A stretch of 64,000 bases of DNA, from the NCBI RefSeq assembly GCF_947494555.1, contig NZ_CANLVF010000004.1, positions 62,001 through 126,000 of the forward strand, written 5' to 3'. Made by a program: the position numbers and the translations under genes. Positions 1 through 64,000 of the stretch are shown here, in pieces (positions within the stretch are counted from its first letter, which is position 1; each line of letters opens with the position of its first letter). The stretch comes from an uncultured Roseibium sp. (lineage in GTDB: Bacteria; Pseudomonadota; Alphaproteobacteria; Rhizobiales; Stappiaceae). Below the pieces are notes generated by a model that was not told where the DNA came from, ran no database searches, and worked only from the letters and a program-made list of their open reading frames with translations.

Positions 1-1509
1 TGTCGCATAGACGATGACGTCAGCTTCCAGTTTGGACCCGTCGTCAAGGACAACGCCGTCTTCGACCACTTCGGTCACCTGCCCCCGTTTCAACTTGATT
101 TCACCGTCGATTATGAGCTGGCTCGCTCCGATATCGATGTAATACCCTGAACCCCGGCGCAGATATTTCATGAAGAGGCCGCTGTCGTCGTCGCCCCAGT
201 CCAGCCAGAACCCGGCCTTTTCCAGTCCCTCGTAAAAATCCGCGTCCCGCTTTTTCATTTCAGCATAAGCCGGTATCTGGAATTCGTGCAGAATGCGGTA
301 GGGCAGCGAGGCGAAGATCAGGTCGGCTTTTTCCGTTGTCATTCCGGCGCGTACAGCTTCTTCGGAGTAAAGCGCGCCCAGCCCGACATCCATCAGCGTG
401 TCGGAGCGGACGATGTGCGTCGATGACCGCTGGACCATTGTCACGTCGACATCACTCTCCCAAAGCGCGGCGCAAATGTCGTGTGCCGAGTTGTTGGAAC
501 CGACGACAACGGCTTTTTTGCCGCGATAGGCGTCGGGTCCGGGATGCTTCGACGAATGATGCTGGTCACCGCGGAAGGTTTCCATGCCCGGGAACTGCGG
601 CACATTCGCCTTGCCCGACATCCCGGTCGCCATCACAAGCTGCTTTGGCCGAAGCGTGATTTCCTCGCCGTTTCGTTCAACAACGATGGCCCATTCCTTC
701 GTGGCCTCGTCATAGCTTGCCGACTTGGCGACGGTTTCGGTCCAATAATTCAGCTCCATCACCTTCGTATACATTTCCAGCCAGTCACCAATCTTGTCCT
801 TAGGGCTGAAGATCGGCCAGTTTTCCGGAAACTTGATGTAGGGCAGGTGGTCGTACCAGACCGGGTCATGCAGGCAGAGCGACTTGTAGCGGTTGCGCCA
901 GCTGTCTCCGGGGCGACCGTTCTTTTCGATTATGATGGTCGGAACGCCGAGTTGGCGCAGACGGGCTCCAAGGGCGATGCCGCCTTGGCCGCCACCAATG
1001 ATCACGCAGTAGGGCTGGACCGTATGTCCCAGTTCCGCGTCTTCACGCTCGCGCTCTTCCTTCCAGGTCGGCCTGTGTTTGCCGGCACCGTGCTTGGCGC
1101 CCAACGGCCTCTGGAACCCTTTGGGCTCCTCATGACCCTTCAGTTCGACCATTGTCGTCAAGAGGGTCCAGATCTTGTCATCCTTCAAGCGAATCAGACC
1201 GAAACAACGCGCAAGCTTCGTCTCGAACTGGATCCAGGCCGTAATGATGCCGCCTTCCTCGGTCGGAACCTCGCCTTCGGCCAAAGTCCAGTTGCTGGGC
1301 GCAATCGTGCTCAGCTGCCGGGTAAGCATATCCCGGACCTGTTCCTTTCCCTCGACTGTCTTGATGTTCCATGTGAAGGCGACCAGGTCGCGCCAATAAC
1401 AGTCGTCCTGAAAAAGGTTGACGGCTTCTTCGACGTTGCCGCCTTCCAGGGCGTCGCCGAAAGTCTTCAAAAAGGTCTCGGTCTTATGGACCAAAGGTGT
1501 ATCGAGCAT
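1..1509 (-). CDS. Flavin-containing monooxygenase with N-terminal NTF2-like domain (C-terminus cut by window edge)
   Basis: 503 codons read without a stop to base 1, so the C-terminus lies outside the window. The first ~130 residues look like an NTF2/SnoaL-like alpha+beta domain. A Rossmann motif GGGQGG then follows (FAD site), and a second dinucleotide-binding segment AVVVGSNNSAHD (probably NADPH) sits near residue 340. This is the layout of FMO/Baeyer-Villiger-type NAD(P)H monooxygenases, cytosolic enzymes that oxygenate ketones, amines or sulfides; the substrate cannot be told. The ATG at 1509 has a strong GGGAGGA Shine-Dalgarno. The NtrC-like regulator at 1675-3423 is the next gene upstream on the same strand, and a perfect palindrome (1614-1629) lies between them, so substrate-induced control by that regulator is likely (inference). 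Confidence 0.85.
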   Translation of the reverse strand, partial: MLDTPLVHKTETFLKTFGDALEGGNVEEAVNLFQDDCYWRDLVAFTWNIKTVEGKEQVRDMLTRQLSTIAPSNWTLAEGEVPTEEGGIITAWIQFETKLARCFGLIRLKDDKIWTLLTTMVELKGHEEPKGFQRPLGAKHGAGKHRPTWKEEREREDAELGHTVQPYCVIIGGGQGGIALGARLRQLGVPTIIIEKNGRPGDSWRNRYKSLCLHDPVWYDHLPYIKFPENWPIFSPKDKIGDWLEMYTKVMELNYWTETVAKSASYDEATKEWAIVVERNGEEITLRPKQLVMATGMSGKANVPQFPGMETFRGDQHHSSKHPGPDAYRGKKAVVVGSNNSAHDICAALWESDVDVTMVQRSSTHIVRSDTLMDVGLGALYSEEAVRAGMTTEKADLIFASLPYRILHEFQIPAYAEMKKRDADFYEGLEKAGFWLDWGDDDSGLFMKYLRRGSGYYIDIGASQLIIDGEIKLKRGQVTEVVEDGVVLDDGSKLEADVIVYAT

Positions 1510-1613
1510 TCTTTTCCTCCCGTTTCATACCGGGGAGGATTGCAGAGAAGTCGGCCGGTTCGCCATGTCGTGCGTGTTGATTGATTAAGTAAAGCCGAAG
1601 AATCGTCTTCATC

Positions 1614-1629
1614 TGTTGCGCACGCAACA
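1614..1629. promoter_or_regulatory. Perfect inverted repeat, candidate operator for the NtrC-like regulator
   Basis: TGTTGCG-CA-CGCAACA, two 7-bp arms around 2 bp, lies about 105 bp upstream of the monooxygenase start and 45 bp beyond the end of the regulator gene. A further half-site-like TGCAAC follows at about 1632. The distance suits an upstream activating sequence. I found no good GG-N10-GC sigma-54 promoter between it and the monooxygenase. Confidence 0.55.
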
Positions 1630-1674
1630 AAGTGCAACGCCGCATCGCAGGTCAAAATACGCGCAAAAGCACTG

Positions 1675-3423
1675 TCAGCGTCTGTTCGACAGACCGGCCT
1701 TTCGCATGCGGCGCAGGATTGTGGACCGATTGACACCAAGCCGCCGAGCGACGAGGGACATGTTCCAGTCACAGGCATCAAGCAACGCTTCAAGATCCTG
1801 TTCCGGCGGCTGCTCCACCGGTCCCGACACCACCGGCTGGGGCAGGTCCGGTAAATCGATGACATCGCCGTCGACAAGCGCCATGGCAATCTCCAGCGCC
1901 GTCGACAATTCGCGGATGTTGCCCGGCCAATGCCGCCCGTTCAATTCGGCGCGGGCTGCCGGTGACAGGCGATAGTCCCTGGGAGATCGTCTGAGCAGGC
2001 GTTCAACGAGCCAGTCAAAATCCTTCCTGTGCCGAAGTGGCGGGATGGAAATCATCGATCCGGCCAGCCTGAAGTACAGTTCCGGTCTAAGGCCTTGCAA
2101 ATCAACCGGTTTGGCGGGGTCCTGTCGCATCGATGCGACTACTCGCAGGTCGCTTCGCGCCTCGAGCAGCGCAAGGAGGAGCGACTGACTTTCGTCATCC
2201 AGATCCTCGATACCACGCAAAAACAGGGTCCCTGCGCCCGCCTCTGCGATCGCGTCGACCTTTTCCTTTTTCAGCGCGGCGCAAAAGAGCGTGTGAAAGG
2301 CACGGTTGGCCGGTCCGAGCACATGAATTGCTCTTGCAAGATATTCCTTGCCGGTTCCGGTTTCGCCAACCAGCAGGATCGGCACCTGTGTCGCGGCCAA
2401 CCGGTCCACCTTTGCGGCCAGCTGCGCCAGAACCGGATCCGGACCGCAGAAACCGCGCAAGGGCCCGGACAAAGCACCCGTGGTCTGCGGGCGCGGCCCT
2501 CTCGGAGTTTGCGGAGCGATCGCGTGACCGTAGAGACCGCGTCCATCCCGCAGGCGCAACACACGTTCTTCCGGCGGGCGTCCACGCATGAGATCGGGCA
2601 TATCGTCGATGCTCATATCCATATGCTGGTCGATGCGCGTTCCGATGAGGTCGGCTGCATCCATTGCCCCAAAGCAGGTCAAGGCGCCTCGTGTCATGCC
2701 CGTGATGTGCCCGCTTTCGTCCAGCGCGACGGCAGCCTCGGGATCAACTTCCAGGAACTCCGCCGACGTTGAAAAGCGCAGAACCCATTCCCGGCGCTTC
2801 ATGGCCATGAGATTTGCCATCTCAACGCGCCGCGCAGACGCCTTCACCAGGTTCATTGCCAGGTTCTGGCTTGACTTGGGGCTGGGTGAGCGCAGCAGGG
2901 AGACATCCAGAACGGCCGCGAGATTGCCACTCGTGTCGAAAATCGGTGCAGAGGTGCATGACAGCGGCGTGTGCGACAGCCCGAAGTGATCACCCTGGTG
3001 AATGGTGACCGCTTCGCCGGTCACGATACAGGACCCGACCCCGCAGGTTCCGGCCAGGTCTTCCGACCAGTCGGATCCGAGATAAAGCCCTGCCTGGCGC
3101 AGCTCTTCTTGAAATCTGGGGTCACCGAAAAAATCGACACTTATGCCTTTCGCGTCCGCCAGGATCAGGACGTAGTTTTGCCCCGCGACCTGCTTGAAGA
3201 GCGTTTGCAGGCCCGACCGGGCAGTCGCGATCAACCGTTCGGATTGTTCCTGATGCTCCCGGAGCCGCTGCTCCGTCACGATATGTGCCGGTTCTGGCCG
3301 CGTCGGATCCATGCCATAGGTCTGGACGCATCGCCGCCAGCTTTCGGAGACAAGTTCATCCCTGCCGGTTTCGTGTCCCCTCAGGACCCGGTCGATTTCG
3401 CTGACGTGTTCTGTGTCGCGCAT
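1675..3423 (-). CDS. AcoR/NtrC-family transcriptional regulator lacking the GAFTGA loop
   Basis: A 582-residue regulator with a GAF-type sensory region (about residues 60-200), an AAA+ domain with Walker A GETGTGKE (about 353-360), and a Fis-type helix-turn-helix at the C-terminus (DWNMSLVARRLGVNRSTILR). The layout is that of AcoR-type activators. Between FCAAL and the Walker B strand only about 13 residues remain, so the ELFG..GAFTGA loop that contacts sigma-54 is absent. Walker B reads GTLFLRGIEDL where active relatives have FLDEIG. It therefore probably does not remodel sigma-54 holoenzyme and may act with sigma-70, as HupR or TyrR do (inference). I chose ATG 3423, with GGGAGGA upstream, over a GTG at 3477 that has no such site. 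Confidence 0.85.
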   Translation of the reverse strand: MRDTEHVSEIDRVLRGHETGRDELVSESWRRCVQTYGMDPTRPEPAHIVTEQRLREHQEQSERLIATARSGLQTLFKQVAGQNYVLILADAKGISVDFFGDPRFQEELRQAGLYLGSDWSEDLAGTCGVGSCIVTGEAVTIHQGDHFGLSHTPLSCTSAPIFDTSGNLAAVLDVSLLRSPSPKSSQNLAMNLVKASARRVEMANLMAMKRREWVLRFSTSAEFLEVDPEAAVALDESGHITGMTRGALTCFGAMDAADLIGTRIDQHMDMSIDDMPDLMRGRPPEERVLRLRDGRGLYGHAIAPQTPRGPRPQTTGALSGPLRGFCGPDPVLAQLAAKVDRLAATQVPILLVGETGTGKEYLARAIHVLGPANRAFHTLFCAALKKEKVDAIAEAGAGTLFLRGIEDLDDESQSLLLALLEARSDLRVVASMRQDPAKPVDLQGLRPELYFRLAGSMISIPPLRHRKDFDWLVERLLRRSPRDYRLSPAARAELNGRHWPGNIRELSTALEIAMALVDGDVIDLPDLPQPVVSGPVEQPPEQDLEALLDACDWNMSLVARRLGVNRSTILRRMRKAGLSNRR

Positions 3424-3588
3424 GCCATCCTCCCGGGCAAAGCGCCTTAACGATAGACCGAGAGTGCGTAGATTCACAATGTCAGGGCGATTTTGGCGAC
3501 AACTTTCGCTCGGAAGGGAGCTTACCGTCGTCTTCGGAATGACCGGCAGTACAAGTTTCCGGACCGGGCCTTCATACCTGCCAGACAG

Positions 3589-4188
3589 TCAAAGAGAACC
3601 CGAAATGATTTTCTCCATGCGGGTCGCCGACGAGAAATTGAAGACATGTCCAAGCAAACCGGTTTGCTCCACCGACACAGGTTCGAAACCCATGCGTTCG
3701 TAGAGCGACTTTGCTCTTGTGTTTTTGTCTATGACGTCGAGCCGGACACGTTTCAAACCGCGCTCTGCGGCCAATTCGAAAATGCTCTTCAGCAGAGCTT
3801 TGCCGATTCCCTGCCCGCGAGCAGATTCGCTTACAAAAATGCCGTCCATCAACAGACATCCGGGCTCAGTCTTGCGGTCGAGCAATTCAAGCAACAGGCC
3901 GCGCCAAAACCCTCCAAAGGGGCCATATGCGGCGCGAAGATCCGCGAATTCGCCGCCGGCAAACGCCCCTGCATCTGTCTTGAACCCGACAAGCCCCAAT
4001 AGCGTTCCGTCCGGTGCGGTCGCGGAAATCGCGTAGTCCGGATCCAGGACGGCCTTGAGAAAGCCAAGCGCCTTTTCTTCCGGCCCAAGGACATTTTCAA
4101 GCTTCCCTCGAAACGCCGACCAGAAAAGCCTGGCCGCGGCGTCCCTTTGGCTTTCTGGAAAACCTGCTTTCAAGCTGAAGCCGGACAC
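3589..4188 (-). CDS. GNAT family N-acetyltransferase
   Basis: About 199 residues. The C-terminal half carries the acetyl-CoA signature of GNAT enzymes: the beta4 strand LMDGIFVSESARGQGIGKAL with the R/Q-x-x-G-x-G/A loop, then LLKSIFELAAERGLKRVRLDV and a NTRAKSLYERMGFEPV helix-strand. Acceptor unknown; such enzymes modify small amines, antibiotics or protein N-termini in the cytosol. The reading frame stays open further upstream, but those residues overlap the YbjQ-family gene and are arginine-rich. The GTG at 4188, 11 nt past that gene's stop, is the most sensible start, probably translationally coupled since no clear Shine-Dalgarno is visible. Confidence 0.7.
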   Translation of the reverse strand: MSGFSLKAGFPESQRDAAARLFWSAFRGKLENVLGPEEKALGFLKAVLDPDYAISATAPDGTLLGLVGFKTDAGAFAGGEFADLRAAYGPFGGFWRGLLLELLDRKTEPGCLLMDGIFVSESARGQGIGKALLKSIFELAAERGLKRVRLDVIDKNTRAKSLYERMGFEPVSVEQTGLLGHVFNFSSATRMEKIISGSL

Positions 4189-4199
4189 GCGCGCAGCAA

Positions 4200-4517
4200 C
4201 TAGCGAAGCACGACCGCAGTGCCGGTTGCGCTGACCATGAGCATCGACCCGTTCTGGCCGACGGTTTCGTAATCCAGATCGACACCGATGACTGCGTTCC
4301 CGCCCAATGCCTGGGCTTGTTGGCACATTTCCTCGATTGCGATCTTGCGCGCCTTGGCCAGTTCTTCCTCATAGGCACCTGAACGGCCCCCGACAATATC
4401 GCGGATCCCGGCAAAAAGGTCCTTGAACAGGTTGGCGCCCAGGATAGCTTCGCCCGTCACCAGACCCCTGTAGTCGATATCCTTGCCCTGGACCGTGTTC
4501 GTCGTCGTCACCAGCAT
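4200..4517 (-). CDS. YbjQ / UPF0145 family heavy-metal-binding-domain protein
   Basis: 105 residues with the hallmark of the YbjQ (UPF0145) family: [18 protein letters not shown], then [16 protein letters not shown] and the C-terminal [16 protein letters not shown]. The family forms small pentameric assemblies and its function is not known. I chose ATG 4517, preceded by AAGGAA at a good distance; the frame also has a TTG at 4532 giving five extra residues. It reads into the GNAT gene 11 nt downstream, so the two are probably one transcript. The length is normal for the family. Confidence 0.85.
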
Positions 4518-4639
4518 GCCGGTTTCCTTCAATTCAATGCAAATCAGATTAAGCCCGACATTTTTGCCTGATTAGAAGGGCGCTTTAAAGTGCGGAGTGC
4601 TGATTAGCGTCGTCTTTCCAACGCGACATGATGGATGAG

Positions 4640-7600
4640 CTATTCCCGCTTCCCCGTCACCCATTCAATTACAGAGAGGAACGGCTGCGCGATGGCGACC
4701 GCGCTTGCGACGGACGCATAGCCAAGCGTGGATTTGAGCCCGTAAATATCGACAAGACCGGACAGGCCGACACCCTGTTTGCGGAGCGACCCGCCGTCGA
4801 AAACCACGGTGCCGAGCGCGAGCAGGAACAGCACGATCGGAAGGACCCTCGCAAGCACTTCCAGACCGTTCACATTTCCGCCGCCGGTGGTGGCCCAATA
4901 CAGAAGATGCGCACCCGTGATGACAAAACAAAAGGCGAGAGCTTTGACAAACCCGTCGCTGCCACGAATACGGTGGAATGTGTAACCGAACAGGAACCCG
5001 GCAACCGCCCAAAGCGTGAATGCGTTCAAGAATCGCGATGCAAAAGACAGGAACGGGGACGTTTCGCTGCTGGTTGCCAGGATATTGTATCCCGGATCGG
5101 TCAACACCCATTTCAGGAACGCAAGGACGCCTTGCGGGTTGTCGATCGTGCTTATCGAAGGGGCCAGCGGCAGAGCAAGTTGCATCACGAACGCAACAAC
5201 AAGGCCGTAGAGCGCTCCCAAATAAGCATTTTCCAGCGGCGTGTCGCGCGGACCAAAATCAAGCACCCAGGCTTTCGCCTCTTCCGGAAGCATGCCAAGC
5301 GCCTCGCTGGCCTCACGTTTGCGCCAGGCCACCCGGTTGTTGCGGACCCGGTAGTCGAAATCGGAGATCTTGCCCGATGTAAGTTCCTTGCGCGCCGTTT
5401 CTGAAAGTTGGGCGCATAGCCGCATTTCCTTGCGATAGTCGAGCAGCTTTTTCGCGATGTCTGTCGGTCTGGACTCAATCAGCTTGTCGAATTGCGACGG
5501 GTTCAGCAAAAGCAGATTGAACGCAAACCAGCCCAGGACCATCAGGGGGACGATGCTGATCGGATTGAGCTGCCAAACGGCGACATAACCCGAAAACGCG
5601 GCTGCACACACAAGGAAGGTCACTGCCGGCGGGTTGAACGGATTGTCCGGCAGGACCCGCTTTCGATTGACGGACCAAAGGACCGAATATCCCGCCAGAA
5701 GCGCAATAACGGGGCCGTATTTCTGGAATGTGCCCATGAGCTGGTTGATTGCGCTGTTGAGCTGATACTGATCCAGCGATCCACGAGTTGCGAGCGGTGC
5801 AACAATGAAGATGGCCAGCAAGATGAGAGTTGGCCAGCGGAAAGAATGCTTGAACCAGCTTTCGCACTTACCCGGCAGGAGTACCTCGGCGATGCTCGCA
5901 AAGCCGTCAAGAATGAGGACGACCAGCACAAAGAGCATGATGTAAGGCGAGTATAGATCCCCGACCGCGACCAGCCAGCTGAACCCGGAAAACAAGAGGT
6001 TGTGTGTGTTTCGGTTCCATATCTCAACAAGTGCGACGCCCTGGTTCAGAAGATCGAACATGGGCGGCAGCAGGATCAGGAAGAAGATCAGCAAGGCCGT
6101 CCGAAACACACCCTTGCTGCTGCGGCGTGTGATGCTTCGTTGCACCAACCAGACCGTCATCCAGGACAACGCCAGGACACAAAACGACCAGTCCAGCACA
6201 GCGGCGATGAGCTTGAGCATGTAGGCCGGTGGACTTGCCAGAATGTCGGCGAATTGAGGAAATTGCATCAACCAGTTGAAAACCTGATGACTTAATCCAA
6301 GGTCCCGCAACCCACTTTGGTCACTGAGCAGATAGATACCGACTGCAATCAGCACCAGGGTCAGAACTCCGGCGATTATTTTGCGAACCACCGCCGGCGC
6401 AAGCAGGTTTCCATCCACGTTCATGAGCGCGGGCCGCATGAGAACCACTACCATCAGCGCAACAGGTGCCGCGAGGTTCTGCCCGAGAGCGCGATAGAAG
6501 GCCAGATCGGTCAACACGACATCCAGGCCTGACAAATCAAGCAGCCAGCGCGCGGTTTCCGTCATCACAGGCTGGACTGCGTAGGCAATCCCGAAAATCA
6601 TGAGCGCATTCAGCCCGGCCTTGGCGCGAAGAGAGAGCGTTCTGTCGATCGATGCCGTTTCCGGTTGCGATACGACATAGCGCATCAGTGCGACAGGCAA
6701 CACCGCCGCAAGGGCCCACATCAACCACAAGATACTTCCGGGCATCAGCTGAAACAGAGTTGTGGCATCCGCAAAAACGGAAATGGACGTAGCCGACGTT
6801 TCTGAGCGAAGCGCGTTTTCCGCTTCCCCGGTCCGGAACGGACCGAAGACGTGCAGGGACGTGACACCTCCGCCCAATGCGCCTGCCCAGCTCCGGCTTT
6901 GAGAGACGATCGCCGCTTCGGTCTTCCCGTAAATGTCCATATTGGCGCCGAAACCGTGCAAATCGAGCCGGTCTCCGGGCAAATGGGGAAAGCTTGCACC
7001 GCCATTCCCGCTCAGGCTGAACAGGGCTTCGTCAACGCTATAGCTCGTGGACAGGTAACTGCAGCCTGGTAACTGATCCTCCTGGCCAGCGGCTCCTTCC
7101 CTGACCTCTGCCGTCTTGTGTGTGCTTAGATAATCGACGTGATCATGGCGGCCAACCTGTGTCTGAAACAGGCGCGCCACCCAAATTTCACCAGACAGGA
7201 AGCGGCCCCTGGCGCGCATGGACGGCGCGCTGAGATAATGCTCCGCAGGCAAACAGGCTGACGCATCGACCCTTATCGTTCCCGTACCGGGGTCATTTGT
7301 TGCAACAAGCCGGCGAAAGAACGCCGGACGCCGTGTTCCATGCGCCGCGATCTGGACCGTTTCCGTTCCACCGGGCATTTCATAAAGCGCAAGGCCGGCA
7401 AGGTGGTCCCGATGATAGACATGCGTGTCATCCGCCGCGAAGACTTCGTTTGGGTCGAATGGCGAAAAGGGGGGAATGGCCGCCAGCCCAACCTCGCGCC
7501 CGTCCGGCAACGCCCAGGACCCAAGAGGGTGCGTTGCCTGCTCGCTCGCCGGCCCCGGGACAGCCATGGTGCTGAGTTCGACACGGCGCGGAGCAGCCCC

Positions 7601-8113
7601 AAAGAGTGGATTTCCGATTTCCCGGTGGTCCTGGCGAAGATCAAACGCCGCGTGCGAACTCAGCGAGCCGAACGGGAGCCAGAGACGGCTTTCATTCGTC
7701 GATACATGAACGACGTTGTGAAGCGGCTGCATTGGTACGTCATGAAACCTGACCAGCCGCGTGTGACTCTTGCGAACGGCAACTCTTTGATTGTTGACGA
7801 AAAGATGGACAGTTTTTCCCGGCGTGACAGCGACAATGAACGTCATGCGCTCATAACATTCCGTTGCCCTTTCGGGTGGAAGATAGGCCGACGTCACAAA
7901 CAAAGGGCCGACATCGCTGCCAACGCTTCTCGCAACACGGCCACGGCACCGGTCCTCCGTTGCGACGATAATCGGTGCTTCCGCCCTAAGACCGATCAGC
8001 GTCTGAGCACGCCGGAAAATGGCCGTGTGCACTTCGAACAGGACAAGCAGAAGGACCGACGCCAAGACGGGCATGATCAAAGGGACAATATTCCGGCGCA
8101 ATGCATGCAACAT
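4640..8113 (-). CDS. Large polytopic membrane protein of unknown function (1157 aa)
   Basis: I do not recognise a family. Visible layout: a membrane helix at residues ~10-29; a soluble, probably periplasmic, domain of roughly 425 residues (~30-455) with scattered cysteines (C56, C86, C287, C351) and many histidines; then about 16 further predicted helices between ~458 and 1150. A charged cytoplasmic-looking segment at ~873-955 (RPTDIAKKLLDYRKEMRL and following) interrupts the helices. No ATPase, protease, glycosyltransferase or transporter motif is visible. ATG 8113 has an AAAGG sequence upstream. It follows comM on the same strand after ~146 bp, so shared transcription is possible but not shown. 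Base composition resembles its neighbours. Confidence 0.85.
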   Translation of the reverse strand: MLHALRRNIVPLIMPVLASVLLLVLFEVHTAIFRRAQTLIGLRAEAPIIVATEDRCRGRVARSVGSDVGPLFVTSAYLPPERATECYERMTFIVAVTPGKTVHLFVNNQRVAVRKSHTRLVRFHDVPMQPLHNVVHVSTNESRLWLPFGSLSSHAAFDLRQDHREIGNPLFGAAPRRVELSTMAVPGPASEQATHPLGSWALPDGREVGLAAIPPFSPFDPNEVFAADDTHVYHRDHLAGLALYEMPGGTETVQIAAHGTRRPAFFRRLVATNDPGTGTIRVDASACLPAEHYLSAPSMRARGRFLSGEIWVARLFQTQVGRHDHVDYLSTHKTAEVREGAAGQEDQLPGCSYLSTSYSVDEALFSLSGNGGASFPHLPGDRLDLHGFGANMDIYGKTEAAIVSQSRSWAGALGGGVTSLHVFGPFRTGEAENALRSETSATSISVFADATTLFQLMPGSILWLMWALAAVLPVALMRYVVSQPETASIDRTLSLRAKAGLNALMIFGIAYAVQPVMTETARWLLDLSGLDVVLTDLAFYRALGQNLAAPVALMVVVLMRPALMNVDGNLLAPAVVRKIIAGVLTLVLIAVGIYLLSDQSGLRDLGLSHQVFNWLMQFPQFADILASPPAYMLKLIAAVLDWSFCVLALSWMTVWLVQRSITRRSSKGVFRTALLIFFLILLPPMFDLLNQGVALVEIWNRNTHNLLFSGFSWLVAVGDLYSPYIMLFVLVVLILDGFASIAEVLLPGKCESWFKHSFRWPTLILLAIFIVAPLATRGSLDQYQLNSAINQLMGTFQKYGPVIALLAGYSVLWSVNRKRVLPDNPFNPPAVTFLVCAAAFSGYVAVWQLNPISIVPLMVLGWFAFNLLLLNPSQFDKLIESRPTDIAKKLLDYRKEMRLCAQLSETARKELTSGKISDFDYRVRNNRVAWRKREASEALGMLPEEAKAWVLDFGPRDTPLENAYLGALYGLVVAFVMQLALPLAPSISTIDNPQGVLAFLKWVLTDPGYNILATSSETSPFLSFASRFLNAFTLWAVAGFLFGYTFHRIRGSDGFVKALAFCFVITGAHLLYWATTGGGNVNGLEVLARVLPIVLFLLALGTVVFDGGSLRKQGVGLSGLVDIYGLKSTLGYASVASAVAIAQPFLSVIEWVTGKRE

Positions 8114-8259
8114 GTTTCGGCCTTTCGGCGCGCATGTTTTAAAAAACTCAATTAGCTAACGTTCGGTAAGGTTGCAGCAGAACGCAAGGAAAATCAACGT
8201 TGAGCACTGGCTAGCAGCTGCAGCAACTTTTAATTGTTTATCGGGTTGCGCTCATTTCA

Positions 8260-9786
8260 CTAGGCTGCTTTTCGGGAAATGTCCTGTCCGCGGTAACTCA
8301 ATGCTTCGGCGAGATGAATGCGGCCGACCCTGTCTTGCGCATCGAGATCTGCGAGCGTGCGCGCAAGCTTCAGAACACGGTGGTAGCCACGTGCGCTCAA
8401 ACGCAGCTTCTCGGCGGCATCGCGCAAAAAGACCAGGCCCAGTTCATCCGGTTGAGCCATCGTTTCCACGACCGACGCCGGAGCCTGTGCGTTGGTGCGG
8501 CAGACAATACCAAGATCAAAGAAGCGCTTTTCCTGAATGCGGCGTGCATCCGCGACCCGCGCGGCAACCGCAGCCGATGGTTCGGATTCAGCCGGACCAA
8601 TCAAATCGGACGCTGTGACGGCCGGTACATCGATCCTGAGATCGATGCGGTCCAGGAATGGTCCGGAAACACGGGCCTGGTATTCGCTGACACAGCGCTC
8701 TCCCCGGCGGCAGACATGACCGGGCTCACCCGCATGACCGCAGCGGCACGGGTTCATTGCGGCAATCAACTGGATGCGCGCGGGATAGGTGACGCGGTGG
8801 TTTGCGCGTGCAATCACGGCCTCACCCGTTTCCAGCGGCTGCCGAAGGCTGTCGAGAACCTGCGGATTAAACTCCGGCAACTCGTCAAGAAACAGAACGC
8901 CATTATGCGCCAGCGAGACTTCGCCCGGCCTGGCACGAAACCCCCCGCCCACCAGAGCCGCCATGGAAGCCGAATGATGCGGTGCCCGGAACGGGCGGCT
9001 GTCTGTCAGCTTGCCTTCCGCCAGTTCCCCGGCAAGCGAGGCAATCATGGAGACTTCAAGCAATTCGCGCGGCGTGAGTGGCGGCAATATGGACGGCAAC
9101 CGGCTGGCCAGCATTGATTTTCCAGAGCCAGGCGGGCCGGTCATCAGCAGATTGTGACCACCGGCGGCAGCAATTTCGAGCGCGCGCCGCGCGGTTTCCT
9201 GTCCCTTGACCTCTGATAGATCGGGCAGCTGTCCGCCGGTTCCCTGCAGCTTGGCCGCCGGACGCGAAAGCACCTGTGTACCTTTGAAATGATTGGCAAG
9301 CTGGATGAGAGAGCGGGGCGCGAGGATATCCATGTCCCGGTCTGCCCAAGCCGCTTCGCTACCGCTTGCTTCCGGACAGATCAGCCCTTTACCGAGAGCG
9401 TTGGCGCCCATTGCCGCCGGAAGTACGCCCGCGACCGACGCCAAAGTGCCGTCCAGTCCGAGCTCACCCAGCACGACATATCCATCCAGGAACTCACCCG
9501 GAATGGCACCGATCGCAGCCATGACGCCGAGGGCGATCGGCAGGTCGTAATGCGATCCTTCCTTAGGCAGGTCTGCCGGTGCAAGATTGACGGTGACACG
9601 TTTGGCCGGAAGGGCGAGGCCGGACGCCGACAGCGCCGCCCGGACCCTTTCGCGGCTTTCGGCAACCGCCTTGTCGGGAAGGCCGACGATCGTAAAAGCG
9701 ACCATGCCCGGTCCGACGTGTACCTGCACATCAACCGGAACGGCTTCAATTCCCTGAAAGGCAACAGTCGTTACCCGGCTGACCAT
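8260..9786 (-). CDS. comM: YifB/ComM-family Mg-chelatase-like AAA+ ATPase
   Basis: 508 residues of the ComM/YifB type. The N-terminal domain (about 1-170) carries VDVQVHVGPGMVAFTIVGLPD. An AAA+ core follows with Walker A GPPGSGKS and Walker B VLFLDELPEF, and the conserved AMNPCRCGHAGEPGHVC segment. The C-terminal helical domain ends in LAEALSYRGQ. ComM is a hexameric helicase that promotes branch migration during natural transformation; many non-competent bacteria also keep it. The reading frame is open to 10062, but ATG 9786 has AGAGGA upstream and matches the family's usual start (VSRV.TVAFQGIE), so the upstream 92 codons are discarded. Confidence 0.93.
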   Translation of the reverse strand: MVSRVTTVAFQGIEAVPVDVQVHVGPGMVAFTIVGLPDKAVAESRERVRAALSASGLALPAKRVTVNLAPADLPKEGSHYDLPIALGVMAAIGAIPGEFLDGYVVLGELGLDGTLASVAGVLPAAMGANALGKGLICPEASGSEAAWADRDMDILAPRSLIQLANHFKGTQVLSRPAAKLQGTGGQLPDLSEVKGQETARRALEIAAAGGHNLLMTGPPGSGKSMLASRLPSILPPLTPRELLEVSMIASLAGELAEGKLTDSRPFRAPHHSASMAALVGGGFRARPGEVSLAHNGVLFLDELPEFNPQVLDSLRQPLETGEAVIARANHRVTYPARIQLIAAMNPCRCGHAGEPGHVCRRGERCVSEYQARVSGPFLDRIDLRIDVPAVTASDLIGPAESEPSAAVAARVADARRIQEKRFFDLGIVCRTNAQAPASVVETMAQPDELGLVFLRDAAEKLRLSARGYHRVLKLARTLADLDAQDRVGRIHLAEALSYRGQDISRKAA

Positions 9787-10133
9787 GTCCCAATCCTCTA
9801 CCCAGAGCTGTATTCTGACCGAAGCATAGGCAAGCGGGAGAATCAAGAACAAAAATGGAACAGCTGGCCAGGCGACGCGCGTTGATCCAGATTCAACTGG
9901 CTTTTGTGCGCGCTTCTTCCGCTGCCGACGTCTCGCAGGGGCATCCCGAGCGCCGGATACAACAGATCCTTCGTGGCCAAGGGCAAGCTCTGGGTAAAAA
10001 ACAATGTGACACAGCTCACAACTGTGCGGGAATCGCCCCACACCAAGCATTCGCGGTGACATCCGTCACAGAAAACTCCGCGGCGCGAAGCCATGTCTAT
10101 TGCACGACATCAAGGACAACAGGAGTAATCGAA
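9787..10133. promoter_or_regulatory. Divergent intergenic region with two CRP-like operators
   Basis: 347 bp separate comM (leftward) and the acidic small protein gene (rightward). Reading frames that cross it are extensions of its neighbours and look non-coding. TGTGA-N6-TCACA, a perfect match to the CRP consensus, spans 10005-10020. GGTGA-N6-TCACA, one mismatch, spans 10055-10070. Their centres are exactly 50 bp apart, close to five helical turns, so both sites face the same side of the DNA. The second lies 64 bp before the small-protein ATG. Confidence 0.6.
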
Positions 10134-10424
10134 ATGCCACATTTTAAAACCTGGAACGACGGAATTTACCACGTAAACGCTGCGGAAGAGACCGTTCAAC
10201 AAAACGGCCGTCCCGGCCAACTCGACGCGATCATGGACAACCTGAACGACGACCTCCGTGACGTTTTGGATGAATATTTTGACGAAGACGGTGACGACCA
10301 GTCCTGGGACCTGAGCGACGACGATTCATTCGATATGGAAGATATCGATGCGGTCCTGGACGCCGACATCGACGCAATTGCCGGCCTGGAAATGGGCGAA
10401 TTTCAGGATGATTTCGCTTTTTGA
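10134..10424 (+). CDS. Small, highly acidic protein of unknown function
   Basis: 96 residues, of which 30 are Asp or Glu and only about three are Lys or Arg, so the pI should be very low. The acidic residues cluster in the last two thirds (VLDEYFDEDGDDQSWDLSDD and onwards). There is no signal peptide, membrane helix or cysteine, and I do not recognise a family. A frame runs upstream to 9855, but ATG 10134 follows AGGAG by 8 nt and is clearly the start. The two CRP-like sites upstream suggest catabolite or anaerobic control. Possible roles include a DNA mimic, a metal or cation buffer, or a protein-binding adaptor; none can be shown from sequence. Confidence 0.7.
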   Translation: MPHFKTWNDGIYHVNAAEETVQQNGRPGQLDAIMDNLNDDLRDVLDEYFDEDGDDQSWDLSDDDSFDMEDIDAVLDADIDAIAGLEMGEFQDDFAF

Positions 10425-10497
10425 TCTGCCGCACATGAAAAATCGATGGGCACGCCGTTGAACCGGCAACGGTTGTTTGCCCGTGCGGTGCCGATTT

Positions 10498-10731
10498 TCA
10501 AGAAGCGTAGATGCGCACCGTGCCGCCGGTTCCTGAATAGCCGGTTGCACCCGCAAGAACCTGATCCAGATAGAGCGGCATCTGGAAATTTTCGCTGGTG
10601 GTCAGGCCATTTGCCTCCAACCACTCAGAAACAAGCTCAATCATTTTATCCGGGTCTTTTTCAAACATCGCCCGGCAGAGTTCCGTATCGAGCTGGAGTT
10701 CATCATCATTCGTTTTATTGGTAACGATCAT
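10498..10731 (-). CDS. Small hypothetical protein (77 aa)
   Basis: 77 residues beginning MIVTNKTNDDELQLD and ending GYSGTGGTVRIYAS. It looks soluble: an acidic N-terminal half with a helix (AMFEKDPDKMIELVSEWLEA) and a glycine-rich tail. I do not recognise a family. The frame continues to 10833, but that part is dissimilar in composition and would include the promoter-like AT-rich stretch at 10740-10780. ATG 10731 has no convincing Shine-Dalgarno. It lies between the convergent acidic-protein gene (73 bp away) and the MFS gene upstream on its own strand. Coding is supported mainly by sensible composition. Confidence 0.5.
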   Translation of the reverse strand: MIVTNKTNDDELQLDTELCRAMFEKDPDKMIELVSEWLEANGLTTSENFQMPLYLDQVLAGATGYSGTGGTVRIYAS

Positions 10732-10842
10732 AAGCACATCACATCGCAGAATACAATCATAGCGTGCTATTATGATGCCTGCTATCTCAGCGAAAGGCCA
10801 GCACATTGCAGTTATGTGCACCAGCGCCACCATAATTCGGTG

Positions 10843-11991
10843 TTATGGCTGAGCAGCTGGAACACCACGCTCCTTCGGACTGAACAGCGCAAGCCCGCAG
10901 CACAAAAGTCCCGAAACAACGAACAGCATCGGATGGCCCATCACCGGGATCGTGAATCCGCCCAGTACAGGCCCGACCCCCTGACCGAGCGAGATCAGAA
11001 AGAAGGTGAGGCCGAACCCGATAGACGGCGCTTCCCTGAAAATGCGCATGCTCCACATGCCGAAAAGCGCGGTCATCACGATGAAACCGGATCCGAAAAA
11101 CGCCGAGGAAATGTAAATCCCGTGCGGAATTTCGATCAGATACGGCAGCGTGGCAACCGCGGAACCGACGACGAGCGCCAAAATCCAGTAAGTCCTTTGC
11201 AAGCCCCACCTGTTTACCAGGCCGCCTGCGAAGCAGCCGGTGACACCGGCGACGCCAAGCACGATCCAGAACAGGATCGCATCGTTCGACTGTCCAGTGA
11301 GCATCCACAGCAATTCAACGGCGTACGTCCAATAGACTGCGGAGAAAATTCCGAACAGGAACGCGGCAACAAACAGTGGCCTTGCGGCCCGTTGAAGCAG
11401 AAATCTCGGCGAAATGGCCGCCTTCGCATTGGCAGGCCGTGGACTGTGTCGCGGCAATGTCCAGTAATTCCAGAAGGTTATCGTCAGAGCAAGGCTTGCA
11501 AACAAAAGCCAGGCAAGGCGCCAGTCCCCACCGGCAAAAAGCGCCAGCGGACCTGCAAAGGCGACACCGAAACCTGTGCCGGAATTGATCCAGGCATAGA
11601 TGGTGTTCTGACGGCTGGGTTCGGTATGTCTGACGATCACATCGGAAAAGGGAGGATACGCAAGACCGGGGCTGGTTCCGGCCAGGAACACACCGAAAGC
11701 CAGGGTCCAGGCGTCCGGAGCAACAGCAATCGTCGCCATACCCGATGCGGCGGCAAGACCGCCCAGCAAAATCGGGAGCCTCGGTCCGAACCAGGTCGAC
11801 AATCCGGATCCGAGAAACGTCGCCATCAGGTAGCCGGCATACGACAGTCCCGCGATCAAACCGATCGTTTCAGTGGACAGGCCGAACTCCTGCCGGAACT
11901 CCGGGAGAAACAGGCCAAAACAGTATCTGGCCAGTCCATATGTCGCGGCAACGATCGCCAGTCCCGCCGCCGTCAGGCCACGGGCTCGCAT
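10843..11991 (-). CDS. MFS transporter (YbfB/YjiJ-like)
   Basis: 382 residues with about 12 membrane helices in two halves. The first half carries the motif-A-like loop GSGLSTWFGPRLP between helices 2 and 3. Conserved family-like stretches include LPEFRQEFGLS, FLAGTSPGLAYPPFSDV and GFGVAFAGPLALF. It is an inner-membrane secondary transporter, substrate unknown. I place the start at ATG 11991, 8 nt after the stop of the EgtD-like gene; the frame is open to 12078, but that part overlaps the upstream gene. The tight spacing means the pair are co-transcribed, so the transporter may move the methyltransferase's substrate or product (inference). Confidence 0.85.
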   Translation of the reverse strand: MRARGLTAAGLAIVAATYGLARYCFGLFLPEFRQEFGLSTETIGLIAGLSYAGYLMATFLGSGLSTWFGPRLPILLGGLAAASGMATIAVAPDAWTLAFGVFLAGTSPGLAYPPFSDVIVRHTEPSRQNTIYAWINSGTGFGVAFAGPLALFAGGDWRLAWLLFASLALTITFWNYWTLPRHSPRPANAKAAISPRFLLQRAARPLFVAAFLFGIFSAVYWTYAVELLWMLTGQSNDAILFWIVLGVAGVTGCFAGGLVNRWGLQRTYWILALVVGSAVATLPYLIEIPHGIYISSAFFGSGFIVMTALFGMWSMRIFREAPSIGFGLTFFLISLGQGVGPVLGGFTIPVMGHPMLFVVSGLLCCGLALFSPKERGVPAAQP

Positions 11992-11998
11992 CACATTT

Positions 11999-13087
11999 TC
12001 ATACCCGGCGGGAGAGCTGGAAGTGAAGTGTCTCGTCATCGGTAAAGGTCTCGCCGGTAATCTCGAAATATCCGCCATGCTCTCTGTAATGACGATATTG
12101 TGTATGCGTGAGTTTCAGGCAGAAGTTGGATACGTGCAAGTTTCTTCCGTTGATTGTGCTCGAAAACTCTTCCCCAAGGACAGCGACATGCGTCATTTCG
12201 TTCTCACGAAACGGCACTGGCAGCAGAAAAAACCGGTTGAGCGTCGGGACGGAACTGTCGACATTTTGCTCAAAAGCAATCCTAGAAAACCGGCGCATGG
12301 CAGGGTGGGCATAAAAATATGGAATACGTCCCAGGTGCCTTGATGCGTATAGCTGGCTTTCGGACAGGAGCAGATCCCCAGGCCTTGCGATATTGCGCAA
12401 CCAGTCATTGACGACGAACGGGTCGTCATTTCCTTCCTGGAAGCCAAGCATCGTGATGACTGCCGCCGGTGCGCCGTCCTCGACCACATTGCTCAGCCGG
12501 AACTCCTCAAAGGAACACGTCACGAACTCAAGCGGAAGATCCGGGAAACCAGCTTTAAGCGACTGGCGCATATGGGCGACCGACATCGGGTTGATGTCGA
12601 CCGCGATGTAGCGGTCGATCACGACACCCAGATTGCGAAGTGTTTTCAAGATGAATCGGGTCTTGGTCGGTTCAGGTCCAAGTTCAACGTAAATCAGCGG
12701 TTTTCCAGCGAATTCCGATGCGATTTGGGCGCAGCTGCGGCACAGCGCGTCCTTGAAAGACGTACCGTCATCGCTCAAGCGGCCAAGCGTATCCGATTCA
12801 ACTCCGGCCTCGTTCAACTGGCGCATGAGCTGGAACACCTCGTCCAGATGTCCCGTTGCGCGTGTCTCTTTTCCGGTATTCGTATATTTGACGCGATTGT
12901 CCTGCGTAACGATCCGATCAAGGCTGAACTCCGTATGGGAGGCAATGGCCCAATGCACCCTGGATTGCAGCGACGACGCGGGCGATGTCGCCACATCGAG
13001 ATCAGGCTTGTCGACTTTGAACGCGAGAGTCATGACGGATACCCGTTTTGGTGAGAGGAATTCCCGAATTACGGGATTTTGACCCAT
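11999..13087 (-). CDS. EgtD-like histidine-type N-methyltransferase (Methyltransf_33/DUF2260 family)
   Basis: 362 residues. An SAM-binding Rossmann core starts with IYVELGPEPTKTRFILKTL (motif I, E-L-G) and continues with DRYIAVDINPMSVAHM (motif II) and AAVITMLGFQEGNDDP. This resembles the EgtD family, which trimethylates the alpha-amino group of histidine in ergothioneine synthesis. No egtB-like sulfoxide synthase gene is nearby, so the true substrate may be another amino acid or amine. ATG 13087 is used; an in-frame ATG at 13033 is possible and neither has a clear Shine-Dalgarno. It is divergent from the LysR regulator across 110 bp and coupled to the MFS gene. Confidence 0.75.
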   Translation of the reverse strand: MGQNPVIREFLSPKRVSVMTLAFKVDKPDLDVATSPASSLQSRVHWAIASHTEFSLDRIVTQDNRVKYTNTGKETRATGHLDEVFQLMRQLNEAGVESDTLGRLSDDGTSFKDALCRSCAQIASEFAGKPLIYVELGPEPTKTRFILKTLRNLGVVIDRYIAVDINPMSVAHMRQSLKAGFPDLPLEFVTCSFEEFRLSNVVEDGAPAAVITMLGFQEGNDDPFVVNDWLRNIARPGDLLLSESQLYASRHLGRIPYFYAHPAMRRFSRIAFEQNVDSSVPTLNRFFLLPVPFRENEMTHVAVLGEEFSSTINGRNLHVSNFCLKLTHTQYRHYREHGGYFEITGETFTDDETLHFQLSRRV

Positions 13088-13103
13088 ACATAAAATTTAT
13101 AAT

Positions 13104-13129
13104 TGAAGAACTTCATAATAGAACGTTAT
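13104..13129. promoter_or_regulatory. Two adjoining inverted repeats, candidate LysR operator
   Basis: TGAAG-AA-CTTCA (13104-13115) is followed immediately by ATAA-N7-TTAT (13115-13129), which contains the T-N11-A pattern typical of LysR-type operators. They lie in the 110-bp divergent region between the EgtD-like gene and the LysR gene, where such a regulator would control both its own promoter and the divergent one. Confidence 0.5.
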
Positions 13130-13197
13130 GCTCCGGCCCAAGAGGAGATGCTGGCCGGGGCCCAGACCGGACCAGGACACAGGCGGGATGACGCACC

Positions 13198-14106
13198 ATG
13201 ACCATCGGCCGTTTCAATATTGAGTTGCTCGAAGCCTTCGTTGCCGTTGCGGAAGCGGGAAACGTCACGCATGCGGGCGGCAAGCTGAACCGAACACAGC
13301 CCTGCGTAAGCACGCAGCTCCGGCGCCTTGAAGAGCGGGTCGGCAAGCCGCTCATCGAGCGGACCGCACGCACCATGAACCTCACGCCTGCCGGACGCAT
13401 ACTTTATCAGCATGCAACGGAAATCCTGAAGTCGCACGAAGAAGCCCGGTTGAGACTGTCTGCACCGGAATTGACGGGTACGGTTCATGTCGGTTTGCCC
13501 GAATGGTTCGCGACTGGCCAGCTGCAATCCATTTTTTGCAATTTCGTGCGCATTCACCCGAACGTCAAACTTGAAATGACGGTCGCGGACAGCGCGACAT
13601 TGCACGACATGCTGTCGGCCAACGAGATCAATCTCGCGATCGCCCTCGTAACCCCTGCCAAGCCGGAACCGGCCGGTGTCGTTGAGGAACAACTGCACTG
13701 GGCCGTCAGTGATGCCTGCACGCTGAGCGATCCGCTGCCGCTGATCCTGTTTCCCGAACCCTGCCCCTTCCGTGAAATCGCGTTCCGGGCGCTCGCAAGT
13801 GCGGGACGCCAATGGTACGAGCGGATCACAACAACGAGCGTTGCCGCGGCACAGGTGGCCGTTACCTCCGGCGCCGGTATCTGCTGTCTGCCGTCCGGCG
13901 CCATACTGGAAGGTTTCAAGCTCCTGAAGGATCAGGACGGGTTTCCATCGCTTCCCGCAACGCAGCTCGCCATTTATACGCCCTCCAAGGCCCAGTCGCC
14001 GATCGTCGATTACCTGGAAGAGCATTTGAGCGAACTGCTGCGCAACGCCATTGCGCCGCGCTCGGCACTTGCCGGCAAAAACCAGCCGGATTTACGGGTC
14101 GTCTGA
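13198..14106 (+). CDS. LysR-family transcriptional regulator
   Basis: 302 residues. The N-terminal winged helix-turn-helix is clear: FNIELLEAFVAVAEAGNVTH, then RTQPCVSTQLRRLEERVGKP and ERTARTMNLTPAGRILYQHA. The C-terminal part is the periplasmic-binding-protein-like effector domain (about 92-300). It is transcribed divergently from the EgtD-like/MFS pair and lies upstream of the Tat-exported cyclase, so either may be its target; the operator-like repeats at 13104-13129 favour the first (inference). ATG 13198 is the only reasonable start, with a weak GGCGGGA upstream. The effector is unknown. Confidence 0.93.
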   Translation: MTIGRFNIELLEAFVAVAEAGNVTHAGGKLNRTQPCVSTQLRRLEERVGKPLIERTARTMNLTPAGRILYQHATEILKSHEEARLRLSAPELTGTVHVGLPEWFATGQLQSIFCNFVRIHPNVKLEMTVADSATLHDMLSANEINLAIALVTPAKPEPAGVVEEQLHWAVSDACTLSDPLPLILFPEPCPFREIAFRALASAGRQWYERITTTSVAAAQVAVTSGAGICCLPSGAILEGFKLLKDQDGFPSLPATQLAIYTPSKAQSPIVDYLEEHLSELLRNAIAPRSALAGKNQPDLRVV

Positions 14107-14233
14107 GGCCGAAAGCTCCACGCCTTGAGCGCGAGATGAACCCTGCCAACATGGCATTGATAGAAATTTTGACTGGTAATTTTAACGGGCAGCATGCAGC
14201 ATTTCCCCGGGTTAACTGTCGGAAGGATCTGTC

Positions 14234-15055
14234 ATGTGTGATTTGTGCGTCATCAATTCCGTGAAAAACCGCATGTTGTCGCGGCGGGACTTTTTCAGGG
14301 CATCCGCTGTGAGCGCCGGTGTTGCGGCGGCCGTGGCAACCACAGGCGCGATGCCGGCCATGGCGCAGGCACCAGCTCAGATCACGGATATGACCCATGA
14401 GCTTTACGAGACCTTTCCGACCTATGGCGGTGACCAGCAGTTCTTCAAGGAAAAGATCTTCGATTTCGCCAAGGACGGTTTCAATCTCTACAACCTGACC
14501 ATCAACGAACACACCGGCACGCATATGGACGCGCCGCTGCACTTTTCCGAGGACGGGCAGTCCGTCGCGGAAATCCCGGTCGAAAACCTCGTCGCACCGC
14601 TCTGCATAGTGGATATCAAGTCAAAAGCGACCGAGGACGCCGATGCGCAGGTTACGCCGGACGACCTGAAGGCCTGGATCGCCGCCAATGGCGACATTCC
14701 GGAAGGGGCCTGCGTCGCCATGAATTCCGGATGGGGCGTGCAGGTTCCGACCGACAAGTTCCGCAACGCCGATGAAAACGGAGTGATGCATTTCCCGGGC
14801 TTTCACCTGGAAGCCGCGCAAATGCTGATGGAAGAGGCCAACGTCGTCGGTCTTGCCGTCGACACGCTGTCCCTCGACTTTGGCCCGTCGCCTGATTTCG
14901 CGGTCCACTATGCCTGGCTGCCGAGCAACCGCTGGGGCATCGAATGCATCGCCAATCTCGATGCACTTCCGGCGAAGGGCGCGACGTTGATCGTCGGGGC
15001 GCCAAAATTCCAGGGTGGCACCGGGGGGCCGTCCCGCGTGATGGCGATGGTTTGA
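14234..15055 (+). CDS. Tat-exported cyclase-family protein (kynurenine formamidase-like)
   Basis: 273 residues. The N-terminus has a twin-arginine signal (SRRDFFRASAV followed by a hydrophobic Ala/Val stretch and AMAQA cleavage site near residue 45), so the enzyme is exported folded. The mature part has the metal-binding signature of the cyclase/KynB superfamily, HTGTHMDAPLHF, and later VDTLSLDFGPSPDF. Members hydrolyse N-formylkynurenine or other amides and esters, using Zn or Mn. An exported form suggests a substrate other than formylkynurenine. ATG 14234 has GAAGGA six bases upstream. It lies 127 bp after the LysR gene on the same strand. Confidence 0.88.
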   Translation: MCDLCVINSVKNRMLSRRDFFRASAVSAGVAAAVATTGAMPAMAQAPAQITDMTHELYETFPTYGGDQQFFKEKIFDFAKDGFNLYNLTINEHTGTHMDAPLHFSEDGQSVAEIPVENLVAPLCIVDIKSKATEDADAQVTPDDLKAWIAANGDIPEGACVAMNSGWGVQVPTDKFRNADENGVMHFPGFHLEAAQMLMEEANVVGLAVDTLSLDFGPSPDFAVHYAWLPSNRWGIECIANLDALPAKGATLIVGAPKFQGGTGGPSRVMAMV

Positions 15056-15071
15056 GCTTTTACCCTGCGCT

Positions 15072-15665
15072 GTCCCGGGCTCGACCCGGGACCTGGGCAC
15101 ATTGGAGTTCAACGTGGCTTGGGCGATCTCCGCTCACGCCGCGACGAGTGTTCGCAACAGTTTTTTTCTTGTCATTCCTGCGAAAGCAGGAAACCAGTAA
15201 ACGCATGTCCTGCTGCCTAACGCACACAGGGAGTACTGGATCCCGGCCTTGCGCTTCGCGCCAGCCGGGATGACAACTTTCTGAGCCCTTAGCTTGCGAA
15301 GATGGCCTTGACCCCGGACCAGGTCCGGGACGGCGTTTTTGTTCACGCACCGCGTCCCATCCGAGAGCGACGTGCGACGTTGTAATGAGTGTGCAATTGG
15401 AGATGGTCCGCGGCCTGACCTGAGACCTAGGCATGTTGGAGTGTGCCACGGTTCAGGCGATCTCCGCTCACGCCGCGCCGAGTGCTCGTAACTGGATTTT
15501 TCTTGCCCTTCCTGCGAATGCAGTAATCCAGTAAACGCATGTCCTGCTGCCTAACGCACACAGGGAGTACTGGATCCCGGCCTTGCGCTTCGCGCCAGCC
15601 GGGATGACAACTTTCTGAGCCTTTATACCAAGTAGCCTTGGCCCCGGATCAGGTCCGGGGCGGCG
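15072..15665. repeat. Duplicated palindromic intergenic element (REP/BIME-like)
   Basis: The 636-bp gap between the convergent cyclase gene and polA holds no gene but two copies of one element, about 245 bp each, 334 bp apart (approximately 15091-15335 and 15425-15665). The block 15194-15287 is identical to 15528-15621 (94 bp); the flanks have diverged. Copy 1 contains nested hairpins: TTCCTGC-GAAA-GCAGGAA at 15175-15192, TCCCGGC...GCCGGGA at 15241-15270 and CCCGGACC-A-GGTCCGGG at 15313-15329. A further hairpin, GTCCCGGG-CTCGA-CCCGGGAC, precedes it at 15072-15092. Repeats of this look are scattered between genes in many alphaproteobacterial genomes. They may also act as terminators for both flanking genes. 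Confidence 0.85.
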
Positions 15666-15691
15666 CGTGCATGTGTGAGCTGCCGCTTTCG

Positions 15692-18658
15692 CTAGTGCGC
15701 CTCGTCCCAGTTATCCGCGGCACGGGCGTCCACTTTCAGCGGAACAGACATTTTCAGCACCGGATCGCAGGCGTTTTCCATCACGTCGCGGATCACAGGA
15801 AGCGTATCTTCGACCTGGGCATCGGGCACTTCGAAGATCAGTTCGTCGTGAACCTGAAGCAGCATCTGCGCGTCAAGCCTGGCTTCTGAAAGCCGGTCTT
15901 CCATGCGCACCATGGCGCGGCGCAGGATGTCGGCGGCAGAGCCCTGGATCGGCGCGTTGATGGCCGCGCGCTCGTAGAAGGAACGCATGTTGGGGTTCTT
16001 GGTATTGACCTCCGGATAATGCGCCTTGCGGCCGAAGATCGTGTTGACGTAACCGTCCGCGTGCACCTTCTTCTTGGTCGCTTCCATATAGTCGCGAATG
16101 CCCGGGAAGCGTTCGAAATACGTCTTGATGTAATCACCTGCCTCGCCGCGCGAGATGCCGAGCTGGTTGGCAAGGCCGAAGGCCGAAATGCCGTAGATGA
16201 TGCCGAAATTGATGGCCTTGGCCTGACGGCGGACCATTGGATCCATGCCTTCGATCGGCGTTCCGAACATCTCGCTTGCCGTCATGGCGTGAATGTCGAG
16301 CCCGTCTTCGAACGCCTTTTTCAGCTGCGGGATGTCGGCCATATGCGCAAGAACTCGCAACTCGATCTGGCTGTAATCGGCCGAGACAAGCTTGTGCCCT
16401 TTGGTCGATACAAAGGCCTGCCGGATCTTGCGGCCTTCCTCGGTGCGCACCGGGATGTTCTGAAGGTTCGGTTCGGAAGACGACAGGCGCCCTGTCGTTG
16501 TCGCCGCAAGCGCGTAGGACGTGTGAACACGGCCAGTTTCCGGGTTGATGTAACCGGGCAGCGCGTCCGAATAGGTGGATTTCAGCTTGGAGAGCTGACG
16601 CCAGGCGACGATCTTCGACGGCAATTCATGACCTTCTGCTGCCAGATCCTCCAATACCTGAGCCGAAGTCGACCACGCGCCGGTCTTGGTTTTCTTGCCG
16701 CCGGGCAGCGCCATCTTGCCAAAGAGAATGTCACCAAGCTGCTTGGGCGATCCGATATTGAAGTTTTCGCCGGCCAGCTCGTAAATTTCCGATTCCAAGC
16801 CCGCCATGCCTTGCGCAAAATCGCCGGAGAGCCGCGACAGCATCTGCCGGTCGACGGATATCCCACGTTTTTCCATGCGCGCCAGGACGGGCACCATGGG
16901 CCGTTCGAGCGTCTCATAAACGGTTGCCATCCGATCACTGGCGAGGCGCGGCTTCAGGATCAGCCAGAGGCGCAGCGTCACGTCCGCATCCTCGGCGGCA
17001 TAAGCGGTCGCCTTGTCGATCGGAACCTTGTCGAAGGTGATCATCGACTTGCCGGATCCGCAGACTTCCTTGAACGGGATCGGCTTGTGCCCGAGCCAGC
17101 GCTCGGAAAGCTCGTCCATGCCGTTGCCGCCCTTGCCCGCATCAACGGTATAGGAAAGCTGCATGGTGTCGTCATAGGGGCTGATGTCGATACCGTAGCG
17201 GGTCATCACCAGCCAGTCGTATTTGAGATTCTGCGCGATCTTCAAGACAGCCCTGTCCTCAAGCATCGGCTTGAGAACCTCCAGCGCCTCTTTCAACGGG
17301 ATCTGGTCCGGCAGCAAACCGCCGCCGCCAAGAAGATCGCCTTCGCCGTCCACATGGGAGAGCGGCACGTAGCAGGCCGTGCCCGGCTCACACGATAGCG
17401 ACAGGCCAACCAGGTCCGCCTGCATGGCGTCAAGCGACGTGGTTTCGGTGTCGAAAGCGACATAACCCTTCTCGAAGGCAATTTCGCACCATTCCTTCAG
17501 GCGTTCGACGGTCGTCACCGTCTCATATGCGCTTGAATCAATCGGGATTGCCTTGACGCTTTCCACACGCGCGTCGGCGACGGTCTGCGGCACCATCATG
17601 CCATCCGTGCCGGCCGCATCACCCGTCGCAGCCGTTCCCGTTCCAGCGGAGCTTTCCACGCGCTCGACCATCCGGCCCTTCTGATCGGGAACGTCCCAGC
17701 CGGGCACCTCGAAATCGGTCGGCTCGACATTGGCCACTTCGGCCCCGGTCTCTTCCGCCACACGCTTGGTCAGCGTGTTGAAGCCCATGGCCTTCAGAAA
17801 CCCGACAGCCTTCGGGCCGTTAACATTCGTCACCGTCAGATGCGCAACGGGAACCTCGACCGGCACGTCCTGCTTGAGTGTGACCAGCTCTTTCGACACG
17901 CGCGCCTGATCGGCGAATTCAATGAGGTTTTCACGCCGTTTATTCTGCTTGATGGTTTCGGCCTGAGCGAGCAGCGATTCGAGGTCTCCGAATTCGTTGA
18001 TCAGAAGCGCCGCGGTTTTCAATCCGATGCCCGGGACACCCGGGACATTGTCGACGCTGTCCCCGGCGAGCGACTGAACCTCAATGACCTTGTCGGGCCC
18101 GACGCCGAATTTTTCAAAGACTTCCGGTTCGCCGAAAACCTTGTTTTTCATCGTGTCGATCATGCCGACATTCGGTCCGATCAGCTGCATCAGGTCCTTG
18201 TCACCGGACACAATCGTGACCTGCGCACCCATGTCGGCTGCCTGACGGGCATAGGTTGCGATCAGGTCGTCGGCCTCAAAGCCTTCCTGCTCGATACACG
18301 GTACGGAGAATGCCCGGGTCGCCTCCCGGATCAGGCCGAATTGCGGAACAAGATCCTCCGGCGGTTCCGGACGGTTCGCCTTGTATTCGGGATAGATGCT
18401 GTTCCGGAACGTCTTCGAGGAGTGATCGAAGATCACCGCGAAATGTGTCGGTTCGTCACCCTCTTCCGGCGTCAGTCCTTCCTGCAAAAGCTTCCAGAGC
18501 ATGTTGCAGAAGCCTGAGACAGCACCCACGGGAAGACCGTCGGGCTTGCGTGTCAGCGGAGGCAGCGCGTGATAGGCGCGGAAGATAAAGGTGGAGCCAT
18601 CGACCAGAATGAGGTGGTCGTCGGCCGTGAGGGAGGAGGAGGAATCTTGCGTCGACAT
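15692..18658 (-). CDS. polA: DNA polymerase I
   Basis: About 988 residues, full length. Order: 5'-3' flap exonuclease (residues ~15-300, with FEADDLIATYA and GDSVDNVPGVPGIG), an acidic linker, 3'-5' proofreading exonuclease (FDTETTS near 405, so the catalytic Asp and Glu are intact), then the polymerase domain with motif A (SADYSQIELRVLAH), motif B (RRQAKAINFGIIYG) and motif C (VHDELIFEVP). It fills gaps and removes RNA primers in repair and lagging-strand synthesis. Unlike some bacterial enzymes it keeps proofreading. ATG 18658 (MSTQDS) is used; ATG 18670 is four codons upstream and equally weak. It is convergent with the cyclase gene across the palindromic repeats. Confidence 0.97.
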   Translation of the reverse strand: MSTQDSSSSLTADDHLILVDGSTFIFRAYHALPPLTRKPDGLPVGAVSGFCNMLWKLLQEGLTPEEGDEPTHFAVIFDHSSKTFRNSIYPEYKANRPEPPEDLVPQFGLIREATRAFSVPCIEQEGFEADDLIATYARQAADMGAQVTIVSGDKDLMQLIGPNVGMIDTMKNKVFGEPEVFEKFGVGPDKVIEVQSLAGDSVDNVPGVPGIGLKTAALLINEFGDLESLLAQAETIKQNKRRENLIEFADQARVSKELVTLKQDVPVEVPVAHLTVTNVNGPKAVGFLKAMGFNTLTKRVAEETGAEVANVEPTDFEVPGWDVPDQKGRMVERVESSAGTGTAATGDAAGTDGMMVPQTVADARVESVKAIPIDSSAYETVTTVERLKEWCEIAFEKGYVAFDTETTSLDAMQADLVGLSLSCEPGTACYVPLSHVDGEGDLLGGGGLLPDQIPLKEALEVLKPMLEDRAVLKIAQNLKYDWLVMTRYGIDISPYDDTMQLSYTVDAGKGGNGMDELSERWLGHKPIPFKEVCGSGKSMITFDKVPIDKATAYAAEDADVTLRLWLILKPRLASDRMATVYETLERPMVPVLARMEKRGISVDRQMLSRLSGDFAQGMAGLESEIYELAGENFNIGSPKQLGDILFGKMALPGGKKTKTGAWSTSAQVLEDLAAEGHELPSKIVAWRQLSKLKSTYSDALPGYINPETGRVHTSYALAATTTGRLSSSEPNLQNIPVRTEEGRKIRQAFVSTKGHKLVSADYSQIELRVLAHMADIPQLKKAFEDGLDIHAMTASEMFGTPIEGMDPMVRRQAKAINFGIIYGISAFGLANQLGISRGEAGDYIKTYFERFPGIRDYMEATKKKVHADGYVNTIFGRKAHYPEVNTKNPNMRSFYERAAINAPIQGSAADILRRAMVRMEDRLSEARLDAQMLLQVHDELIFEVPDAQVEDTLPVIRDVMENACDPVLKMSVPLKVDARAADNWDEAH

Positions 18659-18745
18659 GGCGCGGATCATGCCCCGAGTAGGTCGGTGAGGGAAGAAGTA
18701 AATTATGCCCTTCGCAAGAAGGGAACCTGGATCGGGCCGCGACTG

Positions 18746-19213
18746 CTATTCACGAAATCGGAAGACCGCCTCGACTTCCACGCTGGCGTTGGACGGCAGG
18801 CTGCTGCTGCCGACCGCAAAGCGAACGTGATTTGCCTTTTCCCGCCCCAAAACCTCGGTCATCAGATCCGAAGCGCCGTTGACCACTTTGGGATGTTGGG
18901 CAAAGTCGGGTGCCGCATTCACAAATGCGCCAAGCTTGATAAGCCTTTCTATGCGCTCGAGATCCCCAAGAGCCGCCTTTGCGCGTGCCAGCAGATTTAT
19001 GGCGCAGTAGCGGGCCGCTTCGTACCCATGCTCCAGGGATTGCTCGCTGCCAACTTTCCCGGTGATTGGCTTACCTTGCAAGTCCGCCGAAATCTGACCC
19101 GAAATGTACAGCAAAGACCCATCGGCCAGATAAGGTGCAAAGTTTCCAAGGGCAGGAGGGGCTGGTGGCAGCTCGATTCCCAAGCGTGCCAGGCTGGCTT
19201 CAATTTCGCTCAT
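18746..19213 (-). CDS. RidA (YjgF/YER057c/UK114) family protein
   Basis: 155 residues with the RidA fold signature: LLYISGQISADLQG near the N-terminus and VRFAVGSSSLPSNASVEVEA near the C-terminus, including the Arg and Glu that line the active site of enamine/imine deaminases. The family removes reactive 2-aminoacrylate-type intermediates. This version belongs to the longer (~150 aa) subfamily, so its exact substrate is uncertain. ATG 19213 gives the normal family start; the frame extends to 19270 through residues that do not fit. It lies 87 bp upstream of polA on the same strand. Confidence 0.88.
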   Translation of the reverse strand: MSEIEASLARLGIELPPAPPALGNFAPYLADGSLLYISGQISADLQGKPITGKVGSEQSLEHGYEAARYCAINLLARAKAALGDLERIERLIKLGAFVNAAPDFAQHPKVVNGASDLMTEVLGREKANHVRFAVGSSSLPSNASVEVEAVFRFRE

Positions 19214-19338
19214 TTTTCTGAATATCCGACAAGGGGCAGGGACCGGAGGACCGAACTCCCCCGATGTCACGCACCCTACCCGCCGGCGCGTTTCCAGAAA
19301 AGCCCCCAGAGGTCTTCAGACGCCTCCAGGCAGACTTG

Positions 19339-20370
19339 TCACTCAGCTGCCTGCGGCTGATTTTTCCGGCCAAAGGTTCCGCCGAGATAAGCCCACTCCG
19401 GCCGTTTGAACAGGAACCAGCCCAGATTGGTCTTGCGGATCATCCAGAAGAGGATCATCGGGCTGACACAGGCAACGATCGTCACGATCAGGGAAGCCGT
19501 CCCGATATCGAGAACGCCGAGTTTCAACAGGACGACGCGCGTGACACCCATCGGGAAGAAAAACGCGAGATAGATGACGATGGAACTCTCGCCGAAATGG
19601 CGCAGGAAATTCATCTGGCCGGCTCTGACGATCAGGGCGCTGGTCAGGATGATTGCGCCTGCACCGGCGGCCCCAAGCGCAAGTGCGATCCCCGGCAGGT
19701 GCGCCCAGCCGAGATAGACAAGGCCGCCGTTCACGATCCCCCAGCCGATGAGGTAAGCGAGGCTGACATTGATGCGAGCGCGCGCCCAGTCAGCGAGCTT
19801 GAAGATCTGCGGCGCAAAGATGTAGCCGGCATAAAAATAGACGAAACGCGACGCGAACTCGTCGACAAGCAGCCAGCCGGTATGAATCGGGGCTATCTGC
19901 AGAAGCGCACCGGCCGCCAGCATTACCTGCCAGGGGACACGATAATCGTGCGCCAGTTTGCAGACGAGGAAGAAGACCGGCAGCATGTAGATGAACCAAA
20001 GGGTGCCAAAGGGCTGAACGAAGCTGAGGATATAGAATTCCAGCGTGCCGGCAGCCCCGAGATCCCCCATGAACACCGGCGCCTTGACCGCAAACTGGAT
20101 CGTCATCCACAGCACGTAAAAGTAAGCAAAATGAACGACCTTGCGGTCGAGATAGAGTTTCCAGTCGCGCGTGATGACGTTGGAGAGGAACAGACCGGAG
20201 ATCAGAAAGAAGTCCGGCATCCGGAATGGAGCGGCGAACGCGACAATGGTGTGCATCCAGCCGGTTCCACCAGCGGCGGCCTCCACACCCAGCACCGAAT
20301 GCATCATCACGACGAAAATGATGCAGATGCCCTTGGCCGTATCGACCCAGTCAACGCGCCCGGCATTCAT
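19339..20370 (-). CDS. Acyltransferase 3 family membrane protein
   Basis: 343 residues with about ten membrane helices. It opens with the family hallmark RVDWVDTAKGICIIFVVMMH, where the helix-1 histidine is the presumed catalytic residue, followed by FRMPDFFLISGLF. Such integral membrane acyltransferases O-acylate exported sugars, lipid A or periplasmic glycans; the target here is unknown. ATG 20370 is preceded by AAAGGTG; a GTG at 20391 is less likely. Two inverted repeats lie upstream: GCGTAA...TTACGC (20420-20447) and GTCAC-N6-GTGAC (20459-20474), possible regulatory sites. Confidence 0.85.
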   Translation of the reverse strand: MNAGRVDWVDTAKGICIIFVVMMHSVLGVEAAAGGTGWMHTIVAFAAPFRMPDFFLISGLFLSNVITRDWKLYLDRKVVHFAYFYVLWMTIQFAVKAPVFMGDLGAAGTLEFYILSFVQPFGTLWFIYMLPVFFLVCKLAHDYRVPWQVMLAAGALLQIAPIHTGWLLVDEFASRFVYFYAGYIFAPQIFKLADWARARINVSLAYLIGWGIVNGGLVYLGWAHLPGIALALGAAGAGAIILTSALIVRAGQMNFLRHFGESSIVIYLAFFFPMGVTRVVLLKLGVLDIGTASLIVTIVACVSPMILFWMIRKTNLGWFLFKRPEWAYLGGTFGRKNQPQAAE

Positions 20371-20458
20371 GGTTCGCACCTTTCGCTCCACGCGGCTTTC
20401 ACCGCAGAATAAGCGTCAGGCGTAACCTCAACTGGTAAATATTACGCATACAGCCACT

Positions 20459-20474
20459 GTCACGTTTTAGTGAC
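20459..20474. promoter_or_regulatory. Inverted repeats upstream of the membrane acyltransferase gene
   Basis: GTCAC-GTTTTA-GTGAC at 20459-20474, with a second inverted pair GCGTAA/TTACGC at 20420-20447. Both lie in the 214-bp gap between the end of fxsA and the acyltransferase start, about 50-105 bp before the latter. They could be operator or hairpin sequences. Confidence 0.35.
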
Positions 20475-20584
20475 CTTGCTAATTCCGCTTCAGGGCAATG
20501 CTGCCTGAGTTTGCAGAGTTGGATCGTACCGGAGTTATCTGCGGTATCGAGCCTGTTATTTCGCGCAAACCAAACGACGGTGCC

Positions 20585-21106
20585 TCAAGGTTTTGCGTCG
20601 TCGGCCCCGTCGCGCCACGGGCTGATTTTCGGTTGGCCGCTGGTTGGTGCACCTGCTGAGCCGGCCTCATCCTTTTCCGACCAGTCGCCCTGATCGAGAT
20701 CGACAACATGCTCATCGGACGGGTTGCGGGCCGCGCCGCCCTGTACGATCACGACGTTCGAGCGGGCTATGATAAAGTTCGCGAGCGCCGCGCGGACAGG
20801 CGGAATAAATAGCAAAAGACCGATAGCGTCTGTCACAAATCCCGGAATAAGCAGAAAAATGCTCGCCAGAACGATCATTGCGCCCTGCATCACCTCGTTG
20901 CCCGGCGCACGCCCGGCGTCGAGCTCGCTCTGCATGCGCATGAGCAGCGACAGACCCTGCTGGCGCAACATGATCGTGCCGGCCATAGCCGTGATGACGG
21001 TCAGGAGTATGGTCGGCAGTATACCAATCATATCGCCGACCCAGATGAAAACCGCGATTTCAATCAGGGGCAGCAATATGATGGCGGCAATGATATAAAG
21101 TCCCAC
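20585..21106 (-). CDS. fxsA: FxsA family membrane protein
   Basis: 173 residues. The FxsA domain covers ~1-130 with about three to four membrane helices, including LLPLIEIAVFIWVGDMIGIL and ASIFLLIPGFVTDAIGLLLF. A polar, acidic tail faces the cytosol. FxsA was named for relief of phage T7 exclusion by the F plasmid when overproduced; its normal job is not known. The GTG at 21106 is supported by a strong GGAGGT five to six bases upstream. It is divergent from the Tim44-family gene across 257 bp, an arrangement typical of Rhizobiales. Confidence 0.9.
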   Translation of the reverse strand: MGLYIIAAIILLPLIEIAVFIWVGDMIGILPTILLTVITAMAGTIMLRQQGLSLLMRMQSELDAGRAPGNEVMQGAMIVLASIFLLIPGFVTDAIGLLLFIPPVRAALANFIIARSNVVIVQGGAARNPSDEHVVDLDQGDWSEKDEAGSAGAPTSGQPKISPWRDGADDAKP

Positions 21107-21363
21107 GGGACCTCCATCGTCTGATAAGCTGTTTCGTCACAACTAGGGTATCGACCTATAACCTAGACATTCGCTCACAAAAATGCGAGCAGGCGCTTGC
21201 AGGAAAGATAATCATTGCAAAAATTTCAGTCTTGCTCTCGGGTCTGGATGCTGGTTCAAGAAGCCCCTAAATAAGGTGGTGACTGATATCGAGTGCGGAC
21301 AGTACGCAGCTGAACATGCAAAAGGCGGCTTCAATTGCCTCCAAAGGGTAGCCGGAACGTAAG

Positions 21364-22086
21364 ATGAATGAAATTTTCGACCCACTAAACCTCGTCCTCA
21401 TGGGGCTCGCAGTGTTTATTCTGTTCAGACTGAGATCCGTCCTCGGCAAACGGACCGGCAATGAACGACCGCCGTTCGATCCCTATTCCAAGCCTGAACA
21501 GCCAAATGAGCAGGCCAATGGGCAGGACAACGTGATCCCGCTTCCAAACCAGACAGACCAGCCGACGGATACCGTCGCTGAGCAACCACATGGCGGCGAC
21601 GTGGTGATCGACAAGGTTGCGCCGGAAGGGTCCGCGCTTAACAGCGCACTGAAGCAGATCCTGTCAGTCGACCGCAGTTTTGAACCCGAGGAATTCCTCG
21701 GCGGTGCGCGCGCCGCCTACGAAATGATCGTGATGGCATTTGCCGACGGCGACAAGAAAGCGCTCAATAACCTTCTGTCTCCGGAAGTCTACGAAGGCTT
21801 CGTGTCTGCCATTGAGGACCGCGAAAAGAGGGGCGAAACGATCGAGTCGACCTTTGTCGGCATCGACAAGTCGGAAATCGTCGAAGCGGCGCTGAAAGGC
21901 ACGATCGCCCAGGTTACCGTCAAGATCCACAGCCAGCTGATCTCCGCCACCCGCGACAAGGCTGGTGAAGTCGTCGATGGCGACCCGGCGAAGGTTACGG
22001 AAGTGGTCGATATCTGGACTTTCGCACGCGACACCAACACGCGTGACCCGAACTGGAAACTGGTTGCAACTGAATCCGCCGAGTGA
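21364..22086 (+). CDS. Tim44-domain inner-membrane protein
   Basis: 240 residues: an N-terminal membrane anchor (LVLMGLAVFILFRLRSVLGK), a disordered Pro/Gln/Asn-rich linker (~35-85), and a Tim44-like domain (~95-240) starting FEPEEFLGGARAAYEMIVMAFADGD. Bacterial Tim44 homologues (TimA) are membrane-tethered NTF2-fold proteins related to the mitochondrial import subunit. Their alphaproteobacterial role is not settled. The stop overlaps the possible GTG start of mltA, so the two are translationally linked, and Smr and XRE genes follow. Divergent fxsA and this gene cluster are conserved in Rhizobiales. Confidence 0.88.
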   Translation: MNEIFDPLNLVLMGLAVFILFRLRSVLGKRTGNERPPFDPYSKPEQPNEQANGQDNVIPLPNQTDQPTDTVAEQPHGGDVVIDKVAPEGSALNSALKQILSVDRSFEPEEFLGGARAAYEMIVMAFADGDKKALNNLLSPEVYEGFVSAIEDREKRGETIESTFVGIDKSEIVEAALKGTIAQVTVKIHSQLISATRDKAGEVVDGDPAKVTEVVDIWTFARDTNTRDPNWKLVATESAE

Positions 22087-22088
22087 CA

Positions 22089-23315
22089 ATGCATCGGACG
22101 GATCGGAGAACGGCGGGGCCGTTCCTTCGTCAGTTTCCCACCCGACTGAGAGGCGCGGTTCTGGCCGCGCCGCTTTTCTTTGCAGGAGCCACCATGGCCA
22201 TGCCGCAAAGCCCGGTTGTTCCAGACCACTTCCATAAAACCGATTTTTCCGAGCTGTCCGGCTGGATCGAAGACGATCAGCTCGGTGCCTTGAACGCTTT
22301 CCTCCGGTTTTGCGGTCATTCCAGCTCAGACATTCTGTCCGGCGCACTCGGCTACGGTCCCTCAAGCGTCGCAAATCTCTGCAAAACAGCGCAAGCATTG
22401 CCGATCCGGACAGCCGCAGACGCGAGGCGCTTCCTGGAAAGCAGGTTCACACCCTACCGTGTCGAGTCTTCCGGCTTCGTCACCGGCTACTTCGAACCAG
22501 AGGTTCCGGCATCGCGCACGCGCACGGATCACTTCGCGACACCTCTGCACCGGAAACCGGCCGGGCTTGAAGCCGTCAGCGCAGACAACAAGCCCAAAGA
22601 CTGGCCGGATGATCTCAGCCACGGCAGGCGGCAAAGCAATACCCTCGTCAAAATGCCGGACCGGGCGGCGATCATGGACGGTGCAATCGATCACGAACAG
22701 CTGGAGCTTGTCTGGCTCGCAGACCCGATCGACGCCTATTTCATCCATGTTCAGGGATCGGCGCGGTTGCGTCTCACCGACGGCTCCGTGATGCGCGTCG
22801 GATATGCCGGCAAGTCCGGACATCCCTACACAGGCATCGGACGGCTTCTGGTCAAACGGGGCGAGGGCACACCGGAAGACTTCACGATGTCGGGCCTTCG
22901 GACCTGGCTATCGGCAAATCCGCATCAGCGGGACAGTCTCTTCAAGGAAAACCGGTCCTACATTTTTTTCCGCGAAGTTCACGAAACCACCCCTAAACAG
23001 GGTCCTGTAGGTGCTGCGGGATTGCCGCTGGTTCCAGGACGGAGCCTCGCCGTCGATCATGAGCAACTGCCATATGGTGCTCTCATATTCGTCAATGCCG
23101 GTTTCGAATCGCCTGAGACCGGAACGAAATCATTTGCGAGGCTCATGGTCGCGGACGATACGGGCTCCGCTATCAAGGGTCCTGCGCGCGGGGATATCTT
23201 TGTCGGATCCGGAGCACAGGCCGGTGAAATCGCCGGCGACATCCGCCACAAGGCAGCATTCACCATCCTGGTTCCGAACGAGCCTGCCCCGGGGCGAGAG
23301 ACGGTGACAGACTGA
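22089..23315 (+). CDS. mltA: Membrane-bound lytic murein transglycosylase A
   Basis: 408 residues. A basic N-terminus and hydrophobic stretch (AVLAAPLFFAGATMA) look like a signal peptide without a lipobox. The MltA domain follows (FVTGYFEPEVPASR, then IDAYFIHVQGSARLRL, and YAGKSGHPYTGIGRLL), and a 3D domain with catalytic aspartates lies at the end (MVADDTGSAIKGPARGDIFV). The enzyme cleaves the MurNAc-GlcNAc bond of peptidoglycan, forming 1,6-anhydro ends. ATG 22089 is used; a GTG at 22083 overlapping the upstream stop is possible. It is in an operon between the Tim44-family gene and smr. Confidence 0.93.
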   Translation: MHRTDRRTAGPFLRQFPTRLRGAVLAAPLFFAGATMAMPQSPVVPDHFHKTDFSELSGWIEDDQLGALNAFLRFCGHSSSDILSGALGYGPSSVANLCKTAQALPIRTAADARRFLESRFTPYRVESSGFVTGYFEPEVPASRTRTDHFATPLHRKPAGLEAVSADNKPKDWPDDLSHGRRQSNTLVKMPDRAAIMDGAIDHEQLELVWLADPIDAYFIHVQGSARLRLTDGSVMRVGYAGKSGHPYTGIGRLLVKRGEGTPEDFTMSGLRTWLSANPHQRDSLFKENRSYIFFREVHETTPKQGPVGAAGLPLVPGRSLAVDHEQLPYGALIFVNAGFESPETGTKSFARLMVADDTGSAIKGPARGDIFVGSGAQAGEIAGDIRHKAAFTILVPNEPAPGRETVTD

Positions 23316-23318
23316 TTG

Positions 23319-23888
23319 ATGACGAAGAGGGGCAAAAAAGGCAGCCTGTCACCTGAAGACAGGGAATTGTGGGGCAAGGTCGCGAAAACACTGACGCCGC
23401 TGCATCCGGAGCGGCTTGCGAACCTTGAAGCGGATGAGCCTGCGCCGGCAGAGCCTAAAACCGCGAAACCGGCAAAGCCGCCGCAGACGGCAACCGCCAT
23501 AAAGGCGCCGGCTGCAGTGAAGAAACCACCTTCCCTGCCGCCGCTTCACCAGCTTGAAACCAAATACCGCCGGAAGATCGTCAAAGGCGTGAGGGCGATT
23601 GACGCCCGCATCGATCTGCACGGACTGACACAGCATCAGGCCCATGACCGGCTGCGCGGTTTTCTCTACCAGGCACAGGCGCGCAGTCACAAAGTCGTGC
23701 TGGTGATTACGGGAAAAGGCAGCGCCATGGAGCGCGCCTATATGGACGAACGCGGTATTTTGCGCAGAATGGTTCCCCAATGGCTGACGATGCCGGATCT
23801 TCGTCCGGTCGTCCTTGGGTATGAGGAGGCACATGCCAGCCACGGTGGGGCGGGGGCGCTCTACGTCCGGATACGAAAAAGAAGGTAG
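23319..23888 (+). CDS. Smr/MutS2-domain protein
   Basis: 189 residues. A basic N-terminus and an Ala/Pro/Lys-rich linker (~40-75) lead to a Smr domain (~95-188): IDLHGLTQHQAHDRL (the DLHG motif), VLVITGKG (the TGxG motif) and a C-terminal HGGAGALYVRIRKRR. Stand-alone Smr proteins are nucleases acting on RNA or branched DNA; recent work on SmrB links one to stalled ribosomes. The ATG at 23319 starts three bases after the mltA stop, so translation is coupled. The XRE gene follows 4 nt after its stop. Confidence 0.92.
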   Translation: MTKRGKKGSLSPEDRELWGKVAKTLTPLHPERLANLEADEPAPAEPKTAKPAKPPQTATAIKAPAAVKKPPSLPPLHQLETKYRRKIVKGVRAIDARIDLHGLTQHQAHDRLRGFLYQAQARSHKVVLVITGKGSAMERAYMDERGILRRMVPQWLTMPDLRPVVLGYEEAHASHGGAGALYVRIRKRR

Positions 23889-23892
23889 AACC

Positions 23893-24264
23893 GTGACACC
23901 GCTTGGAGCAAAAATTCGGGAACTTAGGTCAAAACGGGGCGTATCGCTGAAAGAAATGGCGGCAGCTCTTTCGGTTTCGAGCGCTTATCTGTCAGCGCTG
24001 GAACACGGCAAACGCGGTAAACCGACATGGTTTCTCGTCCAGCGGATCATCACTTATTTCAACGTGATCTGGGACGAAGCGGAAGAAATCCAGCGGCTGG
24101 CGGAACTGTCGGATCCCCGGATCACGATCGACACGGCAGGCATGCATCCAAAGGCAACGGAACTCGCCAATCAACTGTCGCTGAAGATCAACGTATTGTC
24201 CGAGGACTCCCTTCACGCCCTGCTGCACCAGCTTCGCGTGGCCGCAGCAAAGGACGATGTGTGA
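23893..24264 (+). CDS. Short XRE-family helix-turn-helix regulator
   Basis: 124 residues. The HTH_3 domain is plain: LGAKIRELRSKRGVSLKEMA, then LSVSSAYLSALEHGKRGKP. The C-terminal half (DPRITIDTAGMHPKATELAN) is helical and probably a dimerisation part. The true start is GTG 23893 with AAGG upstream, 4 nt after the smr stop; the frame extends upstream into smr but that overlap is not coding. Position behind mltA-smr is conserved in Rhizobiales. Target genes unknown. Confidence 0.88.
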   Translation: MTPLGAKIRELRSKRGVSLKEMAAALSVSSAYLSALEHGKRGKPTWFLVQRIITYFNVIWDEAEEIQRLAELSDPRITIDTAGMHPKATELANQLSLKINVLSEDSLHALLHQLRVAAAKDDV

Positions 24265-24337
24265 ACGACTCGTCGATATTACGTAGTTTGCGCACAAATA
24301 CGGCTCACAATTGAGTGGATCCAACGCTCTCCAACGC

Positions 24338-24901
24338 TTAGCAATCTGCTGAGGCTGGCTCCAACCGGCTGCCGATGCGGGAAAAGTACCGGGAAACAAG
24401 GACGTAAGTCACCCGGTTGTGTATGTTCGCCCGCGGCACAACATCGAAAGCCCAGTCGTTGCTTCGCAAATTGCGACCGAATTCCGAATTGACAATCAAA
24501 TAGTGGTTTTCCGGAACCTTGATCAATGCCTTGTCACCAAATTGCGCTCGGGCGGCGACAAGCCAATCTTCCTTTGCAACAAATGTTCGTTCGTCGATCG
24601 CGTATCCATTGATACCTAGCGAAAAGGCTTGGCCTTCGGTGGCACTGACTTTGCGGATAAAGTTACGTTTGGGTTCGGTTCCGCTGAAGGTCACCATATC
24701 TCCGACGCAGACGGTCCAGGCAGCTTGTCTTGCATAGATCGTTTTGGTTTCCAATCCTTCGATAGTCCTGGCAAAACTCGTCGGAAGCGGATTGAACACA
24801 TGTTGAAGGGCCGCGAGTACGGCAAGAAGGATAAGCCAGGGAATGACGCCCATCCAGGTCTGCCGGTCGATGTTTGGCCAACTGGTTGGTAATAGCTGCA
24901 T
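24338..24901 (-). CDS. Signal-peptidase-I-like (S26 fold) membrane protein, nucleophile apparently missing
   Basis: 187 residues: one N-terminal membrane helix (~20-38, VIPWLILLAVLAALQHVF), then a periplasmic domain that resembles S26 signal peptidases. Matching blocks are VGDMVTFSG, the NFIRKVSATEGQ strand with the general-base lysine, VPENHYLIVNSEFGRNLRSN and RANIHNRVTYVL. At the place of the catalytic S-x-P motif I read GLETKTIYARQ, with no serine, so activity as a normal signal peptidase is doubtful. ATG 24901 starts directly after the TAA of the TPR gene, so it is the third gene of the AAA-TPR-S26 operon. A role in processing or holding a partner is inference. Confidence 0.65.
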   Translation of the reverse strand: MQLLPTSWPNIDRQTWMGVIPWLILLAVLAALQHVFNPLPTSFARTIEGLETKTIYARQAAWTVCVGDMVTFSGTEPKRNFIRKVSATEGQAFSLGINGYAIDERTFVAKEDWLVAARAQFGDKALIKVPENHYLIVNSEFGRNLRSNDWAFDVVPRANIHNRVTYVLVSRYFSRIGSRLEPASADC

Positions 24902-24902
24902 T

Positions 24903-25841
24903 TTAGTATCTCTTCAGCTTTACTTCTTTCTTGCGCTCGTAAACAAACTTAAAATAATCTGGATATTGAATGAAGAAGTATGAAAACAAAAATCCATAAA
25001 ATAAGTACCGACCATTCAACAATTCAAAATTCAAAAATATATTTATAATTTTTATAATAAAAATATGTGCCTCGAATCCGACAATACCTACGAATAGCAT
25101 AAAGGGCACGGCTAGAAGCAGTCCAAAGTATGAATTTGCTAAATTGACAAGCATCACAACTGCATTCAGAAGATAGAACTGTGGCATATAGTATATGTAG
25201 CTCACAGCAATGAGAGCCCGCATATGCCTATCACCCGGCGAGAGTCTTAGCGCGAGATGTGCGAATTTCCGCGCCGTTGCCAACTTCCCCAGCTGCAAGC
25301 TGTTCTGAGCAAGTGTTTTGTTGAGCTCAAAGTTATCAGGATAAAACGGATGAGCATCTACCATATACTGCTGGGCACGGAATACATTGCACGTTTTATG
25401 GTAGAACAATCCGAGATTCAGTTTTTCCTCCGGGTCGAGATCATTATCACCCAAGTTTTCCAGATACTTGCTTAACTTCTGTGTCTTTCCACGCAAAGCA
25501 TCCAAGCAAAACTGCATGTTTTCGATGCGGCCATAATGGTCCGGAAAATCTGCCTTGAATTTCTCAAGGACCTTTTTTGCTTCACGCTTTCGCCGCAGAT
25601 GTGCGAGTGCGTCGAACTCCCACTCCCGCAGAATCACGTTTTCCGGATGCTGTCGAAGAACATCTCTGCAGATGCGAAGTGCTTCCTTGTAATTCTCCGC
25701 CTCCGATTCAATCTTGATCCGCAAGTTCCAGCAGCTGATATCGTCCGGCTTCTTTTCCAGGATCTCGTTGACGAGACGCCGGGCCCCATCGAAGTTTTTG
25801 GCTTCAAGCAAGGCTCGAGCTGTGTTGAGTGAATAGGCCAC
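24903..25841 (-). CDS. TPR protein with C-terminal membrane segment
   Basis: 312 residues. Residues 1-215 are tetratricopeptide-like helical repeats (AKNFDGARRLVNEILEKKPD, NYKEALRICRDVLRQHPENV, LGKLATARKFAHLALRLSPG). Residues ~218-312 hold two or three very hydrophobic helices rich in Phe, Ile and Tyr, ending in a basic tail (YERKKEVKLKRY). The TPR part should face the cytosol where the AAA partner is. The GTG at 25841 has GAGGTGA upstream and lies 3 nt after the AAA stop. The 3' third is much more AT-rich than its surroundings. No specific family is recognised. Confidence 0.8.
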   Translation of the reverse strand: MAYSLNTARALLEAKNFDGARRLVNEILEKKPDDISCWNLRIKIESEAENYKEALRICRDVLRQHPENVILREWEFDALAHLRRKREAKKVLEKFKADFPDHYGRIENMQFCLDALRGKTQKLSKYLENLGDNDLDPEEKLNLGLFYHKTCNVFRAQQYMVDAHPFYPDNFELNKTLAQNSLQLGKLATARKFAHLALRLSPGDRHMRALIAVSYIYYMPQFYLLNAVVMLVNLANSYFGLLLAVPFMLFVGIVGFEAHIFIIKIINIFLNFELLNGRYLFYGFLFSYFFIQYPDYFKFVYERKKEVKLKRY

Positions 25842-25844
25842 AGC

Positions 25845-27020
25845 TCACCTCGCATATTTTTTCAGGAAGACAGACAGATCGTCATACATGCCGCTCGAAT
25901 TTGCATATTCCGCAAAATTTCGAGCCTGACCCAGCCATTCACCAACGGAGGACTTAACCTCCTGAGACGCTTCCTGGAAGTGCGCGGTTGACAAGGGAAC
26001 AAGCGCCTCGACGGACGGGCTTTCTTCAATGGCAATATCGACCGCAGTGTCGACCAGGGCACTGAGATCAGCGCCTGAAAATCCTGTGCAACTTTCGATA
26101 ATCCGCTCGATATCCAGGCTTTCGGAAACAGGCCGGTCTTTCAGAAGGCCATCCAGAATGAACTTTCGGGCGACCCGGTCCGGAGGCGGTACGAACAGCG
26201 TCCGGTCAAAGCGCCCCGGGCGTCGGAAGGCGGAATCGATCGACCAGGGCACATTGGTCGCCCCAAGAAAAAGAACGCCTTCATTGTCGCTAAAACCATC
26301 CATTTCGGTCAGCAACGCAGAGACCGTGGTATTGACCCTGGCACTGCTTTCAAACTGACGTTTTTGTGCCAGTGCTTCGATCTCATCAAAAAACAGGACA
26401 ACCGGACGAGATGCTCGTGCCTCCTGAAAGATCTGCGCAATCCTCTTCTCGGCATTCCCGACATACTGGTCGAGAACGTCCGCCGCGCGAACATTTTGAA
26501 ATGTCGCTTTGCATTCAAACGCAAGGGCACGCGCGAGCATGGTCTTGCCGCAACCGGGTGGGCCGTACATCAACACGCCACCACCGGCCTTTCGTTTGAA
26601 CCGGTCGAACAACGCCTTCTTGTTCTGAAAGGGATTTATGATTTTGCGGCGCACTTGTTTCTTGACATTTTCGAGCCCGCCGATGTCGTCGAATGTGATG
26701 CTGACAGATGGATCCGAGACCGGAACAGAGGAACGATCCATGGGAATGACGTTGTCCGAAAGCTTCGGCGCCGGCACTTTGTGCCAACCTTCAGCCAACT
26801 CCAATGCATCCGCCTTTCTCAAAAGGGTGGCAGCCCTTGCTCTCAATTCCGCGTTTGAAACCAGACCCGGCTCAATCTGGCCGAGCCCATCAACGATGAC
26901 GCTGCTGTCCGGAGCCTGTTCCAGTAAAACCAGTACGGCCCGCATCGCGCCATCGTTCGACCCGTTTTGAGCGACAAGGTCGATAAGCGATTGAATATCT
27001 TCAGGAATATCTCGCTGCAA
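25845..27020 (-). CDS. Cdc48/Vps4/Msp1-like single-domain AAA ATPase
   Basis: 391 residues. A helical N-terminal part (~1-95), then one classic AAA domain: FDDIGGLENVKKQVRRKI, Walker A GPPGCGKT (153-160), aromatic pore loop QYVGNAEKRI (~185-194), Walker B LFFDEIE (~209-215), and a second region of homology with NVPWSIDSAFRRPGRFDR holding two arginine fingers. All catalytic parts are present, so it should form an active substrate-threading hexamer. It has no protease, zinc or second ATPase domain and is not FtsH. The start is TTG 27020 with TGAGGTGA upstream; the next ATG lies within the N-terminal domain. First gene of the AAA-TPR-S26 operon. Confidence 0.85.
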   Translation of the reverse strand: MQRDIPEDIQSLIDLVAQNGSNDGAMRAVLVLLEQAPDSSVIVDGLGQIEPGLVSNAELRARAATLLRKADALELAEGWHKVPAPKLSDNVIPMDRSSVPVSDPSVSITFDDIGGLENVKKQVRRKIINPFQNKKALFDRFKRKAGGGVLMYGPPGCGKTMLARALAFECKATFQNVRAADVLDQYVGNAEKRIAQIFQEARASRPVVLFFDEIEALAQKRQFESSARVNTTVSALLTEMDGFSDNEGVLFLGATNVPWSIDSAFRRPGRFDRTLFVPPPDRVARKFILDGLLKDRPVSESLDIERIIESCTGFSGADLSALVDTAVDIAIEESPSVEALVPLSTAHFQEASQEVKSSVGEWLGQARNFAEYANSSGMYDDLSVFLKKYAR

Positions 27021-27247
27021 CTGGCTTCACCTCACTTGGCGAGAACGATACAGCACTCGCGAAGAATCCAACCCGGTTTTGATGTCGAGACCTTCTTAGA
27101 GCGATTTAGTAAAAAGAAACTTCAACTTAAGAGCGAAATGCAACGTTTGTTTTTTACGTGCCTCAATGACGACACTCAGATTTCCGTGTCCTTCCGGCGC
27201 GATCCCTATATAACCGCATCTGACCGCCGCCCGAGACGAATGACTTT
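27021..27247. promoter_or_regulatory. Divergent promoter region between the AAA operon and glnD
   Basis: 227 bp separate the leftward AAA-TPR-S26 operon from rightward glnD. It is AT-richer than the flanks around 27090-27160. A TATATAAC sequence near 27208-27215 could be the -10 element of glnD. No convincing -35 or operator is visible for either side. Confidence 0.3.
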
Positions 27248-30103
27248 TTGACGGACTTTCAAACACTCATGCACCCAAGCGAAGAAGATCTTGCCGGACT
27301 GATCGATTCTGACGACCTGCGGTCCCGTCTGAAAGCACTAACCGCCGACAGCGAGGGCGACGGGTCGGACAGCAAGATCAGGGCAAAGGTTCTTGGGCTG
27401 TTGAAGTCTGAGGTCAAATCCGCGCGCGACCGCGTGAAAGACAAACTGGACGAAGACGGCGGCGGGCTGCTCTGCGCGGCCCGGCTGTCACATGTTCAGG
27501 ACGAGTTGATCCGCGTGATTTACGATTTTGCGGTTCAACATGTCTATCGGGTCAAGAACCCGTCAGCGGCAGAACGCATGTCGGTTGCCGCAGTTGGCGG
27601 GTACGGACGCGGAACACTTGCCCCGGGATCCGACATCGATCTCCTGTTCATCCTGCCTTACAAGCAGACCCCGTGGGGCGAGCAGGTGGTCGAATACATC
27701 CTCTATATGCTCTGGGACCTTGGCTTCAAGGTGGGTCATGCAACGCGCAATCTCGACGAGTGCATCCGGCTGGCAAAAGCGGACATGACGATCCGGACAG
27801 CTGTTCTTGAAGCGCGGTATATCTGGGGTGACGTTGAGCTTTTTGAGAGCCTTGTCAAACGCTTCGATTCCGACGTCATGAGCGGAACAAGCTCTGAATT
27901 CATCGCTGCAAAGCTGCTTGAACGCGACGAAAGGCACCGGCGCCAAGGAACGTCGCGCTACCTTGTGGAGCCCAACATCAAGGAAGGAAAGGGAGGCCTT
28001 CGGGACCTCAACACGCTTTTCTGGATTGCCAAATATCACTACCGGGTCGACCGTCAGTCCGAGCTCGTCAAGAAGGGTGTTCTCACACGGTCCGAATACG
28101 CAAGGTTCGTCAAATCAGAGGACTTCCTGTGGGCCGTGCGCTGTCATCTGCACTTTCTCACCGGGCGTCCGGAAGAACGCCTGGCGTTTGAATTCCAGCG
28201 CGAGATCGCGATCCGCCTCGGCTATACGCAGCATCCCGGCATGCGCGACGTCGAGCGCTTCATGAAGCATTATTTCCTTGTCGCAAAAGATGTCGGCGAT
28301 CTCACGCGCATCATCTGCGCGGCGCTGGAGGAAGAACACGTCAAGGAACCCCGGGGCAAGGGGTTTTCCGGGATGATGCGGCGCCTACGCAGCGGGCGCA
28401 TGACAGACAGCGTAAAACCGGTCAAGGGGGCCCCGGGTTTCGTTGTCGAGAACAATCGGCTCAATGTTACCAACGACAGGGTTTTCGAGAGCGATCCTGC
28501 CAACCTGCTTCGCGTGTTCCAGCTGGCTGACAAACACGACTACAATCTGCACCCAAGGCTGACGCGGCTGATCAGGCACTCGCTCAAACTTGTCGACAGC
28601 GACCTTCGAAACGATCCGGAGGCCAACCGACTGTTTCTGTCGATCCTGACGTCACGCAATGTTCCGGAAAAGATCCTGCGCAAGATGAACGAAACCGGCC
28701 TGCTCGGGCGGTTCGTGCCGGATTTCGGCAAAGTCGTCGCGATGATGCAGTTCAACATGTATCATCACTATACGGTCGATGAGCATCTCATCCGTTCGAT
28801 TGGCGTGCTGGCGGAAATCGAACGCGGCAATTCCGGCGAAGATCATCCGCTTTCCACCGATCTGATCCTGCAGCTGCAAAACCGGAAAGTCCTTTATGTC
28901 ACCATGTTCCTTCACGACATCGCGAAGGGACGCCCTGAGGATCATTCCATTGCCGGTGCAAAGGTCGCCCGCAAGGTCTGTCCCCGCCTTGGCTTGAACG
29001 ATGCGGAGACAGAAACGGTCGCCTGGCTGATTGAGCATCATCTCGACATGAGCACCATCGCCCAGTCGCGCGATCTCAACGACCGCAAGACAATTACCGA
29101 TTTTGCAAACACGGTTCAGTCGCTCGAACGCCTCAAGATGCTTCTTATCCTGACCGTTGCGGACATCCGGGCGGTGGGGCCAGGCGTTTTCAATGGTTGG
29201 AAAGGCCAGTTGCTGCGGACCCTCTATTACGCCACCGAGCCTCATTTGTCCGGCGGGCATTCAAAAATGTCCCACAAGGAGACGATCGAGGCGGCCAAGT
29301 CCGAGCTTGTGTCCAAACTCGAGCACTGGACCAAAAAGGACCGCAACGCCTATCTCAAGCGGCACTATGCAGCCTACTGGCTGCGCACCGAACCGGAGCG
29401 TTTGCTCACGCATGCCGAATTGCTGCACAAGGCGGACAAAGGCGACAAGCGGCTTGCTTTCGACGTCATTCCGCGTGCATTCGAGGGCGTTACCGAACTC
29501 AACATCATGGCGCCCGATCATCCGCGGCTTCTGTCGACCATTGCCGGAGCGTGTTTTTCGACGGGCGCAAACATTGTCGACGCGCAAATCGACACCACGA
29601 CGGACGGCTTTGCCATTGATACGATTTTCATCGGCCGGGAACTTCCAGACGATGACGACGAGCGCCGGCGCGGAGAACGGATCACGCGACTGATCCGCAC
29701 GACCCTGCGCGGCGATGAGCGTCTCCCGGAACCCGTGACGAAGAAAAACACGATGAAAAGCCGCGTCAAGGCGTTCAAGGTGGCGACCGAGATCCTAGTC
29801 AACAATTCCCTGTCGGACGACTACACGGTGCTGGAAATCTCCGGGCTCGACAGACCGGGTCTGCTTTACGATCTGACCAGGTCCATTGCGACACTCAACC
29901 TGAATATCGGTTCGGCCCATATTTCGACCTTCGGTGAAAAAGCCGTCGATGTATTTTATGTGACAGACCTGACCGGGCAGAAGATTTCCAATATCGGCCG
30001 CCAGGAAATCATCCGGGAACGCCTCGCAGATGCTGTCAAAGGCCGTCTGGAACTCGATCCGGCAGCGCCTGTGTCACGAAAAGTCCAGCGTCAGGCCTCT
30101 TGA
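27248..30103 (+). CDS. glnD: Bifunctional PII uridylyltransferase/uridylyl-removing enzyme
   Basis: 951 residues. Order: nucleotidyltransferase domain (GGYGRGTLAPGSDIDLLFIL, ~117-136, with the two metal-binding aspartates), GlnE-like helical region, HD phosphohydrolase (FLHDIAKGRPEDHS, with a later IEHHLDMS), and two C-terminal ACT domains (~720-920) that sense glutamine. It adds UMP to PII proteins when nitrogen is scarce and removes it when glutamine is plentiful, steering glutamine synthetase and nitrogen regulation. The start is uncertain: TTG 27248 is used, ATG 27269 is possible, and an ATG at 27240 runs into TGA after three codons next to a T run. murJ follows after 32 bp. Confidence 0.95.
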   Translation: MTDFQTLMHPSEEDLAGLIDSDDLRSRLKALTADSEGDGSDSKIRAKVLGLLKSEVKSARDRVKDKLDEDGGGLLCAARLSHVQDELIRVIYDFAVQHVYRVKNPSAAERMSVAAVGGYGRGTLAPGSDIDLLFILPYKQTPWGEQVVEYILYMLWDLGFKVGHATRNLDECIRLAKADMTIRTAVLEARYIWGDVELFESLVKRFDSDVMSGTSSEFIAAKLLERDERHRRQGTSRYLVEPNIKEGKGGLRDLNTLFWIAKYHYRVDRQSELVKKGVLTRSEYARFVKSEDFLWAVRCHLHFLTGRPEERLAFEFQREIAIRLGYTQHPGMRDVERFMKHYFLVAKDVGDLTRIICAALEEEHVKEPRGKGFSGMMRRLRSGRMTDSVKPVKGAPGFVVENNRLNVTNDRVFESDPANLLRVFQLADKHDYNLHPRLTRLIRHSLKLVDSDLRNDPEANRLFLSILTSRNVPEKILRKMNETGLLGRFVPDFGKVVAMMQFNMYHHYTVDEHLIRSIGVLAEIERGNSGEDHPLSTDLILQLQNRKVLYVTMFLHDIAKGRPEDHSIAGAKVARKVCPRLGLNDAETETVAWLIEHHLDMSTIAQSRDLNDRKTITDFANTVQSLERLKMLLILTVADIRAVGPGVFNGWKGQLLRTLYYATEPHLSGGHSKMSHKETIEAAKSELVSKLEHWTKKDRNAYLKRHYAAYWLRTEPERLLTHAELLHKADKGDKRLAFDVIPRAFEGVTELNIMAPDHPRLLSTIAGACFSTGANIVDAQIDTTTDGFAIDTIFIGRELPDDDDERRRGERITRLIRTTLRGDERLPEPVTKKNTMKSRVKAFKVATEILVNNSLSDDYTVLEISGLDRPGLLYDLTRSIATLNLNIGSAHISTFGEKAVDVFYVTDLTGQKISNIGRQEIIRERLADAVKGRLELDPAAPVSRKVQRQAS

Positions 30104-30135
30104 ATAGCCGGAAATTCGCACGGAGCCATTCCTGA

Positions 30136-31698
30136 ATGAACCTTGTCCGCAACTTCACGACCGTCGGTGGTGCGACGATGCTAAGCCGGTTGCTTGGCTT
30201 CGTGCGGGACGTTCTGCTGGCAGCCGCGGTCGGGACGGGGCCTGTCGCCGATGCCTTTGCCGTTGCTTTCCGGCTGCCGAACCTGTTCCGGCGACTGTTC
30301 GCGGAAGGCGCCTTCAACTCGGCGTTCATTCCGCTGTTCGGGCGTGCTGTCGAGGAAGAGGGCGAGGAAGGCGCACGGCGCTTCGCAGGTGAAATCGGAT
30401 CTGCGCTGCTGTTCTGCCTGCTGGTCCTGACCGCAATAGCGCAGATTTTCATGCCTTTTGTCGTTTGGGGTCTGGCGCCCGGGTTCGGTGCGGATGCCAC
30501 CAAGTTCGACTTGACCGTGCTGATGGCGCGCATTGCGTTTCCTTATCTCGTCTTCATGTCGATGCTGGCCTTTGTCGCCGGCATCCTGAACACCTATCAA
30601 CGCTTCGCCGCCGCCGCGTTCGCGCCTGTCATGCTGAACGTCGTGATGAGCATCGTGCTCGGCTCTGTCCTGCTGACTGGCGTGGAAGACAACGATACGC
30701 TCGGCATCATCCTGGCCACCGGCGTCACACTAGGCGGTATCGTCCAGTTGCTCGTCGTCATCATTGACCTCAAACGGCTTGGCTTTCGCATCCCGGTGTT
30801 TCGGCCGAGATATACAAAATCGGCGAAGCGCCTGCTTGTCCTCGGTATCCCGGGCATCATCGCGGGAGGGGTCACGCAGCTGAATATTGCCGTTGGAACG
30901 ATCATCGCATCCTTGCAGGATGGCGCCAACGCGATGCTCTATTTCGCCGACCGTCTCTATCAGCTGCCCCTCGGTGTGATCGGGATTGCAATCGGGGTCG
31001 TTCTCCTGCCCAGTCTCACGCGGCAACTCCGGGCCGGCGAATTCAACGCCTACCAGACAAGTCTCAATCGGGCGCTCGAGATCTCGTTGGTCCTGACCCT
31101 TCCGGCTGCTGTTGCCCTTGCCGTCGTGCCGCATGAGATCGTTTCGGTCCTGTTCCAGCGGGTCCGTTTCGACCAAGCAGCTGTCGATGGCACGGCCGCT
31201 GCCCTGCTGGCGTTCTCATTCGGCCTGCCCGCCTTTGTCCTGAACAAGGTGTTTTCACCGGGCTATTTTGCCCGCGAGGACACCAAGACGCCGATGAAAT
31301 TCGCCGCCGTCGGCATGGCTGTGAACGTGTGCCTGTCCATTGCCCTGTTTCCTGTTTTCAAGCATGTCGGGATTGCGCTGGCCACCACGCTGGCGGGATG
31401 GGTCAATTCAGGCCTCTTGATCGTTGTCTTATGGAAGCGCGGCCATTTCGTTCCCGATTTTGCACTCTTGCGCAGACTGGCCCTGGTTCTGGTGGCGAGC
31501 CTGCTCATGGGACTTACCATTCATTTTGCGGCTCTTTTCCTTGATCCCTACCTCACCAGCGGCTGGCTTGCCGTCCGTGCGGCGAGCCTTGCAGCGCTCG
31601 TCTTCACAGGCATCGCCGCATTCGTCTTTTTTGCCCAGGTCAGCGGCGGCGCGGATCTTCTCGGCATGGTGAGAACGTTGACACGGCGCAACACCTGA
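30136..31698 (+). CDS. murJ: Lipid II flippase MurJ
   Basis: 520 residues with about 14 membrane helices, the MviN/MurJ fold of the MOP superfamily. Typical stretches are the N-terminal [19 protein letters not shown], the cytoplasmic-face [20 protein letters not shown] and [20 protein letters not shown]. MurJ moves the peptidoglycan precursor lipid II across the inner membrane. The ATG at 30136 is 32 bp after glnD with a CGGAG sequence upstream; glnD-murJ-trpS is a familiar order in Rhizobiales, so the three probably share transcription at least in part. Confidence 0.95.
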
Positions 31699-31819
31699 AG
31701 ACGAAACACGGTTTCGAAGTGATTTGCGCTTGCATAGGCGCATATCCGGGCTTACACCCGGCGCGCCCAAACAGTCACAGCGCCCTTCCAACCGGCCGCA
31801 CCAAATAAAGGGATCATGT

Positions 31820-32899
31820 ATGACGGAGTTCCAGCCCCGTGTCTTTTCCGGCGTTCAGCCGACCGGCAATCTCCACCTTGGCAATTATCTGGGCGCGGTT
31901 TCGCGCTGGGTGCCGCTGCAGGACCAGATGCCGACGATCTTCTGTGTCGTGGACAGCCATGCCATTACCGCCGGGTTTCCAGACCCGAACGAGCTGAGCG
32001 AAGCAACCCGCGAAGTAACGGCTGCCTATATGGCCGCCGGCATCGATCCGAAGAAATCGATCATATTCAATCAATCGCAGGTGCGCGAGCACGCCGAACT
32101 TGCTTGGATTTTCAATTGCGTGGCCCGTATCGGCTGGCTCAACCGCATGACGCAGTTCAAGGAAAAGGCCGGAAAGAACAAGGAAAACGCCTCCGTCGGG
32201 CTGTTTGCTTATCCGAACCTGATGGCTGCGGACATCCTTGCCTATCGTGCAACGCATGTCCCGGTGGGTGACGACCAGAAACAGCATCTGGAGCTGACCC
32301 GCGACATTGCCGCAAAGTTCAACAATGACTTCGGCGACCGTATCAAGGATCTCGGGATCGGCGTGCCCAATCCGACACCGTCAAACGAGCTGCCCGAGCA
32401 ACTCTACTTCCCCTTGACGGAGCCGATGATTGCCGGACCTGCCACGCGGATCATGTCGCTGCGGGACGGGACGAAAAAGATGTCGAAATCTGATCCGTCT
32501 GACCTGTCGCGCATCAACCTTACCGACGACGCGGACACAATCGCGAAAAAGGTCAGGAAGGCAAAAACCGATCCGGACGCGCTTCCGAGCGAAGTGGACG
32601 GCCTCAGCGAACGTCCGGAAGCCGACAATCTCGTCGGGATTTTTGCCGCGCTTCAAGGCACATCGAAGGAAGATGTGCTGAAGGACTTCGGCGGTCAGCA
32701 GTTTTCTGCCTTCAAGCCCGCCCTGTCTGAGCTTGCGGTTACGAAACTGTCTCCAATGACAGACGAAATGCGCCGCCTGATGGACGACAAGACCCAGATC
32801 GACACCGTCCTGAAAGAGGGTGCCGAAAAGGCTTCGGCCATTGCAGAGCCGGTCCTGAAAGACGTTCGCCGTATCATCGGATTTCTGGACGTCAGGTAA
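31820..32899 (+). CDS. trpS: Tryptophanyl-tRNA synthetase
   Basis: 359 residues, a class I aminoacyl-tRNA synthetase. The HIGH equivalent is HLGN in [18 protein letters not shown] near the N-terminus, and KMSKS appears intact in [12 protein letters not shown]. Other TrpRS marks are [15 protein letters not shown] and [12 protein letters not shown]-like sequence. It charges tRNA-Trp in the cytosol. The frame is open to 31724, but ATG 31820 with AAAGGGA upstream gives the family start. A strong hairpin 7 bp after the stop (32906-32936) probably terminates the transcript. Confidence 0.96.
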
Positions 32900-32905
32900 C
32901 AAAAT

Positions 32906-32936
32906 GCTTCGCCCTTGACCGCTATCAGGGCGAAGC
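32906..32936 (+). terminator. Hairpin after trpS
   Basis: GCTTCGCCCT (32906-32915) pairs with AGGGCGAAGC (32927-32936) around an 11-nt loop, starting 7 bp past the trpS stop. No long T tract follows on this strand, so termination may be weak or factor-assisted. Confidence 0.55.
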
Positions 32937-33116
32937 AAACTTATGCACCTTATTGTCATTCCTGTTTTTTCGAACATTCGGGAGCACCTTTGCGGTCCGC
33001 TTCCGGAGGCCGCAGCACCGATGCTGAAGTTGCCGCACTGATCGCCTTCGTGAAACGGTTTCTAAAAGTTTAAGCGGCACTCTCTCCCCGTCAGGACCTT
33101 GCGGAGAGTAGCACCA

Positions 33117-35516
33117 GTGGCCAGTCAGAAGGGCGATCGCGCCACCGCGGAACAAAACAGCGGCGAATCGCATGCGCATAAGCAAACAGATCTGAGCTTT
33201 CAGGAAACAGCGCCTGCGCATGGTACAGGACATTCCACGGGAGAGGTAAACGACGCGGCAGGTCCTGATGTCGGACCCGGGCGCCGCGCAACTGACAAAC
33301 CTGTCTCCGCGCCGAAGAAAACCTTGCAGCATCTGGCGGTTTTCGGGCTCGCCGTCGGTCTGCTGGCGGGTCTTTATCTCGTTTCCACGGACGGCCTGAA
33401 CCGCTTCCTTGGTGTCGGTCTTGCCTTCTTTGCGGGCGGCCTTGCAGTCTGGCGCCTCCTGGCGGATGACCTCCATCGTTCGGTGGCGGCGCATCAGGTG
33501 AAGGACGAAAAGATCCGGCGTCTGATGGCGCGGATCGAGGAACTGGAAGACCGGGCCTGGGAACTTGGCGAATCGGACGAACGCCATGCAAGCATCCTTG
33601 CAACGCTCGGCGATGTTGTTGTCCGGCGCGACGCGGACGGCGTGATTACCTATGTCAATTCTGCTGCCGAAGATGTTTTCGGGCACTCCCACGAATTGCG
33701 CCCAGGCAATGCCCTGCAGCTGCCGACAGTCAGCAGAGATGATCCGCTGATGTCGGGAACCTCGCCGCAGGACGTGGCCCAGGCGAGCACCGGTTTCCAG
33801 GATCTGCACATCCTGACCGCCCAGGGCCCGCGCTGGTTCTCACGCATCGATGTCCCGGTCCGCGATACGACAACCGATCGGCAACTGGTGCAGACCGTTC
33901 TTCGGGACGTCACCGAGCGACGCATGATCGAGGAAGAACTGCTGGCTGCCCGGCATACGGCGGAGAGCTCGAATGAAGCGAAATCGCGTTTTCTCGCGAC
34001 TGTGAGCCACGAAATCCGGACACCGCTCAACGGCATACTCGGAATGGCTTCCCTTTTGAGGGACACCCGGCTGACGAAGGAGCAGGGCGCCTATATCGAT
34101 GCACTGGAAACCTCCGGTGAGACATTGCTGCTGTTGATCGACGAGGTTCTCGACTTCTCGAAGGTGGAAGCCGGAAAGCTCGACATTTATGCAGCACCGG
34201 TGAAGGTCGGAGCGCTGGCGGAAAGCGTTGTCGAACTGCTCGCCCCAAAAGCACATGCCAAAGGGCTCGAGATTGCAGCAATGGTCGACCCCGGTCTGCC
34301 GGACGAGATCACGCTTGATGCAACCCGTGTCCGCCAGATCCTCTTCAATCTGATTGGAAATGGCGTCAAATTCACTGACGAAGGCGGCGTTTCCGTAAAA
34401 CTGACCGGGCGTGCTCAGGTCGCGGGTGGCAGTGTCCTGGAAATCGACGTTCGTGATACCGGCATCGGATTTGACGAGAGCGAGGCTGAACGCCTGTTCC
34501 GGGAGTTCGAGCAGGTAGACCACGGCCCTGCACGCAAGTTTGGTGGAACGGGACTAGGGCTCGCGATCGCACAGCGGCTCGCCCGCCTCATGGGCGGCTC
34601 GATTGCCGCGCGGCCGGGGTCTGAAGGTGGTGGCCATTTCACGGTTTGCCTGCCGATACCGGAGATCCTGTCGGGCAGTGCCGACCCGCGGCTCGCGTTG
34701 CTTGAGGACAAGACCATCGTCTTCATCAGCAACAGCCGGATCGAATGTCCGCTCCTTTGCGAACGGTTGATACAGCACAACGCCAAGGTGTCGGTGGAAG
34801 CGCCAGGCAGTGACAATCTGGATCACGCACTTGCCAAGGCGGATCTCCTTGTTGTCGACAACGCCGCACTGTCGGACAGCGGCGGCTGGCTGGCATCGGC
34901 CAGGCTTGCAGGATGCGATGCTCCGGCGGTCGTTCTGATTTCGCCAGCCGAACGCGATCGTCTCGACCATCTTCGCTCCGCCGGATATGCCGCCTACCTG
35001 ATCCGGCCGGTCAGGATCGAAACCCTGATTCAGATCTTTTCCGGACTGTTTGGCGGTGCCATCGATGAACTTTCCTGGGATGCGGGTGCGCGGCCGGTCG
35101 AAAGCGGCGATGCCGCCCGACGCGCCAATGCACCGGCGCGGCCGCTGCGCCTGCTTGTCGCCGAGGACAACGACATCAATCGTCTCCTCGGCGAAGCGAT
35201 GCTGCGTAAACTCGGCCACATCCCGAAGATGGTCGTGGACGGCGAAAGCGCGGTCGAAGAAGCGTCAGCCGGCACCTACGATGCCATCCTGATGGACTTG
35301 CATATGCCGGGCCTCGACGGATTCGAGGCAATTCGGAAAATTCGCGAGGATGAAACAGCGAAAGGACGGCCGTCCGTGCCGGTGCTGATTGTCACAGCGG
35401 ACGTCATGCAGGATGCCCGCGACAAGGCCGCTGACGTAGGCGCCGCAGGCTATCTGACAAAGCCGCTTTCGGTCGAATCGATCTCGCAGGCGCTCGAATC
35501 AATCGGCCGCAACTGA
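33117..35516 (+). CDS. Membrane hybrid histidine kinase with a degenerate and an intact receiver domain
   Basis: 799 residues. After a polar N-terminus come two membrane helices (LAVFGLAVGLLAGLYLV and FLGVGLAFFAGGLAVWRLL), a coiled-coil segment, a PAS domain (~155-275), a HisKA domain with SHEIRTPLNG (His near 298), an HATPase domain (GTGLGLAIAQRLARLMGGS), a receiver-like domain without the usual acidic pair or lysine (~528-640), and a true receiver (LLVAEDNDIN, ILMDLHMPG with Asp near 725, YLTKPLS). The signal and target are unknown. I chose GTG 33117, ~10 nt after GGAG; a TTG at 33099 would add six residues. Confidence 0.9.
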   Translation: MASQKGDRATAEQNSGESHAHKQTDLSFQETAPAHGTGHSTGEVNDAAGPDVGPGRRATDKPVSAPKKTLQHLAVFGLAVGLLAGLYLVSTDGLNRFLGVGLAFFAGGLAVWRLLADDLHRSVAAHQVKDEKIRRLMARIEELEDRAWELGESDERHASILATLGDVVVRRDADGVITYVNSAAEDVFGHSHELRPGNALQLPTVSRDDPLMSGTSPQDVAQASTGFQDLHILTAQGPRWFSRIDVPVRDTTTDRQLVQTVLRDVTERRMIEEELLAARHTAESSNEAKSRFLATVSHEIRTPLNGILGMASLLRDTRLTKEQGAYIDALETSGETLLLLIDEVLDFSKVEAGKLDIYAAPVKVGALAESVVELLAPKAHAKGLEIAAMVDPGLPDEITLDATRVRQILFNLIGNGVKFTDEGGVSVKLTGRAQVAGGSVLEIDVRDTGIGFDESEAERLFREFEQVDHGPARKFGGTGLGLAIAQRLARLMGGSIAARPGSEGGGHFTVCLPIPEILSGSADPRLALLEDKTIVFISNSRIECPLLCERLIQHNAKVSVEAPGSDNLDHALAKADLLVVDNAALSDSGGWLASARLAGCDAPAVVLISPAERDRLDHLRSAGYAAYLIRPVRIETLIQIFSGLFGGAIDELSWDAGARPVESGDAARRANAPARPLRLLVAEDNDINRLLGEAMLRKLGHIPKMVVDGESAVEEASAGTYDAILMDLHMPGLDGFEAIRKIREDETAKGRPSVPVLIVTADVMQDARDKAADVGAAGYLTKPLSVESISQALESIGRN

Positions 35517-35760
35517 CACCGAGGCGACGTCGACAGGGCCGAAGACATAACCTTCCGGCCTTTTCGGATCTTTCGGCGAAAAGACTAAGCACTTCAGCAA
35601 ATTTCACAAATTCCAAAGACTACGGTAAACTTGAGCTGTTCGGCAAAAGGAAGAAGCCCAATGTCATCCAGCTGTCGGAATAGTGTGTTCTACGGCAAGA
35701 TCTATATACGCTGGCCACAACCGGGGCACGTGCTCCGGCAATGGCAAAAAGAACGGTGAA

Positions 35761-35798
35761 ACAGGCGGAAACCTGTGAAACCGCACGGGGTGCCCCGT
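35761..35798. other. Two short inverted repeats in the olsB-like leader
   Basis: The 302-bp gap between the hybrid kinase and the olsB-like gene (35517-35818) holds no gene. Near its end lie ACAGG-CGGAAA-CCTGT (35761-35776) and ACGGGG-TG-CCCCGT (35785-35798), the latter only 20 nt before the start codon. A GTGAAAC word occurs twice, bracketing the first hairpin. They may shape the 5' leader of the mRNA or be protein-binding sites. I see no clear promoter. Confidence 0.35.
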
Positions 35799-35818
35799 AA
35801 GGAATGCAAGAGGGTGGA

Positions 35819-36766
35819 ATGTCCATAATGCGGCAAGGCCTTTTTTCTCCGAGAAAACTGGTGCGAAGGTTTACACCGGCGATGCGAACAAGCGTTGCCG
35901 CCACAAATACCGCACGCCCGGGTCCCCCCGTCCACACTCCGGTCAAGACCGGTGAAACCCTTGGCCGGATCGGTTCCCTCGAAGTGCGCATGGCCCGGAA
36001 CTTCAAGGAAGTCAAAAAGGCGCAGCGGCTTCGCTACGAAGTTTTCTACGAGGAAATGTCCGCTACAGCCGACACGCATACGATTGCGACGCGTCGCGAT
36101 GCAGATCCGTTCGATGCCTATTGCGATCACCTGCTCGTCGTCGATCATGCATCTCTCAAGCGCAACAAGCTCGGCCGGCTGAAGCCCGAGATCGTCGGAA
36201 CGTACAGGCTCTTGCGTCAGGACGTGGCCGAACAGCACAGCGGCTTCTATACATCCGGCGAATACAATATCCGGCAGATCATCGAAACCAACCCCGGCAA
36301 ACGCTTTTTGGAACTCGGACGGTCTTGCGTACTCAAGCCCTACCGCAACAAGAAAACCGTCGAGTTGTTGTGGCACGGCATCTGGTCCTATGTTTTGCGG
36401 CACAACATCGACGTAATGCTCGGATGCGCTTCAATCGAAGGCACCAATCCGGATGTCCTGGCACAGCAACTGTCTTTCCTGCACCACAACGCACGGGCAC
36501 CGGAACAATGGCGGGTCCGGGCGGTCAAAGACCGGTATGTTGAAATGAACAGGATTCCGGCAGACCAGATTAATGCCAAAGCCGCACTCCGGGCCTTGCC
36601 GCCGCTTGTAAAAGGCTACCTGCGTCTTGGGGCATTCATTGGTGACGGCGCGGTGGTGGACCATCAATTCGGAACCACGGATGTGCTCATCATCATGCCC
36701 GTGTCCGAACTCAACACGCGCTACGTCAACTATTACGGTGCGGATGCCAGCAGGTACTCCAGCTGA
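35819..36766 (+). CDS. OlsB-like GNAT N-acyltransferase (ornithine/hemolysin acyltransferase family)
   Basis: 315 residues. After a ~55-residue N-terminal extension comes the GNAT-like acyl-ACP domain: AQRLRYEVFYEEM, FDAYCDHLLVVD, EIVGTYRLLR, RFLELGRSCVLKPYRNKKTV and MLGCASIEGTNPD. These match the OlsB/hemolysin-like family that joins a 3-hydroxyacyl group from ACP to the amino group of ornithine, the first step of phosphate-free ornithine lipid synthesis. No olsA gene is adjacent, so the exact acceptor is inferred. ATG 35819 with AGAGGGTGG upstream is preferred over ATG 35804. Confidence 0.8.
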   Translation: MSIMRQGLFSPRKLVRRFTPAMRTSVAATNTARPGPPVHTPVKTGETLGRIGSLEVRMARNFKEVKKAQRLRYEVFYEEMSATADTHTIATRRDADPFDAYCDHLLVVDHASLKRNKLGRLKPEIVGTYRLLRQDVAEQHSGFYTSGEYNIRQIIETNPGKRFLELGRSCVLKPYRNKKTVELLWHGIWSYVLRHNIDVMLGCASIEGTNPDVLAQQLSFLHHNARAPEQWRVRAVKDRYVEMNRIPADQINAKAALRALPPLVKGYLRLGAFIGDGAVVDHQFGTTDVLIIMPVSELNTRYVNYYGADASRYSS

Positions 36767-36779
36767 CCCTCCCCATTTT

Positions 36780-36795
36780 GTGCCCGGAAGGGCAC
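36780..36795 (+). terminator. Short GC hairpin after the olsB-like gene
   Basis: GTGCCC-GGAA-GGGCAC, a 6-bp stem with a GNRA-type tetraloop, lies 14 bp past the stop. No T tract follows, so it is a weak terminator candidate or an mRNA-stabilising end. Confidence 0.4.
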
Positions 36796-36930
36796 AAGAT
36801 CCCGGATTTGCGCAGATCTTTTGGCGTCTGAAACAGACCCGAGTCTTAACGCCCCCTTAAATTGCCGCATTCTAAGATCATCCCCGGGGGTTCCGGCATG
36901 TGCCGGCACAGATGACGGGACGGATGATCA

Positions 36931-39195
36931 ATGGCGCCTCGGGCGAAACGCCAGCCACGGATTGAACCGACATTCGGAGAAGACAGCAGCAGCCTGCTGG
37001 ACCTGCGGCTTGGGCCCCAGGATCGGACCTCCGCGCCCGCATCGAAGTCCGGTTCGAAATCCAAAGCTGGAAAAGCGGGCGGACGCAAAAAACCGTCGGC
37101 AAAAAAACGTGCGAAGACCCAGTCCGGAAAAACGCGAGCCAGTGCCGGTAATCGACGCGGTGGACGATCCGGTGCCAAGCGGCGCAGCAGGAAGCGCAGA
37201 ACGAGACTTAAAGTTCCTGCTGCCGTCGGGCGCATTTTCAAGCGCGGTGTCTATTGGAGCGCGGTCGCTGGCATTTGGGGCGTTATCGCCGTCGTCTGTG
37301 TGATTGGCTACTATGCCGCCTATCTGCCGCCGACCTCTGAATGGCAGGTTCCGGCGCGGCCACCCAATGTCAAAATTGTCGCCATCAACGGCGACCTCCT
37401 GGCAAACAGGGGCGATACAGGCGGTGAAGCCGTCCGGCTGGAGCAACTGCCGCCCTATCTGCCCAATGCTGTCATTGCCATCGAGGACCGCCGTTTTCGC
37501 TCTCACTTCGGCATCGATCCGATTGGCCTCATGCGCGCCGCTTACACGAACGTGACTTCCGGCCGCGTTTCGCAAGGCGGTTCAACCCTCACGCAGCAGC
37601 TTGCCAAGAACCTGTTTCTTCAGCCTGACAGAACGATCAAGCGCAAAATACAAGAGCTTGTACTCGCGTTCTGGCTCGAGGCGGAATATTCGAAAGACGA
37701 AATCCTCGAAATGTATCTGAACCGTGTTTACCTCGGTTCGGGCGCCTATGGCGTCGACGCGGCGGCACGGCGTTATTTCGGGAAATCCGCGCGTCTCCTG
37801 ACCGTGGCGGAAGCGGCCACGATCGCCGGTCTGCTCAAGGCACCATCGCGCTATTCACCCGCGCGCAATCCGGACCTGGCAGAAGACCGGGCACAACTCG
37901 TTCTGTCCGCAATGCATGAAGAAGGCTACATCAATTCAGGCGAAGCCAAAAACGCGATAGCGGCCCCTGCCAAGGCAATTCGGCGTTACACAACAGCCAG
38001 CGAAAACTACGTTGCCGACTACGTCATGGATGTGCTGCCTCATTTTGTCGGCTTGATCGAAGGCGACATCATCGTGGACACGACGATAGATCCCGCCATG
38101 CAGCAGGCCGCAGAGGGCGCTTTACGGTCTGCGCTTTCTGAAAACCGTCAGAAACTGGGTGTATCCCAAGGCGCAATAGTTACTCTGGACACGGCGGGGG
38201 CCATCAAGGCGTTGGTCGGAGGTGCGGATTACGCAAAGAGCCAGTTCAACCGGGCAGCTTATGCCAAACGGCAGCCAGGGTCGGCCTTCAAGCCCTTTGT
38301 TTATCTTGCCGCACTTGAAAACGGCATGACGCCCCAAACGGTCCGGCAGGACCAGCCGATCTCCATCAAGGGCTGGTCCCCGCAGAACTACACGAAAGAA
38401 CACTATGGTCCGGTCACCTTGACCCGGTCGTTGAGCATGTCGCTCAACACCGTCGCCGCACGGCTTGCTCAGGAAGTTGGAACCGGCACCGTTGCCAACA
38501 CGGCCAAGCGCCTCGGCATTACGTCCGACATGAACAGGAACCCTTCGATGGCACTCGGAACGTCGGAAGTCACGCCGCTAGAGATTGCATCCGCTTATGT
38601 TCCGTTTTCCAATGGCGGCTACGGCGTGCTTCCGCATGTGATCCGCCGGATCAAGACTGTTGACGGCAAAACGCTGTATTCCAGGTCCGGCGACGGACGC
38701 GGAAGGGTCGTTCAGCGGCGCAATGTCGGCGACATGAACCTGATGATGTCGGAAACGCTTTTGAGCGGGACAGGCCGCAAGGCGCGCCTCGACAGCGGCC
38801 GGCCGGCCGGCGGCAAAACCGGCACCAGCCAGGATTTCCGCGATGCCTGGTTCATCGGCTACACCGGAAATCTCACGACAGCGGTCTGGTTCGGCAATGA
38901 CAACAATTCGCCGACCAAAAAAGCAACTGGCGGCAGCCTGCCGGCAGCGACCTGGAAAGCGGTGATGGATGCCGCGCATCAGGGATTGCCGGTTGCCGAT
39001 CTGCCTGGTGTTCCGAATGTTCCGGTCAATGTCTCGGCACCGCGCAAACCGCAGTCACAGCAGCAAACCAACGTAAGCTCAGGACGCAACCCGATTCCGC
39101 CCGGCTCGATCGGCGGGGGTGGGGGAAGTAACGAGAGCACCGGAGAGCGCCGCGGACCTTTGAACCTGTTGAGGAACATTTTCGGCGGCGGCTAG
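36931..39195 (+). CDS. Class A penicillin-binding protein (PBP1A family)
   Basis: 754 residues. A very basic, disordered cytoplasmic N-terminus (~1-100, with KKPSAKKRAK and RSGAKRRSRKRR) precedes a membrane helix (~107-130). The glycosyltransferase domain follows (IAIEDRRFRSHFGID with the catalytic Glu; GGSTLTQQLAKN). The transpeptidase domain has the serine motif SAFK, SLN (in SMSLNTVAARLA) and KTG (GGKTGTSQDF). It polymerises and cross-links peptidoglycan in the periplasm. The tail is Gln/Ser/Gly-rich. ATG 36931 is used. The cationic N-terminus is unusually long and could bind the membrane or nucleic acid. Confidence 0.94.
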   Translation: MAPRAKRQPRIEPTFGEDSSSLLDLRLGPQDRTSAPASKSGSKSKAGKAGGRKKPSAKKRAKTQSGKTRASAGNRRGGRSGAKRRSRKRRTRLKVPAAVGRIFKRGVYWSAVAGIWGVIAVVCVIGYYAAYLPPTSEWQVPARPPNVKIVAINGDLLANRGDTGGEAVRLEQLPPYLPNAVIAIEDRRFRSHFGIDPIGLMRAAYTNVTSGRVSQGGSTLTQQLAKNLFLQPDRTIKRKIQELVLAFWLEAEYSKDEILEMYLNRVYLGSGAYGVDAAARRYFGKSARLLTVAEAATIAGLLKAPSRYSPARNPDLAEDRAQLVLSAMHEEGYINSGEAKNAIAAPAKAIRRYTTASENYVADYVMDVLPHFVGLIEGDIIVDTTIDPAMQQAAEGALRSALSENRQKLGVSQGAIVTLDTAGAIKALVGGADYAKSQFNRAAYAKRQPGSAFKPFVYLAALENGMTPQTVRQDQPISIKGWSPQNYTKEHYGPVTLTRSLSMSLNTVAARLAQEVGTGTVANTAKRLGITSDMNRNPSMALGTSEVTPLEIASAYVPFSNGGYGVLPHVIRRIKTVDGKTLYSRSGDGRGRVVQRRNVGDMNLMMSETLLSGTGRKARLDSGRPAGGKTGTSQDFRDAWFIGYTGNLTTAVWFGNDNNSPTKKATGGSLPAATWKAVMDAAHQGLPVADLPGVPNVPVNVSAPRKPQSQQQTNVSSGRNPIPPGSIGGGGGSNESTGERRGPLNLLRNIFGGG

Positions 39196-39208
39196 TTTTC
39201 GACGCCGC

Positions 39209-39757
39209 TTATCGTTTCGACCTCAGTTCCTCAATCCAGCTTGCAATGCGGGTTGCTGATTCTTCGGCTGAAAGAAGCGTGGTGTTCAACAGCAGCAGAT
39301 TTGGAACGTCCAATCCCGCCAGCGGCTTTGCCTGCTCCTGATTTCGTCTTGCCATTTCGGGGTCGCGAGGTTTGCGATGCCCGTCGCGCGCAGGCGAGCA
39401 GATCCGTTTTATGTTTTCGTCGAGATCGCAAGAGACATGCACAACACAAAATGGTGGCCGTTCTCTTCCGAGGGCCCAGAGGCGATCCCATTCCAGGTCC
39501 CCCCAATCGCTGTCACCCGCGATCACCGTCGTCAAAACGACCGGAACATCTTCTGGCAGCTCAAGTATCAGATCATGTGCAATGGCCTCGATTTTTTCGA
39601 CTGTTTCCCGGAATTTTGGCGATTTGAACTCTGTCAAAGCAAAAGCGACATTGTACACTGAGTGAATATCGAGCAACCGCCCACCAAGTTTCTCGGCCAA
39701 TAATCTGCCGATCGTCAATTTCCCTACGCCTGGATAGCCATTCAGAACGACAATCAT
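39209..39757 (-). CDS. Small P-loop ATPase/kinase-like protein
   Basis: 182 residues beginning MIVVLNGYPGVGKLTIGRLL, a Walker A loop (GYPGVGKLT) as in shikimate-, gluconate- or chloramphenicol-phosphotransferase-like kinases. Further marks are VVLTTVIAGDSDWGDLEWDRL and a lid-like KRICSPARDGHRKPRDPEMA rich in Arg and Lys. It should phosphorylate a small molecule, or be a resistance-type kinase; the substrate cannot be named. ATG 39757 is clear. It is convergent with the PBP gene (13 bp between stops), and the secreted-protein gene lies 26 bp upstream on the same strand. Confidence 0.75.
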   Translation of the reverse strand: MIVVLNGYPGVGKLTIGRLLAEKLGGRLLDIHSVYNVAFALTEFKSPKFRETVEKIEAIAHDLILELPEDVPVVLTTVIAGDSDWGDLEWDRLWALGRERPPFCVVHVSCDLDENIKRICSPARDGHRKPRDPEMARRNQEQAKPLAGLDVPNLLLLNTTLLSAEESATRIASWIEELRSKR

Positions 39758-39783
39758 TCAGCGGAAATCCTCGAAGCGATAGA

Positions 39784-40221
39784 TCAACAGTCGTGGCTGT
39801 AGGTAAATACAAGCGTATCGGATGTGAACCGGCCTGTCGGACGGCACTGATTGTAGACTTCGCGCGTGCCGCTGACTGTGACCTGCAGCTGATCACCGCG
39901 CACAGGTCCTTCGACGTAATATTCCAAAGGCGTGCCGGGACAGAATTTCGAGAAAACGCGCGCCGTGCCTGCGTACCAGTTGCCGTTCTTGACGCCGTTG
40001 AACAGAAGCGTACCGCGTTGAACACCTGCCTGCCGCAGCACATCACGCGGGATCTCATAGGACAACCAGCGCTGATTACCCTGCGCCTGCAGGCGCATGA
40101 TCGATCCGTTGTGGTTCCAGCAACTGTCCGCAAATGCCGAGCCAGCAAGCGGCCCGGTGAGTCCTGAGGCAAATAGCACCAGACCCGTCAGAATCCCACT
40201 TTTCAGACAGAAATCACGCAT
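39784..40221 (-). CDS. Small secreted protein of unknown function
   Basis: 145 residues. The N-terminus is a typical Sec signal peptide (MRDFCLKSGILTGLVLFASG, cleavage near GSAFA-DS). The mature ~115-residue domain has four cysteines (SCWNHNG, KFCPGTP, NQCRPTG and the C-terminal DC), likely two disulfides, and looks all-beta (STTLLFNGV-like and QLQVTVSGTREVYNQC). No family recognised. The frame extends upstream to 40278, but ATG 40221 follows a strong GGGAGG. It shares a strand with the kinase-like gene 26 bp downstream and a metallopeptidase gene 88 bp upstream. Confidence 0.75.
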   Translation of the reverse strand: MRDFCLKSGILTGLVLFASGLTGPLAGSAFADSCWNHNGSIMRLQAQGNQRWLSYEIPRDVLRQAGVQRGTLLFNGVKNGNWYAGTARVFSKFCPGTPLEYYVEGPVRGDQLQVTVSGTREVYNQCRPTGRFTSDTLVFTYSHDC

Positions 40222-40309
40222 GGTTCGCCTCCCGAATTTCTTGACCCAAGGGAACCATATTCTGAAAACGTTGCCCATCCTTTTCTCAGGCCGGGCAACA
40301 CCCTCGATG

Positions 40310-41047
40310 TTAGCCGAAGCCGTGAAGATAAAGGCCGTTCTCCTTGAGCCATCGGCGCGCGGAAGGCGTCTGCGGCGCGAGTTGTTCGCACAATCTCCAG
40401 AAACGATTGGAATGGTTCATTTCCTTCAGATGCGCAACTTCATGCGCAGCGACGTAGTCGAGAATTTCAGATGGCGCCAGGATCAGGCGCCATGAAAAAG
40501 ACAGGCGGCCGTTGGACGCGCAGGATCCCCAGCGGCTTTTGGTATCGCGAATGCTGATTGCAGCAATTTTCTTTCCGATCCTGCCGGCATGATAATTTGC
40601 GCGTGCATCAAGATCCTTGCGCGCCTCATTCTTGAGCCAGGACGTCACCTTCCGCGGAATATGATCATCGGCGCCCGGCACCAGAAGTGCAGGTTCTCCG
40701 TCTTCCGAAAAGCCAGTTGTCACCAGCCCGCGCAATTTTCCCGTGCGCAGGATGATGTGATCTTCACCCCTTAGCGGAACCCGGTCGCCAGGACCGAAAG
40801 CGACATGCGCCGGTCGATCCTGCAAACGTTCGATCAGCCAATCGATATGCTGCCGCGCAAACCGCTCGGCTCTGGACACATCTCCGCCCTTGGGAACGGT
40901 CAGTACGGGTCCGGAACGATCTGCCGGCAAACGCAGAAGATACCGCTGTGCGCGCGGATTTGCACGCAACCGGATGCGAACCGCCTTCGTTTCTGTCTCA
41001 ATCTCGATATGGTCTGGCAACTGTTGTTTGCCGCGGCGCAAAAGCAT
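40310..41047 (-). CDS. YgjP/DUF45-type metal-dependent hydrolase (M48-like)
   Basis: 245 residues of the YgjP (DUF45) family. The zinc motif is AAHEVAHLKEMNHS (HExxH plus a downstream His), preceded by the family signature TKSRWGSCASNGRLSFSWRL. Relatives are described as SprT/WLM-like metallopeptidases, and one E. coli member was reported to hydrolyse UTP, so substrate is open. The protein is cytosolic; no signal or membrane helix is seen. ATG 41047 is used. It may be co-transcribed with the secreted protein behind it. Confidence 0.87.
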   Translation of the reverse strand: MLLRRGKQQLPDHIEIETETKAVRIRLRANPRAQRYLLRLPADRSGPVLTVPKGGDVSRAERFARQHIDWLIERLQDRPAHVAFGPGDRVPLRGEDHIILRTGKLRGLVTTGFSEDGEPALLVPGADDHIPRKVTSWLKNEARKDLDARANYHAGRIGKKIAAISIRDTKSRWGSCASNGRLSFSWRLILAPSEILDYVAAHEVAHLKEMNHSNRFWRLCEQLAPQTPSARRWLKENGLYLHGFG

Positions 41048-41115
41048 GGAGCAGGGTCCGGTCGAATCACTTGTGACCAGTTTAGGAAAATTCTCGTTAA
41101 GATAAAAATGACGAA

Positions 41116-41138
41116 AGCGGCGCTGGGTCAGCGCCGCT
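41116..41138 (-). terminator. Rho-independent terminator of the DUF2852 gene
   Basis: AGCGGCGCTG pairs with CAGCGCCGCT around a 3-nt loop (approximately 41116-41138). On the minus strand the hairpin is followed by TTCGTCATTTTTATC. It lies 43 bp after the DUF2852 stop. Confidence 0.75.
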
Positions 41139-41181
41139 CTCGGTCAGGCCGTCCGGGACGGGTCTGGGAGGAAGGACCCGC

Positions 41182-41628
41182 TTAAGAGGGTGCGGCTTCG
41201 CCGCCACCGCTTGTGCGACCCCGGTTGGCCTTAGCCATGAAGCGATCGAATTCTTCCTGATCGCGTGCCCGGCGCAGTTCGCGCAGGAAGTCATCGAAAT
41301 CGGCCCGCATCGCATCGAGCTTCGCGCGTTCTTCTTCAAGCCGCTTCAGCTCGCGTTCGCGGTAATCGTCGAACGCCACGTTTCCGGTCCGGGCATAGGC
41401 AGTGGTGTTTGACATCTGATCGAATGCTCCCTTCAGCTGGCTTCCGCGCCAATGGTCCTTGGCGTCGCGCGCCATACCCTCGAAACGATCACCCCACAAA
41501 ATGTAGGCAAGCATGGCCAGTCCAAGTGGCCAGAACACCACAAACCCCAGCACCATCAGGCCGATCGTGACAGGCGTCCATGCAGGTTTAATCATGCAAC
41601 TTTTGGTCGTCGTCATCATCCTATCCAT
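41182..41628 (-). CDS. DUF2852 membrane protein
   Basis: 148 residues. One or two N-terminal membrane helices (WTPVTIGLMVLGFVVFWPLGLAMLAYILWGD region, ~15-47) are followed by a charged helical cytosolic part likely to form a coiled coil (RERELKRLEEERAKLDAMRADFDDFLREL region). This matches the DUF2852 family common in alphaproteobacteria; its function is unknown. The start is uncertain: ATG 41628 is used, with in-frame ATGs at 41619, 41616 and 41595 (MIKPAW, where many relatives begin). It has its own terminator downstream. Confidence 0.8.
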   Translation of the reverse strand: MDRMMTTTKSCMIKPAWTPVTIGLMVLGFVVFWPLGLAMLAYILWGDRFEGMARDAKDHWRGSQLKGAFDQMSNTTAYARTGNVAFDDYRERELKRLEEERAKLDAMRADFDDFLRELRRARDQEEFDRFMAKANRGRTSGGGEAAPS

Positions 41629-41779
41629 TTAAGACATCCACGATTATCAGGTGGGCATTCCAAGCGATGGCTTCAAGGATTTGTGATGTCCAACACAGAT
41701 GCAAAGACCACGGTCCTGTTTTGACAGTTTGCCGCACCTTCAAGATAACGCACTGATTTTATTGAGTGTTTAAACAAAA

Positions 41780-41810
41780 AATCGGATCATGATTTTCCCA
41801 TGATCCGATT
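41780..41810 (-). terminator. Strong rho-independent terminator of phaZ
   Basis: A perfect 12-bp stem, AATCGGATCATG (41780-41791) with CATGATCCGATT (41799-41810) and a 7-nt loop. On the minus strand a run TTTTTTGTTT follows. It lies about 80 bp past the phaZ stop. Confidence 0.85.
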
Positions 41811-41891
41811 TGCAGATTTGTTTGATTTTTTGAGCGAATTGCCCAATCAGGCCGCGGATGGCGAGGTTCAACCGCGGCTTTCAGAGCGACT

Positions 41892-43466
41892 TCAGCCGAC
41901 TGTTTCAGACAGCTGCCGCGCCTGCTCGATCCAGTTGTCGCGCGCAATCCTGCCACGAAAATCCAACTTTCCGTCGAGCGCTTCGATCTGATCCCCGGTC
42001 AAAGACGCAATCTGCCAGAAATGGAAGATCCCTGCCTCGTTCAGGGTTGATTCCAGTTTCGGACCGACCCCGCTGATCTCCTTGAGGTCATCGGCAGCGC
42101 CGTCAGGCTTCGCGAGCAGGATCTCCGCCAGTGAACCGGCGGCCGGTTTGGATTTTCGTGCCGGTTTGGGTGCCGCTTTCGGCTTCGCCGGTGCTGCCGG
42201 CTTCGCCACGGTCTTGACCGCTGGAGACTTGGGTCCAGCGCTCCTGTTGGACCGGATGAAGTCCATGACACGCGGTGCGATCTCCGCACGCCAGCGCGAT
42301 CCGTTGAAGACGCCGTAGTGACCGACATTCGGCTGCTCGTAATGCGCCTTCATTTCGTCCGGCAAACTGGTGCAAAGGGCGTGAGCGGCCTGGGTCTGCC
42401 CCCGACCGGTGATGTCATCCTTCTCACCTTCGACGGTCAGGAGAGCTGTCCGCGTGATCTTGCTGCAATCGACAATCCGGCCATTGTGTTCCATCGTGCC
42501 TTCCGGCAACGCGTGCCTGATGAACACCGTTTCGACGGTCTGCAGATAGAACTCCGCCGTCAGGTCCATGACAGCCAGATATTCGTCGTAGAACTCCCGG
42601 TGCTTTTCAGCATTGTCTCCGTCACCTTCGACAAGGTGCTGGAAGAACTCCCGATGCGCGGTGACGTGCCTGTCGAGGTTCATGCTCATGAATCCGGACA
42701 GCTGAAGGAAGCCCGGATAAACATCGCGCATGAAACCGGGATGCGGGAACGGCACCTTCATGACAACGTTGTTCCTGAACCATTCGATCCCCTTTGAAAC
42801 GGCCAGATCGTTGACAGCAGTCGGCGCGACCCGCGTGTCGATCGGCCCACCCATCAACGTCATCGTGGACGGTACATAGGGATCCTCACGGTCTTCCATG
42901 ACGGCAACAGCCGCCAATACCGGCACCGAAGGCTGGCAGACGCCAAGGACATGTGCATCCGGTCCCAGGAAATGCAGCATCGAAATGATGTAGTCGATGT
43001 AGTCGTCGAGATCGAATTTACCTTCCTGGATCGGCACCATGCGCGCATCAATCCAGTCGGTGATGTAGACATCCGCATTTGGCATCAAAGCCTCGACCGT
43101 GCCCCTGAGAAGGGTCGCGTAGTGGCCGGACATCGGCGAAACGATCAGAACTTTCGGATCGTTGCGATGCGAAGTAACACCACGCTCAAAGCGGATCAGG
43201 TCGCAGAAAGGACGGCTCCAGACAACATTCTCGCGAACCGGGACGCGCACGCCTCCGACAGTCGTCTCCTTCAAGCCGAATTCGGGCTTGCCGTAGCGCC
43301 GCGTCGTGCGTTCCAACACTTCACAACCGGCAGCAATCTGGCGTCCGAAACTTGTGTGTGTCCAAGGATTAAGCGGGTTCTGGAAATAGAGCCTGGTCAT
43401 GTCGGCAACCGCTCTGAACGGCGCCATGGCTGCATGGTTCAGCTCATAAAGATGATAAAATGGCAA
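41892..43466 (-). CDS. phaZ: Intracellular polyhydroxyalkanoate depolymerase with C-terminal helix-hairpin-helix domain
   Basis: 524 residues. The depolymerase domain (~1-410) is an alpha/beta hydrolase with the cysteine nucleophile motif VLGVCQPSVP (Cys ~177), DWIDARMVP and the family-typical start PFYHLYELNHAAMAPFR. It breaks down stored PHA granules. A Lys/Ala/Pro linker (~420-450) leads to an extra ~68-residue domain, DLKEISGVGPKLESTLNEAG..., a helix-hairpin-helix like those at the ends of some alphaproteobacterial NuoE and L21 proteins. I place the start at TTG 43466 because AAGGAG lies 8 nt upstream and homologues begin there; ATG 43526 and the frame start 43601 are alternatives without a Shine-Dalgarno. 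Confidence 0.9.
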   Translation of the reverse strand: MPFYHLYELNHAAMAPFRAVADMTRLYFQNPLNPWTHTSFGRQIAAGCEVLERTTRRYGKPEFGLKETTVGGVRVPVRENVVWSRPFCDLIRFERGVTSHRNDPKVLIVSPMSGHYATLLRGTVEALMPNADVYITDWIDARMVPIQEGKFDLDDYIDYIISMLHFLGPDAHVLGVCQPSVPVLAAVAVMEDREDPYVPSTMTLMGGPIDTRVAPTAVNDLAVSKGIEWFRNNVVMKVPFPHPGFMRDVYPGFLQLSGFMSMNLDRHVTAHREFFQHLVEGDGDNAEKHREFYDEYLAVMDLTAEFYLQTVETVFIRHALPEGTMEHNGRIVDCSKITRTALLTVEGEKDDITGRGQTQAAHALCTSLPDEMKAHYEQPNVGHYGVFNGSRWRAEIAPRVMDFIRSNRSAGPKSPAVKTVAKPAAPAKPKAAPKPARKSKPAAGSLAEILLAKPDGAADDLKEISGVGPKLESTLNEAGIFHFWQIASLTGDQIEALDGKLDFRGRIARDNWIEQARQLSETVG

Positions 43467-43539
43467 AGGCGCGTCTCCTTGATTTACGAAGCCGCCGCCT
43501 GCCCCCTTGACGAAACTTGAATACATTTTTTTCGCGGCC

Positions 43540-43640
43540 CGCTTGTTATTGCACCATCTATTGCATCGCAGCAGGATAGCCACCCGGCAAGCCACCTGCA
43601 ATACTGCTATTTGCTATGCAATTCAGGGCTTAAGCTGCCA
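43540..43640 (-). promoter_or_regulatory. TTGCA-rich region upstream of phaZ
   Basis: The 282-bp gap before phaZ contains four TTGCA/TGCAA words between about 43545 and 43625, including a near-direct pair ATGCAATA and GTGCAATA. PhaR-type PHA repressors bind TGC-rich sites, so this is a candidate operator and promoter zone. Confidence 0.35.
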
Positions 43641-43748
43641 AGCTGGCTGCATATCTCGTTTTGGCATCAAATCTGTTTGCGCCGCACAAGACAGATAGGG
43701 CATTTAAATCAAGTTGGTAGAATTATTTTCCCGGATCATATGCACCTG

Positions 43749-44912
43749 TCAGGCTGCAAGGTCCGCGACGACCGCATCGAGGACGAAAAACCCTTCTCTG
43801 GTCGCACGAATACGGTTATCCCCGAGTTCTTCCACCATTCCGTGTTCCAAAAGCGCCTTGAGGCGGCGCGGGTCGACGGACCGATGCGCATAAGCTTCAT
43901 ACCGGTTCAAATCAATTCCCTCCGCCAGGCGCAGGCCCATCAGAAGAAATTCATCGCCCTGTTCCTCTTCGTTCAAACCTGAATTTTCAATCAGGCCGTG
44001 TCCCCGGCTTTCAACATGATCGAGCCAGGTCTCCGGGTGACGCTCGGTGGAGGTTGCCAAACGGTTTGCACCCACGACAATCCGTCCATGTGCGCCTGGT
44101 CCCACGCCGACATAGTCGCCGTATCGCCAGTAAACCAGATTGTGCCGGCATTCTGCGCCAGGACGGGCGTGATTGGAAACTTCGTAAGCCGGCAGGCCCG
44201 CCTGCGTGGTTATTTCCTGTGTAAGCGCAAAAAACTCTGCACCCAGCTCGGGCTCGGGTGTCCGGAGCTTCCCTGCCTTATGCAGTGCAAAGAACGGCGT
44301 CCCTTCCTCGATCGTGAGCTGATAGAGCGAGAGGTGGTCCGCGGCCAGGGAAAGTGCTTCGGAAAGCTCACCGGCCCACGTATCCGGTGTCTGGTCTGGA
44401 CGTGCATATATGAGATCGAATGAAAGCCGCGGGAAGGTGGCCCGGGCCGTCTCAATGGCCGAACGCGCGGTTGCTGCATCGTGCAATCGACCCAGAAGTC
44501 TCAGATCCTTGTCATTGAGAGACTGCACACCAAGGGAAACACGGTTCACCCCGGCGGCGCGATAGCCCCTGAACCGATCGGCCTCAACCGATGACGGATT
44601 TGCTTCCAGGCTGATTTCAACATCACTGTCGACCGCCCAACGGTCCGAAATTGCTTTCAGAACACGCTCTACCGTCGCCGGATCCATCAGAGACGGGGTG
44701 CCCCCGCCCAGAAAAATCGACTGAACGGTTTTGCCGCCCGTCAGATCGGCAAAATAGGACAATTCACGTTCGAACGCCGCTGCAAAGCGCTCCTGATCGA
44801 CAGGCTGGTGGCGCACATGCGAATTGAAGTCGCAATAAGGGCACTTGGCCGCGCAGAACGGCCAATGAATGTAAATACCGAAACCACCGTCGGTCAGCCC
44901 TTGTGTCGTCAC
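43749..44912 (-). CDS. hemW: Radical SAM heme chaperone HemW
   Basis: About 387 residues. The radical SAM motif is CAAKCPYCDFNSH (C-x3-C-x2-C with the HemW-type trailing Phe/Asn-Cys context), followed by IFLGGGTPSLMDPATVERVL and DLIYARPDQTPDTWAGEL. HemW resembles oxygen-independent coproporphyrinogen oxidase but inserts or carries heme for respiratory enzymes. The end of rdgB overlaps its 5' region. I prefer GTG 44912, with GGAAGG at good spacing and 5 nt past the rdgB stop, to ATG 44933, whose AAGG is too close. Part of rph-rdgB-hemW. Confidence 0.92.
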   Translation of the reverse strand: MTTQGLTDGGFGIYIHWPFCAAKCPYCDFNSHVRHQPVDQERFAAAFERELSYFADLTGGKTVQSIFLGGGTPSLMDPATVERVLKAISDRWAVDSDVEISLEANPSSVEADRFRGYRAAGVNRVSLGVQSLNDKDLRLLGRLHDAATARSAIETARATFPRLSFDLIYARPDQTPDTWAGELSEALSLAADHLSLYQLTIEEGTPFFALHKAGKLRTPEPELGAEFFALTQEITTQAGLPAYEVSNHARPGAECRHNLVYWRYGDYVGVGPGAHGRIVVGANRLATSTERHPETWLDHVESRGHGLIENSGLNEEEQGDEFLLMGLRLAEGIDLNRYEAYAHRSVDPRRLKALLEHGMVEELGDNRIRATREGFFVLDAVVADLAA

Positions 44913-44917
44913 GTCGG

Positions 44918-45556
44918 CTATCCTTCCAGACATCCTTCTGAAAACAGTTCGAATGCCCGGGCGCGGTGTGAAAGAGGTTCCGAACCACGCGCCATGCCAT
45001 GTTTTTCTTCAGATGACATTTCACCGAACGTGCGATCATGTCCGTCGGGCTGGAACATGGGATCGTATCCGAACCCGAGGTCGCCGCGTGGCGGCCAAAC
45101 CACGTCGCCATGCACTTCGCCGCGGAAGAACTCCTGGTGCCCATCGGGCCAGGCAAGGCAGAGAACGGCGACAAAATAGCCGCGCCGGCTTACCTCTCCG
45201 CCGGACGCCTGCGTTTGCAGCTTCTCTTCGATGGTGCGCATGGCCATCGAAAAGTCCTTCTCCGGACCTGCCCAGCGCGCGGAATAGATTCCGGGATCAC
45301 CATCGAGCGCGTCAACGCAAAATCCGCTGTCGTCGGCGAGAGACGGCAGGCTCGAAGCTTCCGCAGCCGCACAAGCCTTTATTGCCGCGTTTGCCTCGAA
45401 GGTAAGACCGTTTTCTTCCGGTTCGGGCAGGTCCAGCTCTGCAGCGGAGACGACCTCGAACCCGTAGGGAGAAAGCAACTCGTTGATTTCACGAATTTTT
45501 CCCTTGTTGTGACTTGCAACAACCAGTTTGCCTGGCTCGAGTTTCCGGTGGCTCAT
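44918..45556 (-). CDS. rdgB: XTP/dITP diphosphatase
   Basis: 212 residues of the Ham1/RdgB family: [18 protein letters not shown] at the N-terminus (the SHNxxK motif), [20 protein letters not shown] with the catalytic acidic residues, and [19 protein letters not shown]. It hydrolyses non-canonical purine nucleotides such as dITP, XTP and ITP, keeping them out of DNA and RNA. The ATG at 45556 is 12 bp after the rph stop, and its own stop sits at the hemW start, so the three genes form a tight operon. Confidence 0.95.
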
Positions 45557-45568
45557 GCCGCTGGCTCC

Positions 45569-46282
45569 CTAGAGTATGGCCATCTTCTGAAGATCGACGA
45601 GCCGGGTAATTCCGGCCTTTGCAAGACCAAGCAGCTGGCCGAATTCCTCTTCCGAAAAGGGCGCTCCCTCGGCGGTGCCCTGGATCTCCACGATGCCGCC
45701 GGAGCCGGTCATGACAAAGTTTGCATCCGTTTCGGCGGTGCTGTCTTCGGCATAGTCCAGATCGAGCACCGGCATTCCCTCGTAGATACCGCAGGAAATG
45801 GCCGCAATATGATCCTTGAGGACTTCCTTGGTGACCATGTCGCGCGCGCGCATCCACTCAATACAATCGCGCAAAGCGACCCAGGCACCTGTGATGGATG
45901 CCGTACGCGTGCCGCCATCAGCCTGGATGACGTCGCAGTCCACGGAAATCTGGACTTCGCCAAGGGCTTCCAGATCGACGACCGCGCGCAGCGAGCGTCC
46001 GATCAGGCGTTGAATTTCCTGTGTCCGGCCCGACTGCTTGCCGGCGCTCGCCTCGCGGCGCATGCGGTCGCCCGTCGCGCGTGGCAACATGCCGTATTCC
46101 GCCGTCACCCAGCCACGGTTCTGTCCACGCAGCCACGGCGGCACTCTTTCCTCGACGCTTGCCGTGCAAAGAACGTGGGTGTCACCAAATTTGACGAGGC
46201 AAGACCCCTCCGCGTGTTTGGACACACTGCGCTCCAGGGTGACTGCCCGGAGTTCATCGGCTGCGCGTTTTGACGGACGCAT
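45569..46282 (-). CDS. rph: Ribonuclease PH
   Basis: 237 residues. Starts [20 protein letters not shown], with [18 protein letters not shown], then [20 protein letters not shown], the phosphate-binding [19 protein letters not shown] and the C-terminal [14 protein letters not shown]. It trims the 3' ends of tRNA precursors with phosphate. ATG 46282 has AAAGGAT upstream; the open frame to 46381 is not used. It is divergent from hrcA across ~200 bp and heads the rph-rdgB-hemW operon, an arrangement common in Rhizobiales. Confidence 0.96.
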
Positions 46283-46485
46283 GAATAATCCTTTCGACCT
46301 TCGCCTGAGACGACAAGTTCCTTGGGAAACGGGTGTCTGCCCGCAAATCTCCTGCGCCTTGTAGACCTCAAATTCATCCAAGGTAAAGGGCCTGCTTCAC
46401 GCCGGACCTATTTTGCGCCTATATCTTGGGTGTAAGACCAAATGACCCGATCCATGAACCGGATCCTGCCAACGGAGACCGCGCC

Positions 46486-47535
46486 TTGAGCCTCAGCGAC
46501 CTCGACAAGAGATCACGCGAGATTTTCCGCTCGATCGTCGAAAGTTATCTTGAGACAGGGGAACCTGTCGGGTCGCGGAATGTTTCACGCAATCTGTCGA
46601 TGTCGCTCTCGCCAGCCTCGGTGCGAAACGTCATGTCGGATCTGGAGCATCTGGGTCTCCTTCATTCTCCGCATACAAGCGCCGGCCGCCTGCCAACCGA
46701 AATCGGGCTGCGGTTTTTCGTAGACGCACTGCTCGAAGTCGGCGATCTCACCGAGGCCGAGAGGCGTGAGATAGAGGTCCAGGTACGGGCATCCAATGAG
46801 GCCCATTCAACGGAACAGGTGCTGACTGAGGCCAGCCAGATGCTGTCCGGTCTTTCCATGGGCGCCGGCGTGGTTCTGACGCACAAAAGCGACACACGGT
46901 TGAAGCACATCGAATTCGTTCGCATCGAACCGCAAAAAGCCCTCGTCATTCTGGTCAGCGAAGACGGATCGGTCGAGAACAGGGTCGTCGATCTGCCGTC
47001 AAACCTGCCGTCATCCGCACTTGTCGAAGCAACGAACTATCTCAATGCCCAGATCCAGGGGCGCACGCTGTCGGACATAAGATCGGAACTGGAACGGGTT
47101 CGAGATGCGGACCAGGCAGAGCTCGATCAGCTGAGTCAGAAAGTTATCAGTGCCGGGCTCGCCGTGTGGGGTGGCGACAATCCCAGCGATCCGGGAACCC
47201 TGATCGTGCGGGGGCGCTCAAATCTCCTGACCGACCTCGACGCGGTTGAGGATCTGGAGCGGATCCGGCTTCTGTTCGACGACCTTGAGAACAAGAAGGA
47301 CCTCATTCAGCTGCTCGGCCTCGCCGAAAAGGGAGATGGCGTGCGCATCTTCATCGGTTCGGAAAACAATCTGTTTTCGCTCTCCGGTTCTTCGCTGGTG
47401 GTTTCTCCCTACCGGGACGCCAATCAGCGCATTGTCGGCGTCCTCGGCGTCATCGGCCCGACTCGGCTGAACTACGCCCGCGTTATCCCGATGGTCGATT
47501 ACACGGCGCGTCTTGTGAGCAAGATTTTAAAATAA
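46486..47535 (+). CDS. hrcA: Heat-inducible transcription repressor HrcA
   Basis: 349 residues. N-terminal winged helix ([21 protein letters not shown], then [20 protein letters not shown] and [20 protein letters not shown]), a GAF-like central domain and the C-terminal [20 protein letters not shown]. HrcA represses groESL by binding CIRCE elements with GroEL as co-factor. The frame begins at TTG 46426, but TTG 46486 has GGAG at 8-nt spacing; both lack ATG. I found no CIRCE inverted repeat upstream, and grpE, the usual downstream partner, is replaced by a MoeB/ThiF-family gene. Confidence 0.93.
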
Positions 47536-47590
47536 CAGCGCCCCAACAACTGCAGCAAAGTCACTCCAGTATTCACTCGCAGGATCCACC

Positions 47591-48394
47591 ATGCTTTCCC
47601 AGGCTGAACTCGAACGGTACGCCCGCCACATCGTCATGCAGGAGATTGGCGGCGCCGGCCAGCAGAAGCTTAAAAATGCCCGTGTATTGGTGATTGGTGC
47701 CGGTGGCCTCGGAGCGCCGGTTCTGCAATATCTTGCGGCAGCCGGGGTCGGAACACTCGGGATCGTCGACGACGACGCGGTGTCGCTGTCCAACCTTCAA
47801 CGGCAGGTCATTCACGATACGGACAAACTGGGGGAACCCAAAGTCGCCAGTGCCGCGGAAGCGATCGCCCGGCTCAATCCCAATGTCGCCGTTGAGCCGC
47901 ACCCCACCCGGATTGCCGGTCACAACGCGCTGGCACTGATCTCTGACTACGACCTGGTGGTTGACGGCTCGGACAATTTCGAAACGCGCTATCTCGTATC
48001 CGACGCCTGTTTCTTTGCCAAGAAACCCCTTGTGACCGCTGCAGTCGGCCAGTTTGACGGGTCGATCACGACCTTAAAACCTTTCGAGAAAAACGCAGAC
48101 GGCGAGTTGAACCCAACCTACCGCTGCCTGTTCCCGCGCAAGCCGCGCGCAGGCCTGCTACCGACATGTGCGGAAGCCGGCGTCCTGGGCGCGCTGACAG
48201 GTATTGTCGGCACCATGCAGGCCATGGAGGTGATCAAGGAGATCACCGGAACGGGCGAAGGACTGGTCGGAAGAATGGTCATGTTTGATGCGCGCAGCTT
48301 TCGGATGGAAACCATTCGCTACAAACGCTCGGCGAAAAATCCGCTGAATGGCGACGACCCCAGGAACTGGGCGTCCCTGCTGGAAGACGCTTAG
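47591..48394 (+). CDS. MoeB/ThiF/HesA-family adenylyltransferase
   Basis: 267 residues of the E1-like family: ERYARHIVMQEIGGAGQQKL, the nucleotide loop VLVIGAGGLGAPVLQYL, the DDDAVSLSNLQRQVIHD segment and GSDNFETRYLVSDAC. It activates the C-terminal Gly-Gly of a small sulfur-carrier protein (MoaD or ThiS) by adenylation. One CxxC zinc pair is not obvious. MoeB is the likeliest name but ThiF cannot be excluded; no moa or thi gene is adjacent. ATG 47591 with AGGAT upstream, 55 bp after hrcA. Confidence 0.88.
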   Translation: MLSQAELERYARHIVMQEIGGAGQQKLKNARVLVIGAGGLGAPVLQYLAAAGVGTLGIVDDDAVSLSNLQRQVIHDTDKLGEPKVASAAEAIARLNPNVAVEPHPTRIAGHNALALISDYDLVVDGSDNFETRYLVSDACFFAKKPLVTAAVGQFDGSITTLKPFEKNADGELNPTYRCLFPRKPRAGLLPTCAEAGVLGALTGIVGTMQAMEVIKEITGTGEGLVGRMVMFDARSFRMETIRYKRSAKNPLNGDDPRNWASLLEDA

Positions 48395-48448
48395 AGCCGG
48401 CATTCGACCGATGGCGGAACAGACAGAAAAACCACACGAGGAGATACC

Positions 48449-48859
48449 ATGGCAACGGTGAGGCTGATGACGGATGCCGAGGCTGACGCGATTCCTGCGG
48501 TCAAGGCCGTCTTCGACGATATTCGCGAAACACGCGGAACCAATTTCATCAACAATATCTGGCGCGCACTCGCTCGGGATCCGGAAACACTGAAGAGAAC
48601 CTGGAGCCAGGTTAAATCGGTCATGGCAGTACCCGGCGCCCTTGATCCAAAGACGCGGGAGATGATCTACATCGCCGTATCGGCCGCCAATGCCTGCAGC
48701 TACTGCGTCCATTCACACACGGCTGCGGCGCGCGCCAAGGGCATGACCGACGCTGAACACGGCGAGTTGCTGCAGATTATCGGCCTTGCCTCAATGACAA
48801 ATGCGCTGGTGACATCCCTTCAGGTTCCGGTAGACCCGGAATTCGAAGCCACTCAGTGA
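48449..48859 (+). CDS. Carboxymuconolactone decarboxylase family (AhpD-like) protein
   Basis: 136 residues. The CMD/AhpD core motif is present: EMIYIAVSAANACSYCVHSH with the redox CxxC followed by H-x-H-type histidine, then AAARAKGMTDAEHGELLQII. Such proteins act as alkylhydroperoxidases that reduce peroxides through the CxxC pair, or as lactone decarboxylases when the cysteines are lost; here they are kept, favouring an antioxidant role. ATG 48449 has a strong GAGGAGA upstream. It lies 54 bp after the MoeB/ThiF-family gene and converges with secB. Confidence 0.88.
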   Translation: MATVRLMTDAEADAIPAVKAVFDDIRETRGTNFINNIWRALARDPETLKRTWSQVKSVMAVPGALDPKTREMIYIAVSAANACSYCVHSHTAAARAKGMTDAEHGELLQIIGLASMTNALVTSLQVPVDPEFEATQ

Positions 48860-48893
48860 GCCGGAAATCTTCGCCTAAGAGCCATTCAGCAAA

Positions 48894-48923
48894 AAACCCG
48901 CACGGCAGAATTCGCGCGGGTTT
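48894..48923 (-). terminator. Rho-independent terminator of secB (bidirectional)
   Basis: AAACCCGC (48894-48901) pairs with GCGGGTTT (48916-48923). On the minus strand a T tract follows directly. It sits between the convergent AhpD-like gene and secB, about 25 bp past the secB stop. Confidence 0.85.
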
Positions 48924-48947
48924 CTGGAATTTCAGCACTTGTGAAAT

Positions 48948-49448
48948 TCAGTTCGGCTTCTGCTCGCCCTCGGGCTGCTGCGCTGCCTGCTGGGCCATAT
49001 TCTGACGGTAGAGCTGCGCGAAATCGATCGGATCCAGCATCAGAGGCGGGAATCCGCCGTTGCGGGTCGCTTCGGACAGGATGTTGCGCGCGAACGGGAA
49101 GATCATGCGCGGGCATTCGATCATGACGAACGGATGCATGTGCTCCTGCGGAACGCCCGTGATCTTGAACAGGCCGGAATAAACCAGTTCGACATTGAAC
49201 ATGACCATGTCCGGGCGTTCTGCCTTGGCTGTCAGTGTGAGGATGACCTCGAATTGATCGTCACCCATCTGCTGCGCACCGACATTGACGTTGATATCGA
49301 GCTTGGGTTGTTCGCCCTGCGCCAGGGACCGCGGCGCATTCGGGTTTTCAAACGACAGATCCTTGATGTACTGACCCAGGATATGCATGCCAGGTGCAGC
49401 AGCACCTTCTGTCTGCGGCTGCGCGCCGCCGTCATTCGTGTCGGTCAT
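48948..49448 (-). CDS. secB: Protein-export chaperone SecB
   Basis: 166 residues, a normal length for alphaproteobacterial SecB. Core marks are ILGQYIKDLSFENPNAPRSL, the KLDINVNVGAQQ-like strand, FNVELVYSGLFKITG and IECPRMIFPFARNILSEATR with NGGFPPLMLDPIDF. SecB is a tetrameric cytosolic chaperone that keeps preproteins unfolded and hands them to SecA. ATG 49448 is used. In many Rhizobiales it lies beside fxsA and the Tim44-family gene; here those are 25 kb away. Confidence 0.96.
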   Translation of the reverse strand: MTDTNDGGAQPQTEGAAAPGMHILGQYIKDLSFENPNAPRSLAQGEQPKLDINVNVGAQQMGDDQFEVILTLTAKAERPDMVMFNVELVYSGLFKITGVPQEHMHPFVMIECPRMIFPFARNILSEATRNGGFPPLMLDPIDFAQLYRQNMAQQAAQQPEGEQKPN

Positions 49449-49676
49449 CGTGTTTCATTCCGTTTCGCGGTGCTGATCTGAGAGAAAGAGGTCAGTGCTG
49501 AACCGGACAGGATTGGCCCTCCACATGCGCCAATCCAGTCCAGTCCCGCACCATTATCCCTCCGGCTGGCCGCCGGCCCGCGTGAACCGGACAACCTCTT
49601 CTGCGGCTGGCTAACATCTCAAAACGGCGCGCACAAGTGCTATGGCCTTGTCAGCCGCCGGAATCCGATTCAAAAG

Positions 49677-51008
49677 ATGCTTATGACGGAAGAGCCTGCC
49701 TCCAACATCAACCTGCCTCACAGGCAACTGAAACTCGACACGCTGGTCAGGCTCCGCTGGCTTGCGGTAGGCGGGCAGTCCGCTGCGCTGCTCATTGTTC
49801 ATGTCGGGTTGGGTTATACGCTTCCTGCCGGACCGGCGTTCGCCATGGTGGCCCTGTCAGCCTGGGTCAACATTTTCCTGAAAATGCGCTGGCCATCCGC
49901 GATGCGCCTTTCCGAAAGGGCTGCGACACTTCAGCTGGCCTACGATATCCTGCAGATGAGTGGCCTTCTGTACCTCACAGGCGGCCTCGGCAATCCTTTC
50001 GCGTTTCTTCTCATGGCGCCCGTCATGGTTTCCGCAACCGGGCTGTCCGCGCGCTACACCTTTCTGCTCGGCGTGCTGGCAACCTTTTGCGCGAGCGTCC
50101 TGGCCGTTTTCCACCTGCCGCTGCCCTGGCCCGACACGGAAGATTTCAGGCTACCGGTGATCTATTCGGCCGGCATTTGGATTGCGCTGGTGCTGACACT
50201 CGGTTTCATGGCCGTCTACGCATTCCGGGTCGCGGAGGAAGCGCGGCAGCTGGCAGACGCACTGACCGCCACGGAACTGGTGCTCGCGCGGGAGCAGCAT
50301 CTCAATGCCTTGGACGGACTGGCGACTGCTGCCGCTCACGAACTCGGGACCCCGCTTGCGACAATTTATCTTGCCGCAAAGGAATTGAGAGATGAATTCG
50401 AAGACGGTGACTACCGCGGTGAAGATATCGAGCTGATCCGTTCACAGGCTGAAAGGTGCCGCGAAATCCTGAAGCAGCTGACCAGTCTTTCGAGCGAGGA
50501 AGACCAGACGTATCAGCGCATGCCCGTTGCGCAGCTTCTGGAAGATGTCATCGACCCGCATCGGGGAACCGGTGTCGCCATTCATTCATCGATCGGCGGC
50601 AATGGCCCAGAACCTGTTGGAACACGAAACGCAGCGATCCGTTACGGTCTGGGCAATCTTGTTGAAAATGCTGTCGATTTTGCAAAGTCCAGAGTCGATG
50701 TCTCAGCTCAATGGGACGATGCCGCCCTGTCTATATCGATCCGGGACGACGGTCCGGGATTTTCCATCGACATTCTTGGAAAGATCGGCGATCCGTATGT
50801 CTCCGTGCGCAGTGGCAGATCGCCGCAAGGCAGCACCGGCGGAGGTCTCGGATTGGGCATCTTCATTGCCAAAACGCTGCTGGAACGCACTGGGGCGAAG
50901 CTACAGCTGGAGAACCAGGCGCCGCCTGGCAATGGCGCCCATATCCGCGTCAGCTGGCCGCGTTCAACATTCGAAGGCCGTGTTGGAGTGGACGAAACAC
51001 CAATTTAG
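49677..51008 (+). CDS. regB: RegB/ActS/PrrB redox sensor histidine kinase
   Basis: 443 residues. Six membrane helices (~25-183) include the quinone-binding motif GGLGNPF (~102-108). The kinase core has the H-box AAAHELGTPLATI (His 221) and, after it, the conserved redox cysteine in AERCREILKQL (Cys 261). The ATP domain has NLVENAVDFA and GGGLGLGIFIAKTL. RegB senses quinone redox state and phosphorylates RegA to control respiration, carbon and nitrogen genes. ATG 49677 is used; ATG 49683 is equally possible. regA follows after 99 bp. Confidence 0.95.
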   Translation: MLMTEEPASNINLPHRQLKLDTLVRLRWLAVGGQSAALLIVHVGLGYTLPAGPAFAMVALSAWVNIFLKMRWPSAMRLSERAATLQLAYDILQMSGLLYLTGGLGNPFAFLLMAPVMVSATGLSARYTFLLGVLATFCASVLAVFHLPLPWPDTEDFRLPVIYSAGIWIALVLTLGFMAVYAFRVAEEARQLADALTATELVLAREQHLNALDGLATAAAHELGTPLATIYLAAKELRDEFEDGDYRGEDIELIRSQAERCREILKQLTSLSSEEDQTYQRMPVAQLLEDVIDPHRGTGVAIHSSIGGNGPEPVGTRNAAIRYGLGNLVENAVDFAKSRVDVSAQWDDAALSISIRDDGPGFSIDILGKIGDPYVSVRSGRSPQGSTGGGLGLGIFIAKTLLERTGAKLQLENQAPPGNGAHIRVSWPRSTFEGRVGVDETPI

Positions 51009-51107
51009 CCCCATAACGACAATAAAAGAGGATCAATCGACAGGTCGTTGTTCAACAAGACTCATCTGACCTGCACATAAAGACGTAAGATTTATCGGTA
51101 ACGAGCC

Positions 51108-51665
51108 ATGACGGACCATATGACATCTATAAATGGATCCGGAGACATGAGTCTTCTGATCGTCGACGACGACAAACCGTTTCAGCAACGCCTGGCGCGC
51201 GCAATGGAAAAGCGCGGTTTTGCGACTGAAACAGCGGACGGCGTTCAGGATGCGGCACTCAAGATCGCAAGAACAGCCCCGGCATATGCAATTGTCGATA
51301 TGCGTCTGGAAGACGGTAACGGCCTCGATGTTATTGAAAAAATAAGACAAAAACGACCGGATGCCCGCGCGATCGTTCTGACCGGCTATGGCAATATCGC
51401 CACGGCTGTAACAGCGGTGAAACTTGGCGCGATCGACTATCTGGCCAAACCTGCCGATCCCGACGACATCGTTGCAGCGCTCGCACGCAAGCCGGAAGAC
51501 AAGGCACAGCCGCCGGAAAACCCCATGTCCGCGGACAGAGTGCGATGGGAACACATTCAACGCGTCTACGAATTGTGCGACCGGAATGTGTCCGAAACCG
51601 CGCGCCGTCTCAACATGCACCGCCGCACATTGCAGCGTATTCTTGCGAAAAGGGCGCCACGCTGA
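51108..51665 (+). CDS. regA: RegA/ActR/PrrA response regulator
   Basis: 185 residues. The receiver domain has SLLIVDDDKPF (acidic pair), AIVDMRLEDGNGL (phosphoacceptor Asp near 64) and YLAKPADPDD (Lys). A proline-rich hinge (~130-140) leads to a Fis-type helix-turn-helix, VYELCDRNVSETARRLNMHR, which is nearly invariant in the RegA family. It receives phosphate from RegB and switches aerobic and anaerobic energy genes. ATG 51108 has a weak ACGAG site. The gene is monocistronic or joined to regB. Confidence 0.97.
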   Translation: MTDHMTSINGSGDMSLLIVDDDKPFQQRLARAMEKRGFATETADGVQDAALKIARTAPAYAIVDMRLEDGNGLDVIEKIRQKRPDARAIVLTGYGNIATAVTAVKLGAIDYLAKPADPDDIVAALARKPEDKAQPPENPMSADRVRWEHIQRVYELCDRNVSETARRLNMHRRTLQRILAKRAPR

Positions 51666-51767
51666 CCATCAGATGTGGTGAAACCGAATGCGGGGTTGCC
51701 CTTTCGACGCCACTTTGCCTAAGTAATCATCGATAAAAGTTACTTTTTGCTCCGATGGAGATCGTTC

Positions 51768-53603
51768 ATGCGGCTTGCTGCTGCTCGCAGTTTTAATACG
51801 CCTGTTACCAAAACACGCCTGCTGGCGGCCTGCAGTATCGTATTCCTGACCTGCGGCACGAGCGCTCACGGGCAATCCGTCCCGGAAACGGTGCGCATCA
51901 ACGTGCAGCCGGCGGAACCGGGAATACGCTCCATCGCGCTCGACAAGAAGTACCGGCCTATCATCAGCCGGGACGGCAATGGCGTCGTGATCGACACGAT
52001 CGGCAGCGAGGATAAGCTGCCACCGTGCGACGTCAAACTCGAAGTTACTCTGGAAAACAGCCGCATTCTTCACCGGGACGCAAATCTGTGCAGCGGCGAT
52101 ACGCTTGTTGTGGATGTCACAAGCGATGGCAAGCCGGGCGCAACTGCCCGCATTGTCGGAACTTCGTCGGGTGTTTCGGCCGGACCCGTCGCCAGCGCAC
52201 CAGCTGCAACGACGGCACCGCAAACGACGACAGCCGAGACCGAGACCCCGCAAACCGGCCAGGCCGACACACCGTCGATCACCGAAATCACGCCACCGCC
52301 CGACAATGGCGGCCTCGAACCGCTGGAAACGGTCGATACGCCGATTTCAACTGGCGATCCGAACGGCACCGAGACCGCAAGTCTCCCGCAAGACCAGATT
52401 GGGACCGAAACAGTGGCGACGCCTTCGGTCGGCGGCGCAAACGCATCTCCCGTCCTCGTTGCGCCGGCCAATGGCAGAGCCTGGGTTGCCGAACCCGGCA
52501 GTCAGCCCGGTTCCCCATCCGCGCTTCTGCACACCGTTCCGCAGACTGATGACAGAGATTTCCGCGCAGATTGCACCACGCAGTCCGGTTTCGCGAAAAT
52601 CACGTTCCAGCAAGCACCGGCAGGACTTCAGGAAGGAATGCCTCAGGCCATCCGCGTGACGGCCGGTGACTATTCTGCAACCTTCAACGCATTCGGGTCA
52701 TCGAATGCCAATGAAGCCGGTGTCTCTCTTCCCGAGGTCAATATCGAAATGACCGACCCGCTCTGGGAAGCCATGATCCGGCAGTCGGAGCTTTCCATTT
52801 CGGTCGAAGGACTTCCGGCCTATCCAGTTTCGCTCAATGGCAGTGCGAATCCGGTGCGCCTGTTTGTTGCGACTTGCGCATTGCCTCAGCAGATCGTCGG
52901 TGACGATCCATTTGGTGCCGGTGGACAGGAGGCCAATTCCGACCTTTCCTGCAACGAGCTTGGCCGCGTGCGCTCCGTGGAAGCAGTCCGCCCGGGCCAG
53001 ATCGTGTTTCGCAACGCGAGCACTCAGCCGGTCGAAGTGCACTGGGTGGATTATCGCGGCGGCGAACGTCCCTATGCGCGTCTCGAACCTGGCCAGGTCC
53101 TGGATCAGCAGACCTACTTTTCCCACGCATGGACCGTACGTGGCGCGAGCGGTGAGTGCCGGGGTATCTACGTGACGCAAGCCCCATATCGTGAAGTCGT
53201 CATCAGCGGACAAGCGGGCTTCGGCGGCAACGGCGCAGGCGGTCTTGGCGTCCCCGCCGGGCAGGGCGGCGGCTTTCAGGGCGAGCAATTCGGCAACGGT
53301 TCCGGCCCCATTCCGCCGGGCAGCATTGGTGACACCAATCAACCGGGATTTCAGCAGCAGGCGGCCAGGACAAATGTTGCCGATTACCTTTGCACGGCCG
53401 GCATCGACCTGAATGTCGTGTTCTCGCCGGACGGCGCGACCGCGACGGTTGCCGAAATGGGATACGGCGCCGTTACTTTGCAGCGGTTCGGAAGCCCAAA
53501 TACCTTCCACTATGAAGGACAGGGCCACATCCTGAAGGGTCAGCTACAGAATGCTACCTGGACGCGTCCCGGTCTGCGTGATGTGTTCTGCGCCCGAAGA
53601 TAG
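51768..53603 (+). CDS. Secreted protein with VHL-beta-like and MliC-like domains
   Basis: 611 residues. A signal peptide (~1-36, ending TSAHG-QS) is followed by an N-terminal region with one Cys pair, a Thr/Pro/Gln-rich linker (~135-230), and an unrecognised domain (~260-380). A stretch at ~402-472 ([20 protein letters not shown], then [21 protein letters not shown], and GIYV) closely follows the beta domain of von Hippel-Lindau protein. A Gly-rich spacer precedes a C-terminal ~75-residue domain like MliC lysozyme inhibitors ([17 protein letters not shown] ... VFCARR with its cysteine pair). ATG 51768 with GGAG upstream is used over TTG 51747. It is probably a periplasmic protein; function unknown. 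Confidence 0.8.
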
Positions 53604-53775
53604 ATCGCGGGTATTTCTCTCAATATTACAAAATACTTACGCAGTTTTCGCAAGTGCGCACAGCCGAACCAATGCGTTTCAAAGGTTTCGTGTCAAATAC
53701 CCAGGAATCTTAAGGCTTTGGTCAACTATTTCGGGACTTATTTCCTCAACGCAATCCGAGAGGAATCACCCCGCC

Positions 53776-55464
53776 ATGTCTTTCGCACGCTGGCCCATCA
53801 CCTGGAAAATCAGTCTGCCCATTGCGACCATTCTTGCAGTCACTGCAGCTATCTGCGTGATCAGTCTCAATAGCCTCTATTCGGCCATGTTCGATGAACG
53901 CATGGCGAAAATCGAGGAAATGTCGAATGGCGCAGTTGCTATTGCAGCCCACTATCAGAGCCTGGAAGAAAACGGCACGCTGACGCGTGACGAGGCGCAG
54001 GCGGCAGCCAAGGCTGCAATCGGCGCTATTCGCTATGAAGGCGACAACTACGTCTACGTTTACGACTATAAGGGCACCAACTTGGTCCACCCCAAGACGG
54101 CGCTCAATGGTACCAACATGATCGGCTTCACCGACAAGACGGGGGTGAAGATCGTTCAGGAGCTAATTAAGAAAGCACAAGATGGCGGCGACGTTCTGCT
54201 TTACTACTGGCCCCGTGCGAACAGTGAGATTGCGATCGCAAAATATGGCTGGGGTGCAGGCTTCTCTCCTTGGAACTGGATGGTGGGAACCGGCGTATAC
54301 GTTGACGATCTGGAAGCTGCCTATTGGAGCGCGGCCACGACAATTATCGCGCTTGCGATTGCTGGTGCTTTTGTTGCGATCTTCATTGCAGTCATCGCTG
54401 TTCGGCAGACCGTCGGCCCACTTCGGTCGCTGACCGCAGACATGAGCACACTTGCAGACGGCGATACCGATATTGAAATACTCGGCACCGACCGGGGCGA
54501 CGAAATCGGTCAAATGGCTTCTGCGATGGAAGTCTTTGTGCAGAACGAAACCAAGCGCCGTGCGCTTGAAGACCAGCAAAACGCTGCGCAGGAGGATGCG
54601 GCCCGCAATGGTGCAGAAATCCAGAACCTGAGCGGTGAATTCGATCGCCAGATCATGGATATGCTGAACATCATCGACGGCTCCGTTCAAAACCTACAGT
54701 CCGCATCCAGCGACATGACCGGCGTTGCCGCCCAGACGACCGAGCAAAGCGGTCTTGTTTCCAATGCATCGTCGCAGGCCTCACACAATGTGGAGACCGT
54801 TGCGGCAGCTGCGGAAGAACTGTCCGCGTCGGTCAACGAGATCCGCAGACAGGTCCAGTCCTCAAGCGAGATTGCCGCCAAGGCGGCCGGGGAAGCTGAA
54901 TCGACCAACCAACGCATGAGCGGCCTGTCCGAATCGGCAAGCCGGATCGGCGAAGTCGTCACGCTCATCCAGGCAATCGCCGAACAGACCAATCTCCTGG
55001 CGCTCAACGCGACGATCGAGGCAGCCCGCGCTGGCGAGGCCGGCAAGGGCTTTGCGGTCGTTGCCGCGGAGGTCAAGGAGCTCGCCAACCAGACCTCCAA
55101 TGCCACGGAAGAAATCTCGAGCCAGATTTCCGCCATCCAGGAAGAAACCGGTCATGCGGCCAGCGCGATTTCCTCGGTGACGGAGATCATCACCAACATG
55201 AACGAAATTGCGTCTTCGATCGCAGCCTCGATCGACGAGCAGGGCGCCGCAACGCAGGAGATTGCGACCAACGCCACCGAGGCGTCTCGCAGCACGGTGG
55301 AAGTAACCACCAACATCGAAAGCGTCGCATCCGCCGCGGAAAACACGCGCGATACTGCGGAGAAGGTTGATGCCTCGGCTCAGGAACTGCGTGAAAACGC
55401 CGTCCAGCTGCGTGGGCAGGTCGCGACCTTCCTCGACGAGGTCAACAAGCGCTCCGTCGCCTAA
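53776..55464 (+). CDS. Methyl-accepting chemotaxis protein with single Cache domain
   Basis: 562 residues. A first membrane helix (~12-34) precedes a periplasmic sCache-type domain (~35-185) with [20 protein letters not shown] and [20 protein letters not shown], which in relatives binds small organic acids. Then come a second helix (~190-212), HAMP (~213-265) and a long coiled-coil signalling domain whose tip is [20 protein letters not shown]. Methylation-type Glu/Gln sites flank it. ATG 53776 is used; GAGAGGA lies rather far upstream, and the frame back to 53551 is unlikely to be coding. A terminator follows. Confidence 0.94.
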
Positions 55465-55491
55465 AACACCTTTGAAAACAAAAAATAGAAC

Positions 55492-55522
55492 AAAGCCTGC
55501 GGTCACTTCGGCCGCAGGCTTT
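55492..55522. terminator. Bidirectional terminator between the chemoreceptor gene and coaA
   Basis: An 11-bp stem, AAAGCCTGCGG (55492-55502) with CCGCAGGCTTT (55512-55522), loop 9 nt, followed by TTTTC on the plus strand. It lies directly at the coaA stop and on the minus strand is followed by TTCTATTTTTTG, so it can serve both convergent genes. Confidence 0.9.
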
Positions 55523-55523
55523 T

Positions 55524-56489
55524 TCACACTTTGCGCAAGGCAACCTTTGAAATCCGGTGGCTCGCATTCTTGGAGAGGATCAGATCAGCGCGCGGCCGGG
55601 TCGGCAGGATGTTTTCGCGCAGATTCACGAGGTTGATGTCGTTCCAGATCCGCGTTGCGGTCTCAACGGCTTCTTCATCGTTGATGCGCGAGTATTTGTG
55701 AAAGTAGGACCCGGGATCGCGGAATGCCGTTTCTCTCAGTTGCATGAAGCGATCAACATACCACTTGCTCAGCAGATCCTCATCCGCATCGATATAGACG
55801 GAAAAGTCAAAGAAATCAGAGACAAAGGGTACCGCGCGCCCGTCCTTGGGCAGTTCGCGGGTCTGCAGAACATTCAGGCCTTCGACAATCAGGATATCCG
55901 GCTTGTCGACGGTGACCGTATGGCCCGGCATGACGTCATAGTAAAAGTGCGAGTAGACAGGCGCCCGAACGTTACGTCTTCCAGCCTTGATGTCCGACAG
56001 GAACTTGAGCAACCGGGGCCGGTCGAAGCTCTCCGGAAACCCTTTCTTGGACATCAGGCCCTCGGCCTCAAGGATGGCATTGGGATGGAGAAATCCGTCC
56101 GTTGTGATCAGATCGACCTTCGGGCTTGCCGGCCAGCGGGCCAGAAGCTCGCGCAGCACGCGTGATGTCGTCGATTTTCCGACGGAAACAGACCCGGCAA
56201 CGCCAATAATGAAAGGCGTCTTGCCGTCCCGGTGACCGAGAAAGTTCTGCGTTGCCTGGTGAATGCTTATCGTTGCCTCGGCATAGAAGGCCAACAGACG
56301 GGAGAGAGGCAGATAAATCGTCTCCACCTGCTGCATGGAGACCGGCGCGTTCAAGCCCTGAAGCTGCTCGACCTCATGCTCATCGAGTGTCATTGGCGTG
56401 TCGGCGCGCAGGCGAGACCACTGGCGTTCTGTGAACACCCGGTAGGGGGACAAATCCATGTCCAGAGCCGTTGCGACTTTCTGATCCAT
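55524..56489 (-). CDS. coaA: Type I pantothenate kinase
   Basis: 321 residues: [20 protein letters not shown], Walker [38 protein letters not shown] and [17 protein letters not shown]. It phosphorylates pantothenate, the first and regulated step of coenzyme A synthesis. The frame begins at TTG 56528, but ATG 56489 gives the family start. It is the last gene of the his operon, 39 bp after hisE, a common rhizobial order, and ends in a strong terminator. Confidence 0.95.
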
Positions 56490-56528
56490 CGTCTCGCAGT
56501 TCCCGCTGCGGTGCCTTGCGGCAGACAA

Positions 56529-56852
56529 TCACTCCTGTGGCCGGGAGGCCTTTTCCTCAAGTCCGGTCTGTCCCGTCCGTTTGCCCAATTCCGCCATGAC
56601 GTCCGCCAACGGAACTTTGGATACATTCAGAACCACCAACAAATGATAAAGCACATCGGCAGCTTCCGCCGTCAATTCTTCCCGGTCTTCCCTCACAGCC
56701 GCAATCGCCGCCTCGACCGCTTCCTCCCCCAGTTTCTGGGCGCATTTGGCTACGCCCTTATTTACAAGTTTGCGTGTGTAGGACTTTTCATCGTCGCTCT
56801 TCGCACGTGCAGCAACTATGGCATCCAGAGCGTCGAGTGTGAACTTGGTCAT
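56529..56852 (-). CDS. hisE: Phosphoribosyl-ATP pyrophosphatase
   Basis: 107 residues of the MazG-like HisE fold: [20 protein letters not shown] (the KxxEE region ends KLGEEAVE) and [17 protein letters not shown] with the metal-binding Glu and Asp. It removes pyrophosphate from phosphoribosyl-ATP, the second histidine step. HisI (the cyclohydrolase) is not fused and not in this window. It lies 24 bp after hisF and before coaA. Confidence 0.95.
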
Positions 56853-56876
56853 TTGGCTAGAGCCCTGTTCGCAGAT

Positions 56877-57656
56877 TCAGGCATCGAGGCGCATGGGAAC
56901 GCCCGCATCGTCCATGTATCTTTTGGTTTCCTGGATGGTGTATTCGCCGAAATGGAAGATCGACGCTGCCAAAACCGCAGTCGCATGGCCGTCACGCACG
57001 CCCTCGACCATATGATCCAGTGTTCCAACGCCGCCGGACGCGATCACCGGCACGGGCACGGCATCGGCAATCGCCCGCGTGAGTGCGATGTTGTAGCCTG
57101 ACTTGGTGCCGTCCCGATCCATGGACGTCACCAGGAGCTCACCGGCACCGAGCTCGACCACTTTTTTCGCAAATTCTATGGCGTCAATACCGGTCGGAGC
57201 GCGCCCGCCATGGGTGAAGATTTCGAATTTCTCGGGCTCGCCCGGATTGTTGACCTGCTTGGCATCAATGGAAACGACGATGCACTGGGCACCGAATTTT
57301 TCCGCCGCCTTGCGGACGAAATCCGGGTTTTTGACTGCCGCCGTGTTGATCGAAACCTTGTCTGCTCCGGCAATCAGAAGTTTGCGGATGTCTTCCACCG
57401 TCCTGACGCCGCCACCGACCGTCACCGGCATGAAGCAGGCTTCCGCCGTGCGCCGGACGACATCGTAGATCGTGTCCCGGCCTTCATGGCTCGCCGTGAT
57501 ATCGAGAAAGCAGAGTTCATCGGCACCGGCGGCATCATATGCCTTCGCGGCTTCCACAGGATCGCCTGCATCGACCAAATCGACAAAGTTGACGCCTTTG
57601 ACGACACGGCCGTCCTTCACATCGAGGCAGGGGATGACACGGGCTTTCAAGGTCAT
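56877..57656 (-). CDS. hisF: Imidazole glycerol phosphate synthase, cyclase subunit
   Basis: 259 residues, a TIM barrel with the HisF signatures [20 protein letters not shown] (Asp11 catalytic), [31 protein letters not shown] and [13 protein letters not shown]. It joins the ammonia delivered by HisH with PRFAR to give imidazole-glycerol phosphate and AICAR. Its ATG overlaps the hisA stop (ATGA), so translation is coupled; hisE follows. Confidence 0.97.
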
Positions 57657-58396
57657 GATGCTTTTTTCCTGGCACTCAGGATCAGGTCCATCGCTTCTTT
57701 CGGGTCGAGGCGCCCGTCGTAAAGCGCGCGGCCGGAGATCGCGCCTTCCAGAATGGCGCAGTCGGGCTCCAGAAGCCGGTGAATGTCGTCAATCGAGGCG
57801 AGACCGCCCGAGGCGATCACGGGAATGGTAACCGACCGAGCCAGCTCCAGGGTCGACGGAATATTCAGCCCCTTCAGGATCCCGTCCCGGTCGATATCGG
57901 TGTAAATGATCGCCGACACGCCGGCATCCTCGAACCGTTTTGCCAGATCCACTGCCGTCAGCTCGGAGGTCTCCGCCCAGCCCTCAACAGCGACATGGCC
58001 GCCTTTGGCGTCGATGCCAACAGCAACCCTGCCCGGAAACTTGCGGCAGGCTTCCTTGACGAGATCCGGGTCGCGCACGGCGACGGTCCCGAGAATGACC
58101 CGCGTGATGCCTCTTGAAAGCCAAGTTTCGATATGATCGAGCGTCCTGATCCCACCGCCCAGCTGAACCGGGTTTTTCGTCGAAGCCAGAATGGCATCAA
58201 CAGCCGCACCGTTGACGCTCTCGCCGGCGAAAGCCCCATTGAGGTCAACCACGTGCAGCCACTCGAACCCCTGGGTTTCAAAGGCTTTTGCCTGAGCCCC
58301 CGGATCGTCGTTGAAAACGGTTGCCTGTTCCATATCGCCAAGCTTCAAGCGCACGCACTGGCCATCCTTCAGATCGATGGCGGGAAAGAGGATCAT
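57653..58396 (-). CDS. hisA: ProFAR isomerase
   Basis: 247 residues, a TIM barrel: [20 protein letters not shown] (catalytic Asp8), [23 protein letters not shown] and [16 protein letters not shown] with [14 protein letters not shown]. It isomerises ProFAR to PRFAR. Its stop overlaps the hisF start, and the DUF1330 gene ends 5 bp upstream. Normal length. Confidence 0.97.
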
Positions 58397-58401
58397 TCTC
58401 G

Positions 58402-58689
58402 TTACAGTCCTTCCACGATGACGATTTCGCCATCGGCAACTTTCTGGCGGATTTTTACCGCCTGCTGGTATTCGGGCGAGTTATAGCAATCGACCGCATG
58501 TTGGAAGCTTGGAAATTCAATCACGACGTTCCGTGCCCGTCCCGGACCCTCGATGGCATCGGTCTTACCGCCGCGCGCGAGGAAATTGGCGCCGAACCGC
58601 TCAAAGGCCGGCTTCGCCGTTTCGACATATTGCGGGTAGTTTTCCGGGTCGTGCACATCCACGCGCGCTATCCAGTATCCCTTGCTCAC
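58402..58689 (-). CDS. DUF1330 protein inside the his operon
   Basis: 95 residues of the DUF1330 family, a ferredoxin-like dimeric alpha+beta fold: [20 protein letters not shown], then [39 protein letters not shown] and a [10 protein letters not shown] end. The function of the family is not known. GTG 58689 has GGGAGAG six bases upstream; the frame back to 58719 is not needed. It sits between hisH and hisA with 76 and 5 bp gaps, so it is co-transcribed with histidine genes although no histidine step is missing for it. Confidence 0.88.
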
Positions 58690-58765
58690 ACGTTCTCTCC
58701 CGTTTGATTTCAAGTTCACTTGACGATGACCGCGTTGCCTTAAGCGGCGTACGCCTCACGTTTCT

Positions 58766-59419
58766 CTAGGGCGTCCAGTCCAGAAAATTTGCGATCAGGC
58801 CGAGGCCCAGCCGCTGGCTTTTTTCCGGGTGGAACTGAGTACCGATCATATTGTCCTTGGCGACCATGGCCGTGAAGGTTCCCGCATAGCCGAAGCTTGC
58901 GAGACGATCCGCCTCTTGGGTGCATGCAAAGTGGTAGGAATGCACAAAATAGGCGTGCAATCCGTCCGGACCCGTTGCCAGTCCCTTGAAGACCGGATGG
59001 CTTTCAGAGCGAACGTCGACAGTGTTCCAGCCCATGTGAGGGATCTTCAAAGAGGGGTCCGTCGGTTTCATCTCCGAAACGTCGCCCTCGATCCAGCCGA
59101 GTCCTTCGACGGTCTCAAATTCCAGACCGCGCGTTGCCATCAGCTGCATCCCGACACAAATGCCAAAGAAGGGCTTGCCCTGAACGCGAACGGTTTCATG
59201 AAGCGCATCCGGCATGCCGTCGACAGCCCACAGGCCGCGCTTGCAATCGGCGAAGGCCCCAACGCCCGGCAAGACAACCCGGTCGGCCTTCAGCACACGA
59301 TCCGGGTCGGAAGTGACGATGACATCCGGCACGTGGGCATGGGCGCGGGCCGCACGCTCGAATGCCTTTTCCGCCGAGCGCAGATTGCCCGACCCATAGT
59401 CGATAATTGCGATTGTCAT
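58766..59419 (-). CDS. hisH: Imidazole glycerol phosphate synthase, glutaminase subunit
   Basis: 217 residues, a class I glutamine amidotransferase: [20 protein letters not shown], the nucleophile elbow [15 protein letters not shown] (Cys), and the C-terminal [14 protein letters not shown] with catalytic His and Glu. It splits glutamine and passes ammonia to HisF. Its ATG overlaps the DUF2628 stop (ATGA). Normal length. Confidence 0.97.
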
Positions 59420-59919
59420 TGACGCGTCTCCGGCCCGAGGGTCAGGCCAACCACCTGTTCGCTGCCGATCCGCGGCACGATAGGATTACGGGCAGGAACC
59501 GGCTGATACGCCTGCTCAGGTTCAGCCGAAACCATCAAACCGGCTTCCTTATTCAAAAACCGAAGTTCCGCCTCGGCGGGATTTTCACCGTCAACGATCC
59601 CAATCACACGCCAGCCCTTGCGTTCAAGAGACCATCGGCGCAATGCCTGCGCCTCGAAGCCGAACAGCAGTGACACCGCTAACGCAGCTATACCCATAGC
59701 TTGCGAACCCAACGCGAACGCCAAGAGTTCAATTACCAGCGTGAGCGCCAGATAGCCGAGTAAAACCAGCCACATGCGATGTACCAGCAGCCAGATGAAC
59801 GAAAAGATGAAAGCCAGCACCGAGAACCTGTCCGGGACGAACAGGAGACGATCGCTTTCACGTGGATCACCCGCCAGATCGTCAAATTCGGGTGGAGCCA
59901 TGACAACGTAGGTACTCAT
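59416..59919 (-). CDS. DUF2628 membrane protein in the his operon
   Basis: 167 residues. It opens with a polar stretch ([20 protein letters not shown]) and [23 protein letters not shown], the DUF2628 signature, followed by two more hydrophobic helices (~50-92) and a cytosolic tail. Function unknown. Its presence between hisB and hisH, overlapping hisH by 4 nt, is typical of Rhizobiales. A link to histidine synthesis has not been shown to my knowledge; it may just share the transcript. Confidence 0.87.
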
Positions 59920-59934
59920 ACGCCAATCCGTTTT

Positions 59935-60528
59935 CTAGCCGCCCAGCTGGCCCTTCGTCGTGGGAACGCGGTCCGCCTGGCGCGGATCGATTTCGATGGC
60001 CTTGCGCAAAGTGCGGGCAACAGCCTTGAAGCAGGTTTCCGCGATATGATGGCAGTTAGACCCGTAAAGATTGGCAATATGAAGAGTGATGCCGGCATTC
60101 ATGGCGAACGCGCGGAAAAATTCCTCAAACAGCTCGGTGTCGAAGTCTCCGACCTTGTCACGATCGAACGTCACGTCCCAGACCAGAAACGGTCGGCCCG
60201 ACACATCCAGTGCACACCGCGTCAACGCTTCATCCATGGCAAGATGCGTGTCGGCATAGCGGGTGATGCCTGCCATGTCGCCCAGCGCCTTTGAAATTGC
60301 CTGGCCGAGCGCGATACCGGTATCTTCGACCGTGTGGTGAAAATCGATATGGGTGTCGCCCTCGGCGCGCACCTTCATGTCGATCAGCGAATGGCGCGAC
60401 AGTTGTTCCAGCATGTGATCGAAAAAACCGACACCTGTTTGAACGTCATAGCTGCCCGTTCCGTCGAGATTTATGTCAACGGAGATGCGGGTTTCCTTGG
60501 TGTCGCGCGATACACTCGCTGTGCGCAT
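59935..60528 (-). CDS. hisB: Imidazoleglycerol-phosphate dehydratase
   Basis: 197 residues, the monofunctional His[58 protein letters not shown] and the second metal site [14 protein letters not shown]. It dehydrates imidazole-glycerol phosphate with manganese. It is the first gene of the his block here, divergent from the SDR gene across 181 bp, where the operon promoter must lie; no attenuator-like His run was seen. Confidence 0.97.
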
Positions 60529-60709
60529 TAGCTGCTGTCCTTGCTTTTAAGTGCGGAACCGGCGGTGTTGTAGCAGCCTGAACCGACTAATGAAATAGCG
60601 ACGTGCAAGCAGAGCTTTGCGAGACCGCTCGACAAACGTGCCGATTTCGCCGACTTTTTGGTCTGATACAATGTTCGGTCCCAAAAGTTCGGTTTCAGGA
60701 GGCGCATTC

Positions 60710-61558
60710 ATGTTCAAGGAAGCTGTTGCAGAAGGTGGCCTTGCGGTCGTGACCGGAGCCGCAAGCGGCGTCGGTCTTGCCGCGGCCACCCGTTTCGCCG
60801 AAGCGGGGCTTGGGATTATCCTGGCAGATCTGCCCGGACAGAAGCTGGACGCGGCAACAGAGGACGTTCGCAAGGCCGCGAATCCGAACGCCGCCGTGAT
60901 CGCCGTTCCAACCGATGTCAGCGACATGGAACAGGTTGAACAGCTGGCGGAGACCGTGTTCAGAACCGGACCTGTTGCAGTTCTCATGAACAATGCCGGC
61001 ATCGGCACGTCATCGAAGTGCTGGGAAAACTACGACGCCTGGACACGCATGATGGACGTCAATTTCTTCGGCGTGCTCAGGGGCGTTCAGGCGTTTACGC
61101 CGCGCATGATCGAGGCAGGACGCCCGTCGGTCATCATCAACACAGGATCCAAGCAGGGCATCACGACCCCGCCCGGCAACCCCGGCTACAACGCGACCAA
61201 GGCGGCCGTGAAAGTGCTGAGCGAGCAGCTTGCACATGAACTGCGGGAGGCAGGCGCACCGATTTCCGTACACCTCTTCGTGCCCGGCTTTACCTACACC
61301 GGCATGATTTCGTCTTTCCTGCCGGAAAAACCGGCAGCAGCCTGGACCAGCGAACAGACCGTTGACCACTTCATCGAGCGCATGACGACAGGCGACTTCT
61401 ATATCCTTTGCCCTGACAATGATGTCGACAGCACACGCGACAAGCGCCGCGCCGAATGGGCTGTTGGAGACATCATCGAAAACCGGCCGCCTCTCTCCCG
61501 CTGGCATCCCGACTACAAAGAGGCCTTCGCGGAATTTGAGAATACCGGAAAGACGTAG
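60710..61558 (+). CDS. Short-chain dehydrogenase/reductase
   Basis: 282 residues, a classical SDR: cofactor loop VVTGAASGVGLAAATRFAEA (TGxxxGxG), ADLPGQ after beta2 (acidic, suggests NAD), VLMNNAGIGTSSKCW (NNAG), the catalytic Ser in NTGSKQG and YNATK (YxxxK). The substrate is unknown. ATG 60710 has AGGAGG 7 nt upstream; the frame from 60617 is discarded. pyrF lies 69 bp downstream on the same strand. Confidence 0.9.
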   Translation: MFKEAVAEGGLAVVTGAASGVGLAAATRFAEAGLGIILADLPGQKLDAATEDVRKAANPNAAVIAVPTDVSDMEQVEQLAETVFRTGPVAVLMNNAGIGTSSKCWENYDAWTRMMDVNFFGVLRGVQAFTPRMIEAGRPSVIINTGSKQGITTPPGNPGYNATKAAVKVLSEQLAHELREAGAPISVHLFVPGFTYTGMISSFLPEKPAAAWTSEQTVDHFIERMTTGDFYILCPDNDVDSTRDKRRAEWAVGDIIENRPPLSRWHPDYKEAFAEFENTGKT

Positions 61559-61627
61559 TCTGGTCTTCCGACAACCGGAATGGTATGGACGGGGCGCTTT
61601 CCCCCTGTCCTGAAAGGAGCCCGCTCC

Positions 61628-62356
61628 ATGCCGACCAGCCCGTTCGCCCCGAAGACCGCGCTTGATCGTTTGATGCTTCCCGTCGATGTCCCGACCCTCA
61701 AGGAAGCGGAAAAGCTTGTCAGCCAGACCGAGGGAAAGGTCGGTGTCTACAAGATCGGCATGGAACTGCAATTTGCCGGCGGACTCGAGTTTGCGCGAGA
61801 TCTGGCGGCGAGTGGCAAGAAGATCTTTCTCGACGTCAAACTCAACGACATTGACAACACCATTACCAAGGCCGTGCAAAACGTTGCCAAGATGGGCATG
61901 ACCTTCATGACGCTGCACGCCTATCCAAAGACCATGCGCGCCGCTGTCCGCGGACTGATGGAAGAGGGCAATCCGGACCTCTGCCTGCTTGGCGTCACGG
62001 TGCTGACGTCCATGGACGAGGACGATCTGGTGGCTGCAGGGTATCGCGGACCGGTTGCCGATCTGGTCGAAGCGCGTGCACGCGATGCGCGTGAAGCCGG
62101 AATGGGCGGCATTGTCTGCGCGGCGACGGAGGCCGAAAAGCTGAGGCCGATCCTGGGCGGAGACCTTGTTATCGTCACACCCGGAATTCGCCCGGCAGGG
62201 AGCGCAGCCGACGATCAGCGCCGGGTTATGACCCCGGCAGACGCAATTCAAGCCGGCAGCGATTACCTCGTCGTCGGGCGGCCGATCAGCAAGGCCGACG
62301 ACCCGGGTGCTGCAGCAGATGCAGTGGTCGAGGAAATTACGGCGGCGCTACAGTAG
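61628..62356 (+). CDS. pyrF: Orotidine 5'-phosphate decarboxylase
   Basis: 242 residues, a TIM barrel: VDVPTLKEAEKLVSQTEGKV, then the catalytic FLDVKLNDIDNTITKAVQN (D-x-K-x-x-D-I), LGVTVLTSMD, IVTPGIRPAGSAADDQRRVM and YLVVGRPISKADDP. It makes UMP. The LDVKLND form places it in the larger (archaeal/other) OMPdecase branch. ATG 61628 with AAAGGAG upstream; the open frame back to 61580 is not used. It converges with the ornithine cyclodeaminase gene. Confidence 0.95.
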   Translation: MPTSPFAPKTALDRLMLPVDVPTLKEAEKLVSQTEGKVGVYKIGMELQFAGGLEFARDLAASGKKIFLDVKLNDIDNTITKAVQNVAKMGMTFMTLHAYPKTMRAAVRGLMEEGNPDLCLLGVTVLTSMDEDDLVAAGYRGPVADLVEARARDAREAGMGGIVCAATEAEKLRPILGGDLVIVTPGIRPAGSAADDQRRVMTPADAIQAGSDYLVVGRPISKADDPGAAADAVVEEITAALQ

Positions 62357-62409
62357 TCTCTGATCCGACGATTGGACCTATCCCTGACGGCCGTACCCAC
62401 AAAGAAAAA

Positions 62410-62429
62410 GCCACCGCAATCGCGGTGGC
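62410..62429 (-). terminator. Rho-independent terminator after ornithine cyclodeaminase
   Basis: GCCACCGC (62410-62417) pairs with GCGGTGGC (62422-62429), loop AATC. On the minus strand TTTTTCTTT follows. It can also stop pyrF transcription from the other side. Confidence 0.9.
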
Positions 62430-62456
62430 AAGTCAGGAAACGCGGTCTTTATTTTG

Positions 62457-63542
62457 TCATGCCGCTTGATTGTCGCCGGCAGCGGAGGACCGCAACACCA
62501 TCCCGTAGAGGTCACGCGGATCGTCCGGATCTGCCAGCAGGTCCAGCTTCTCGAAATGGCCGGTCTTAGGCAGAAGATCGCGCACGTAGCGAAGCGCCGC
62601 GAAATCCTCGATTGCGAAACCGACGCTGTCGAAGAGGGTGATCTGGTTGTCTGAAGTCCGGCCGGGCGCCTTGTCCGCATAAACCTGCCAAAGCTCGGTC
62701 ACCGGATGGTCTTCGGGCAGTTGCTGAAGCTCGCCTTCGATGCGCGTCTGCTCCGGGAGTTCAACAAAGATGTCGGAACGCAGGAGAATATCCTTGTGCA
62801 ATTCCGTCTTGCCGGGACAATCGCCGCCGATCGCATTGATGTGAACGCCCGAGCCAACCATGTTGTCGGTCAGGATCGTTGCGTATTTCTTGTCGGCGGT
62901 CACCGTTGTAATGACCTGCGCGCCTTCGATGGCATCTTCAGGCGTCTTGCAGATGGTCACGTTCAGTCCGGAATTGGCCATGTTCCGCGCCAGCCGGATG
63001 CTGGCTTCCGGATCGATGTCAAATGCCCGGATCTCGGTTATTCCGAGCATTTCCTTGAAAGCCAGGCATTGGAAATCGGATTGGGCGCCATTGCCGATGA
63101 TCGCCATCGTCTTCGATCCCTTCGGCGCAAGATATTTCGCTGCCAGAGCCGACGTTGCGGCGGTGCGCAGGGCCGTCAGGATCGTCATTTCGGTGAAAAG
63201 AACCGGATATCCGGTGGAAAGCTCCGAGAGCACGCCAAATCCGGTCACGGTCTGCAGACCGTCGCGAAAATTCTGCGGGTGTCCGTTGACGTATTTGAAG
63301 CCAAAGATCTCGCCGTCGCTGGTCGGCATGAGTTCGATCACACCTTGCGGAGCGTGCGCCGGAATGCGCGGTTTCTTGTCGAAGCTTTCCCAGCGCAGGA
63401 AGTCCTGTTCGATATAGTCAGCGATCCCGACAAGCGCCTTCTCCACGCCAATTGCGCGGATGTTGCGCATCATGTTGTCGACACTGACGAAGGGCACATA
63501 GGCCAATTCCGATGGCTTTGGATTGTGGTTCGCGGCGGTCAT
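62457..63542 (-). CDS. Ornithine cyclodeaminase
   Basis: 361 residues of the OCD/mu-crystallin family: PRIPAHAPQGVIELMPTSDG, FGFKYVNGHPQNFRDGL, TALRTAATSALAAKYLAPKG and the NAD loop MAIIGNGAQSDFQCLAF; DCPGKTELHKDILLRSDIFV follows. It converts ornithine to proline and ammonia. Position directly behind arginase supports this over the related alanine dehydrogenase or lysine cyclodeaminase. ATG 63542 has GGAGGA upstream. It is followed by a good terminator. Confidence 0.93.
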   Translation of the reverse strand: MTAANHNPKPSELAYVPFVSVDNMMRNIRAIGVEKALVGIADYIEQDFLRWESFDKKPRIPAHAPQGVIELMPTSDGEIFGFKYVNGHPQNFRDGLQTVTGFGVLSELSTGYPVLFTEMTILTALRTAATSALAAKYLAPKGSKTMAIIGNGAQSDFQCLAFKEMLGITEIRAFDIDPEASIRLARNMANSGLNVTICKTPEDAIEGAQVITTVTADKKYATILTDNMVGSGVHINAIGGDCPGKTELHKDILLRSDIFVELPEQTRIEGELQQLPEDHPVTELWQVYADKAPGRTSDNQITLFDSVGFAIEDFAALRYVRDLLPKTGHFEKLDLLADPDDPRDLYGMVLRSSAAGDNQAA

Positions 63543-63617
63543 TTTATCTTCCTCCAGATCAACGGACGTTCAACTGGAACCGATTGAACATCCAAAAGTT
63601 GATCGATTCCAAAGTGA

Positions 63618-63658
63618 TAGAGCATCTTCGTGTGTTCTCTTGAACACACGACGCTCTA
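63618..63658. repeat. Long inverted repeat between arginase and ornithine cyclodeaminase genes
   Basis: A perfect stem CGTGTGTTC (63629-63637) with GAACACACG (63642-63650), loop TCTT, is extended by TAGAGC (63618-63623) and GCTCTA (63653-63658). The last three bases are the arginase stop. No T run follows on the minus strand, so it is more likely an mRNA processing or stability hairpin than a full terminator. Confidence 0.7.
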
Positions 63659-64000
63659 GAAGCTTCGTGTCGGACGGTCGAAGACACGGCGCCCGAACAG
63701 GCTGCCTGTCAGGTCGACCATCAGGCGGGCGGTTTTTCCGCGGTCATCGAGAAACGGGTTCAGTTCGACAAGATCGAGCGAGGTCACCAGACCGCTGTCA
63801 TGCAGCATTTCCATCACCAGGTGGGCTTCGCGGAAGGTCGCCCCGCCCGGTACGGTGGTTCCGACCGCAGGTGCGATTTCCGGATCCAGGAAATCGACGT
63901 CGAGGCTGACATGCAGCAGGCCGTTTACGGCTCTCACCCGGTCGAGGAACGGTTTCAGAAGCGATCCTATACCCTCTTCGTCAATCCGGCGCATGTCGCT
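63656..64000 (-). CDS. rocF: Arginase (N-terminus cut by window edge)
   Basis: The last 114 codons of an arginase/agmatinase-family enzyme. The metal-binding signature is SLDVDFLDPEIAPAVGTTVP followed by GG, and the C-terminus has SLDLVELNPFLDDRGKTARL. The VGTTVPGG form, rather than the GTGTPEPGG of agmatinases, favours arginase. It splits arginine to ornithine and urea. Ornithine cyclodeaminase follows after 113 bp, making a two-step arginine to proline pathway. The first ~200 residues lie beyond the right edge. Confidence 0.9.
   Translation of the reverse strand, partial: SDMRRIDEEGIGSLLKPFLDRVRAVNGLLHVSLDVDFLDPEIAPAVGTTVPGGATFREAHLVMEMLHDSGLVTSLDLVELNPFLDDRGKTARLMVDLTGSLFGRRVFDRPTRSF

Follow-up and report, generated by a model that had tools for sequence, protein, structure and literature searches.

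A local version of a widespread bacterial pair of AAA ATPase and membrane TPR protein in an accessory cassette of Roseibium

Main finding and gene organisation

Three adjacent genes in a 64,000-nucleotide stretch of DNA from an uncultured Roseibium (the window) represent the local form of a pair, widespread yet almost unstudied, composed of an AAA ATPase and a membrane TPR protein. Their gene order and its deep conservation, their domain make-up, the intact ATPase residues and their accessory distribution are established. As to function, we lean slightly towards a membrane-recruited AAA+ translocase that would extract or remodel membrane-associated proteins.

All three genes lie on the minus strand. 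The AAA ATPase (391 aa, TTG start) occupies 25845..27020. Next comes the gene for a 312-aa TPR protein (24903..25841) whose C-terminal part is predicted to form a membrane hairpin, and then that for a membrane protein (24338..24901) combining a single N-terminal TM helix with a domain that distantly resembles S26 (signal peptidase). The gaps calculated from the ORF coordinates are 3 nt between the AAA and TPR genes (25842-25844) and 1 nt between the TPR and S26-like genes (24902). A preliminary description of this DNA had proposed a three-gene operon of exactly this layout, and all of its ORFs are present. A putative operon promoter is presumed to lie in the intergenic region that separates the divergent AAA and glnD genes (27021..27247, delimited from ORF positions). 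The names of the neighbouring genes, Smr, XRE and glnD, are those assigned from sequence in the preliminary description.

An intact single AAA ATPase

The AAA protein comprises an N-domain (residues 1-109, before F110, from aligned lengths; 26694..27020, minus strand), a single AAA domain with its lid (approximately residues 110-335) and a C-terminal extension ending ...YDDLSVFLKKYAR. It was described as intact from the outset, and this is confirmed by its Pfam matches (AAA, 3.8e-40; AAA_lid_3, 1e-7) and by the alignment, where the Walker A, Walker B, sensor-1, pore-loop and arginine residues are all kept. Residues K159, E213, N256, R267, R270 and R273 are invariant in all 64 aligned AAA proteins (64 of the 79 listed, duplicates and short copies having been left out beforehand), and the pore-loop residue is aromatic (Y, W or F) in every one. 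All 64, the window protein among them, are classical single AAA proteins with intact Walker A/B and arginine residues.

The window protein has an N-domain of 109 residues; among the 60 relatives aligned from outside its clade the length is 145-181, some of these starts being artificial since long ORFs were trimmed to 450 aa. Pfam TPR_19 matches occur in 29 of the 64 family members and fall within the N-domain in all three examples whose coordinates were read. No TPR match was obtained by Pfam for the N-domain of the window protein, nor was one found for that of the family member at locus L118.

In bacteria, the textbook example of an ATP-driven machine working on membrane proteins is FtsH. The window protein is not an FtsH: no M41 zinc protease appears among the matches listed for it (25 of 36 families), it ends shortly past the AAA lid and has no TM helix of its own by hydropathy, and in the tree FtsH-type proteins branch outside this family.

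Conservation of the AAA and TPR gene pair

Of 80 homologous loci from many phyla, 76 encode a protein matching the TPR profile downstream of the AAA gene, its ORF ending 400-2600 nt past the AAA stop; this tally sets no limit on the ORF start, thereby admitting long ORFs of uncertain start, and does not require a TM helix. Under a stricter rule, which limits the ORF start, a TPR partner is retained in 72 of the 80 loci, and in 68 of these 72 the partner ORF itself encodes one or more predicted TM helices. As a control, the TPR profiles match none of 42 other AAA loci, which are mostly FtsH-like by length, were identified only as a group, and whose flanks of 1.5 kb past the AAA match are shorter than those of most family loci. 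Since the TPR and small-membrane profiles derive from the very loci that they were used to count, the tallies are circular in part. Judged from gene order and profile matches, the adjacency of the AAA and TPR genes is beyond chance, and the proposed recruitment of the ATPase by a membrane TPR protein can be regarded as well grounded genomically. In Streptomyces, an AAA/TPR pair overlapping by 4 nt has the same arrangement.

Two layouts are found. In the fused layout, the TPR protein that accompanies the AAA protein itself carries several membrane helices, up to 6 by hydropathy. In the split layout, a small membrane protein is present as a third component, and the TPR protein has a membrane hairpin and an F/Y-ending tail. 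Among the 26 fused-type loci, 23 have a TPR partner, with at least two predicted TM helices in 22 of these, and none has the small gene. The small membrane gene is present in 45 of the 54 split-type loci (38 by the stricter rule). The membrane part is divided between two genes in most of the Proteobacteria, Myxococcota and Acidobacteria retrieved. Such alternation between fusion and splitting, with the membrane part located in the TPR protein at some loci and in a separate small gene at others, suggests that the components belong to one complex. In the window clade (three Roseibium genomes and one Pseudovibrio), the small membrane protein is missing, the AAA N-domain is shorter and the S26-like protein is present.

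The TPR partner of the window matches several Pfam TPR models (TPR_19, 7.6e-18). Its AlphaFold model (mean pLDDT 81.9) has 13 TPR-type helices followed by two long C-terminal helices, H220-270 and H277-306, with block values of 74-98 over residues 1-210 and of 56-70, hence low confidence, in the hairpin. The preliminary description of a TPR protein is thus borne out, whereas its C-terminal "hydrophobic bundle" looks, from these two long helices, like a two-helix hairpin (residues 220-306, predicted from hydropathy and model helices; 24924..25184, minus strand). A fold search with the model returned ordinary TPR proteins (a consensus TPR first, then the TPRs of Pex5) and nothing specific. The protein terminates in the tail YERKKEVKLKRY (24906..24941, minus strand), and the tails of its relatives end like KELxxVxLxxDF. 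All 43 aligned split-type partners have F or Y as their last residue, against 1 of 19 fused-type partners; these sequences are related, and the 43 were aligned from 49 candidates, a set outside which lies a broken Pseudovibrio copy with a different ending.

Relation to a reported AAA and TPR pair

A recent PSP paper remarks in a single sentence that, in several bacterial lineages, "VPS4-like" AAA genes adjoin one encoding a TPR protein with 6 TM helices (PMC11237479, mSystems 2024). As far as that sentence goes, the two descriptions share a single AAA gene whose neighbour encodes a TPR protein with a multi-TM domain; they differ in that the membrane part is here mostly split over two genes, with an F/Y-ending tail, and in that the window clade lacks the small gene and has the S26-like gene instead. 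In the model of the window partner, the membrane part is a two-helix hairpin rather than a 6TM domain (TM helices were counted throughout with a simple Kyte-Doolittle script), making it a variant and not a plain member of the AAA + TPR/6TM group. The example protein given there, ACB74714.1, presumably belongs to the same family as the window AAA protein. No functional study of an AAA + TPR/TM module was found in the literature searched, which had preprints and most subscription papers outside its reach. The preliminary description had known of no named system with this make-up; none was found, but the underlying pair had been noticed, at least in that one sentence.

One alternative is an ESCRT-like function, in which the AAA protein would be a Vps4-type disassembly motor, the TPR/TM protein would replace the ESCRT-III filament subunit, and membranes would be shaped or repaired. 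We regard this as unlikely. Although the fused-type loci fit the reported "VPS4-like" AAA + TPR/6TM description (PMC11237479), no MIT domain is found among the matches listed (25 of 62 Pfam families) for the 64 AAA members. PspA genes are present in 5 of 7 carrier genomes examined, but none adjoins the module. Nor is Vps4/CdvC the best family match of the window AAA protein: the NCBIfam models CDC48 (205.7 bits), PAN (199.2) and FtsH (186.6) all score above CdvC/Vps4 (154.4).

A second alternative, which we judge more doubtful still, is a maturation or assembly chaperone devoted to one membrane complex, with no general role in quality control. MoxR-family and Pex1/Pex6-Pex26 systems follow a logic similar to that of a dedicated assembly chaperone, and the patchy presence of the module in genomes and its self-contained operon would fit a dedicated client. 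However, no constant neighbour that might be such a client, and no functional hint, emerged from the neighbours scanned, which were picked by length (80 of the 123 candidate ORFs upstream and 84 of the 118 downstream).

An accessory cassette

The three genes form a cassette, of approximate extent 24265..27176 as determined from junctions and comparison of glnD loci, inserted between the XRE gene and the region upstream of glnD. It is accessory: 3 of 37 genomes of the genus carry it, and it is lacking at all 28 other glnD loci of the genus examined, where XRE was matched. The junctions were seen in five of these loci. The cassette is an insertion: in most of the genus, the genes on either side adjoin each other without it. 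Between the two closest alleles, synonymous divergence (YN00, several values being undefined through saturation) rises from about 0.18 in the AAA gene to 1.2 in the TPR gene and 1.9 in the S26-like gene, a jump suggesting that diverged alleles have been exchanged.

Such features invite comparison with accessory conflict or phage-defence systems, the TPR and S26-like parts then varying as sensors. This distribution, the insertion at different sites, the gradient of synonymous divergence and a GC content below the surroundings (43.8% in the TPR gene, 57.7% for the whole window) would all be in keeping with it. On the other hand, the TPR and S26-like proteins have no PADLOC match up to E = 1, and no PADLOC model listed for the neighbours scanned (25 of 48 and 25 of 65 families) matched more than two proteins. 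The TPR gene is moreover constrained (dN/dS about 0.2). The IetAS defence system consists of an IetA-type AAA protein and a subtilase partner, IetS; the PADLOC matches of the window AAA protein (best IetA, 1e-30) cover the AAA region, and IetAS was rejected on this ground together with the missing PADLOC matches of the two partners. No match was found in 50,697 phage records at 1e-40, and the 10 plasmid records matched at 1e-60 are all from Actinobacteria, with identities below 46%. The PADLOC, phage and plasmid searches thus failed to support a defence or phage origin, and we consider a conflict or defence system improbable.

The S26-like protein

The S26-like protein shows similarity to signal peptidases over residues 61-172. 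It matches the NCBIfam signal-peptidase-I model at 4.2e-6 (26.7 bits, below the 47-bit cut-off), and a profile-profile comparison (hhalign) aligns it to signal peptidases with 90% probability. Pfam gives no match for the window protein and an S26 match in one of four relatives (0.0096), and a PDB profile search returned no signal peptidase, the best hit (E = 0.064) being an unrelated hydrolase. The S26-like label given at first sight can be kept as a distant similarity. The AlphaFold model is poor (pLDDT 45.2, 4 sequences).

The expected Ser-Lys catalytic dyad is missing: in site alignments, the position of the catalytic lysine is taken by Arg83, an arginine in all four copies. A global profile alignment (37% probability) places Ser42 and Thr46, both invariant in the four copies, on the signal-peptidase motif serine and threonine; contrary to this, a MAFFT alignment leaves Ser42 off the nucleophile position, which Ser42 possibly occupies. 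The protein is probably non-catalytic, as far as its residues allow a judgement.

The S26-like gene occurs in four genomes only (three Roseibium, one Pseudovibrio) and in none of 384 other genomes of the class, in each of which a limited number of candidates was scored. Among the 80 AAA loci, it accompanies only the two that come from those four genomes. Being missing from nearly all other modules, it cannot provide their core function. An envelope protease module, in which an active S26-like peptidase cuts clients passed on by the AAA/TPR pair, is thus very improbable despite the S26-type profile matches and the invariant Ser42 and Thr46, and an active core peptidase was rejected on account of the arginine and the restriction to four genomes. 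According to the preliminary description, all three proteins could make up a single machine, to be judged by whether their genes co-occur and stay adjacent. For the AAA/TPR core this holds (76/80 loci, against 0/42 controls); the S26-like protein drops out of the core.

Proposed mechanism

From the above, we infer complex formation, a direction of action and a class of client for the favoured translocase. The AAA protein would form a ring and thread polypeptides past its aromatic pore loop, the residues for which are conserved. According to the model and hydropathy, the C-terminal hairpin would hold the TPR partner in the inner membrane, with the TPR solenoid and C-terminal tail both cytoplasmic; the partner would recruit the AAA ring and present membrane-associated clients to it. 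The F/Y-ending tail could plausibly serve as a docking peptide, with the AAA N-domain as its possible receptor, although the lack of TPR matches in the N-domains of the window and L118 proteins makes such docking speculative in these two cases. In the window clade, the S26-like protein may replace the absent small subunit, its presumed periplasmic domain perhaps binding clients. Alternatively, the AAA/TPR pair could have soluble clients close to the membrane, or could influence membrane shape.

Parallels exist among known systems. The top solved sequences by phmmer and by profile search are those of p97/Cdc48 (D2 domain), in which double-AAA chains score twice, and CDC48 is also the best NCBIfam model; unlike p97/Cdc48, the proteins described here have one AAA domain, not two, and many members have a TPR-like N-domain. 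The Pex1/Pex6 motor is recruited by a tail-anchored adaptor, Pex26 or Pex15. The likeness is one of logic, a C-terminally membrane-anchored recruiter, here in bacteria and with a single AAA protein. Msp1/ATAD1 is a single AAA protein acting at the membrane, but Msp1 has its own TM helix whereas the anchor here is a separate protein. With signal peptidase I and the S26 family, the similarity stays at the sub-threshold and profile level, and the lysine position is arginine.

A more ambitious version seems unlikely as a whole: a widespread bacterial machine for membrane-protein extraction, whose AAA N-domain reads the F/Y tail and whose client specificity is set by swapped membrane subunits, the signal-peptidase fold of Roseibium and Pseudovibrio being a non-catalytic client receptor.

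Implications

If the favoured reading is true, a protease-free AAA motor with a membrane TPR anchor would constitute a second machine with an FtsH-like role in many phyla. Its logic would be comparable to that of Cdc48, Msp1 or Pex1/Pex6, in a system of two or three genes that could be purified. A direct, testable hypothesis on docking would further follow from the conservation of the tail and the shorter AAA N-domain in the window clade.

The trio and its gene family

Three closely packed ORFs lie on the minus strand of the window, which comes from a 7.0-Mb genome: an AAA ATPase gene (27020-25845; Pfam AAA, 3.8e-40), a TPR protein gene (25841-24903; several Pfam TPR families, best 7.6e-18) and a gene for an S26-like membrane protein (24901-24338), whose product has no Pfam family match and a sub-threshold match to NCBIfam signal peptidase I (4.2e-6). 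The preliminary description of this trio was accurate as to coordinates, strand and gaps (3 nt for AAA/TPR, 1 nt for TPR/S26-like). On either side are a convergent XRE gene ending at 24264 and a divergent glnD gene starting at 27248, both named from the earlier sequence-only reading.

The core AAA-TPR pairing is conserved and widespread. When 84,980 species genomes were scanned for patterns taken from family-conserved stretches, at least 580 relatives were obtained; the best 80 loci were kept and include Proteobacteria, Myxococcota, Acidobacteria, Bacteroidota, Planctomycetes, Verrucomicrobia, Cyanobacteria and others. An ORF matching the TPR profiles ends 400-2600 nt past the AAA stop codon in 76 of these 80; it is lacking at L124 and L144, both at contig ends, and at L165 and L174. 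With the ORF start limited, a stricter count finds the partner in 72/80, and in 68 of the 72 it has one or more predicted TM helices. These tallies are partly circular because the profiles were built from the same loci; the same profiles matched none of 42 other AAA loci, for which control flanks extended only 1.5 kb on each side of the AAA match. On a Streptomyces plasmid, the AAA gene (424 aa) overlaps by 4 nt a TPR gene whose product, annotated as a hypothetical protein, has a hydrophobic C-terminal part. The co-occurrence and adjacency raised for the whole trio in the preliminary description thus hold for its AAA-TPR core, whereas the S26-like gene is a lineage-specific addition.

Individual loci depart from this arrangement. 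An alphaproteobacterial AAA member on the same contig as L124 (L106:4287-5678) has neither a TPR nor a small membrane gene detected alongside. In a Planctomycetales locus, the AAA gene is immediately followed by a gene (L165:6474-7004) whose 176-aa product has three predicted membrane helices, with no TPR protein detected, and a Bacteroidota contig (L166) carries one AAA gene followed by two successive TPR/multi-TM proteins.

Two layouts

By AAA score, the best 80 of the at least 580 relatives divide into 54 split-type and 26 fused-type loci, a division also found in the AAA tree (support 95/90 and 95/92). In the fused type, the AAA gene is followed by that of a TPR protein, whose length is mostly 411-430 aa and which mostly has three to six predicted TM helices. 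In the split type, the gene between those for the AAA and TPR proteins encodes a small membrane protein (about 127-173 aa; N-terminus ...YxIxDEP); the TPR protein itself measures about 310 aa and in most cases has one or two predicted TM helices. The profile of the small protein matched 45/54 split-type loci (38/54 under a stricter rule) and 0/26 fused-type loci among these 80. One example had no family match in a Pfam search and another only a sub-threshold match to DUF2157. The split-type TPR protein has a conserved tail (for example KELEQVKLRPDF), ending in F or Y in 43/43 aligned partners compared with 1/19 of the fused type.

The clade carrying the S26-like gene

The three Roseibium AAA copies and that of Pseudovibrio denitrificans form a single clade (100/100), with L109 as nearest neighbour (92/89), followed by L118 (Parvularculaceae) with L151 (Hyphomicrobiales). 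In L118 and L151, as in the clade, the TPR gene directly follows the AAA gene without a small membrane gene. The AAA N-domain has 109-112 residues in the four clade members and 145-181 in the other 60 aligned. A profile built from four AAA proteins, with at most six candidates scored per genome, gave 437-448 bits in 3 of 288 other genomes examined of the class and less than 200 bits elsewhere. The S26-like gene was found only in the four clade members, across 384 other genomes of the class and the best 80 of at least 580 loci. In P. denitrificans, the frame of the TPR gene (L108:6495-7325) is interrupted close to the 3' end, and those of the AAA and S26-like genes are open.

When the S26-like protein was compared at profile level with 26 of the order's signal peptidases, its residues 61-172 aligned at 90% probability (E 1.7e-6, valid for a single comparison). 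Both this comparison and a MAFFT alignment place Arg83 at the position of the catalytic lysine, and arginine occupies it in 4/4 copies. Ser42 and Thr46, invariant in the four copies, fall on the signal-peptidase motif Ser/Thr in a global profile alignment (37% probability) and not in the MAFFT alignment. Pfam S26 was matched in one of the four members (0.0096), a PDB profile search did not find S26, and the AlphaFold model is poor. From its sequence, the protein appears to be a distant S26 relative with one TM helix, probably non-catalytic, whose S26-like domain would lie on the periplasmic side.

An accessory cassette in the genus

Within a panel of 61 genomes (37 of the genus, the window's own genome included), the S26-like protein was matched in three, all of the genus. 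Strong TPR matches occur in the same three, with weak, generic ones (E 7e-5 or worse) in five more. Some AAA match is present in 61/61. AAA relatives with 95% and 85% identity are found in the same genomes as the other two proteins, and G054, from another family of the order, has a less similar relative (60% across residues 107-390). glnD was matched in 37/37 genus genomes, and 28/28 genus glnD loci from that search (L046-L073) lack the cassette and retain the XRE match. One of them belongs to G023, whose cassette is on a different contig. The distance from the XRE match to that upstream of glnD is about 76-223 nt in five cassette-free loci and 2.9 kb in the window.

GC content is 43.8% for the TPR gene, 52.1% for the S26-like gene and 54.2% for the AAA gene, against 57.7% for the whole window; at third positions it is 51-59% for the cassette and 66-73% for three neighbours. 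Between the window and G024, the two closest alleles, synonymous divergence (YN00) is 0.18 for AAA, 0.18-0.53 for six flanking genes, and 1.2 and 1.9 for TPR and S26-like, these high values being imprecise. This roughly six- to elevenfold jump after the AAA gene (window 24338-25841; L041:8927-10430 in G024) is a sign of allele exchange inside the cassette, in which the membrane parts seem to have been swapped for diverged alleles beside a conserved AAA gene.

Possible mechanism and relation to known systems

The preliminary description envisaged a membrane extraction or quality-control machine, and we can only infer the function of the window module. In 64/64 aligned members, residues K159, E213, N256, R267, R270 and R273 of the AAA protein are invariant and the pore loop carries an aromatic residue (Y, W or F), so that an active threading ring is expected from sequence. 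The AlphaFold model of the TPR partner (mean pLDDT 81.9) comprises 13 helices, then two long helices at 56-70; should both of these cross the membrane, the tail would lie on the same side as the TPR part. Taken with the adjacency of the genes and the fusion/split pattern, this model fits a membrane anchor that would recruit and load the AAA ring. TPR_19 was matched in 29/64 AAA members, within the N-domain in three examples whose coordinates were inspected, and in neither the window nor the L118 AAA protein. TPR domains bind C-terminal peptides, and Pex5-peptide structures were among the fold matches of the TPR model; the conserved tail of the partner may thus be read by the AAA N-domain.

We would not class the window AAA protein as a Vps4 member, since CDC48, PAN and FtsH all outscore CdvC in NCBIfam. 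PspA genes are present in 5/7 carrier genomes and beside the module in none of the seven. An M13 peptidase recurs upstream of the module (6/80 neighbour proteins scanned); among the matches listed, no other family exceeds 3 of 80 upstream or 84 downstream proteins, and PADLOC models match one or two proteins each.

In PMC11237479, one sentence mentions bacterial 'VPS4-like' AAA genes beside a gene for a TPR+6TM protein, a pair that probably corresponds to the fused-type module. Unstudied as far as our literature search reaches, the trio is a new variant of this gene pair, mentioned once in print.
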